Shown here: positions 1 to 39,757 of the stretch, piece by piece
How the letters are laid out: every line of letters begins with the position of its first letter
How positions within the stretch are numbered: position 1 is the stretch's first letter
Assembly (NCBI GenBank): GCA_030018585.1
Contig: JASEHZ010000003.1
Span: 1 to 39,757 of the forward strand
DNA from: Patescibacteria group bacterium
Lineage (GTDB): Bacteria > Patescibacteriota > Minisyncoccia > UBA6257 > GWB1-50-10
Direction: 5' to 3'
DNA: 39,757 nucleotides
Made by a program: the position numbers and the translations under genes
Notes under the pieces: model-generated
What the model was told of the DNA's origin: nothing
The model's input: only the letters and a program-made list of their open reading frames with translations
Databases searched by the model: none

Positions 1-56
1 GAAATCACCTATCGATATGATTTGAGTGGATACAAGCTATTGAACTTTATTCGGAG

Positions 57-92
57 TCCTCAATTCTATAACATATGTTACAGAATTGAGGA
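57..92. repeat. Long hairpin TCCTCAATTCT-A-TAACATATGTTA-C-AGAATTGAGGA
   Basis: 36-nt near-perfect palindrome with one A/C mismatch, downstream of the M50 protease gene. Confidence 0.7.
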
Positions 93-156
93 ATCACAAA
101 AAATCAAGGAAAACCAAGCATTTCCAGGTTTTAGCAGGTTCTAGACCTTAAAAGTA

Positions 157-1215
157 TTAAAACAATTTAACCACGTCTTTCACGGTCACCACTATCATAA
201 GCAAAACAAGGAGAGCAAAGCCGAATGCATTTATACCAATTTGGATTTTCTTTGAAATCGGCCCTCCTTTTATTTTTTCCAAAACAAGCATCAAAAATCT
301 ACCGCCATCAAGCGCCGGAAAAGGTATTAAATTTAAAACCGCCAAATTTAAAGAAATCAATGCCATAAGCTGAAATAAATAAACAAGCCCCAAAGAACCA
401 GCTTGAATTGCAATTGTGACAATACCTACCGGCCCGCTTACGCTTTCAACTATTTTTGGCGTTATAAAAATTTTTGAAAAAAATTGGGCAAAACCGACGG
501 TAATAAGTTTCAACGTATTTATTGTTGCTTTTGTTCCTTCAACAACTCCGCTAAAAAAAGAATTTGGCGGAAAACCGATTTCCGAAAGGCCAATCCCCAA
601 CGACCCCTGCCCCGCCGGCGGATTTATTCTTCCTTTGATTTTAATATCCATTAAATTTTCTCCTCGCTTTAAATTAAGATTTATTTCTTGCCCTTCTTGT
701 TCTTTCACAAAAGCAATAAAATCATTACTTTTAATTGGCGCGGATAAAACGCGATCACTGAAACTTGCTTTTATAACCACGTCGCCGCTTTTAACGCCGC
801 TTACATAAGCCGGCGAATCAGAAACAACATCCGTAATCATAAGATATTCCGGCGCACCAACAATAAAAACGCCACAGAGCACTACCCAGCCAAGCATAAT
901 ATTCATTGCCACACCAGCTAAAATAATCGCTGATCTTTTCCAAATTAATTGATTAGCAAAATTCCTTTCGTCTTTTGGCACTCCATCCTTTTCTGATGAT
1001 GAATCGTTTTCTCCAAAAATTTTTACAAAACCGCCAAAGGGCAAAAAATTGATACTGTAGCGAGTTTCGCCTTTTCCCCAAGACCATACCCGAGGCGGAA
1101 AACCAATGCCAAATTCCTCAACTTTAACCCTAAAAAACTTGGCTATTAAAAAATGGCCAAGTTCGTGAATAAAAATCAAAACTGACAAACTAACAATAAC
1201 GAGGAAAATAATCAT
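157..1215 (-). CDS. rseP: Site-2 (M50) membrane metalloprotease, RseP-like
   Basis: HELGH near N-terminus, PDZ-like middle, NLIPFPALDGGR near C-terminus. Confidence 0.92.
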   Translation of the reverse strand: MIIFLVIVSLSVLIFIHELGHFLIAKFFRVKVEEFGIGFPPRVWSWGKGETRYSINFLPFGGFVKIFGENDSSSEKDGVPKDERNFANQLIWKRSAIILAGVAMNIMLGWVVLCGVFIVGAPEYLMITDVVSDSPAYVSGVKSGDVVIKASFSDRVLSAPIKSNDFIAFVKEQEGQEINLNLKRGENLMDIKIKGRINPPAGQGSLGIGLSEIGFPPNSFFSGVVEGTKATINTLKLITVGFAQFFSKIFITPKIVESVSGPVGIVTIAIQAGSLGLVYLFQLMALISLNLAVLNLIPFPALDGGRFLMLVLEKIKGGPISKKIQIGINAFGFALLVLLMIVVTVKDVVKLF

Positions 1216-1218
1216 AGA

Positions 1219-1776
1219 TTAAAGATCTATTTCTTTTGTTTTTGCCTCAATGACTTTTTCTATATCTTGATTTACTTTGTCGGTTTGTTTTTGAATTTCT
1301 TCTTTTAATTTGAATTTCTGATCCTCGTTTAATTCGCTGTCATCAAACGCTTTTTGCACTTTTTTATTAATCTCATCTCTCAAATGGCGGATTTTTATCC
1401 GGCGATCTTCCGCTACTCTCTTAACATGCTTTTTTAATTCTTCCCTTCGTTCAAGGCTTAATTCCGGAAGATAAATCCTAATAACATTGCCTTCGGTATT
1501 GGCTGTAAGCCCCAAAGATGAAGTTTCAATTGCTTTAACCACACTTCCCACTACGCCCTTGTCCCAAACCTGAATATGAATTTCCCGAGGCGGCGTAATT
1601 CCCACCGTGCCCAATTGTTTCAAAGGCAAAAATTGGCCGTAATAATCAACCTTAAGATCTTCAACGAGCGCCGTTGCCGGCCGGTTCGTGCGAATTCCGT
1701 TCATTTCCTTTTTTAAGGCTTCAACAATGTGCCCCGACTGATTTTTAAATTCTTCCAATAAATTTTGTGCTGACAT
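1219..1776 (-). CDS. frr: Ribosome recycling factor
   Basis: 185 aa; MNGIRTNRPATALVEDLKVDYYG, LPELSLERREELKKHVK, RRDxN-type motifs. Confidence 0.95.
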   Translation of the reverse strand: MSAQNLLEEFKNQSGHIVEALKKEMNGIRTNRPATALVEDLKVDYYGQFLPLKQLGTVGITPPREIHIQVWDKGVVGSVVKAIETSSLGLTANTEGNVIRIYLPELSLERREELKKHVKRVAEDRRIKIRHLRDEINKKVQKAFDDSELNEDQKFKLKEEIQKQTDKVNQDIEKVIEAKTKEIDL

Positions 1777-2549
1777 TATTTTCTTTGAAGTTTATAATCT
1801 ATGACCTTTTTTTGGATATTATTATTTAAATTATACCTTTTTAAAAAATTTTCGCGCTCTAAAAGCCATTTAAGTAGACTTGAGTTTTTTTTAAGATTTT
1901 CGTTGCGTAAATCAATAATAGCTCCCTCCAGATTTTTTTCTAAACTATCTTCTTGTTTTTTGGTCTTTTTTTCCTCGATTAGATCCAATGCCCGACCGAT
2001 TCTTCCAAACGATTCTAAAGCTACACTTTTCGCTTTTTCTGAAGCCACAGCAAAATTCTCAATTAAAATCTTTTTAATTCGTTCTTTTGACAATCTCGTA
2101 AAATAGATTTTTGCTAAACGGGATAAAAGCGGCGGAAACAAAACCTGGTGGTCATAAGCAATAAATATTATCAAACCGTGTTTAGGCGGTTCTTCAACGA
2201 TTTTTAACATACTGCTCTGCGCCTCATCAGTAAGTAATTCCGCTTGATCAACAATTACTGTTCTTCTTGAAGATTTAAGCGGTGTTTGCCATAAAAAATT
2301 TCTTATTTTTCTTGCTTCATCAACGCTGATTATTCCCCGTTCATTAGGACCAAGAATTATGCTATCAATCAAAGGTTCTTCGAGAATCTCAAATTTTTTA
2401 TACTCTAAATAATACGTTAAACTTTGAGCAAAGTTACATTTGCCGATTTGCGCATCGCCATAAAAAAGATAAGCGTGACCCAAAGCCCCGCCATCCACTA
2501 AATTTTTAAAAGCTTTTACTTTGTCTTCATGACCGAAAAACATATCCAA
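1776..2549 (-). CDS. holB: DNA polymerase III delta'-like clamp-loader subunit
   Basis: AAA+ clamp-loader features: degenerate P-loop (FYGDAQIGKCNFA), SSMLKIVEEPPKHGLIIF, PPLLSRLAKIYF. Confidence 0.8.
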   Translation of the reverse strand: MDMFFGHEDKVKAFKNLVDGGALGHAYLFYGDAQIGKCNFAQSLTYYLEYKKFEILEEPLIDSIILGPNERGIISVDEARKIRNFLWQTPLKSSRRTVIVDQAELLTDEAQSSMLKIVEEPPKHGLIIFIAYDHQVLFPPLLSRLAKIYFTRLSKERIKKILIENFAVASEKAKSVALESFGRIGRALDLIEEKKTKKQEDSLEKNLEGAIIDLRNENLKKNSSLLKWLLERENFLKRYNLNNNIQKKVIDYKLQRK

Positions 2550-2583
2550 TTATATTATATATGAACGAGAAAAAGTTTTTGGA

Positions 2584-3591
2584 TTACCGTTTATTTAAAA
2601 GTGTTCGTTTATAAACATCTAAATGCCCCAAGATCGTTGCCGTGCCTTTAGCCACGCACAAAATCGGCTCTTCAGCAACGTAAGCTGAAACGCCCAAAGA
2701 CCGCTTGAAAAATTCTTCAATATCTCTAAGCTGCGCGCTGCCACCCGAAAGAATAATGCCCTTTTCCATAATGTCAGCCGCGAGCTCCGGCGGCGTCACG
2801 TTGAAAACCGCTTGCACCGAACTCATAATATCAACCAAATGCGGATTAATTGCTTCTGCCACTTCATTGGAATTTATCACCAAATCGCGCGGCAAACCTG
2901 AAGAAAGATCGCGGCCGCGAATTTTAATTTCCAATTTATTGCGATTAGGCAAAACGGTACCGACGGCAATTTTTATATTTTCCGCAGTAGTTTCCCCAAT
3001 CGCCAAACCGTATTTTTTACGAATAAAATCGCTGATTGACTGGTCAAAACGATTCCCCGCTACTCTCAAACTTGACCATGCCACAATGCCGCCCAATGAA
3101 ATAACCGCCACCTCAGTTGTCCCGCCGCCCAAATTTACAACCATATTGCCTTCAGCCGAATGAATGGGAATGCCCGCGCCAAGCGAAGCCAGGAGCGGTT
3201 CCTTAACTAAATAAACTTCTTTGGCGCCGGCTTCGCGAGCCGCGTTCATTACTGCCCGATATTCGGTTGAAGTAATGCCGGCCGGCACAGAAATCACCAC
3301 TTCCGGCCGGAAAATATTAAAAGGCCCGATGCTTTTAGAAATAAAATATCTAAGCATTGCCTCGGTAATATAATACTCGGCAATCACTCCGTCTTTAAGA
3401 GGACGATAAGTCACAATATCATCCGGCGTCCGGCCAACCATTTCTTTTGCTTCAGCGCCAACCGCTAAAACCGTATTATCGGGCTTTCTTAAAGCCACGG
3501 CCGTTGGTTCATTTATCACAATGCCTTTGTCTGGCAAAAAAACTATAGTGTTCGTCGTGCCAAGATCAATGCCAATTTTTCTAATAAACAT
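2584..3591 (-). CDS. mreB: Rod shape-determining protein MreB
   Basis: IGIDLGTTNTIVF, VGAEAKEMVGRTPDDIVTYRPLKDGVIAEY, GGSAQLRDIEEFF. Confidence 0.95.
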   Translation of the reverse strand: MFIRKIGIDLGTTNTIVFLPDKGIVINEPTAVALRKPDNTVLAVGAEAKEMVGRTPDDIVTYRPLKDGVIAEYYITEAMLRYFISKSIGPFNIFRPEVVISVPAGITSTEYRAVMNAAREAGAKEVYLVKEPLLASLGAGIPIHSAEGNMVVNLGGGTTEVAVISLGGIVAWSSLRVAGNRFDQSISDFIRKKYGLAIGETTAENIKIAVGTVLPNRNKLEIKIRGRDLSSGLPRDLVINSNEVAEAINPHLVDIMSSVQAVFNVTPPELAADIMEKGIILSGGSAQLRDIEEFFKRSLGVSAYVAEEPILCVAKGTATILGHLDVYKRTLLNKR

Positions 3592-3648
3592 AAATATGGT
3601 AATACTTTACTACGCCCAAATACTAAATTCAACCCTTCAAAAAAAGAG

Positions 3649-4371
3649 TTATTCCAATTTCCCTAAAAACACTTTTTCTAATACATCGCTACCCAAAATT
3701 GATTCGGGCGCGCCTTCAATTGCTACCCTACCCTTGTCCAAAATATAAGCCCTACGAACAATACTTAATACTGACTTAATATTATGTTCAACAATCATAA
3801 TCGCGGTTTTATGACGCTCATTTATTTCTTTGATTTTTTGAAAAACTTCCTTAACTATTTTTGGCGCAAGACCAAGCGATGGCTCATCTAATAACAAAAC
3901 TTTCGGATCAACGATTAATCCACGCGCCAAGGCAAGCATTTGCTGTCCTCCGCCTGAAAGCATGCTCGATTTTGTTTTTAATTTATGTTTTAACAGCGGA
4001 AAAGTTTCCAATACTTCGCTAATTCTCCTTTTTACTTCCTTTTTATCCCTCACAATATAACCGCCCATTTCAAGATTCTCTAAAACAGTTAAACTGGAAA
4101 ATATTTGCCGCCCTTGAGGCACAAATGAAATTCCCAAGCCGATTACTTCGTAAGTGACTGGTTTAATTCGCTTTTCATGCCATAAAACTTCTCCAGAATG
4201 AATCGGCGTTAAACCAAAAATAGTTTTTAAAACCGTTGATTTGCCGGCGCCGTTCGGCCCCATCAAAGCCACAATTTCGCCTTCGTCCAATTTAATTTGA
4301 ACGCCGTCCAAGGCGCGAACGCCGCCATAATAAACCGCGATATTTTTAAGTTCTAATAATGTCTCCGACAT
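3649..4371 (-). CDS. livF: Branched-chain amino-acid ABC transporter ATP-binding protein LivF
   Basis: GPNGAGKST Walker A, LSGGGQQMLALARGL signature, LLLDEPSLGLAP; adjacent to livG/M/H. Confidence 0.92.
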   Translation of the reverse strand: MSETLLELKNIAVYYGGVRALDGVQIKLDEGEIVALMGPNGAGKSTVLKTIFGLTPIHSGEVLWHEKRIKPVTYEVIGLGISFVPQGRQIFSSLTVLENLEMGGYIVRDKKEVKRRISEVLETFPLLKHKLKTKSSMLSGGGQQMLALARGLIVDPKVLLLDEPSLGLAPKIVKEVFQKIKEINERHKTAIMIVEHNIKSVLSIVRRAYILDKGRVAIEGAPESILGSDVLEKVFLGKLE

Positions 4372-4401
4372 AAAGTTAAAAAGTTATAAAGTTTAAAGTT
4401 C

Positions 4402-4746
4402 TTAAAGTTTCTTAATAAAACCCGACAATAATCTCGCAGTTTCAAGAGCTAAATTACAACATTGCCCGAAATCTTTCTCGCCAATATACTTCAATTCAAG
4501 TGCTATATAAAGCATCGATCTTACTTCTCCGCAAGAACCTTTTGCGATATACAAAAATTGTTTTAATTCCTTATTACTCCTTCTTTCAAATCCTTCCGCA
4601 ATATTATTAGTTATGCTAATCACCGCTCTTTGGATCTGGTCTCGAAAACTAAAATCGCGATTATCTTTCAAGATCTTATATATCAACAGAGAAAGTTCTT
4701 TGCCTTTTTGCCAAGAAATAAGTTGTTCAAACTTTTCTATTTTCAT
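4402..4746 (-). CDS. Four-helix bundle protein (S23/23S rRNA intervening-sequence-type family)
   Basis: 114 aa; IQRAVISITNNIAEGFERRSNKELKQFLYIAKGSCGEVRSML is typical of this family. Confidence 0.88.
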   Translation of the reverse strand: MKIEKFEQLISWQKGKELSLLIYKILKDNRDFSFRDQIQRAVISITNNIAEGFERRSNKELKQFLYIAKGSCGEVRSMLYIALELKYIGEKDFGQCCNLALETARLLSGFIKKL

Positions 4747-4822
4747 ATCTTTACAACTTTTTACTTTACAAACTTTATAACTTTCTAAACTTGATTAGCT
4801 TGATAACTTTACACCTTTGTCT

Positions 4823-5587
4823 CTACTCCCCAAGATATGCTTCAACTACCTCCTTTTTCTTGAGCACTTCTTCTGGTTTGCCTTCAGCTAATAATTTGCC
4901 GCTATCCAAAACAAAAACATGATCGCAAAGCTCACGGATTAAATTCATATCATGCTCAATTAAAATCACGGTTTTGCCTTGAACACGCAATTCATTTACA
5001 ATCGCTGCTATGATTTTTGCCATTTCCCGGAAAATCCCGGCAAACGGTTCATCAAAAAGATAAATTTCCGCATTCATGGCCAGCGCCCGGGCAATTTCCA
5101 AGAGTTTCCGCTGGCCATAAGAAAGGTTTTTAGCAAGTTCGTGACGCTTTTCCCACAAGTTCACACGACGCAAAATTTCCTCGGCCCTTTTCAAATGAAA
5201 ATCACTATGTTTTTCAAATAAAGAACCAAACACATTTCTTTCGGTCAAAACAATCAGGATATTGTCCAAAACCAGCATTTGATTAAAAAGCCGAACATCT
5301 TGAAAAGTCCGGGTTATGCCGTAAGAAGAAACCTCGTAAGATTTTACTTTTGAAAGCCACACGCCGTCAAAAGAAACCTTTCCATCATCAATTGGCAAGA
5401 TACCACTTAACGCGTTAATGAGCGTTGTTTTGCCAGAACCATTAGGCCCCACAATGCCAGTCACCTTCCCTTTCTCAATCGTAATTGATAAGCCGTCAAC
5501 CGCATACACTCCGCCAAAGTGCTTTACTAAACCCCGTACAACAATTGCAATTGGTTTAATATAATTTGATTCAGTTTGATTTTCCAT
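4823..5587 (-). CDS. livG: Branched-chain amino-acid ABC transporter ATP-binding protein LivG
   Basis: GPNGSGKTTLINALSG, ITRTFQDVRLF, LSYGQRKLLEIARAL, IEHDMNLI. Confidence 0.92.
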   Translation of the reverse strand: MENQTESNYIKPIAIVVRGLVKHFGGVYAVDGLSITIEKGKVTGIVGPNGSGKTTLINALSGILPIDDGKVSFDGVWLSKVKSYEVSSYGITRTFQDVRLFNQMLVLDNILIVLTERNVFGSLFEKHSDFHLKRAEEILRRVNLWEKRHELAKNLSYGQRKLLEIARALAMNAEIYLFDEPFAGIFREMAKIIAAIVNELRVQGKTVILIEHDMNLIRELCDHVFVLDSGKLLAEGKPEEVLKKKEVVEAYLGE

Positions 5588-5674
5588 AAATAACTATTTT
5601 GTAAAACGATTTATTACAGTAATTGTCGTACGGGGTAAATTTTTTGTTTCTAATACTTGAGTCAAAATAAAATG

Positions 5675-6808
5675 TTATTCATACTTCACAAACTGACCAT
5701 TTTTTACGGTTTTTACCACAATAGGAATTACTGGATCGCCATTTGAATCAAATTTTATTAAACCGGATACACCATCATAACTCGTTGCATATAATGCTGT
5801 TTTAATACAATCGGTATTAACGCCACATTCTTTTAGAGCGTCGGCGATAATGTAAACCGCATCATACATCAAAGGTGCAAAACCACCAGTTTCAACATTA
5901 AATTTATCTTTATAAGCCTTCATATAAGCTATTGTCTTAGGATTGCTAGTTTGCGCCAGAAAATGATAAGGATAAATAACCCTCTCGGCTAACCCCCTTA
6001 AATCTTCAACTAATTTCTGATTTTCAAATGGCGGACCAGCCAAAAATTTAGTTTTCAAACCCAATTCACTCGCCTGCTTGATAACCATTGATTGTTCTTG
6101 ATAACCACCGATAAAAAGAGCATCTGGATTTTTTGCTTTTATTTTTGTAAGCTGACTTCTAAAATCCTGATCACCCTGCGCGTAGCTTTCCTCGGTAATA
6201 ATTCTACCGCCTAATTTCTCTGCCTCACTTTTTACGGTATCTCTTAAAGCAATGCCGAATTCGTTATTTATATAAATTGTCGCAATGTTTTTAAGCTTAA
6301 GTTCTCTGATTACAACTTTCATAAGTTCAGCAGAATAATAAGAAGCTGATGGCTGTATTCTAAAAATGTAATCACCGGCACTGCTTATTGCCGGCGCAAT
6401 GGCCTCTGCCATAACAATAACTTTTGCTTTCTCGGCGATTGGCGCATTTGCTAAAACAACACCCGAGACCCAAGAACCCAACACAATTGATACTTTATTA
6501 ACGTCAACTAATTTTTGCATAACGCTGGCACCGATTTTTGCATCCGCCTGATCATCTTCATATACAACTTCTAAATTCTTACCATTAATACCCCCCCCCC
6601 CCGCACTATTTACTTCTCCACGAGCAAGCTCAATAGCATTTTGTATTTCCTTGCCATAAAATTCATTCTTGCCACTTAACGGTAAAACTGCACCAATCTT
6701 GATAGTTTCATTCGAAACCGGTTTATTGCCCACGAAATATACAATCACAACGACTACAATAATACCTACCACCCACCACCATATATTTTTTGATTTATTA
6801 GTTTCCAT
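5675..6808 (-). CDS. livK: Branched-chain amino-acid ABC transporter substrate-binding protein (LivK-like, copy 3)
   Basis: N-terminal TM anchor; IKIGAVLPLSGKNEFYGKEIQNAIELA; Peripla_BP_6-type fold. Confidence 0.88.
   Translation of the reverse strand: METNKSKNIWWWVVGIIVVVVIVYFVGNKPVSNETIKIGAVLPLSGKNEFYGKEIQNAIELARGEVNSAGGGGINGKNLEVVYEDDQADAKIGASVMQKLVDVNKVSIVLGSWVSGVVLANAPIAEKAKVIVMAEAIAPAISSAGDYIFRIQPSASYYSAELMKVVIRELKLKNIATIYINNEFGIALRDTVKSEAEKLGGRIITEESYAQGDQDFRSQLTKIKAKNPDALFIGGYQEQSMVIKQASELGLKTKFLAGPPFENQKLVEDLRGLAERVIYPYHFLAQTSNPKTIAYMKAYKDKFNVETGGFAPLMYDAVYIIADALKECGVNTDCIKTALYATSYDGVSGLIKFDSNGDPVIPIVVKTVKNGQFVKYE
6591..6602. repeat. Homopolymer C12 (G12 on the coding strand) inside livK-like CDS
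   Basis: Direct reading: accattaata-CCCCCCCCCCCC-gcac; encodes the extra glycines in SAGGGGING. Confidence 0.95.
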
Positions 6809-6831
6809 GATTTTTCTTTTTATTCATTTTT

Positions 6832-6972
6832 CCCAGTAGTAGAAACTCGATTAATTTTTATTTAATGAAATTCGACTTGTTTTATAACTCTTGTATTTTA
6901 TGCCCATTTTCGTGATTTCTCGAAAAATCTTTTATTCGCCTGTAGCGAAACAATCGAGTTTTCACTACTGGG
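6832..6972. repeat. 141-nt inverted-repeat element (copy 1 of a two-member family)
   Basis: CCCAGTAGT-AG-AAACTCGATT ... AATCGAGTTT-TC-ACTACTGGG, flanked by TTTTT on both sides. Confidence 0.85.
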
Positions 6973-7051
6973 TTTTTGACCTTTTTCTGCTTCTGCTATT
7001 TCCGCCGACTAAACGGAACGCATGTTTTTTACCCCCACACCATAAGATAAA

Positions 7052-7090
7052 TTATAACTTATACTCTCCCATTAATCCTTGCGGACGGTA
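7052..7090 (-). pseudogene. Duplicate livM 3' tail (YRPQGLMGEYKL*)
   Basis: Minus strand TACCGTCCGCAAGGATTAATGGGAGAGTATAAGTTATAA encodes the same 12-aa tail as intact LivM (YRPQGLIGEYKL*) with mostly synonymous changes. Confidence 0.85.
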
Positions 7091-7092
7091 AA

Positions 7093-7376
7093 CCCCCACA
7101 CCAAATTTATTTTAAACTCTCCACTAATCTCTTTTTGAGTTGTGTAAAGGCTCGACTTCGAAGTTTTGGGCTTGATTCTCTGCGTCGAGCGTCCGACTCC
7201 GCTTTGTACGCCTCGAAACACAACAACTCAAAGGGACAACGAGTTTTTGTGGAAAATATTTTTCCACTATTATGCTCTTGAAGTCGTCGTCTCAAATCAT
7301 TAATCGAACCAATATAAAATTTATCGTCTTTCAAGTTTTTTAAAATATAGACGTAGAACATAATTTGGTGTGGGGG
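7093..7376 (-). mobile_element. Small IR-bracketed cassette carrying a GIY-YIG ORF
   Basis: 15-bp terminal inverted repeats CCCCCACACCAAATT (7093-7107) / AATTTGGTGTGGGGG (7362-7376); TAAA direct repeat on both sides (7089-7092, 7377-7380). Confidence 0.7.
7107..7361 (-). CDS. GIY-YIG nuclease superfamily small protein (UPF0213/YhbQ-like)
   Basis: 84 aa; MFYVYILKNLKDDKFYIGSINDLRRRLQEHNSG. Confidence 0.9.
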   Translation of the reverse strand: MFYVYILKNLKDDKFYIGSINDLRRRLQEHNSGKIFSTKTRCPFELLCFEAYKAESDARRRESSPKLRSRAFTQLKKRLVESLK

Positions 7377-7383
7377 TAAAGCA

Positions 7384-8250
7384 TCATAATTTATATTCCC
7401 CGATCAGACCCTGAGGTCTATATAACATTAACAGCATCAATATAATCCCGTAAATCACCTGACGCATTTGAGCTGCAATTTCATTAGGCATGCCCACAAA
7501 GCGCAAAATTTCCGGAATTAAAACCAAAAATATCGCGCCCAAAATTGAACCGCGCAAATTCGCAAGCCCGCCCAAAATAATTATTGCCAAAATAAAAATT
7601 GATTCGTTTAAAGTAAAAGTTGACGGGTCAATAAAAGAAATATAAGCCGCGAACAAAGAACCAGCCACAGCTGCTATAGCTCCGCCAATAACAAAAATAG
7701 AAAGCTTATAATGATGGGTATTATAACCGAAAACCTGCAATGCTTTTTCGTCTTCCCGAATACCTTTTAAAACTCTGCCGAAAGAAGAATCAACAACAAA
7801 ACAAGATATAAAATAAACAAGGACTGCAAATAAAACAACCAACATTAAAAATATCAGATTCTCGGAAAAATTAATGCTAAAAATGTTTGGCCTTGGAATT
7901 CCTGGAATACCAAGCGGCCCGCGAGTTAAATCCTGCCAATTCAAAAAAATACTGAAAATAATCACATTAAAACCGAAAGAACCTAAAGCATAATAATCAT
8001 CTTTAAACCGGTTTAAAATCATACCCACTGCAAGCGCAATAATACTGGAAACAATAACTCCTATCAATATAGAAACAAAAAAACTCACTCCAAGTTTTGT
8101 GGCAAGAATTGCTGTAGCATAAACGCCAATGCCGTAAAAAGCCGCGTGAGTAACAGATAAAAGCCCCGTATAACCCACAACCAAATTCAAGCTCAAACTT
8201 AAAATCACATAAATCGCTATAAGGATTGCTAAATGTATTAGATATTCCAT
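7384..8250 (-). CDS. livM: Branched-chain amino-acid ABC transporter permease LivM
   Basis: Multi-TM; LSLNLVVGYTGLLSVTHAAFYGIGVYATAIL, GGLANLRGSILGA, YRPQGLIG end. Confidence 0.92.
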   Translation of the reverse strand: MEYLIHLAILIAIYVILSLSLNLVVGYTGLLSVTHAAFYGIGVYATAILATKLGVSFFVSILIGVIVSSIIALAVGMILNRFKDDYYALGSFGFNVIIFSIFLNWQDLTRGPLGIPGIPRPNIFSINFSENLIFLMLVVLFAVLVYFISCFVVDSSFGRVLKGIREDEKALQVFGYNTHHYKLSIFVIGGAIAAVAGSLFAAYISFIDPSTFTLNESIFILAIIILGGLANLRGSILGAIFLVLIPEILRFVGMPNEIAAQMRQVIYGIILMLLMLYRPQGLIGEYKL

Positions 8251-8507
8251 CCCGTACGAAACAGGAAACGCTTTAAACGAGATTTAATAAAACGTTTTCC
8301 TCCTCCTGATTTTAAATATAACTCTCTCGACCTTGCATCGTCTTGATCAATACAAGCCTCATAATAAATTAATTTGAACGGACCTCGTCCTTTTGTATAA
8401 GTTGACTTGCCATCATTATGTTCTTTAAAACGCTTCCGTAGATCATTTGTATACCCAGTATATAATTTACCATTTTTTAAACTCTTCAAGATATAAACGT
8501 AAAACAT
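8238..8507 (-). CDS. GIY-YIG nuclease superfamily small protein
   Basis: MFYVYILKSLKNGKLYTGYTNDLRKRFKEHNDGKS; upstream in-frame MDPVRNKSD derives from the terminal repeat, so the later ATG is preferred; stop overlaps the livM start. Confidence 0.88.
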   Translation of the reverse strand: MFYVYILKSLKNGKLYTGYTNDLRKRFKEHNDGKSTYTKGRGPFKLIYYEACIDQDDARSRELYLKSGGGKRFIKSRLKRFLFRTGWNI

Positions 8508-8529
8508 GTCTGATTTGTTTCGTACGGGA
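8250..8529 (-). mobile_element. Second IR-bracketed GIY-YIG cassette
   Basis: 14-bp terminal inverted repeats TCCCGTACGAAACA (8250-8263) / TGTTTCGTACGGGA (8516-8529); TCCA direct repeat at 8246-8249 and 8530-8533. Confidence 0.72.
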
Positions 8530-8535
8530 TCCATA

Positions 8536-9396
8536 TTATTTATTGATTAACCCGCGAGGACGGAAAATCAGAAAAATTATCAAAAGCGCAAAAGCAATCG
8601 CGTCTTTCCACTCGCCGGAAATCTGCCAAATACCGAAATTTTCCACAAAGCCCAAGAAAAACGCTCCAAGGACACCACCATAAACGCTGCCAATGCCGCC
8701 GATAATTGACGCAATCACGCCCTTTAAAAGCAAGCTCATACCCATAGTCGGCTCAATACCCGTATCAAAACCAACCAAAATACCGGCAAGTCCGGCAATC
8801 GCCGAACCAATAAAAAATACCCGGCCAATAATTCGGTTGGTATTAATGCCAACAATTTTTGCCACTTCTTCGTTATCGCTTGTTGCCACAATCGCTTTAC
8901 CGAAAGAAGTTTTTTTAAACATAATTAAGAGTCCAGCCATAATAACAATGCCGCACAAGAAAATAATTAACTGGGTTTGGGTAATGATACCGCCAAAAAT
9001 TTCATAAGTTTTTTCAAAACCAATGTTCCGCGAAAGCGTTTGAAATTGGCTCGAAAATAGAATCGCAATGATCGCCTGAATCACAGTAAAAGCTCCAAGC
9101 GACGCCACCAGAAGAACCATGTTTGAAGCTTTTCTTTTCCGGAGCGGTAAATAAACAATTTTATCCAAAAGATAGCCGATAAATCCGGCAACAAAAATTC
9201 CGGCGACAACACTCAAATAAATATCAACTCCAAGCATCTGCGCTAAAAAGAAAACAATATAAGCGCCCACGGCCGCTAAAACACCGTGAGCCAAATTAAA
9301 GAACTTGGTCGTGCTATAAATCAAGTTAAATCCAAGCGCAACCAAAGTATAAATTGAACCGGCAATAATGCTATTTAAAATAAGTTGAGGCAACAT
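8536..9396 (-). CDS. livH: Branched-chain amino-acid ABC transporter permease LivH
   Basis: LPQLILNSIIAGSIYTLVALGFNLIYSTTKFFNLAHG; GGIGSVYGGVLGA; FRPRGLIN end. Confidence 0.93.
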   Translation of the reverse strand: MLPQLILNSIIAGSIYTLVALGFNLIYSTTKFFNLAHGVLAAVGAYIVFFLAQMLGVDIYLSVVAGIFVAGFIGYLLDKIVYLPLRKRKASNMVLLVASLGAFTVIQAIIAILFSSQFQTLSRNIGFEKTYEIFGGIITQTQLIIFLCGIVIMAGLLIMFKKTSFGKAIVATSDNEEVAKIVGINTNRIIGRVFFIGSAIAGLAGILVGFDTGIEPTMGMSLLLKGVIASIIGGIGSVYGGVLGAFFLGFVENFGIWQISGEWKDAIAFALLIIFLIFRPRGLINK

Positions 9397-9420
9397 TTAT
9401 ACTTTAAAAACAATAGAATA

Positions 9421-9449
9421 ATTATAAATTCTTTTATTATAGCTGTAAA
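9421..9449 (-). promoter_or_regulatory. Sigma70-like promoter for livH
   Basis: Minus strand TTTACA-17 nt-TATAAT, upstream of livH ATG. Confidence 0.55.
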
Positions 9450-9453
9450 CGAA

Positions 9454-9481
9454 ACCCAGCCATTCCATGGAATGGCTGGGT
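9454..9481 (-). terminator. Perfect palindrome ACCCAGCCATTCCATGGAATGGCTGGGT after the second livK gene
   Basis: 28-nt perfect inverted repeat downstream of the 9519..10691 stop codon. Confidence 0.6.
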
Positions 9482-9518
9482 AAATTTTTATTCGCGTTAA
9501 GAATTAGTTATTTAAGAA

Positions 9519-10691
9519 TCACTTTTCTGTATATAATTCACTTTTCCCTCCTTTTATAATCAAAACTTTAAAATCTACATTTTTTACTTCCCTATCAGCA
9601 CCAAATTCAATCACCGGCATACTCTCCGCTCCTTTATAAACGGTTTTTGCTAACTCATCAATTATTGCTTTATGATCAGTGCCAACCCTACCAATCACCT
9701 GAGCAAGAATTTTTATGGCATCGTAAGCAAAAGCCGCAAATGATTGATAAACTTCTTTTCCAGCAAAACTATTAAGTTTTTCCCTAAATACCGGCGAATC
9801 ATAAGTTTTAGCAACTGTATACAATACACCTTCAGCTTCTTTAACGCGCCAGATTTCCTCGCCATCAAAGGCATCGCCGCCGACAATCGGAACATTAACC
9901 GCTAATTCTTTTAATTGCTTGATGGCAGCAGAACCACTTGCTGGATAAAGCGCAGTATAAACAACATCAGGCTTGGCAGCTCTTAATTTTGTAACTAAAG
10001 TTCTAAAATCTTTAATATCTTGAGCAACCCCTTCGTCAAATACTACTTGCCCGCCCAATTCTTTAAAACGATTCACAAAAACTTCATTAATCCCTTGACC
10101 CCAATCATTTTTCACATACAAAACTGCAACTTTTGTTTTCTTTAAAGTGTTAAAGATATATTCAGCCGCAAATTTTCCCTGAAAAGCATCGGAAAAATAA
10201 ATTCTGAAAATATGATCGCCAATTTTCGTCAGATTCGGCGCCGAAGCTGTTGTAATTACAACCGGCAGATTATTTTTTTGAGCCACTGGCAATCCAGGAC
10301 CAGCCGCTGCCGAACAAACCGGGCCAATCATTGCTACTACCTTATCGATTTCTGCTAATTTAGTAATCGCATTTACGCCTTTTTTTGAAGTACAGGTGTC
10401 ATCCTCAATAATAAACTCGATTTTCCTTCCATTAATGCCGCCGGCGTCATTTACTTCTTTTACAGCCAATTGCGCGGCAGCAGCTACAGCCTCGCCGTAA
10501 CTTGCCGCCTCACCAGTCATTGGAAAAGAAGCGCCAATTTTAATTGGGCTAGTATCGGCTGCTACTCCAGTTGGGTTTGTTGTTGTGGTATTTCCTCCAC
10601 CTAATGTGGCTAAAAGGTAAATAATACCAGCAAGAACTACCACCATTATTACCCAAAGCCATGTCTTTGATTGTTTTTCTACGGTTTCCAT
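9519..10691 (-). CDS. livK: Branched-chain amino-acid ABC transporter substrate-binding protein (LivK-like, copy 2)
   Basis: IKIGASFPMTGEAASYGEAVAAAAQLAVKEVNDAGGINGRKIEFIIEDDTC. Confidence 0.9.
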   Translation of the reverse strand: METVEKQSKTWLWVIMVVVLAGIIYLLATLGGGNTTTTNPTGVAADTSPIKIGASFPMTGEAASYGEAVAAAAQLAVKEVNDAGGINGRKIEFIIEDDTCTSKKGVNAITKLAEIDKVVAMIGPVCSAAAGPGLPVAQKNNLPVVITTASAPNLTKIGDHIFRIYFSDAFQGKFAAEYIFNTLKKTKVAVLYVKNDWGQGINEVFVNRFKELGGQVVFDEGVAQDIKDFRTLVTKLRAAKPDVVYTALYPASGSAAIKQLKELAVNVPIVGGDAFDGEEIWRVKEAEGVLYTVAKTYDSPVFREKLNSFAGKEVYQSFAAFAYDAIKILAQVIGRVGTDHKAIIDELAKTVYKGAESMPVIEFGADREVKNVDFKVLIIKGGKSELYTEK

Positions 10692-10838
10692 AAATTTACT
10701 TTAATAATATTTTTGACCTAAATTTAATTGATTAAATTCTAAACTTCTCGACCTTTAAATCTAAAAGACTACTTTTCATTTTATAGTAGATTTCTCTATA
10801 TTTTATGCCGAGATACGCTCTAATGTAAAGAGGATAAT

Positions 10839-11612
10839 TTAAAAACCAACCCTCTCGCCGTTCGCATTAATTGAGATAAGCCCTGATGCCCCCGGCCACT
10901 CCACCACACTTCTAAACCATTTGGCAATTTTTTCGCCATCCAAGCCAACGCCAATAATCGCATCCCGTGTTAAAAAAACCGCATCATACATTAATTCCGC
11001 AAAAACCGGGTGAGACAATTCTTTTTTATATTGTTCTTTATAAAGGCGGGATAAGTTTTGGAATTTTTCGTTTTTATAATTCGGCGAAAACGACTTATTC
11101 GGAAAAATACTTACAAAAAATAAATTCTGCCCCAAGTTAAATGAATTTTTAGTTGAACCCGAAATTAAAGGAATTTTATATTTTTCCGCTACCGGCAACG
11201 CTCCCAATGTTTCTTTGTCGCAAAAACCACCAATCACCACCCTGACTTCTTCTTTGACTAATTTTTCCATAGCTTTCTCCGCATCATTGCTATTACACAC
11301 TCCATCTTCGACAAAAAGCTCAAAATTATGGCTCCTTGCACCGCCTTGAGCATTAATTTCTTTAACTGCTAATTCCAAAACATTCTTTAAAGGAACGCCG
11401 TAAGAAGATTGTTTTTCGGTTAGGGGCAAAATGGCGCCGATTTTTATAAAATCACCTTGCCTCATTCCTAATTTATCAACTGACAGTTTGGGAATAAAAA
11501 ATGACGACTCTTTAAAATAACTTACGATCAACGCCAGAATAATCGCGCCAACAAAAACAAGACAGCCGTAAATCTGCTTTTTAGTTAAACAACATTTCCT
11601 TTCTTGTTCCAT
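10839..11612 (-). CDS. Shortened LivK-like protein (copy 1), missing most of the second lobe
   Basis: 257 aa; IKIGAILPLTEKQSSYGVPLKNVLELAVKEINAQGG, then a jump from FFVSIFPNKSFS to FAELMYDAVFLTRDAI. Confidence 0.82.
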   Translation of the reverse strand: MEQERKCCLTKKQIYGCLVFVGAIILALIVSYFKESSFFIPKLSVDKLGMRQGDFIKIGAILPLTEKQSSYGVPLKNVLELAVKEINAQGGARSHNFELFVEDGVCNSNDAEKAMEKLVKEEVRVVIGGFCDKETLGALPVAEKYKIPLISGSTKNSFNLGQNLFFVSIFPNKSFSPNYKNEKFQNLSRLYKEQYKKELSHPVFAELMYDAVFLTRDAIIGVGLDGEKIAKWFRSVVEWPGASGLISINANGERVGF

Positions 11613-11690
11613 ATTTAATAACTCCCTTAAAAATTCTGGGTTATTATAATTATAAGATATTTAAGTGGAAAAACTACCGCGATGACGTGT

Positions 11691-12131
11691 TTACCGCTTG
11701 CGCCATTGCTGCGGACGGCGGGCTTTTCTAGAACCGAATTTTTTACTCTCCACCATTCTCGGATCGCGTTTTAAAAATCCCAAAACTTTTAATTTTGGAC
11801 GCCATTCTGATTTTTCCGCAACAAGCGCCCTTGAAATACCAAGACGAATCGCTTCAGCTTGAGACAAAAGGCCGCCGCCACCTACTTGGACAGTAACACG
11901 GGAATTAGAAATTGAAAGAGTTTTAAAAGGACCGGTAATAATAGAATGTTGTTTTACTAAAGGGAAGTATTGCTTAAAATCCTTGCCATTAACCAAAATA
12001 TGAATGCTTTTTTCGCCAGCTTTATTGACAAAAACGCGAACTCTGGCAACAGATGTTTTTCGCCTGCCAATTGCTTCAAAATAACGTTCCATTTTTAGTG
12101 CTTTTTCAATTTTTTCAATTTTCTTTATCAT
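11691..12131 (-). CDS. rpsI: Ribosomal protein uS9
   Basis: YFEAIGRRKTSVARVRVF ... DPRMVESKKFGSRKARRPQQWRKR; start may be the internal MERYFEAI. Confidence 0.95.
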   Translation of the reverse strand: MIKKIEKIEKALKMERYFEAIGRRKTSVARVRVFVNKAGEKSIHILVNGKDFKQYFPLVKQHSIITGPFKTLSISNSRVTVQVGGGGLLSQAEAIRLGISRALVAEKSEWRPKLKVLGFLKRDPRMVESKKFGSRKARRPQQWRKR

Positions 12132-12149
12132 AATTTAAATATATTTTAA

Positions 12150-12491
12150 TTACTTCTCAATAATTAACCTGATCATTCTTTTAGAACGCAATCGATTTTT
12201 CGGTAACATTGAATTGACTGCATGACGTAAAACCCAAGCTGGACTTTTTTGAAACACGTCTTTAAATTTCTCTTCTTTTAAATGCCCTAATGGACCACTA
12301 TGATGATAATAAATTTTTTGCAATGTTTTTTTACCGCTTAAGGTTGTCTGCTTTACATTTTTTACTATTACACGATCAGTGCCCGGGAGCCTCGGTTCAT
12401 ACTGAGGATGTTTTTTCCCTTGCAAAATAACCGCAATTTCTGAAGCAACTCTCCCTAATCTTTTATTTTTTGCATCAATAATATAATCCAT
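12150..12491 (-). CDS. rplM: Ribosomal protein uL13
   Basis: IIDAKNKRLGRVASEIAVILQGKKHPQYEP; MLPKNRL. Confidence 0.94.
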   Translation of the reverse strand: MDYIIDAKNKRLGRVASEIAVILQGKKHPQYEPRLPGTDRVIVKNVKQTTLSGKKTLQKIYYHHSGPLGHLKEEKFKDVFQKSPAWVLRHAVNSMLPKNRLRSKRMIRLIIEK

Positions 12492-12495
12492 AAAA

Positions 12496-12846
12496 TTAAA
12501 TAAATTTAATCATGGCCATTTTTGAACCATCGTGCTTCCTCACTTTTGCTAATTTAACAATAGTCGTATAACCACCTTTCCGATCTTTATAGCGTGGCGC
12601 TAATTCATGATAAACTTTATAAGCCGCTCTTTTTGGCAAATATTTTATAAGCAACCGCAAGGAAGCAATATTTTGTTTTTTGCCATAAGTAATAAAACGC
12701 TCAACTACAGATCTTATTTCTTTAGCTCTGGCTTCGGTTGTGGTCACGCGTTCGTGCTGAATTAAATTATTGGCCAGAATTTTTAAAAAGGACCGCCTTT
12801 TCCCTTTTTTTAAACCGAATTTTCTTCCTTTTTTTAAATGACGCAT
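12496..12846 (-). CDS. rplQ: Ribosomal protein bL17
   Basis: MRHLKKGRKFGLKKGKRRSFLKILANNLIQHERVTTTEARAKEIR. Confidence 0.95.
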   Translation of the reverse strand: MRHLKKGRKFGLKKGKRRSFLKILANNLIQHERVTTTEARAKEIRSVVERFITYGKKQNIASLRLLIKYLPKRAAYKVYHELAPRYKDRKGGYTTIVKLAKVRKHDGSKMAMIKFI

Positions 12847-12857
12847 GCTGTTTTTGA

Positions 12858-12899
12858 CTAAAATTTCAAGCCCAATTGCAGCGCAGAAAATTTAGCTGC
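12858..12899 (-). promoter_or_regulatory. rplQ leader element with interleaved helices
   Basis: S1 GCAGC (12878-12882)/GCTGC (12895-12899); S2 CTAAAATTTC (12858-12867)/GAAAATTTAG (12886-12895), one T.T mismatch; ends 11 nt before the rplQ ATG. Confidence 0.55.
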
Positions 12900-12909
12900 G
12901 AATTTGAGC

Positions 12910-13017
12910 ACCGAGCACATAAAACATAAAACCAGTGTTCGATATTTCGACTTGTTGATTTGTATTATTAAAATTGATGAATATCATATGTTATCTTTAG
13001 TAATTTATGTGCTCGGT
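12910..13017. repeat. Inverted-repeat bracket in the rpoA-rplQ spacer
   Basis: ACCGAGCACATAAA (12910-12923) / TTTATGTGCTCGGT (13004-13017), 14 bp perfect. Confidence 0.85.
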
Positions 13018-13062
13018 AAGTCACCGCACTATCCCGACTCCGACTGCGGTCGGAAGAGGTTT

Positions 13063-13143
13063 AGGTGCGCGATCCCGCACCCTCCTGAACCCATAATCTT
13101 ATCATCTCTTTACGGGCTCGGGAAGTGCGGGATCCTCGCACCT
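13063..13143. repeat. GC-rich long hairpin in the rpoA-rplQ spacer
   Basis: AGGTGCG-C-GATCCCGCAC (13063-13080) / GTGCGGGATC-CT-CGCACCT (13125-13143). Confidence 0.82.
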
Positions 13144-13185
13144 TCGACGCTCATTCCATTCGCGGGAAGGTGCGGGAGTTTTGTC

Positions 13186-13228
13186 TATAAAATTACTTCT
13201 TCGCCAGCTGGCGAATCGTAATTTTATA
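13186..13228. repeat. Hairpin just after the rpoA stop, core TTCGCCAGCTGGCGAA
   Basis: TATAAAATTAC ... TTCGCCAGCTGGCGAA ... GTAATTTTATA. Confidence 0.85.
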
Positions 13229-13236
13229 CAAAGCCC

Positions 13237-13986
13237 TTACTTCTTTTTGCCCTTCTTTTCTTTTTCTTTATGTTTAACAACCTCAACTTTAAGAACTTCT
13301 ATGGCGGAAATTTTATCAAAATGATCTTTCAAAATATTGGCTGATTTATGAACAGCTTCTGAGGGACTAATTGAACCATCGGTTTCCACTTCAAGCTGCA
13401 GACGATTGTAATCAGTTCGATCACCGACGCGCATATTTTCAACAAAAAACGTCACTCTCACAATTGGCGAAAAAATAGCATCGAGCACAACCGTGCCAAC
13501 CGGCAATCGCTCAAGACGACGCGCTTCGGCTGGCACATAACCCAAACCCTTTTCAACTGTTAATTCTGCATCAAAATCAGCGTTTTTCTTTGTTAAGCTC
13601 GCAAGATAAAGTTCTGGATTTACAACTTTAACCAAAGTCGTACTTTGAATATCGGATGCTTTTATTTCTTTTTCGCCTTTCGCTTTTAAAGCTAAAACCT
13701 GCGGCTCTTCGGCAAAAAAATGAAAACGAACTTTTTTTAAATTAAGAGTGAATTCAACAATGTCTTCTATCATTCCCGGCAGAGTCGAAAATTCATGATC
13801 AATATTTTTAATTTTAATTTGAGTAATGGCTGCTCCCGGCAACGACGAAAGCAGTGTCCGACGGAGAGCATTGCCTAAAGTATTGCCATAACCAGTATAA
13901 AGACCTTCAATGTAAAAAATGCCGATATTTTCTTTTTCGGAAATTTTTTTAATTTCGACTGTTTCGCTTAAACGTGAATATTTCAT
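13237..13986 (-). CDS. rpoA: DNA-directed RNA polymerase alpha subunit (short, 249 aa)
   Basis: GNTLGNALRRTLLSSLPGAAIT; RVGDRTDYNRLQLEVETDGSISPSEAV; no alpha-CTD visible. Confidence 0.95.
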   Translation of the reverse strand: MKYSRLSETVEIKKISEKENIGIFYIEGLYTGYGNTLGNALRRTLLSSLPGAAITQIKIKNIDHEFSTLPGMIEDIVEFTLNLKKVRFHFFAEEPQVLALKAKGEKEIKASDIQSTTLVKVVNPELYLASLTKKNADFDAELTVEKGLGYVPAEARRLERLPVGTVVLDAIFSPIVRVTFFVENMRVGDRTDYNRLQLEVETDGSISPSEAVHKSANILKDHFDKISAIEVLKVEVVKHKEKEKKGKKK

Positions 13987-14005
13987 ATTTTTACTTGATC
14001 CATAC

Positions 14006-14038
14006 TGTAACTGCGACTTGAAAATTATAACAGTTACA
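14006..14038. promoter_or_regulatory. 8-bp inverted repeat in the rpoA leader
   Basis: TGTAACTG (14006-14013) / CAGTTACA (14031-14038). Confidence 0.45.
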
Positions 14039-14065
14039 TAAATTATTTTTTATCTTTTGAATTTT

Positions 14066-14659
14066 TTAACGGGAATAAAATTCGCCGACTAAATCTATAT
14101 TAAAATTAAAAATATTGTCTCCGCCTCTAATTGCCACGCACTCTCCTTTTAAATTATCCTTGTCTAATTTAAGCCAAGACGGCGGCACATATTGTTTTAA
14201 TCTAAGCCCAATATCCTCAAAAATCTTTAAACCTTTTGACTCGACACGAATGCTAATAACGTCCCCTATCTTAACATAATAAGAAGGAATCGTCACTTTT
14301 CTCTTATTAACCATAATATGGCCGTGGGAAACAAGCTGACGCGCAACTCTAGACGAACGAGCAAAACCAAGCAAAAAAACAACCTGGTCTAAACGGTGTT
14401 CTAAAATTTGAATAATTTTTTCTTTTGGTTTGGTGAATAAACGCCGCATTTGTTTATTGTTTAATCCGAAATAAATCTGAATTTTCTGTTTTTCCTGAAG
14501 CTGACGGCCGTAATCGGAAATAACTCTCCTTTTTTTCCCATGCATACCGGGCTTCTGCGGCCGACGCACCATAACGCACTTTGGCGAATTGCAACGATCT
14601 GCTTTTAAGAAAAGTTTTGTGCCTAAGGATCTTTCTTTTTTTTCTTTAATTCTTTTCAT
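14066..14659 (-). CDS. rpsD: Ribosomal protein uS4
   Basis: MHGKKRRVISDYGRQLQEKQKIQIYFGLNNKQMRRLF; LDQVVFLLGFARSSRVARQLVSHGHIMVN. Confidence 0.95.
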   Translation of the reverse strand: MKRIKEKKERSLGTKLFLKADRCNSPKCVMVRRPQKPGMHGKKRRVISDYGRQLQEKQKIQIYFGLNNKQMRRLFTKPKEKIIQILEHRLDQVVFLLGFARSSRVARQLVSHGHIMVNKRKVTIPSYYVKIGDVISIRVESKGLKIFEDIGLRLKQYVPPSWLKLDKDNLKGECVAIRGGDNIFNFNIDLVGEFYSR

Positions 14660-14668
14660 GCTTTTAAA

Positions 14669-15121
14669 TTAAACCCTTCTTACTTTCGGTGGTTTCGGAC
14701 CATTGTGCGGCACGGGCGTTATGTCTTTTATTGATAAAATATTAAAACCTTGCGCTGCCAAAGATCTCACCGCCGAATCGCGCCCCTTGCCAATACCACG
14801 GACAAAAATACGGATATTAAAGGGGCCGGAACGTTTAATTTTTTCCGCAATAGCCTCCGCCACCCTTGAAGCGGCAAAAGGCGTTGCTTTTTTCGGTCCC
14901 GAAAAACCGATTGAACCGGCCGAAAGCCAAGTAATAACATTGCCCTTATCATCGGTTACGGTCATAATAGTATTGTTAAAAGAAGCCTGAATGTAAATAC
15001 AACCATTTTCAATTTTATGCTTAATAACCCGGCTTGTTTTTTCGTTAATCGCCGTTGAAACACTTTTAGAATCATTTATTGTTTCCTCGTTAAATTTTTT
15101 TGCTACTTTTTTCTTTCCCAT
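14669..15121 (-). CDS. rpsK: Ribosomal protein uS11
   Basis: ASFNNTIMTVTDDKGNVITWLSAGSIGFSGPKKATPFAA; PHNGPKPPKVRRV. Confidence 0.95.
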   Translation of the reverse strand: MGKKKVAKKFNEETINDSKSVSTAINEKTSRVIKHKIENGCIYIQASFNNTIMTVTDDKGNVITWLSAGSIGFSGPKKATPFAASRVAEAIAEKIKRSGPFNIRIFVRGIGKGRDSAVRSLAAQGFNILSIKDITPVPHNGPKPPKVRRV

Positions 15122-15141
15122 AAATAAATTTGATAATGAGA

Positions 15142-15525
15142 TTATTTAAGCTCTATTTTTCTCTTACCGCTGCCGGCGGTTTTTCTTACATTGCCGCGAA
15201 TCGTCCGAGAATTAGTTTTAGTCCGCTGCCCCCGAACAGGCAAACGACGCAAATGCCTTATGCCACGATAAGCTTTTATATCTTTTAAACGACTAATATT
15301 TCCTTTGATAATTTGTCGAAGCTCGCCTTCAACTTTATAGTTTTTCTCAATCATGGACTGAATTTTACTAACTTCTTCCGGCGTCAAATCTTTTGCCCGC
15401 TTGTTCGGATTAATCTTGGTCTCAGACAAAATACGTCGGGACAATGACCGACCAATACCGTAAAGATACATTAAAGAAATTTCAATTTTTTTGCTATCTG
15501 GTATATTTACTCCAATAATACGCAT
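15142..15525 (-). CDS. rpsM: Ribosomal protein uS13
   Basis: MRIIGVNIPDSKKIEISLMYLYGIGRSLSRRIL; YRGIRHLRRLPVRGQRTKTNSRTIRG. Confidence 0.95.
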   Translation of the reverse strand: MRIIGVNIPDSKKIEISLMYLYGIGRSLSRRILSETKINPNKRAKDLTPEEVSKIQSMIEKNYKVEGELRQIIKGNISRLKDIKAYRGIRHLRRLPVRGQRTKTNSRTIRGNVRKTAGSGKRKIELK

Positions 15526-15536
15526 GCCGATTATGT

Positions 15537-15577
15537 ATAAATTTTCGAGTCTGTAGACGATGAAAATTTATCTACAG
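15537..15577 (-). promoter_or_regulatory. rpsM leader element with interleaved helices
   Basis: S1 CTGTAGA (15551-15557)/TCTACAG (15571-15577); S2 ATAAATTTTC (15537-15546)/GAAAATTTAT (15562-15571); ends 11 nt before the rpsM ATG. Confidence 0.6.
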
Positions 15578-15585
15578 AATCGAGC

Positions 15586-15735
15586 ACCCCGCCCTTTTGC
15601 TTTCGTGAATTTGAATCCTGAAACAAAGCAAAGCGGAGCCCAGCACTACAACTTCGTTGTAGTGCTGGACGGAGCGATCCGACTTCGTCTTTATTTTTAT
15701 ATGTTTTCATAAATATTGCCATAAAAGGGCGGGGT
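15586..15735. repeat. Inverted-repeat bracket in the rpmJ-rpsM spacer
   Basis: ACCCCGCCCTTTT (15586-15598) / AAAAGGGCGGGGT (15723-15735), 13 bp perfect. Confidence 0.85.
15640..15668. repeat. Perfect hairpin nested in the bracket
   Basis: CCAGCACTACAAC-TTC-GTTGTAGTGCTGG. Confidence 0.9.
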
Positions 15736-15747
15736 AAGGTTTGATTA

Positions 15748-15788
15748 ATAAATTTTCTGTTTCGTCAGCTGACGAATTGAAAATTTAT
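15748..15788. repeat. Hairpin after rpmJ, core TTCGTCAGCTGACGAA
   Basis: ATAAATTTTC ... TTCGTCAGCTGACGAA ... GAAAATTTAT. Confidence 0.85.
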
Positions 15789-15802
15789 ATCAAGCCCTTA
15801 CT

Positions 15803-15916
15803 TTAACCTTGCCTTTGTTTATGTTTGGGATTCTGACAAATAACATAAACGCGCCCTTTGCGGCGAACTGTCTTGCATTTCATACAAATCTTTTTTACTG
15901 ATGATCTTACTTTCAT
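15803..15916 (-). CDS. rpmJ: Ribosomal protein bL36
   Basis: Translation [37 protein letters not shown]; lies inside the longer 15819..16031 region but in its own frame. Confidence 0.93.
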
Positions 15917-16043
15917 CCCTCACCCTTTGAGAATCATTAAGAATAATTCTCTTATAAAATATTGACCTTTTGTTATATTGATTATAGTCATAAATAAATT
16001 TGGATAAATAACCCTGGAAAAGAATCCTCAAAGGGTGAGGGAT
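15915..16043. repeat. 129-nt inverted-repeat bracket ending on the rpmJ start codon
   Basis: ATCCCTCACCCTTTGAG (15915-15931) / CTCAAAGGGTGAGGGAT (16027-16043), 17 bp perfect. Confidence 0.88.
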
Positions 16044-16202
16044 TCGTCCCTTTTATCGATTTGGATAAATGCTTAGTATTCATAACATAAATTTTATAAT
16101 TTGGTTTTGGTTGTTTCTAGCGGGTTCATTCCCCACAAAAAATACGAACGCTAAATTGCTTCAAAACAAAATATCCGCAAAAATCTTAATTGTACAATCT
16201 GT

Positions 16203-16424
16203 TTAGAGTCTTCTTACAATTCTGCCTCGCCGCGCATCATAAGGCGTCATTTCAACTATCACCCTATCGCCGGGGATTACCCTGATTCTGTTTAATTTTA
16301 ATTTGCCGCCCAAATGAGCTAAAATTTCCTGATCGCTATTATTTGGCTTAATTTTAAATAATAGACTGGGCAGAGCTTCGAGAACAATGCCTTCTATTCT
16401 TTCTATCTTCGAATCTGGTGCCAT
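16203..16424 (-). CDS. infA: Translation initiation factor IF-1
   Basis: IEGIVLEALPSLLFKIKPNNSDQEILAHLGGKLKLNRIRVIPGDRVIVEMTPYDARRGRIVRR. Confidence 0.95.
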   Translation of the reverse strand: MAPDSKIERIEGIVLEALPSLLFKIKPNNSDQEILAHLGGKLKLNRIRVIPGDRVIVEMTPYDARRGRIVRRL

Positions 16425-16509
16425 TTATTTAATTTATATGTATTACCAATTAAGGTATTTTTAAATTATATAAAACGGGTTAAAAAAGTCAATCAATCCT
16501 TCCCTATTT

Positions 16510-18147
16510 TTATTCCACTGTTATATTAACTCTTGTTAAGTCTTGCGGCACCCAATTTACCCAAAAAGGCCACAAAGAAACCTTAGCGCCGTCTAATCCG
16601 GGAATAGCTGAAATCCTAATTTTTAACATTTCTTCTGAAACGCCCCCTAAATTATTTCTAAAATCTTCTATATCAAAATTGGGCCAAAATATTATCGAAC
16701 CTTTGATCGGCAAAGACATTATTTCATTATCAAAATCAATCTGAGGTTTACCGTAATCAAGTGACATTTCTTTTATTGCAGGATTGTAAGAAACGGCTGG
16801 CTTTAGTTTCTCGAAAATACTTTCTTTTAACGCCTCCTCCTCAAAAATAAAACGTTTCATCTCGCCATCAATAAAAACACTAAATTTGTTGGGGTCGTCT
16901 TTTAGTGGTTCGATGTTTTTTGCTAAAACGCTGAAATGACTATTATTGTCAAGAAGCTTAAAACGGTTATTAAGCACGATCAGCATTTCCGCATCAAGAG
17001 CATCTTTCAAGGATTTTACTGTTGCTTCTTCTCCTTTGGCTAAATCGTCTTTAGTCGGAGAAGCTTTTTCACCAATAAAACCGCCGCTCATTAACGTTAG
17101 AGATTCGGCGTAAAAACTATCGTATTTTGGCGTACCTTTCAAACCCGGGATCTTCCATGAAGAAGAGGACGGTACGTTATAATCTTCCCCCGCTTCAGCC
17201 GCAGTCACGGTTGCTTCGATTTTTGAAGAGACAATTTTACCATTTACAATTGAAGCACCGGGCACGACAATTCTTTTATCCAATTTAAAAATCTTGCTGG
17301 TCGGAGATTCAAACCTTGTTGAAGCAACTAAAATTTGCGGTTCGGAACTGTAAGAATTATAAATAATAAGTTTACCCGCCGCCCTTGTCTCTATTTTTTC
17401 TCTGCCTTGAGCTAAAAAAGACATTTCCAAATTGCGTCGGGCAATTAATAATTCACCAGGCAGAATAATGCTTTTGTTTTCGCTTACAACAGGTGTTGAA
17501 ACTTTACTATTTATAACAACTGTTTCGTCAAAATTTGCCGATATCTCTTCTAAATCAATAGCAATATCCGCTCTAGGCAAAACATTAAAAGCCAAACCAT
17601 GAACGCCGAACAAAAAAGACGCGATAATGACAATTATAATCAACCATCTCAAAATAATATTTTTTGTTTTTTTCTTCTTGACTGGCTTTTCGACTTCTTT
17701 TACGTCTTCCGGTAAAATTGTTTTTTCAACAGCTCTTTCTTTTTTTAAATCCTTCTTGGTTTTTTTTAATACTTCCGATGTCTTAATTGTTATTTTTTCT
17801 TTATTAATCTCCTCTATGATTTTTGGCTGTCTTTTTTTAAAATCCGAACGGGGTAAAATATCAGAAACCGCCCTTTCCCTGATCCTAAAAACCGGATTGG
17901 TCGCTTTTATATCGGTAAGCGACGCCAATTCTAAAATATGTTCGTCAACAGATTCTACTAAAATTTCTTTACCGGCGGTCTTACTTTCTCTTTTTAAAAT
18001 TTGAAAATTATTCACTGACGAACCGAGAACAGAATCTCTGGGTACGTTCAATATAACTTTCTCCGCCGAAGCCTTAATTAAACGATCAACGGCCGCTTCA
18101 ATGCCGTCTGAACGATCAAGAAAAATTTTCTTTTCTGTTTTAGACAT
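16510..18147 (-). CDS. Conserved membrane-anchored protein, CPR-type; possible baseplate-J-like extracellular region
   Basis: Cytoplasmic N-terminus with Lys-rich linker, one TM (IILRWLIIIVIIASFLFGV), long beta-rich extracellular part. Confidence 0.5.
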   Translation of the reverse strand: MSKTEKKIFLDRSDGIEAAVDRLIKASAEKVILNVPRDSVLGSSVNNFQILKRESKTAGKEILVESVDEHILELASLTDIKATNPVFRIRERAVSDILPRSDFKKRQPKIIEEINKEKITIKTSEVLKKTKKDLKKERAVEKTILPEDVKEVEKPVKKKKTKNIILRWLIIIVIIASFLFGVHGLAFNVLPRADIAIDLEEISANFDETVVINSKVSTPVVSENKSIILPGELLIARRNLEMSFLAQGREKIETRAAGKLIIYNSYSSEPQILVASTRFESPTSKIFKLDKRIVVPGASIVNGKIVSSKIEATVTAAEAGEDYNVPSSSSWKIPGLKGTPKYDSFYAESLTLMSGGFIGEKASPTKDDLAKGEEATVKSLKDALDAEMLIVLNNRFKLLDNNSHFSVLAKNIEPLKDDPNKFSVFIDGEMKRFIFEEEALKESIFEKLKPAVSYNPAIKEMSLDYGKPQIDFDNEIMSLPIKGSIIFWPNFDIEDFRNNLGGVSEEMLKIRISAIPGLDGAKVSLWPFWVNWVPQDLTRVNITVE

Positions 18148-18151
18148 AAAA

Positions 18152-19303
18152 TTAATTATTAGCGATCAGCCATTTGGCTCTCCGCCGGAGTAATTGATTT
18201 AAAAACTCGTACTTCGGCGCACTAAAAGGATAAACCAACAATGCTAAAATATTTTGATTTAGCTTGACCGAAAAATCTTTGACGCGTTTATTAATATCTA
18301 TTGAAAAACCTTGCAATCTTAATGTTTCGCAAACCGCCGCTAATCGAAAATGAACCCGATTAAAAAAGGTCTCTAAAAAAGGTAGGTTGAAACGGAACAA
18401 AAAATGGGTTGTTGATTTTAAACCCGAAATACTCGAATAAGTCGGCGAAAGCATTTTTAAGAAGTCTTTAACTTGCTTTCTTATTTTTTGTTCTATAAAC
18501 CTTTGAAATTTTGATGAAATGCGCAGTTCTATATAACTATTTAAAATCTGAGAAGCAACGTCATTATCAATTCTCAAATCTTTCGCCAACTCATCCAAAA
18601 TACGCACCCTGCCCCAGTCATACCCCTTTAAATAAAGGGATTCGTCTTCCTTGTAGACAAAAACTGTCGTATATTCATCAGACACAGAAACAACCAAATC
18701 ATTCAAGCTGGCGAGAATCGAAACTAAAATAGCCGTCGCTTCAACAACAATAAAATCTTTAGCCCAAACTCTGAATTTCTCCACAAGCTGACTCACCGAC
18801 CTTGGAATAAAAGTACCGCGAAACCTCAACGAAAAATCTTTCCCTCTAAATCCTTCTGGATTAAAAACATGGTGATTGCCCAACCTAACGTCAACCACTT
18901 CAACGTTAAACAGAATTAAATCCATTTCAGCGACATTCATTTTTTTAGCCGCCCACGAACGATAGTGATTTAAAAATTCCCAAAGACCCCGAAATAAAAG
19001 ATTGTCTATCTCCGTTTCGTTTAAAGGAATTGTCGGTTCGGATCTTTTTAAATTAACGATGCTTTCAATGGTGGTTGCTTTTTTTGAATTTAAGCCTAAA
19101 ATCAAACGATCATACTGCCTCAATGGACGACGTAAATTGTTTAACCGGCCGCTTTTTCTGCTTTTTTCAATCATTATCTTTTTATCTAAATTATCAACTT
19201 GCGCGGCAACAACTTCAACACAATGATCAAGTTCTTCAATAACCAAACAACGTTCAGTTTTGCCGCCAAATAAATTCGAAATCTTGTTTAAAAGGTTAAC
19301 CAC
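18152..19303 (-). CDS. Conserved hypothetical protein (pilus-assembly/ASKHA-like genomic context)
   Basis: Intact 383-aa ORF, 4 nt from its neighbour; no confident family. Confidence 0.45.
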   Translation of the reverse strand: MVNLLNKISNLFGGKTERCLVIEELDHCVEVVAAQVDNLDKKIMIEKSRKSGRLNNLRRPLRQYDRLILGLNSKKATTIESIVNLKRSEPTIPLNETEIDNLLFRGLWEFLNHYRSWAAKKMNVAEMDLILFNVEVVDVRLGNHHVFNPEGFRGKDFSLRFRGTFIPRSVSQLVEKFRVWAKDFIVVEATAILVSILASLNDLVVSVSDEYTTVFVYKEDESLYLKGYDWGRVRILDELAKDLRIDNDVASQILNSYIELRISSKFQRFIEQKIRKQVKDFLKMLSPTYSSISGLKSTTHFLFRFNLPFLETFFNRVHFRLAAVCETLRLQGFSIDINKRVKDFSVKLNQNILALLVYPFSAPKYEFLNQLLRRRAKWLIANN

Positions 19304-19370
19304 TTATTGATATTATAACACAAGTAAAAAACGACTCTGTGCTTCTATTCCTGCCTTACTACTGTAATAG

Positions 19371-20735
19371 CTAATGATTTTTCACCGATGCTTCGATAAA
19401 ATTAGAAGGATTGGCAAAAACCTTTTTCGAAACGGTTATTATTTTCCCCCGAAAAGACTCGTGAGCAGGGGAAAAAACTTTTAATGTTTCGGCAGAAAAT
19501 GGATCATACGTCTCCCCGTTAATGGTTATCTTTATATAAAATTCCTGGACGCCTAAATTTATCATATCTTTCACCTTAAACATTGGTGATAATTCTGGCT
19601 CAAGCCGCAACGCATCTTCTCCGCTAACCCGAAAAACTATAATCGTGCCAGCGTTTCCCAAAACAATTGATTGGACCGTCGGAGAAAGCTGCTTTAAATA
19701 TTGATGCGATAAAGTAAGACAAAACTTATATTTTCTTGCTTCAGAAACTAATTGTTCAAAAATTTCACTAACCAAGTTATGAAATTCATCAATATAAATA
19801 TAAAAATCTTCGTAATTTGAATCTTTTCTGAAAGCTCGATAATTCATTGCCTCTTTTAGCTTTAAAACAAAAAGCGCCCCCAAAAAGCTTGAATTTTCCT
19901 CACCTAATTTTTCTTTAGTAAGATTTATCAACACAATCTTTTTTTGACTGATAAAATCAATAAAATTTATTCTGTTTTCTTTTTGGGCAAAAACTTTCCC
20001 AAGCACCGGATCGGAGATAAATTGAGCGAACTTATTAAGAAGCGGCATTGCTGTTTCCCCCTCAAAACGGTCAAACCAACGCTGGAATTCAACAACCCAA
20101 AAATGCTTAACAATTTCATCCTGCACAAAGCCTAAAACTTTTTCCCGAAAACTAGCATCAGTAAGCATCAAAGTTATACTCCGCATTGTTGCTTCCGGAT
20201 AATCTAAAAGAGCGAGGCAAATGAATCTGAAAATATACTCTAATTTATGCGACCAGCTGGCGCCAAAGAACTTTTTTATAGTGATGATTAACCCCTCAAC
20301 TGCCTGATGTTTTAAATTTTTATCAATACCAACTAACGGGTTGAAAAAGAAAGTATGCTTTTCATCAGAAAAATCTAGAAAAACTACATCCTCCACTCGT
20401 TCTTCCGGAATAAAATCTAAAATTGAATCCGCTAAATCACCATAAGGATCGATTAAACAAAGGCCATGTCCATAAGCAATATCTTGCCGAATTAAAAGTT
20501 CTAAAAGCTTTGATTTTCCAACCGCGCTCTTACCAATAACATAAACATTGCGCCGCCGATCGCTTCTTTTAATACCGAAAATGAATTTCTTTTCTTCAAG
20601 TGCCGCAACATAATTAGTACGTCCTATAAAAGAAACTTCGGCAGAATTTTCTCTACCATAAATGGGAAGTTCGGGCGGCGGCGGCGCGTATTTAACTATT
20701 TGGATCTTACTCGTATTAGGCATAACCAAAAACAA
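19371..20735 (-). CDS. TraD/VirB4-like P-loop ATPase (type IV secretion DNA-binding/coupling family)
   Basis: NVYVIGKSAVGKSKLLELLIRQDI Walker A; GLCLIDPYGDLADSIL; FYIYIDEFHNLVSE Walker B; HQYLKQL. Confidence 0.8.
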   Translation of the reverse strand: MFLVMPNTSKIQIVKYAPPPPELPIYGRENSAEVSFIGRTNYVAALEEKKFIFGIKRSDRRRNVYVIGKSAVGKSKLLELLIRQDIAYGHGLCLIDPYGDLADSILDFIPEERVEDVVFLDFSDEKHTFFFNPLVGIDKNLKHQAVEGLIITIKKFFGASWSHKLEYIFRFICLALLDYPEATMRSITLMLTDASFREKVLGFVQDEIVKHFWVVEFQRWFDRFEGETAMPLLNKFAQFISDPVLGKVFAQKENRINFIDFISQKKIVLINLTKEKLGEENSSFLGALFVLKLKEAMNYRAFRKDSNYEDFYIYIDEFHNLVSEIFEQLVSEARKYKFCLTLSHQYLKQLSPTVQSIVLGNAGTIIVFRVSGEDALRLEPELSPMFKVKDMINLGVQEFYIKITINGETYDPFSAETLKVFSPAHESFRGKIITVSKKVFANPSNFIEASVKNH

Positions 20736-20737
20736 AA

Positions 20738-21232
20738 CTAAATAACCCCCACCTCTTTAAAAAACTTCTCATAACCACCCAAAACTTCTCTTGCTTCATC
20801 TAAAGAAAGGTTAAATCCTGGCGTATGGACAAGTTCGTTGCGAATTCTATGCACCCGCCAAAGTTCATCAATACTTTTTAAATCCCAAGAAGCTAAAGCC
20901 TCAAGACGATCAGCGGTATGCACTCCTTTTAAACCTAAACGTTCCAAAATGTCGTCCATAATTTTATCCGCTTCAATAATCGCGAGAACATAAGAATTTG
21001 GCGGCGCAGAATAAGCTTTAATCAAAACTGCTTCCCACCTTTTCTTAAACTTCTCGTCCTTAAGAAGAGGTGTTTTAAAATCGGCTTTCGGTACTGAACC
21101 AAAATCCGGTTTTAATGATTTTATTTTTTGGACAGTTAAAATAATTCCGACCACAAGCACAATATCAACTACTATAAAAATAACAGCTGAAACAAAGAAA
21201 AGTGGTTTTAAAATTGACATCAAGATGCTCAT
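20738..21232 (-). CDS. Conserved hypothetical protein, N-terminal TM and helical domain
   Basis: 164 aa, N-terminal TM, operonic with the ATPase. Confidence 0.5.
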   Translation of the reverse strand: MSILMSILKPLFFVSAVIFIVVDIVLVVGIILTVQKIKSLKPDFGSVPKADFKTPLLKDEKFKKRWEAVLIKAYSAPPNSYVLAIIEADKIMDDILERLGLKGVHTADRLEALASWDLKSIDELWRVHRIRNELVHTPGFNLSLDEAREVLGGYEKFFKEVGVI

Positions 21233-21241
21233 ATAAAATTC

Positions 21242-22639
21242 TTATTGAAACCTTTCCAAATCTTCTTCTTCGCCAAAAATCGCAAGACCGGCTGGCGGAC
21301 CGGTTTTCCGACTCTCCACTCTTTTTATGTGCGGAGCGGTTAAAACAATGGCGGTTGGCGGATGAAAAAGCGTAGCCAACCCCCCAATGTTCATTACAAA
21401 TCTGCGCGAAGCATATGAGGTATTTAATGAAAAATTGCCACCCAACCAAAAACCAGCCCAAGTTTCCGGCGGTATTTCCCGGTGTATAAAATTATAAAGA
21501 AACCGATTCTTGCTAGCCCAACCACTGATCATTGATTGATCGGTCGGATTTTTGACTGGCGATGATTGAGTGCCGGCCGCTGAATTTGATTTAAAAGAAT
21601 TAAAATTTAAAGCTGAATACTGGTTAAACGCGCTTATCAATCCGCCTTTTACAAAACTTTCAAAAAAAGTCGGCCGAGGCGCTAAATAAAGCAGTCGAAT
21701 TAAGGTATCAAAAGCCGGCTTTGAAAGATTCCTTTCAACCGCTTCAAGAACTTCGTTTTTCCCAGGCGAACGACCAAGCGACATTTCAGACGTACCACTT
21801 TCGCTTTTTGACTTAATCGTGGTCGGCTTTTGTAAATCAATAACAAATTTTCCCCACTTATCTTTCCAAGAACTTCCGGCCGGCGCAATTAAAATCTGAA
21901 TACCTACAGTCTCATCCTTTTTTGTTTTTCCTAAAACTTCCAAAAAATTGGAAATTGGATCAATCTGCTTTTCTTCTGCCGCACTCTCAAAATACGGATA
22001 AGTCTTGATAGGCAAGGCCTCTTCTTTAGCCAAGACCATTTCTGCGCCCCACACATCTAAATCCCGCTCTTCAAGTTCTTTTACGTTTGCGGGTAATTTT
22101 GAAATATAATCATCAACTAGTTCGACTTCAATATCGGGGTAATACGAGAAAAGGGCGGTTTCGATTATATTTTTATGTTGAGCCGGTGTTCTTATGAAAA
22201 AATGAATTTCGTTTTCGCCGGCAAAATTAACTATTTCCAAAGAAAACCAACACGTTACTATCCCGTCAATATATTTATCTTTAAAACTGTCAGCAGAATT
22301 CCGAAGCGAATGAATAGCCGCAAGCACCTGTTCCATGGCTTGAGGGCTTTTGGTGATTTCCCGCGGCATTTTAATTTCCAAAAGAGCAAACTCAATTGTG
22401 CGTTTAAAAACTTCCTGCCGATAATACCGATAAACCGATCCGAAAATCGGAAATAAAATAATAAAAAACCAAAACCACCAAAACATAAGAAAGTAACGTA
22501 AAATCACTGACAACAAATCTGAGGCGGAAATTAAGGACGTTCCTCCTACAACAACAAGTATCAAAAGAAGCCAAATTTCTTCCTTTCTTAAGGCTTCAAC
22601 AAGAAAATCTATTATGTGTTTAAAAATCTCTCTTATCAC
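21242..22639 (-). CDS. Membrane protein partner of the TraD/VirB4-like ATPase
   Basis: N-terminal TMs followed by a large soluble domain; 465 aa; adjacency to the ATPase. Confidence 0.55.
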   Translation of the reverse strand: MIREIFKHIIDFLVEALRKEEIWLLLILVVVGGTSLISASDLLSVILRYFLMFWWFWFFIILFPIFGSVYRYYRQEVFKRTIEFALLEIKMPREITKSPQAMEQVLAAIHSLRNSADSFKDKYIDGIVTCWFSLEIVNFAGENEIHFFIRTPAQHKNIIETALFSYYPDIEVELVDDYISKLPANVKELEERDLDVWGAEMVLAKEEALPIKTYPYFESAAEEKQIDPISNFLEVLGKTKKDETVGIQILIAPAGSSWKDKWGKFVIDLQKPTTIKSKSESGTSEMSLGRSPGKNEVLEAVERNLSKPAFDTLIRLLYLAPRPTFFESFVKGGLISAFNQYSALNFNSFKSNSAAGTQSSPVKNPTDQSMISGWASKNRFLYNFIHREIPPETWAGFWLGGNFSLNTSYASRRFVMNIGGLATLFHPPTAIVLTAPHIKRVESRKTGPPAGLAIFGEEEDLERFQ

Positions 22640-22696
22640 GTCTTTTTTATTAAAGCTTACTAATCAGCCAAAATCAAGAATGGTCTATAAAATAAT

Positions 22697-22720
22697 CCAG
22701 CCCCTCTGTTGAGGGGCTGG
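22697..22720 (-). terminator. Hairpin CCAGCCCCTC-TGTT-GAGGGGCTGG
   Basis: 10-bp GC-rich stem downstream of 22737..23756, followed by an AT-rich tract on the minus strand. Confidence 0.7.
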
Positions 22721-22736
22721 GCTAAAACAATCGATT

Positions 22737-23756
22737 TTAAACTTCTTTAACGTGATATCTCCCATCATCAAGCCGTTTGAAATAGCGCCGATTTTGAAGA
22801 CCTAACAGAATAGTGTTTTCTTTCAAAATCCTCTGTTCGTTTACCAAACGAACAACTTCTTGCGAGTGAAGCGCTCCCTTCTTTTTAAGAATCCGAGCAA
22901 TAACTTCACGCACCGTGCCCGGCTCATAACCGTTCTCTCTCAAACCATAAATGCCGCGGCCAACCAAAACAAAACGATCATCTTTAATAAGTTCGTTATG
23001 AACGGTTTGAATATGAGCTGGTTTGTTATCAATGCCATATTTAATAATGTGTTTTGCAATGTCAATAAAATGGAACGGCTTGCCGTATTTCCGCAAAACC
23101 AAATAAGCCTTGTCACGAATAGCTTTGGGGTCAATTTCCGGCCATTCCCTAAGACCAATATCGCCGAAAACATTTGTCCCGAAATTTTTTGGAATTGAAA
23201 GAAGATGAATTGAAGCAACATCGCGGCATTGAGCTAAATAAGTTTTGTTGTCAATTAAATCTTTGCGATCGCTAGTTTCAAAAAATTGCGTCATTTGTTT
23301 TATGAACTCAACAAATTTTTTCTTTGCTGCGTCGTCAGCATACCAATAAGCGTTGCTGTAATCATCTTCACGAGAATAAAAAGGATTTTTTGCTGTCAAA
23401 AATACGAAACGGAGTTTCTGATCTAAATATTTTGCTTTAGAACCGGCAAAGTAAATTTGTTTCACGTCATTAATAAAATTACTATCGAGTCTAACGCCGC
23501 CCATTTTTACAAGATGAGCCACAACGCCATTAATAAGTTCAGCCGCCCCTTCTTTAACCCGAGGCGCCAACTTATTTAAACACTGCTCTTCTATTTGTCT
23601 TACTCGTTCACGCGTAATACCAAGATCGTCTCCAATTTCCTGGAGAGTGATTTTTTTGCCGTTTTTTAAACCAAAACGACCGCCTACAACTTTATGTTGT
23701 TTTGGGTTAAAATCCGCCGTAACCTGTTCTATAAATTGATCTATATCTTTAATCAT
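22737..23756 (-). CDS. Sigma-70 region 4 plus HARE-HTH (RpoE-delta-like) protein
   Basis: ITLQEIGDDLGITRERVRQIEEQCLNKL (sigma4); AIRDKAYLVLRKYGKPFHFIDIAKHI (HARE-HTH-like). Confidence 0.75.
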   Translation of the reverse strand: MIKDIDQFIEQVTADFNPKQHKVVGGRFGLKNGKKITLQEIGDDLGITRERVRQIEEQCLNKLAPRVKEGAAELINGVVAHLVKMGGVRLDSNFINDVKQIYFAGSKAKYLDQKLRFVFLTAKNPFYSREDDYSNAYWYADDAAKKKFVEFIKQMTQFFETSDRKDLIDNKTYLAQCRDVASIHLLSIPKNFGTNVFGDIGLREWPEIDPKAIRDKAYLVLRKYGKPFHFIDIAKHIIKYGIDNKPAHIQTVHNELIKDDRFVLVGRGIYGLRENGYEPGTVREVIARILKKKGALHSQEVVRLVNEQRILKENTILLGLQNRRYFKRLDDGRYHVKEV

Positions 23757-23803
23757 ATTGCTTTTATTATTACTATAAGCTTATCATAGACCTTTTAAAG
23801 CTG

Positions 23804-24715
23804 TCAAGTACACCTTTTCCTGCTCCACAGGAAAAGTAAGGGACTAGCCACAAAAATCGAGGAATAAGTGCCAAAAACCGTACCTACTAAAATTGTCAAA
23901 ACAAAGTAAAAAAGCGAGGCTGGCCCCACCAAAAGCAAAGCCAGAAGCACGAAAATAAGAGTCAGGGAAGTATTTATTGATCGGACGAAAGTTTCATTAA
24001 CACTAAAATTAATAATCTCAGCCAAGGTTGATCTTCCTCTTCTTAATAAAAGATTTTCCCGAATCCGGTCAAAAACAACAATTGTGTCATGAACCGAAAA
24101 GCCCATAACTACAAGAAGAGCAACTATGAAATTAGTATCAATTTCTATGCCCTTAAGTTCGCCTAAAAGCGCAAGCAAACCCGCGGGGATGCAAACGTCG
24201 TGAACTAAAGTAAGCAATGTCACCACGCCATACTTCCAAGATTTTACTGGCTGTGAAACCTTTCGAAAAGCCCAAGCAATATAAAGCGATATGCCAACCA
24301 GAACTAAAATAATAGCCCAAATTGATTTTCGTCTTAATTCTGAACCAATAGTCGGTCCGATGCTCGAAAAGCTTTTTTCTTCAAATTCGCCTAATCCTTT
24401 CAAGGTAGCAACAAAAGATTGGTGATTTTTTTCATCAATGGCTGGTAATCGAATAATAAAACTTCCGTCGCTTACGCTTTTTACCGACGCTTCAATGCTG
24501 CGCGTCGAATCGCTCAAAACGCTTTTGATAATTTCTTCTGGCGCAACTAAAGCCGAACTAGCGGTAAATGGCTTAAAACCAATATGCCATTCAGTGCCGC
24601 CCGTCAGATCAATAGCGGGGTTAAAGCCAAAAATAATTATAAAAACCACCGCCACAGTCAAAATAATTCCAGAAAAAACAAAAAATATATTTCTCTTTCC
24701 GATTAAATCAAACAT
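23804..24715 (-). CDS. secF: Protein translocase subunit SecF
   Basis: GFSVHDTIVVFDRIRENL; INTSLTLIFVLLALLLVG. Confidence 0.95.
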   Translation of the reverse strand: MFDLIGKRNIFFVFSGIILTVAVVFIIIFGFNPAIDLTGGTEWHIGFKPFTASSALVAPEEIIKSVLSDSTRSIEASVKSVSDGSFIIRLPAIDEKNHQSFVATLKGLGEFEEKSFSSIGPTIGSELRRKSIWAIILVLVGISLYIAWAFRKVSQPVKSWKYGVVTLLTLVHDVCIPAGLLALLGELKGIEIDTNFIVALLVVMGFSVHDTIVVFDRIRENLLLRRGRSTLAEIINFSVNETFVRSINTSLTLIFVLLALLLVGPASLFYFVLTILVGTVFGTYSSIFVASPLLFLWSRKRCT

Positions 24716-24717
24716 AA

Positions 24718-26034
24718 TTATTTTTTGATATTTTGATTTTGTCTCCCGACCGGTAAATTTATATCATCGGTTTTCGTAAAAACTCTAAGAATAGTCCTAG
24801 TAATCGTGATGGCTGAAAACATGCTAACCACCACGCCAAGAAATAAAGTCAAAGCAAATCCCTTCACAAAACTTGAAGTGGAAAAATAAAGTACGGCTGC
24901 CGTAATCATGGTGCTGATATTTGAATCCCTGATAGAAGTCCAAGCCCGTTTAAACCCTTCTTCAATGGCGGCTTGTTTTGAAAAGCCCTTTTTCAATTCC
25001 TCTCGAGTCCGCGCAAAAACCAAAACATTAGCATCTACGGCCATGCCAATAGACAAAATAAATCCTGCCACGCCAGCCAAAGTTATTGTCACCGGCGTAA
25101 TTTTAAAAATAGCCAAAGTTAAAGCAATATACATCAAAAGCGCAACCGAAGCGAAAATACCAAACAAATGATAATAAACAATCATAAAAACCATAACTGT
25201 CAGAGTGCCGATCGCGCCAGCGAAAATTGCCTTGCTTAAAGCGTCCTTGCCAAATTCAGCGCCAATAGTCTGCTGATTAATAAGCTTGATTGGTGCGGGC
25301 AGCGCGCCAGCGTTAAAACGCTCAACCATAGCTCTTGCCTGATCAATGGTATATTTTCCTGTTATTTGGGCTTTGCCGCCGGCTATTTTTTCCCGGACCG
25401 TCGGCATTTCAATTAATTCGTTATCGAGAAATATTGCCAAAGGCTTACCCACATTTTTCTCCGTCAATTGCTCGAAAATTTTCGCGCCCTCGCTGTTGAA
25501 CTCTAATTGGACTTCCGGCGTCCGCGTTACTGAATCAAAAGAAACTTGAGCCCGCGTAATATAACGGCCATTCAAATTAGTCGGCGTAAATTTTAATGCC
25601 GTTGAAGTCGTATTATCTTTTCCAACCTCTTCACTTGTTTCAACTTCCCTGAAATCCAAAAACGGCGTTTCGCCGATTTCTTCAATAGCTTGGTTTACGT
25701 CTTTAATGCCAGCGAGCTCAACCACCAAACGGTTTGTTTCACCAGTAGTTTGAGTATAAACTTTCGGCTCGCTCACGCCAAAAAGATTAACTCTTTTTTC
25801 AATAATGTCTCTTAATCCTTTTACAACGTAATCGCGGTCTGTTGAGGCAATTTGATTTAAATCAATGTCGTAAATCAAATAAGTGCCACCTGCTAAATCC
25901 AACCCCAGACTCCAAGTCCTAAAAGAACTTACTTTTTTCCAAAGCGGATCATAATCAAAAAAAGCGGCTCCCAAAGAAAGCGCAACAAGAATTAACAAAA
26001 CCAGAACCAATGTTTTCTTTTTTCGACTAAACAT
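24718..26034 (-). CDS. secD: Protein translocase subunit SecD (ORF extends to 26070; start MFSRKKK at 26034 preferred)
   Basis: GLDLAGGTYLIYDID; SIGMAVDANVLVFARTREELKKG. Confidence 0.93.
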   Translation of the reverse strand: MFSRKKKTLVLVLLILVALSLGAAFFDYDPLWKKVSSFRTWSLGLDLAGGTYLIYDIDLNQIASTDRDYVVKGLRDIIEKRVNLFGVSEPKVYTQTTGETNRLVVELAGIKDVNQAIEEIGETPFLDFREVETSEEVGKDNTTSTALKFTPTNLNGRYITRAQVSFDSVTRTPEVQLEFNSEGAKIFEQLTEKNVGKPLAIFLDNELIEMPTVREKIAGGKAQITGKYTIDQARAMVERFNAGALPAPIKLINQQTIGAEFGKDALSKAIFAGAIGTLTVMVFMIVYYHLFGIFASVALLMYIALTLAIFKITPVTITLAGVAGFILSIGMAVDANVLVFARTREELKKGFSKQAAIEEGFKRAWTSIRDSNISTMITAAVLYFSTSSFVKGFALTLFLGVVVSMFSAITITRTILRVFTKTDDINLPVGRQNQNIKK

Positions 26035-26058
26035 GGATTCCAGTATATAATATATAGT

Positions 26059-27081
26059 ATGAAACATCAACTAACCGTCCTCCTTTTAGGGGAAGTTCGA
26101 AGATCGGTCCGCGGTCAAATTTTCCAAAGAAAGCCCTTAAAAAGCGCGCCTCATTATTTTGAGATTTCTGTCCCCAACCAAGTAATTATTAACGAGGATA
26201 AGGTTGATATTGACGGCCGTGAAGTCGTAGTCCAAGTTAAAGGTTATGCGCCCGATATTCTTGTTGTTCAAACGTCTCTGGAAGTACCGAATATTTTCGA
26301 CCGGGAAAGGATAAGTATTCTTGAAACCCATATTTTGGAACACGCTTATGAAATTTTGAATAAAAACGGCGGCAAAAAAGAGACAAGTGAAACTTATTCG
26401 GTTTTCACTGTTTCCGGCTACGAAGGCGACCCCGACCAATTTTTCGTAAATGCCGATATCATCGCTTCTCTTTTAAAATCCGAAAAGTTAAAACTTGATC
26501 CTGATGAAGTAAATTATACTTTAGCGGCTCAAATTAAATACGCAGAAAATGACGCCACGATTATTGACTGGGACGGTGCGTTTATTTTTGACCCCGAAGG
26601 CGATGTTGAAGCGACAATTGAACTTCTAACTCTCGCCAATCTCCAACTTCTACGTTATCGCATTCTTGACCGACAACTTGATGAACGGCTGGAGCACATG
26701 GCTGATCTTGTTAAAATCCCCCAATCAAAATTCTCTTTCCGAGCCAATCCTCAACTCAAAGAAAATCTTAAAAAGGCTCTTAAACACCGGATGGAGTCTG
26801 TAACCAGTTTTAGAACCGTTGAACGGGAAATTAAATTAATCGGCGACTGGTATTCGGCCCGCATTTACGATATTGCTACCAAAAAATTCAAAATCAGCGA
26901 ATGGCGTAATTTGCTGAAAGAAAAAATGGAAGCCATTGAAGGAATTTATTCTATTTTTATAGAGAATTTTACTCTTTCCAGCAAAGATCGGGCTGAATTT
27001 TTACAAATTATTTTATTCTTTATCTTGCAAATTGGCTGGCTAGTGCTTATAATTCTTGAATTTCAATATTTTACGAAATAA
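26059..27081 (+). CDS. RMD1/DUF155-like membrane-anchored protein
   Basis: 340 aa; LLRYRILDRQLDERLEHMADL ... EREIKLIGDWYSARIYDIATKKFKISEWRNLLKEKMEAIEGIYSI and C-terminal TM. Confidence 0.5.
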   Translation: MKHQLTVLLLGEVRRSVRGQIFQRKPLKSAPHYFEISVPNQVIINEDKVDIDGREVVVQVKGYAPDILVVQTSLEVPNIFDRERISILETHILEHAYEILNKNGGKKETSETYSVFTVSGYEGDPDQFFVNADIIASLLKSEKLKLDPDEVNYTLAAQIKYAENDATIIDWDGAFIFDPEGDVEATIELLTLANLQLLRYRILDRQLDERLEHMADLVKIPQSKFSFRANPQLKENLKKALKHRMESVTSFRTVEREIKLIGDWYSARIYDIATKKFKISEWRNLLKEKMEAIEGIYSIFIENFTLSSKDRAEFLQIILFFILQIGWLVLIILEFQYFTK

Positions 27082-27085
27082 AAAA

Positions 27086-27112
27086 TCCCCCAGCCAAGGT
27101 CGGAGGATTATT
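27086..27112. terminator. Terminator-like hairpin AATCCcCCagc..ggtcGGaGGATT
   Basis: Stem with A/T tracts on both sides. Confidence 0.55.
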
Positions 27113-27183
27113 TAAAATTATTTATAATTCGTCAACTATAATACTCTTTCAATTAAGAATCACAGATTTTTCACAACAAATAC

Positions 27184-27211
27184 TTAACAAATAATTTTAA
27201 AAAGTTATAAT
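27184..27211 (+). promoter_or_regulatory. Sigma70-like promoter for the downstream ncRNA candidate
   Basis: TTAACA (27184-27189)-16 nt-TATAAT (27206-27211). Confidence 0.5.
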
Positions 27212-27217
27212 TCTATC

Positions 27218-27520
27218 CAGAACTTAAAAATAAGGCTTTGGAAGAAAATAAAAAATGATTCCGCGATGCTAGCTTAAAGGAACAGTCTAAACTCATTTTG
27301 TTTTAATGAGGGTTGAAGGTGCGACTTTGCGTTGAATCGGAAAAGCTATTTTGTTTCTGGCCGGAAGATTACAACAATGAGCGCAACCTAAGTATGGACC
27401 CAGAGCGGCCAGAACCCATCAGAATCAAGTTAAGCCCGGAGGCGAAGCAAGATCTGATAAGACTAAACCAAAGCCCTTTATTATAAAAAAGCCGCAGATC
27501 AAAAATCTACGGCTTTTATA
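27218..27520 (+). ncRNA. Structured non-coding RNA candidate, family unassigned (RNase P-like RNA considered)
   Basis: Closing helix AAGGCTTTGG (27232-27241)/CCAAAGCCcTT (27468-27478); hairpin CTCATT/AATGAG; ATCAGA (27418-27423)/TCTGAT (27453-27458); TTCTGGCC (27355-27362)/GGCCAGAA (27407-27414); promoter upstream, terminator downstream, no credible ORF. Confidence 0.55.
27487..27518 (+). terminator. Rho-independent terminator AAAAGCCGCAGATCAAAAATCTACGGCTTTT
   Basis: Strong stem with T tract. Confidence 0.85.
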
Positions 27521-27556
27521 TTTACTTTTAAAAATAGAGGGGTTAAAATATTCAAT

Positions 27557-27931
27557 ATGAAACCGGAAAAATTTGACATTGATCCTACAGCCAGAAAGTC
27601 TGAAATTGTTATTGATGAAGCATTGGAAAAAATAAGAGGCCTTCAGGGCGATGTTGCGGCTATTAAAGGCACCGTAAAAGATTTTATTGTGACTGAAATT
27701 TTAAGAACACAAAATATGAACGGCGAAGAAAAGGCCCATAAATTAGCAAAATATTTGAAAGACGACATAGAAAACTTTATTTTTAATTCCAATAAAGATG
27801 CGGACGAAGAAATTAAAAAAGACACTCTTCAATATCTTCAAAATTACCTCCTAGGAGATGTAGAAAATTTACCCCCCAATAATCCAACACAAAAAAATAA
27901 TGAAAAAGAAAATGATTTCGAAAGCACTTAA
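27557..27931 (+). CDS. Hypothetical protein, 124 aa
   Basis: Intact charged ORF between terminators; no recognised family. Confidence 0.5.
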   Translation: MKPEKFDIDPTARKSEIVIDEALEKIRGLQGDVAAIKGTVKDFIVTEILRTQNMNGEEKAHKLAKYLKDDIENFIFNSNKDADEEIKKDTLQYLQNYLLGDVENLPPNNPTQKNNEKENDFEST

Positions 27932-27999
27932 ACTTTAAGAATATTATCCGCACTACCCTATCATTGTTTATTTAATATTTATTAAACGGAAGCAAAAAT

Positions 28000-28027
28000 A
28001 AAAAGGTTCAATTAATTGAACCTTTTT
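28000..28027. terminator. Bidirectional terminator AAAAAGGTTCAATTAATTGAACCTTTTT
   Basis: Perfect palindrome between convergent genes. Confidence 0.85.
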
Positions 28028-29255
28028 ATTTTCCGATATAGGATCTTATATTTAAATTCCTTAAATTCCGATGATAAGCAATAGCAAAACGATGCGCTTC
28101 ATCACGAATCTTAATTAAAGTTTTTTCTTCAATTCCATCAGGAATTTTTCCGATAAATTTGTTGTTTTTTCTTTTTTTGCCTTTAGCAATGCCAATAATG
28201 GGGGTTTTTAAGCCGGATTCCTGCAAAACAGTTTCCGCGGCATTCACCTGACCCTTCCCGCCGTCAATTAAAATCAAATCAGGCAATTGCCATCCCCCGA
28301 CTGGCAGGAATCTGTTAAGCCGCCTTCGTAAAATCTCTTTTAACATTCCAATGTCGTTGGCTTTTTTAATTGTTCTTATTTTAAAATGACGGTATTCACT
28401 TTTAACCGGTTTGTCGCCTATAAAAACTACCATTGAGCCAACGGCAAAAACTCCTGAAATATTGGAAATATCATATCCTTCAATTCTTAATTCCTGATTC
28501 TTAATTCTTAAATTTTCCACGTCGTTGTCATTAATTAAAGCAATGTCCTGGATATGTTTTAAAGCAAAAATCTGACGTTTAATTTTCTCAGCTTTCTCAA
28601 ATTTAAGATTTTTACTTTGTTTTTTCATTTCGTCTTCCAAAGATTTTATTATTTTTTTCTTTTTGCCTTCTAAAAATAACTTAAACCGCCTGATATTGCC
28701 TAAATACGCGTTTTTATCCACTGCCCCGATACAAGCGCCCGGACACAAACCAATTTCATAATCAAAACAAGGGCGTTTTGATTTATTAACCGATTTCTCC
28801 GGATGAGTATTCCAAGGAAATATGCGCCGCAAAATCCTTAAAGCCTCTTTTAAATTTACTGCTGAAACAAAAGGCCCGTAAATTTTGCTTGATTTAGCAG
28901 ACGCAAGTTCTTTGCCGCGAACCAAAAGCACCCGCGGAAATTCTTCACTCGTAATTTCCACATACAAAAAACTTTTATCGTCTTTTTCTTTGATATTGTA
29001 CGGCGGCTGATATTTTTTAATTAATTCGGATTCTAAAATCAATGCTTCTAAAGCGCTATCGGTTTTTTTATAATCAATCTTCTGTATTTCTTGTACTAAT
29101 TTTTCAATTCTTAAATCATGCGCCCGTTCAAAATACGAAGAAACTCTACGCTTTAAATTTCCAGCCTTGCCAATATATAAAATTTCACCCTGCGCATTTT
29201 TCATTAAATAAACACCCGGCGTTTCAGGTAGTTTTTTATATAAATCTTTTGTCAT
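28026..29255 (-). CDS. uvrC: UvrABC system protein C, lacking the C-terminal helix-hairpin-helix domain
   Basis: LPETPGVYLMKNAQGEILYIGKAGNLKRRVSSYF; RDEAHRFAIAYHRNLR then stop; start at 29255 (MTKDLYKKLPETPG) preferred over 29384. Confidence 0.9.
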   Translation of the reverse strand: MTKDLYKKLPETPGVYLMKNAQGEILYIGKAGNLKRRVSSYFERAHDLRIEKLVQEIQKIDYKKTDSALEALILESELIKKYQPPYNIKEKDDKSFLYVEITSEEFPRVLLVRGKELASAKSSKIYGPFVSAVNLKEALRILRRIFPWNTHPEKSVNKSKRPCFDYEIGLCPGACIGAVDKNAYLGNIRRFKLFLEGKKKKIIKSLEDEMKKQSKNLKFEKAEKIKRQIFALKHIQDIALINDNDVENLRIKNQELRIEGYDISNISGVFAVGSMVVFIGDKPVKSEYRHFKIRTIKKANDIGMLKEILRRRLNRFLPVGGWQLPDLILIDGGKGQVNAAETVLQESGLKTPIIGIAKGKKRKNNKFIGKIPDGIEEKTLIKIRDEAHRFAIAYHRNLRNLNIRSYIGK

Positions 29256-29322
29256 GGCAAAATTAGTATCTACCAGATAAATATTTTTCTCAAATAAGGT
29301 TCGATAAAAATTTAAAACCCCG

Positions 29323-29607
29323 TTATTGAATGGGGTTTTGTGTATCTTTTTTCTTAAAAAACACGTGGCATCGACAATTCCCATTTTCTTTTGCTTCTTT
29401 TAATCCTTGTTCGCAGGGACACGGCCCCCGCAAAGGCTCGCAAGGACAAATTCCTCCTTTTTCTAAAATAAACTTTGCCAGACCATAATTTCCAATAGCC
29501 GGATTTTCATAATACTCGCCATGAAGAACTAAACCGTTTTCTGCTGCAACTTTTTGCAACTTTTCTAAAAATTTTTGAATTTCTTCTTCAGATATTACTT
29601 TTTCCAC
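29323..29607 (-). CDS. Ferredoxin-thioredoxin reductase catalytic (beta)-like small protein
   Basis: NPAIGNYGLAKFILEKGGICPCEPLRGPCPCEQGLKEAKENGNCRCHVFFK: CPC...CPC...CRC cysteine pattern. Confidence 0.75.
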   Translation of the reverse strand: MEKVISEEEIQKFLEKLQKVAAENGLVLHGEYYENPAIGNYGLAKFILEKGGICPCEPLRGPCPCEQGLKEAKENGNCRCHVFFKKKDTQNPIQ

Positions 29608-29681
29608 TGTAAGCCTTTTTAATTATTAAGAATAAACTTGATCTTTGCTAATAAAAATATAATAAATTTATATGTAATTCG

Positions 29682-30830
29682 TCAAATTTTCCCCTTGGCA
29701 ATATCAAGCCTTATTTTTTCTAGCCGGTTATTAAAGAAAAAAAGATTGTGGAATGTTAAAAACTCCGGTCCGGTCGCCTCATGTGCCCGCAAAAGATGAG
29801 TAATATATCCCCGCGAATAATTATTACAAACCAAACAATCACAATTCTTATCAAGCGATTTTTTTTCTACAATACTAGAACTTAAAAATATTGATTTTGT
29901 CATATCTAACCGGCCTTCGGAAGTAAAAGCAATACCATGCCGAGCATAATGAGTGGGTAATGTGCAATCAAAAGTATCAATACCTGATTTCACAACAGAT
30001 AAAATATCATCCGGATGACCAATGCCCAAAAGATGTCGAGGTTTATTTTCCGGCAATTCCTTATTCATCCATTTAAGCATTAAAATCATATCTCTTTTTT
30101 TATTACCAAATTCTCCGCCAATACCAAAACCATTAAACGGCAATGAACCTATAAATTTAGCACTCTCAATACGTAAATCCCTATATCGTCCACCCTGAAC
30201 AATGCCGTAAAGCGCTTGTTTTGATTTTTTCACATTCAAACAAGTTTTTGCCCACGCATGCGTTCTTTTTAAAGAATTTTTTAGGTAAGCGTGTTCGGCA
30301 AAAGGCGGCGGACATTCGTCAAAAGCAAAAATAATATCAGCCTCTAACGCTTCCTGAATTTTTATAGATTCTTTGGGTCCTAAAAATAATTTTCGGCCAT
30401 CAAGATAAGAAGTAAAAAATACGCCGTCGTTTGTGATCTTTAAAAGCTTCGGCTGTTGTCCTTTTTTTATTATTCCTTTAGTTTTACTTTTAACAATTTT
30501 ATTTATTCCAAAATCCTTACCAAAACCCAAACTAAAAACCTGGAAACCGCCGGAATCAGTCATTAAAGGTTTTTTCCAATTCATAAATTTATGAAGACCG
30601 CCATGATTTTTTACCACTCTCTCACCCGGCTTTAAATGAAGATGAAAAGTATTACAAATTAAAATCTGAGTTTTGGTTTTTTTAACTGATTCGGCTGTTA
30701 ACATTTTTACTGCTGCTTGAGTCGCTACCGGCACAAAAGCCGGAGTTTCAACTTCACCATGAGAAGCTTTTAATATGCCCAAGCGGGCATTGCTTTTTTT
30801 GGATTTTTTTAAAATCTTAAACTCAATCAT
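29682..30830 (-). CDS. tgt: tRNA-guanine transglycosylase
   Basis: TDSGGFQVFSLG; FDECPP; GIGGEFGNK; DTFDCTLPTHYARHG; CDCLVCNNYSRGYITHL. Confidence 0.93.
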   Translation of the reverse strand: MIEFKILKKSKKSNARLGILKASHGEVETPAFVPVATQAAVKMLTAESVKKTKTQILICNTFHLHLKPGERVVKNHGGLHKFMNWKKPLMTDSGGFQVFSLGFGKDFGINKIVKSKTKGIIKKGQQPKLLKITNDGVFFTSYLDGRKLFLGPKESIKIQEALEADIIFAFDECPPPFAEHAYLKNSLKRTHAWAKTCLNVKKSKQALYGIVQGGRYRDLRIESAKFIGSLPFNGFGIGGEFGNKKRDMILMLKWMNKELPENKPRHLLGIGHPDDILSVVKSGIDTFDCTLPTHYARHGIAFTSEGRLDMTKSIFLSSSIVEKKSLDKNCDCLVCNNYSRGYITHLLRAHEATGPEFLTFHNLFFFNNRLEKIRLDIAKGKI

Positions 30831-30839
30831 TCTATTATT

Positions 30840-33407
30840 TTACTTTAAAACTTTCCTTAAGTATTCGCCGGTAGCGCTATTCCCCCTTCTTACTATATAT
30901 TCTGGCGGACCTTCCGCTATTATTTTACCGCCATTTTCTCCGCCGCCCGGTCCTAAATCAATTACCCAATCAGCGGTTTTTATTACATCCAAATTATGCT
31001 CAATTACTACCACAGTATTGCCTCGATTAACTAAACGATCCAAAACATCGAGCAATTTTTTAACATCAGCAAAATGAAGCCCGGTTGTCGGTTCATCAAG
31101 CAAATATAAAGTTTTCCTAGTATCACGCTTAGAAAGTTCGGCAGTTAATTTTATCCTCTGCGCCTCGCCGCCAGATAAAGTAGTCGCTGATTGTCCTAAA
31201 GTTAAATAACCCAAACCCACTTCCTCCAAAACTCTTAACCGGTCATGAAGCCATGGAATATCTTCAAAAAAATCTGCTGCTTCTTCCACAGTCATTTGAA
31301 GAACATCATAAATATTCTTACCCTCGCCCCTCCACTTTTTGCCGGACAAAATGTGGGAGGGTAAATATTCAACTTCCAATGTTTCCCGATCAAAACGCTT
31401 GCCTTTGCAAATGTCACAAACAACATAAACTGTTGGCAAAAAATGCATTTCAATCGCTATCGTGCCGTGACCCTCGCAGTTTTCGCAACGGCCGCCCCGA
31501 ACATTAAAACTAAACCGACCCGGCTTATAACCTCTTACTCGGGCGTCCTCGGTTGCGGCAAATAAATCTCTGATAAAAGTCCAGGCGCCGACATAAGTAG
31601 CCGGATTTGAACGCGGCGTCCTTCCAATCGGCGACTGGTCAATATTAATAATCCGATTGATATATTCCAAGCCCAAAATCGTTTTGTGAACGCCGACTTT
31701 AAAATTCGCGCCGTTGAATTTGTTGGCTAAAGTTTTATACAAAACATCGTAAATCAAAGTGCTTTTCCCGGAACCGGAAACTCCGGTCACGGCCACAAAT
31801 CTCCGAAGCGGAATATTAACATTGATATTTTGAAGATTATTTTCGCTCGCGCCTTTAATTTTTATAAATTCGTGACCGCTAGTCGGTGGATTTGGTACGG
31901 CTCGCCTTTTTTTCGGCACTTCTATAAATTCCTTGCCGCGTAAATAATCTAAAGTTAAAGATTTCTGCTTGTTGTCTTTAATAATTTGAGGAATTGAACC
32001 TTCTGCCACTATAAAACCGCCATGAATACCGGCCCCCGGCCCGATATCAACTAAATAATCTGAAGCGCGGATCGTTTCCTCGTCATGCTCGACCACCACT
32101 ACGGTATTGCCTAAATCACGCAAATCATGAAGCGTGGAAATTAACTTGGCATTATCGCGTTGATGAAGGCCAATAGTCGGTTCGTCAAGAATGTAAATCG
32201 TACCTGTTAATCTTGAGCCGATTTGCGATGCCAGACGAATACGCTGCGCTTCCCCGCCGGATAAAGTGCCGGCCTTTCGATCAAGCGTTAAATAGTCAAG
32301 CCCGACATCAATTAAAAATTTAAGGCGGTTTCTTATTTCTTTTAACGGTAATTCGGCGATTTCTTTAAATTTGCTGTCTTTCAAATTTATCAGTTTTTCA
32401 AAAAAATCAAAACTTTCTGAAATAGAAAAAGCGGTTATGGTCGCAATGTTTTTATCTTTAATCAGAACATTTAGAGATTCTTCTTTTAATCTCTTGCCCA
32501 AACATTTAGGGCATGACGCTTCTGACCAAATTGTTTCCACACCCAAGCCATGACACGCTTCGCAAGCGCCATAAGGACTGTTAAAAGAAAAAAGCCGCGG
32601 TTCAATCTCTGGAAAAGAAAAACCGTCATGCGGACAAGTAAATTTTGCCGAAAGCGAAGTCTCCTCTTCAGTAATAATAGTCACCACATCATTGCCGTAC
32701 TTTAAAGCCGTTTCAATGGCTTCGGAAAGGCGCAACCGATTGTCTTTTTCATTAAAATCAATGCCCGTGGGCATCCGATCAATCACGAGCTCAATTGTGT
32801 GTTGCTTGTATCGGTCAAGTTCAATCCGATCGCGCAAAGAATAAAACTTTCCATCAATGCGAATTTCGGAAAATCCTGAATTTAAAAAATCATAAAGCAT
32901 TTGATAATACTCGCCTTTCCGCCCACGAACAACTGGTGATAAAACTACCATATTCCGGCCGGAATTATTTTGTTTAGAAATATTAATTGCCACATCAACA
33001 ATTTCTTCATTGGTCATTTTTTTTATTTCTTTGCCGCATTTTGGACAATAGGGTTTCCCCACGCGCGCGAAAAGCACACGGAGATAATCGTAGATTTCCG
33101 TTACGGTCGCGACCGTTGAACGAGGATTGTGGGAATGACTTTTCTGATCAATTGAGATTGCCGGACTTAACCCCTCGATTTCATCAACATCCGGCTTATC
33201 AAGCCGACCCAAAAATTGCCTAGCATAAGCAGAAAGAGACTCAATGTAACGGCGCTGACCTTCAGCAAAAATCGTGTCATATGCCAAGCTGGACTTCCCC
33301 GAACCAGAAAGCCCGGTAAAAACTATCATTTTCCCGCGCGGGATTTCTAAATTTATATTTTTCAGATTATGCTCTCTTGCTCCTTTAATTTTTATAAAAT
33401 CGTTCAT
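30840..33407 (-). CDS. uvrA: UvrABC system protein A
   Basis: IKGAREHNLKNINLEIPRGKMIVFTGLSGSGKSSLAYDTIFAEGQRRYIESLSAYARQFL; two ABC modules; Zn-finger CxxC motifs. Confidence 0.97.
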   Translation of the reverse strand: MNDFIKIKGAREHNLKNINLEIPRGKMIVFTGLSGSGKSSLAYDTIFAEGQRRYIESLSAYARQFLGRLDKPDVDEIEGLSPAISIDQKSHSHNPRSTVATVTEIYDYLRVLFARVGKPYCPKCGKEIKKMTNEEIVDVAINISKQNNSGRNMVVLSPVVRGRKGEYYQMLYDFLNSGFSEIRIDGKFYSLRDRIELDRYKQHTIELVIDRMPTGIDFNEKDNRLRLSEAIETALKYGNDVVTIITEEETSLSAKFTCPHDGFSFPEIEPRLFSFNSPYGACEACHGLGVETIWSEASCPKCLGKRLKEESLNVLIKDKNIATITAFSISESFDFFEKLINLKDSKFKEIAELPLKEIRNRLKFLIDVGLDYLTLDRKAGTLSGGEAQRIRLASQIGSRLTGTIYILDEPTIGLHQRDNAKLISTLHDLRDLGNTVVVVEHDEETIRASDYLVDIGPGAGIHGGFIVAEGSIPQIIKDNKQKSLTLDYLRGKEFIEVPKKRRAVPNPPTSGHEFIKIKGASENNLQNINVNIPLRRFVAVTGVSGSGKSTLIYDVLYKTLANKFNGANFKVGVHKTILGLEYINRIINIDQSPIGRTPRSNPATYVGAWTFIRDLFAATEDARVRGYKPGRFSFNVRGGRCENCEGHGTIAIEMHFLPTVYVVCDICKGKRFDRETLEVEYLPSHILSGKKWRGEGKNIYDVLQMTVEEAADFFEDIPWLHDRLRVLEEVGLGYLTLGQSATTLSGGEAQRIKLTAELSKRDTRKTLYLLDEPTTGLHFADVKKLLDVLDRLVNRGNTVVVIEHNLDVIKTADWVIDLGPGGGENGGKIIAEGPPEYIVRRGNSATGEYLRKVLK

Positions 33408-33475
33408 TGTTTTTTAAAACAAAACGCATAAATGCCCCTTTCTTAAAACTCTAAGGGGTATGCAATCAAACCTTA

Positions 33476-33618
33476 CCCAGTAGAAGAACTGTGATTACAA
33501 TTCCTCTTTAACTAAAAGATTATATTGTTTTAAAAATAAGAGCAAGTATAAATTAATTTTTGTCTTTAAAGAATCAAAAAAAGAATTGAGCTAAAACTAT
33601 CACAGTTTCTCTACTGGG
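33476..33618. repeat. 143-nt inverted-repeat element (copy 2 of the two-member family)
   Basis: CCCAGTAGA-AG-AACTGTGAT ... ATCACAGTT-TC-TCTACTGGG. Confidence 0.85.
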
Positions 33619-33657
33619 TTTAGAATAAAACATTAAAAAGTCAAACAACTTTACAAA

Positions 33658-33689
33658 AAAGCCAATCTATATTTAGTTGGATTGGCTTT
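33658..33689 (-). terminator. Terminator AAAGCCAATC...GATTGGCTTT
   Basis: Stem followed by T6 on the minus strand, downstream of the T9SS-type gene. Confidence 0.8.
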
Positions 33690-33709
33690 AAACAATCTGC
33701 AAATCAATG

Positions 33710-35098
33710 TTATTTCAGCAGCAACATTTTTTTAACTTTAGTATAAGAAATTCTTTGAGTCTCTGCATTCTCTATAATAATTTTATAATAGTAAATGCTC
33801 GATGGAAGACCAGAACCATCAAATTCCATGTCATTAAACCCGCTACTAAACTGTTCCTGTTCAGCTAATATTACAACTTCCTGCCCAAGTGTGTTGTAAA
33901 CCCTCATAGTTACCAACGCATCTTCAGCAAGCTCAAAAGTAATTACTGTCGTTGGATTGAATGGATTAGGATAATTTTGATGCAACGAGAATAAAACTGG
34001 TTCATCATTTGTATTAAACCAAACAAACCGCTTGTAATTTGTAAAAGAAATTGGATTCGCGCTTCGATAAATTCCTCCCAACCCTCCAGCGAATATATAT
34101 CCCAATGGACTGGTAGCAAGCGAAAATACCTGCGGGTTTGAAATAGAAAAACCACTCATCAAAGATTCCTAGGTTACTCCGAAGTCTGCAGTTCTGTAAA
34201 TCTTGAATTCTTCGCCCTCAACCATTTGCACATAAATATTATCGTTCGGATCAATATGCAATACATACCAATGTCTGCCGCCCGTAGGAAAAGAAAGAGA
34301 AATGGGAAGAGGAATTTGTTGAAATTTACGAACCGCATACTGATACCGTATTAATCGATTTCCTTGCACCAAAGCAAAAATATCGCCTTTTGAATTTACT
34401 CCAAGAGCAAAACAATCTCTCGGGTGACGGAATCCCGGTCTGGAAAGTGACCTAAAAACAGTCTTATCACCCGACGATTTCCGAAGAGAATAATGGATTC
34501 CTCTATTTGTCCCAAGATAAACTTTTCCATCTGGATGAAAAAGCATATCACTTAATGATCGAATAGCATACACTTTAAAATCATCTAGCCAAGTATTACC
34601 ATTATCAATTGATGTATAAATTCTGGCGCCAATACGATTTTTCAAAACCCCAAGGAAAAGATGTCCGCTCGAATCTATAACCATATCTACAATAGGCCAC
34701 CAAGGTCGACCATCACGATCCCGTACCCCCGGTGGAGTAACGAGCTCAATCCACGTTATCCCGCTATCGCTAGACCGAAAAAGTCTATGAAAAGTAGCCG
34801 CATAAAGATCTCCATTCTTTTGATTCAACGCTAATTTTCTTACATTTTGCGCAAACATGTTCGTCCACGTTTGCCCATTATCTGAAGAACGCAATATCCC
34901 TCTAAAAGGTATGGCTATTTCACTTCCATCTCCACAAGCAGCGAAAATGTCTCCATTTGGATAAAAGAGAAAATCTTGAACATTCAAAAACGAACTATCT
35001 AATTGTTGCCAGAAATTTACTTGTTGAGCAACTACCATAGAAGACCCTAACCACACAATAACAATAAGTAGCGTTAAAAAAACAACAAAGCATTTCAT
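33710..35098 (-). pseudogene. Secreted BNR/Asp-box beta-propeller protein with T9SS type-A C-terminal sorting domain, split by an in-frame TAG
   Basis: Signal peptide; RSSDNGQTW Asp-boxes; FSLHQNYPNPFNPTTVITFEL...VYNTLGQEV...YYYKI sorting domain; TAG at 34169-34171 in frame between the two ORFs. Confidence 0.85.
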
Positions 35099-35242
35099 AA
35101 CTATTCCCTTTCTTTTTATTTTATTAAGTTGTAAATACTAATGCGAAATCACTATAACAACATTAGCAGATGATCTATTAAGATGGTAGTTTATCCTCTA
35201 CCTTTGTCAAATACGAAAAAAGTACAAAACGACCGCAAAAAA

Positions 35243-37237
35243 TTACAATTTTTTAGACAACTTTTTAACTTCTTCCCGCAAAATCGTAGCCAACTCAAAA
35301 TCTAACCCTTTCGCCACTTCCAACATTTCTTTTTCTTTCTTATTAATCAACTCTTTAAGCGCGGATTTTGATTTTGGAATCGGTTTTGTTTCTAAATCCA
35401 GAATTTCTTGAACCGGAATAATATCGCTTATTTTTTTCTCAATTGTTTTAGGCGTAATTTTATGTTTTTTATTATAAGCGAATTGGAGCTTGCGCCGCCT
35501 TTCGGTTTCCCGAAACGCCCGCTTAATTGAACCAGTAATATTATCAGCGTAAATCAAAACCTCGCCTTTTACATTTCTTGCGGCTCGGCCAATTGTTTGG
35601 ATAAGCGAGGTTTCGCTCCGCAAAAAACCCTCTTTATCAGCGTCAAGAATCGCCACGAGCGACACTTCCGGTAAATCCAGACCCTCACGCAATAAATTAA
35701 CTCCCACCAAAACATCGAAATTTCCTTTACGCAAATTAGTTAAAATCTTAATCCGATCAAGAGTTTTAACATCGCTATGTAAATAAGCAACCTTAATTTT
35801 AAGATTTTCAATATAAGCGCTTAAATCCTCGGCCATTTTCTTGGTTAAAGTAGTTATAAGAACTCTTTCTTTTCCGTTTGTTTGCGAACCAACCCGGTTT
35901 TTAATCATTAAAATCAAATCATCTACTTGGCCACGCGCCGGCCGAATAATAATTTTCGGATCAACAAGCCCGGTTGGCCTGATAATTTGTTCAATAATTT
36001 GTTCGCTTTTTTCTTTTTCATAAGAAGCGGGCGTAGCCGAAGTATAAATTACTTGATTAATCTTTTTTTCAAATTCATTGAATCTTAACGGCCGATTATC
36101 AGCCGCTGAAGGCAAACGAAAACCGAATTCTATCAAAGTTTTTTTTCGCGAAGCATCACCTTCGTACATGCCGCTAAGCTGCGGAATAGTAACATGAGAT
36201 TCATCAATAACAGTTAAAAAATGTTTGGGAAAATAATTAAGAAGCGTATCCGGCGGATCGCCTTCGTTACGACCCGAAAGATGGCGAGAATAATTCTCAA
36301 TGCCATTGCAATAACCGATTTCTTTAATCATTGCCAAGTCAAATTTAGTCCGCCGCTCAAGCCGTTCAGCTTCCAAATACTTGCCTTGCGATTCAAAAAA
36401 CTTTAGACGAGTTCTTAATTCTTCTTTTATAGCTTGAATTGCTCGTTCACGATCAAGCGGCGGCGTAATAAAATGTTTTGCCGGCGCAATAAAAATCTCT
36501 TTTAATTTCGGCGTCTTACCGATTTGAAATCCCTTAACCGGGTTAACTTCGTATATTTCTTCAATGATCTTGCTTTGCACAGGATTTGCCGGATCGTTTT
36601 TTAATTTAAAAGCGTAAATAACTTCCCGATCTGGCGGCATAATTTCCCAATTATCGCCTCTTAACCTGAAAGTGCCGCGTTTTAAATCAGCAATCGTCCG
36701 CGTAAATTGCAATTCAATAAGCTTTTTTACAAATTCAGCTCTTAAAATTTTGTCACCAATTTTAAAATTAAAAATATTCTCGGCGTAGATTTGCGGCGCG
36801 CCAAGACCATAAATACAAGAAACCGAAGCAACCACAATAACGTCTTTTCTGGTTAAAAGCGCAGTTGTCGCCGCGTGACGAAGCTTATCAATCTCATCAT
36901 TAATTGTCGCTTCTTTGCCAATATAAGTATCAGATACGGGCAAATAAGCTTCTGGCTGGTAATAATCATAATAAGAAACAAAATAATTAACTGAATTTTC
37001 TGGAAAAAGTTCACGAAATTCATTGCATAACTGGGCGGCCAAAGTTTTATTGTGAGCAATCACAAGGGTTGATTTGTTAAATTCCGCGATAACATTAGCT
37101 ATAGTAAAGGTTTTCCCGGAACCAGTAACGCCCAAAAGCACTTGGTTTTTAAATCCTTTTTTTAACCCTTGATTTAACTTTTTAATAGCCGAGGGTTGAT
37201 CACCGGCTGGTTTGTATTTTGAGACAAGCTTAAACAT
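35243..37237 (-). CDS. uvrB: UvrABC system protein B
   Basis: FKLVSKYKPAGDQPSAIKKL; LLGVTGSGKTFTIANVI; DLPEVSLVAILDADKEGFLRSETSLIQTIGRAARN. Confidence 0.97.
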   Translation of the reverse strand: MFKLVSKYKPAGDQPSAIKKLNQGLKKGFKNQVLLGVTGSGKTFTIANVIAEFNKSTLVIAHNKTLAAQLCNEFRELFPENSVNYFVSYYDYYQPEAYLPVSDTYIGKEATINDEIDKLRHAATTALLTRKDVIVVASVSCIYGLGAPQIYAENIFNFKIGDKILRAEFVKKLIELQFTRTIADLKRGTFRLRGDNWEIMPPDREVIYAFKLKNDPANPVQSKIIEEIYEVNPVKGFQIGKTPKLKEIFIAPAKHFITPPLDRERAIQAIKEELRTRLKFFESQGKYLEAERLERRTKFDLAMIKEIGYCNGIENYSRHLSGRNEGDPPDTLLNYFPKHFLTVIDESHVTIPQLSGMYEGDASRKKTLIEFGFRLPSAADNRPLRFNEFEKKINQVIYTSATPASYEKEKSEQIIEQIIRPTGLVDPKIIIRPARGQVDDLILMIKNRVGSQTNGKERVLITTLTKKMAEDLSAYIENLKIKVAYLHSDVKTLDRIKILTNLRKGNFDVLVGVNLLREGLDLPEVSLVAILDADKEGFLRSETSLIQTIGRAARNVKGEVLIYADNITGSIKRAFRETERRRKLQFAYNKKHKITPKTIEKKISDIIPVQEILDLETKPIPKSKSALKELINKKEKEMLEVAKGLDFELATILREEVKKLSKKL

Positions 37238-37277
37238 ACTCTTTAATTAAGAGCTTTTTGAAAAAATAATCAAATTA

Positions 37278-37309
37278 ATCCTCCCATCTTTCCGCAAAGA
37301 TGGGAGGAT
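37278..37309 (-). terminator. Hairpin ATCCTCCCATCTTT/AAAGATGGGAGGAT
   Basis: 14-bp stem after the cohesin-like gene; extra arm copy AAAGATGGGAGGG at 37313-37325. Confidence 0.65.
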
Positions 37310-37325
37310 AAAAAAGATGGGAGGG

Positions 37326-39074
37326 TTAAATTTTATCCAGATCTTTTAATTCCGATTCAATATCTTCTTTTACTTCTTCAATGTCTTTTTCTAAATGTTT
37401 TCTTTTTGCTTTTTGAGTGCTCGCGCTAAGATCAACGGTTCCACTAGCAGTTTCATCAAGGTCTTTTTCAAGATGCTGGATATCTGATTTAAGCTTGCTT
37501 CTAAAACTTTTTAATTCGTGCATAAAACGGCGACGAAACATTAATACCCTTGAATAAACAAAATAAAAAACCACAACAATTACGCCGAGTATAAGAATGC
37601 TGCCGACAATAACTGTTCCGTACTCCCCTAGAATTTTAAGCACTCCTTCTGCCCAGCCGCCAACTCTAACTTTGATTCTCTCCGTTTCCTCGCTTAACGC
37701 CCCTCTTAGATCGATTAATTGAGAATATAACTCATAATCTCCGTTTTTAAGCGAAGAATTAAAATCTCCTTTCCATTTTCCTTGTTCATCTACCGGCGTC
37801 TTAAAATTCACAACCCGATCGCCTTTTCGCAAAAAAATCAAAACTTCCATTAAATTATCATACGTACTCGGCAATGCTTCTCCTTCAATATATAAAGATT
37901 GCTGGGGCGGATTAAATTTAGACGGATATTTTTTAATAACTGGTTTTTTTAACGAGGTGATTTGAATTAAAAGATTAGATTCCTGATAATTTCCCGCTAA
38001 ATCATAAGCTTTTACAACCACAAAATGATTGCCCGGCAACTGGACCGGAAGCACATATTGGTCATCTTTTTTAAGAGTATTGGCGTCAATCCATGGTTTG
38101 CTACCGACTTTAACAAGGTAATTTAAAATACCCGAAACTTTATCAGTCGCGGAGAACTGAAGAATTGGCTTAGGATTAGTTGGATCTTCATTATCCCCAC
38201 GAGTCACAGAAAAAACTTCCGGCGGTGTCCGATCAATTTTTACTACTCGCCGCGCAACCGGTCCCCAAGTACCGCCTGAATCTCTAAATCTCGCATAAAA
38301 ATACCAAATACCGTCTTTAAATTTATTAAGATCGTATTTTGTTTGAGAAACCAATCCTTTGCTTACAGCCAGCAATGAATAATTTGAGTTATTAACAAAA
38401 GCATAGCTTACGCCGGAAACATTTTCGGATAAAACCCAAGAAACTTCCAATAATTGGCTGTTATACCATTTATTTTCGTCGAGGTGAGTTTTTGAACTAA
38501 TAACCGGCTTTGACGGCAATCCAAGTGTTTCTTCCGAAGGCTTATCTTCCAAAATAACCTGAGGCATCGGCAAAACCGTAGCGCTAATTTTATACAATGT
38601 TTCCCGAGTTGAATTTAAAACATTCGTGCCCATTCCATCATTAGCTAAAATCGCGCCGCTTGTAAGTTGAAACGAGGCCTGTCCTTCGCCCACGGTTTTG
38701 AAATTTATTGAAATAACTTTGCCGTTTGAACCAGTAAACCCGGGCGAAGGCAATCCGCCGCCAAAAGAAATCGTGCCTTCGGTATTTGAAAACACCGGTT
38801 CTTGAGACCAAAATTTAAAAATTGAACCGGCCGTAGAAACGCTTTCAACTTTCAAATATCTGAATGGAAAAGAAATTATTCCTTCGGCCGCGTTTATTGA
38901 AACGCCTTCGCTATTAACCGATAAAACCACCGAGAAACGCGCGCCGCTGTCATAAGAACCAGAAGCCGGCGAAAAATCAAAACTGGCAGCAAAAACTTTA
39001 GTTGCAAATACCGACGAAAAAACGACAGACGCCAACCCTGCAATTAAGAATGTTTTGATTTTTTTATTTTCCAT
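37326..39074 (-). CDS. Cohesin-domain-like surface protein with C-terminal TM
   Basis: Signal peptide; FDFSPASGSYDSGARFSVVLSVNSEGVSINAAEGIISFPFRYLKVESVS; FKTVGEGQASFQLTSGAILANDGMG; C-terminal TM and Lys/Glu-rich tail. Confidence 0.75.
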   Translation of the reverse strand: MENKKIKTFLIAGLASVVFSSVFATKVFAASFDFSPASGSYDSGARFSVVLSVNSEGVSINAAEGIISFPFRYLKVESVSTAGSIFKFWSQEPVFSNTEGTISFGGGLPSPGFTGSNGKVISINFKTVGEGQASFQLTSGAILANDGMGTNVLNSTRETLYKISATVLPMPQVILEDKPSEETLGLPSKPVISSKTHLDENKWYNSQLLEVSWVLSENVSGVSYAFVNNSNYSLLAVSKGLVSQTKYDLNKFKDGIWYFYARFRDSGGTWGPVARRVVKIDRTPPEVFSVTRGDNEDPTNPKPILQFSATDKVSGILNYLVKVGSKPWIDANTLKKDDQYVLPVQLPGNHFVVVKAYDLAGNYQESNLLIQITSLKKPVIKKYPSKFNPPQQSLYIEGEALPSTYDNLMEVLIFLRKGDRVVNFKTPVDEQGKWKGDFNSSLKNGDYELYSQLIDLRGALSEETERIKVRVGGWAEGVLKILGEYGTVIVGSILILGVIVVVFYFVYSRVLMFRRRFMHELKSFRSKLKSDIQHLEKDLDETASGTVDLSASTQKAKRKHLEKDIEEVKEDIESELKDLDKI

Positions 39075-39757
39075 TGTTTGATTGCGTATACTATTACTAT
39101 AATCCCGATAATCGCAAAAATAAAAAGCATTGCGTATTTCAAATAGCCCGCTCTTTCTAAATTCAATACTTCTATCCTCTCATTACCAAAGTTATCCACA
39201 GCTTTTATCTGAATTTTTTGCACGCCTTCATTTAAAACATAAGGGCTTTCAGCCACGTGCCAATCAATAATTCCACTTCCGGTTACTTCTTTTACCTCAT
39301 AATGACTTATGCCGGATTCGTTATCTTCAGCGCCAAAAATTACTACCGGCTTATTGTCAAAAAAATTCTCATCTTGAAAAAATTCAGGCAAAAAAGCTTG
39401 CGGCGCGGTATTGTCAACAACGCCAGCAACTGAATCGCTTTTTGAAAAATAATCCAAAGAATCAAGTAATGCTAAAACATCACTGCCTGCTCCATCATTT
39501 AAATAAGCGGATGTTGTTGAAGAAAATTGCAGTTTTCCGCTTCCTTCCAAGATGATTTTGAAAATTACGCCATCGCCTTCAAAGCCATTTGGTTTGCCGC
39601 CGACAAAATCTATTTGATTATTTTGAAATTCGGGATTTTTCTGCCAAATTTCGGTTATGGTCGGCGAGGTAATAATTTTGCTTATTTTTATTTCTGGCGG
39701 AACCAAAACACTGCCCGTCCAAGCATTTACAGAAACATCGGATTGAATTCTTATCAT
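39044..39757 (-). CDS. Cohesin-domain-like surface protein, 5'-truncated by the window edge
   Basis: FEGDGVIFKIILEGSGKLQFSSTTSAYLNDGAGSDVL then C-terminal TM; same organisation as the downstream neighbour. Confidence 0.65.
   Translation of the reverse strand: MIRIQSDVSVNAWTGSVLVPPEIKISKIITSPTITEIWQKNPEFQNNQIDFVGGKPNGFEGDGVIFKIILEGSGKLQFSSTTSAYLNDGAGSDVLALLDSLDYFSKSDSVAGVVDNTAPQAFLPEFFQDENFFDNKPVVIFGAEDNESGISHYEVKEVTGSGIIDWHVAESPYVLNEGVQKIQIKAVDNFGNERIEVLNLERAGYLKYAMLFIFAIIGIIVIVYAIKQWKIKKSKHS

Follow-up and report, generated by a model that had tools for sequence, protein, structure and literature searches.

The leader of rpsM in the analysed window (the whole stretch of 39,757 nucleotides from a Patescibacteria genome) is probably the right terminal hairpin of a mobile intergenic element, and translation of a mini-ORF carried by the element would open this hairpin, which covers the start codon. 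Sequence comparison among related genomes shows that the element is dispersed, has moved recently and has codon-exact ends; from the same material we infer a transposition mechanism and a regulatory role.

On the minus strand, positions 15577–15526 read CTGTAGATAAATTTTCATCGTCTACAGACTCGAAAATTTATACATAATCGGC and are followed immediately by the ATG (15525–15523) of rpsM, the gene for S13 (15142–15525, minus strand; Pfam PF00416, 5.5e-30). The identities of rpsM, rpsK, rpsD and rpoA in the window were confirmed by Pfam, and another frame is taken by us to be rplQ from its sequence and genomic place. The gene upstream of rpsM is a 37-aa frame assigned to rpmJ by its sequence and by its location, after infA and before rpsM (15803–15916, minus strand; stop TAA 15805–15803). 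The infA–rpmJ spacer (16040–15915, minus strand) harbors another long inverted repeat, CCCTCACCCTTTGAGGATTCT...ATTCTCAAAGGGTGAGGG.

The original prediction described two interleaved helices in these 52 nt, in the order S1, S2, S1', S2' and with an 11-nt gap to the ATG, and this reading of the minus strand is accurate throughout: S1 (CTGTAGA/TCTACAG) has 7 bp, S2 (ATAAATTTTC/GAAAATTTAT) has 10 bp, A15571 is common to both, and a Shine–Dalgarno sequence near the rpsM ATG is indeed absent. When the 52 nt were shuffled 20,000 times by mononucleotides, an interleaved 7 + 9 bp pair never appeared. Both helices are also conserved in related copies, where S2 covaries and S1-type pairing is kept in 58 family and 38 out-of-family copies. 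As a full description of the leader, the two helices, real as they are, miss a third one, A:C (TGC-t-CGATT/AATCG-GCA), located around S2 and over the start-codon region, as well as the extension of S1 and the nature of the whole as a dispersed repeat. Since S1 extends over a strand also used by the third helix, S1 and A:C are mutually exclusive. The helices had been thought to form either an H-type pseudoknot or an exclusive switch; by general geometry, the S1 + S2 pseudoknot is sterically implausible, with loops of 0 and 4 nt across 10 and 7 bp, and was rejected, so mutual exclusion is the better reading.

The start-codon hairpin, referred to below as H2, is composed on the minus strand of strand A (GGTGCTCGATTCTGTAG, 15572–15588), which by comparative pairing has C (start hidden) or B (S1) as its partner; the 5' strand of S2 (ATAAATTTTC, 15562–15571); strand B (TCTACAGACTCGA, 15545–15557), i.e., the extended S1', recognized as the partner of A in the family and independent sets; the 3' strand of S2 (GAAAATTTAT, 15537–15546); and strand C (ACATAATCGGCATG, 15523–15536), which includes the rpsM start codon. 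Both S2 strands were delimited by covariation, and strand C by covariation together with the start-codon offset. The lowest-energy predicted fold of the rpsM H2 is the start-covering form (−20.1 kcal/mol).

H2 is by no means confined to rpsM. The 66 nt of the rpsM leader recur at 92% identity before rplF in the host genome (G000, 682 kb searched with the region), where related copies precede groES and nusA; all of them reach the start codon or stop just short of it. Overall, the host genome contains at least 10 distinct hairpins, and H2 copies precede rpsM, rplF, rplP, rplQ, rplY, groES and nusA. Copies are present in other genera of the host family as well: a covariance model (R1) retrieved about 100 hairpins, spread over 26 of the 43 family genomes, and a second one (R2) found matches in 54 of 149 genomes sampled from the order, some order genomes showing no element, although the strict filters of the search undercount. 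Across a sample of the phylum, R2 matched 3 of 288 genomes under strict filters, two of the three being the host and another genome of its order. By rpsM identity, the lineage belongs to Patescibacteria and is close to Giovannonibacteria and Ryanbacteria. Of the 42 best out-of-family matches, 41 have their end at the start codon of an ORF (≥60 aa), in two main registers relative to this codon, GGCATG (−3) and ATGGCA (−8), and nearly all H2 copies lie at one of these two offsets. Family models confirmed, among others, mraZ, rplF, rpsK, proS, rpmA, rplK, rplP, recR, groES, rplY and nusA as downstream genes. No element matches were found around rpsM in the named genomes, and a literature search of open-licence papers returned no report of such an element in Patescibacteria.

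Certain copies display peculiarities of their own. H2 precedes rpmA in about ten genera (L067, L071, L077, L106, L108, L116, L123), with the first codons ATGGCA within the stem and often with a mini GC hairpin in front, e.g., CCCGCCNNNGGCGGG; it is either an old retained copy or a repeated insertion. Before nusA (L011 1887–1965, G000:C1), H2 is open in frame with the gene, which may thus have an N-terminal extension stemming from the element (MCSVFNAVDKFSSLQHRSKIYTSLIN-M...). One more copy is located within the beginning of a pilin-like gene (L072 1201–1264, G037:C1:232591–232654) and encodes the leader MDKFSSLRSKIYKKSAFTLIE, i.e., an element end turned into coding sequence.

This dispersal bears on the function first suspected for the leader. 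In E. coli, the ribosome binding site of rpsM is covered by a pseudoknot to which ribosomal protein S4 binds (PMC10931766), and an S4-binding pseudoknot autoregulating the alpha operon in the same way would be in line with the position before rpsM and with the interleaved helices. Such a device has next to no probability here and was discarded: the same structure precedes many unrelated genes outside the S4-encoding operon (rplF, rplP, rplY, groES, nusA, mraZ, proS, recR, etc.), and nearly all family rpsM leaders are devoid of it, with the element directly upstream in only 2 of 43 (G000 and G022) and a decayed relic in G038. Moreover, the loop lengths are unsuited to an S1 + S2 pseudoknot, and Rfam yielded no match at the gathering score in the whole window and no credible match to the alpha-operon leader up to E = 10 in 15400–15900. 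Of the features tested, the E. coli S4 operator and the rpsM leader have position alone in common.

H2 is one end of a larger unit, whose order is H1, an inverted-repeat stem with cargo, and H2; H1 has the architecture of a reversed H2 and the consensus TAAGGGCTTTGT-stem-loop-stem-ACAAAACCTTACC. The first three bases of H1 are the stop codon of a same-strand upstream gene in 36 of 47 units. In the rpsM unit, H1 (15733–15800, minus strand; TAAGGGCTTGAT-ATAAATTTTC-loop(CGTCAGCTGACG)-GAAAATTTAT-TAATCAAACCTTACC, recognized from the sequence and the family H1 consensus) has its TAA 2 nt past the rpmJ stop. The arms of the central inverted repeat, ACCCCGCCCTTTT on the left (15723–15735, minus strand) and AAAAGGGCGGGGT on the right (15586–15598, minus strand), are exact reverse complements over 13 bp. 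A second unit in the window is delimited by an H1 (13169–13239, minus strand) whose TAA (13239–13237) is the rpoA stop codon and by an H2 (12844–12912, minus strand) ending with the rplQ start codon (ATG 12846–12844). Given that H1 opens with the upstream stop and H2 closes with the downstream start, the unit replaces the spacer between cotranscribed genes and leaves both genes undamaged.

The inverted-repeat span is about 90–115 bp in most short units and 150 bp in the rpsM unit, the cargo of which also includes a perfect 13-bp hairpin, CCAGCACTACAACgaaGTTGTAGTGCTGG (15640–15668, minus strand), not observed in other units. In long units, the span reaches 254–271 bp and encloses a 75–80-codon GIY-YIG ORF. 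Four such units were seen, G000:C1 (before nusA), G002:C39, G011:C4 and G024:C4, and Pfam PF01541 confirmed the ORFs of G000:C1 and G002:C39 (1.6e-9 and 4.5e-10). The long units are probably the autonomous form, and the short ones would be non-autonomous; the likeness of YKNKDEV in short-unit cargo to YKNKEDA offers a lead, and only a lead, that this cargo could be a remnant of the GIY-YIG gene. By its association with the four long units, the nuclease may drive the spread of the element. Two more small GIY-YIG genes occur in the window on the minus strand, at 7107–7361 and 8238–8534 (Pfam 3e-14 and 1e-18, respectively); the former lies within an inverted repeat of its own (ACCCCCACACCAAATT...AATTTGGTGTGGGGGT), without H1 or H2, and possibly represents a sister class of nuclease element.

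Recent mobility is evident from the comparison of occupied and empty junctions. The recR junction is occupied in G030 and G026 (GCATTTTAA-[214 nt]-ATGATCCC) and empty in G029, where a 10-nt spacer is found instead (GCATTTTAA-ATCTCCTCCC-ATGATCCC) and the flanks are 96–97% identical to those of the occupied genomes. TTTTAA-ATCTCCTCCC-ATG in G029 stands against TTTTAA, the 214-nt element and ATG in G030 and G026. This junction is also empty in G027 and G028, and a different insertion is located there in G031. Similarly, the element occupies the ddl junction of G030, and that of G026 is empty, with the original spacer and the first codons in the place of the element's end. The rpmJ–rpsM spacer is short and element-free in most family genomes, and the same-genus genome G038 retains a decayed piece before rpsM, AATTCAAACAACATTAGC-ATG, which matches the 3' half of H2. 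Taken together, the empty and occupied junctions, the element-free rpsM spacers and the G038 relic indicate that the rpsM leader arrived by insertion and is not an ancestral control site. At recR, no target-site duplication is visible, and the occupied site lacks the 10-nt spacer. The search for a defined target sequence of the element gave none, no transposase could be linked to it, and the Y1 transposase model PF01797 had no match in the host genome. Two host contigs open with a common sequence (ATGCCATTCCCTTACTTTACC...; L010 1–60 is the same as L011 1–60), a repeat which probably broke the assembly.

The features described so far could in principle belong to a mobile palindrome acting at the DNA level only, with H1 and H2 serving transposition as single-stranded hairpins or cruciforms and having no role in translation; the ends would then coincide with stop and start codons because other insertions were selected out. 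This reading, which we consider unlikely, accords with the outer architecture common to H1, with the replacement of empty sites and with the near-perfect Watson–Crick character of A:C and S2. In the first 11 copies, 11 of the 18 A:C and S2 pairs show changes on both sides and 94.9% of the cells are paired; none of 500 shuffles scored as high, and slid controls collapsed. Among 38 sense-strand out-of-family copies, 97.7% of the cells of these helices (666/682) are Watson–Crick; the pair counts designated A3 are inflated, since both strands of some palindromes were included in them. There is no excess of G-U over A-C in A:C and S2, which are nearly perfect helices, so these stems may also serve DNA mobility. 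The nested A:C + S2 helix alone did not separate an RNA role from a DNA role.

Only the A:B pairing did. In the 58 family copies, the A:B duplex has a mean energy of −11.9 kcal/mol vs. −7.9 ± 0.28 with the loops swapped between copies, and its mismatches comprise 59 G-U and 15 A-C (56 and 34 in the swapped controls). The 38 independent out-of-family copies gave −12.8 vs. −9.9 ± 0.30 for swapped loops, with 33 G-U and 3 A-C mismatches vs. 36.5 and 12.0. A G-U bias on the mRNA strand is a mark of RNA pairing, not of double-stranded DNA palindromes. H1 showed no loop-arm pairing beyond the swapped controls; of the two hairpins, only the one at the start codon therefore has the alternative pairing. 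The DNA-level reading is thus at odds with an A:B pairing that H1 lacks and that both sets of copies maintain, with a G-U bias on the sense strand; furthermore, selection against damage leaves unexplained why the codons lie within the stems and not farther off. As far as comparative sequence data can show, strand A pairs with C and, alternatively, with B; the two states would form a switch.

The A:B wobble bias is likewise unexplained if the palindromes are protein sites of a promoter/operator, with TATACAT as a −10 box and a leaderless rpsM mRNA. In the rpsM copy, TATACAT does lie 9–15 nt upstream of the ATG, yet most copies have AGACAACATTGGCATG or similar in its place, and units reside within operons (rpsH–rplF, rpmJ–rpsM, rpoA–rplQ). 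The promoter reading was rejected, since the motif is not conserved, and is regarded as extremely improbable.

The translational role of H2 is suggested by the reading frames that cross it. Full units contain a frame of about 40 codons that begins at an ATG within the cargo, crosses H2 and terminates shortly before the downstream start codon. Its counterpart in the rpsM unit, supported by the enrichment of such frames in full units, has 63 codons (MAIFMKTYKNKDEV...DSKIYT; 15531–15722, minus strand) and the stop TAA at 15533–15531, 5 nt before the rpsM ATG; it had no Pfam match. Such a mini-ORF is present in 23 of the 25 family units classed strictly as full (mean 6.0, max 10 with shuffled upstream sequences) and in 14 of 24 full units of the independent set (mean 5.5, max 11), i.e., above all shuffles in both. 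Where no left partner of H2 was detected, the signal is weaker or lacking (18/41, with a shuffled max of 18, and 1/17). The coupling is not universal, as solo H2 copies and 10 of the 24 full units outside the family are without a mini-ORF. The TAG that would interrupt frame 1 is avoided by the frame-1 mini-ORFs (0 of 9) and tolerated by those in frame 2 (4 of 7). The use of two different frames means that the peptide is not conserved, and a conserved peptide (DKFSS..SKIYT) was rejected on this ground.

The strong enrichment of mini-ORFs ending just before the AUG in full units is a further point against a palindrome acting in DNA alone. The mini-ORF also has no explanation if the hairpins are transcription terminators or mRNA-processing sites insulating neighbor genes, a highly improbable reading in spite of the position of H1 after stop codons and of the units between cotranscribed genes: the H1 stem is AT-rich, with no U-tract directly after it, and the start codon is inside H2, where termination would silence the gene.

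In the reading that we prefer, a mobile element with a translationally opened start-codon hairpin, A:C pairing in the mRNA would hide the start codon, and A:B pairing in the loop would free it. Initiation would be repressed by the hairpin until the mini-ORF is translated. This ORF begins in the cargo, would be translated through H2 and terminates a few nt before the AUG of the gene; the terminating ribosome would melt A:C and S2 and then re-initiate at this AUG, which A:B, re-formed behind the ribosome, might keep open. The downstream gene would thereby be coupled to the translation of the mini-ORF.

Known systems match the element only in part. Prokaryotic MITEs, including RUs and Rickettsia palindromic elements, are its nearest structural kind and are likewise short, non-coding or mini-ORF-bearing, dispersed and lineage-specific, with inverted termini (PMC10969869, PMC2759123). 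The present element shares with them dispersed, near-identical copies (H2 is identical in G022 C74 and C75), an inverted terminal structure (H1/H2) and presence/absence at orthologous sites (the recR, ddl and rpsM junctions). Unlike MITEs, it showed no transposase relation or target duplication, replaces the spacer codon-exactly from stop to start, and has ends that covary and have a second possible pairing as RNA. REP/GTAG palindromes of RAYT transposases are also extragenic, and some copies of the element have GTAG beside the stem (PMC3733652); this kinship was ruled out, since the tag is variable (GTGG, ATGG and CTAG occur) and the host genome is without a Y1 transposase match.

Free-standing GIY-YIG (seg) genes of T-even phages are located between genes of their host, and in several of them a hairpin conceals the gene's own start site (PMC2988022). 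The element resembles them in its small GIY-YIG gene, which stands between host genes and is absent in relatives, in the spread to empty intergenic sites and in the RNA hairpins that would control translation. The T4 hairpins hide the ribosome binding site of the endonuclease itself, whereas here the start codon of the downstream host gene is covered; unlike T4 seg, the element has a mirror hairpin over the upstream stop codon, and most units are without a nuclease gene. In CPR bacteria, rRNA genes carry GIY-YIG-coding insertions unlike introns (PMC11270868). These belong to the same bacterial radiation, are non-intron insertions with small GIY-YIG genes and might be relatives of the element, though they sit inside rRNA genes, unlike the present intergenic element. 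Leader mini-cistrons, which uncover a hidden start site through translational coupling (the principle is exemplified in PMC11602170), provide the likeness of a short ORF through a hairpin with its stop adjoining the next start; the difference is that the module is carried here to dozens of different genes by a mobile element. Tentatively, the element may represent a class of mobile element which carries the whole stop-to-start punctuation and places the invaded gene under its own ORF via two competing pairings.

Patescibacteria have very small genomes, and still a mobile element widespread in one of their orders is found inside ribosomal-protein operons. Exact stop/start punctuation together with a portable translation-coupling device would give selfish DNA a route into tight operons without the death of the host. 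The element would likewise account for many tiny ORFs and GIY-YIG genes that annotations place between housekeeping genes; the covariance models make its family searchable. If the proposed coupling is true, an invaded and often essential ribosomal gene would be governed by the element's own reading frame.
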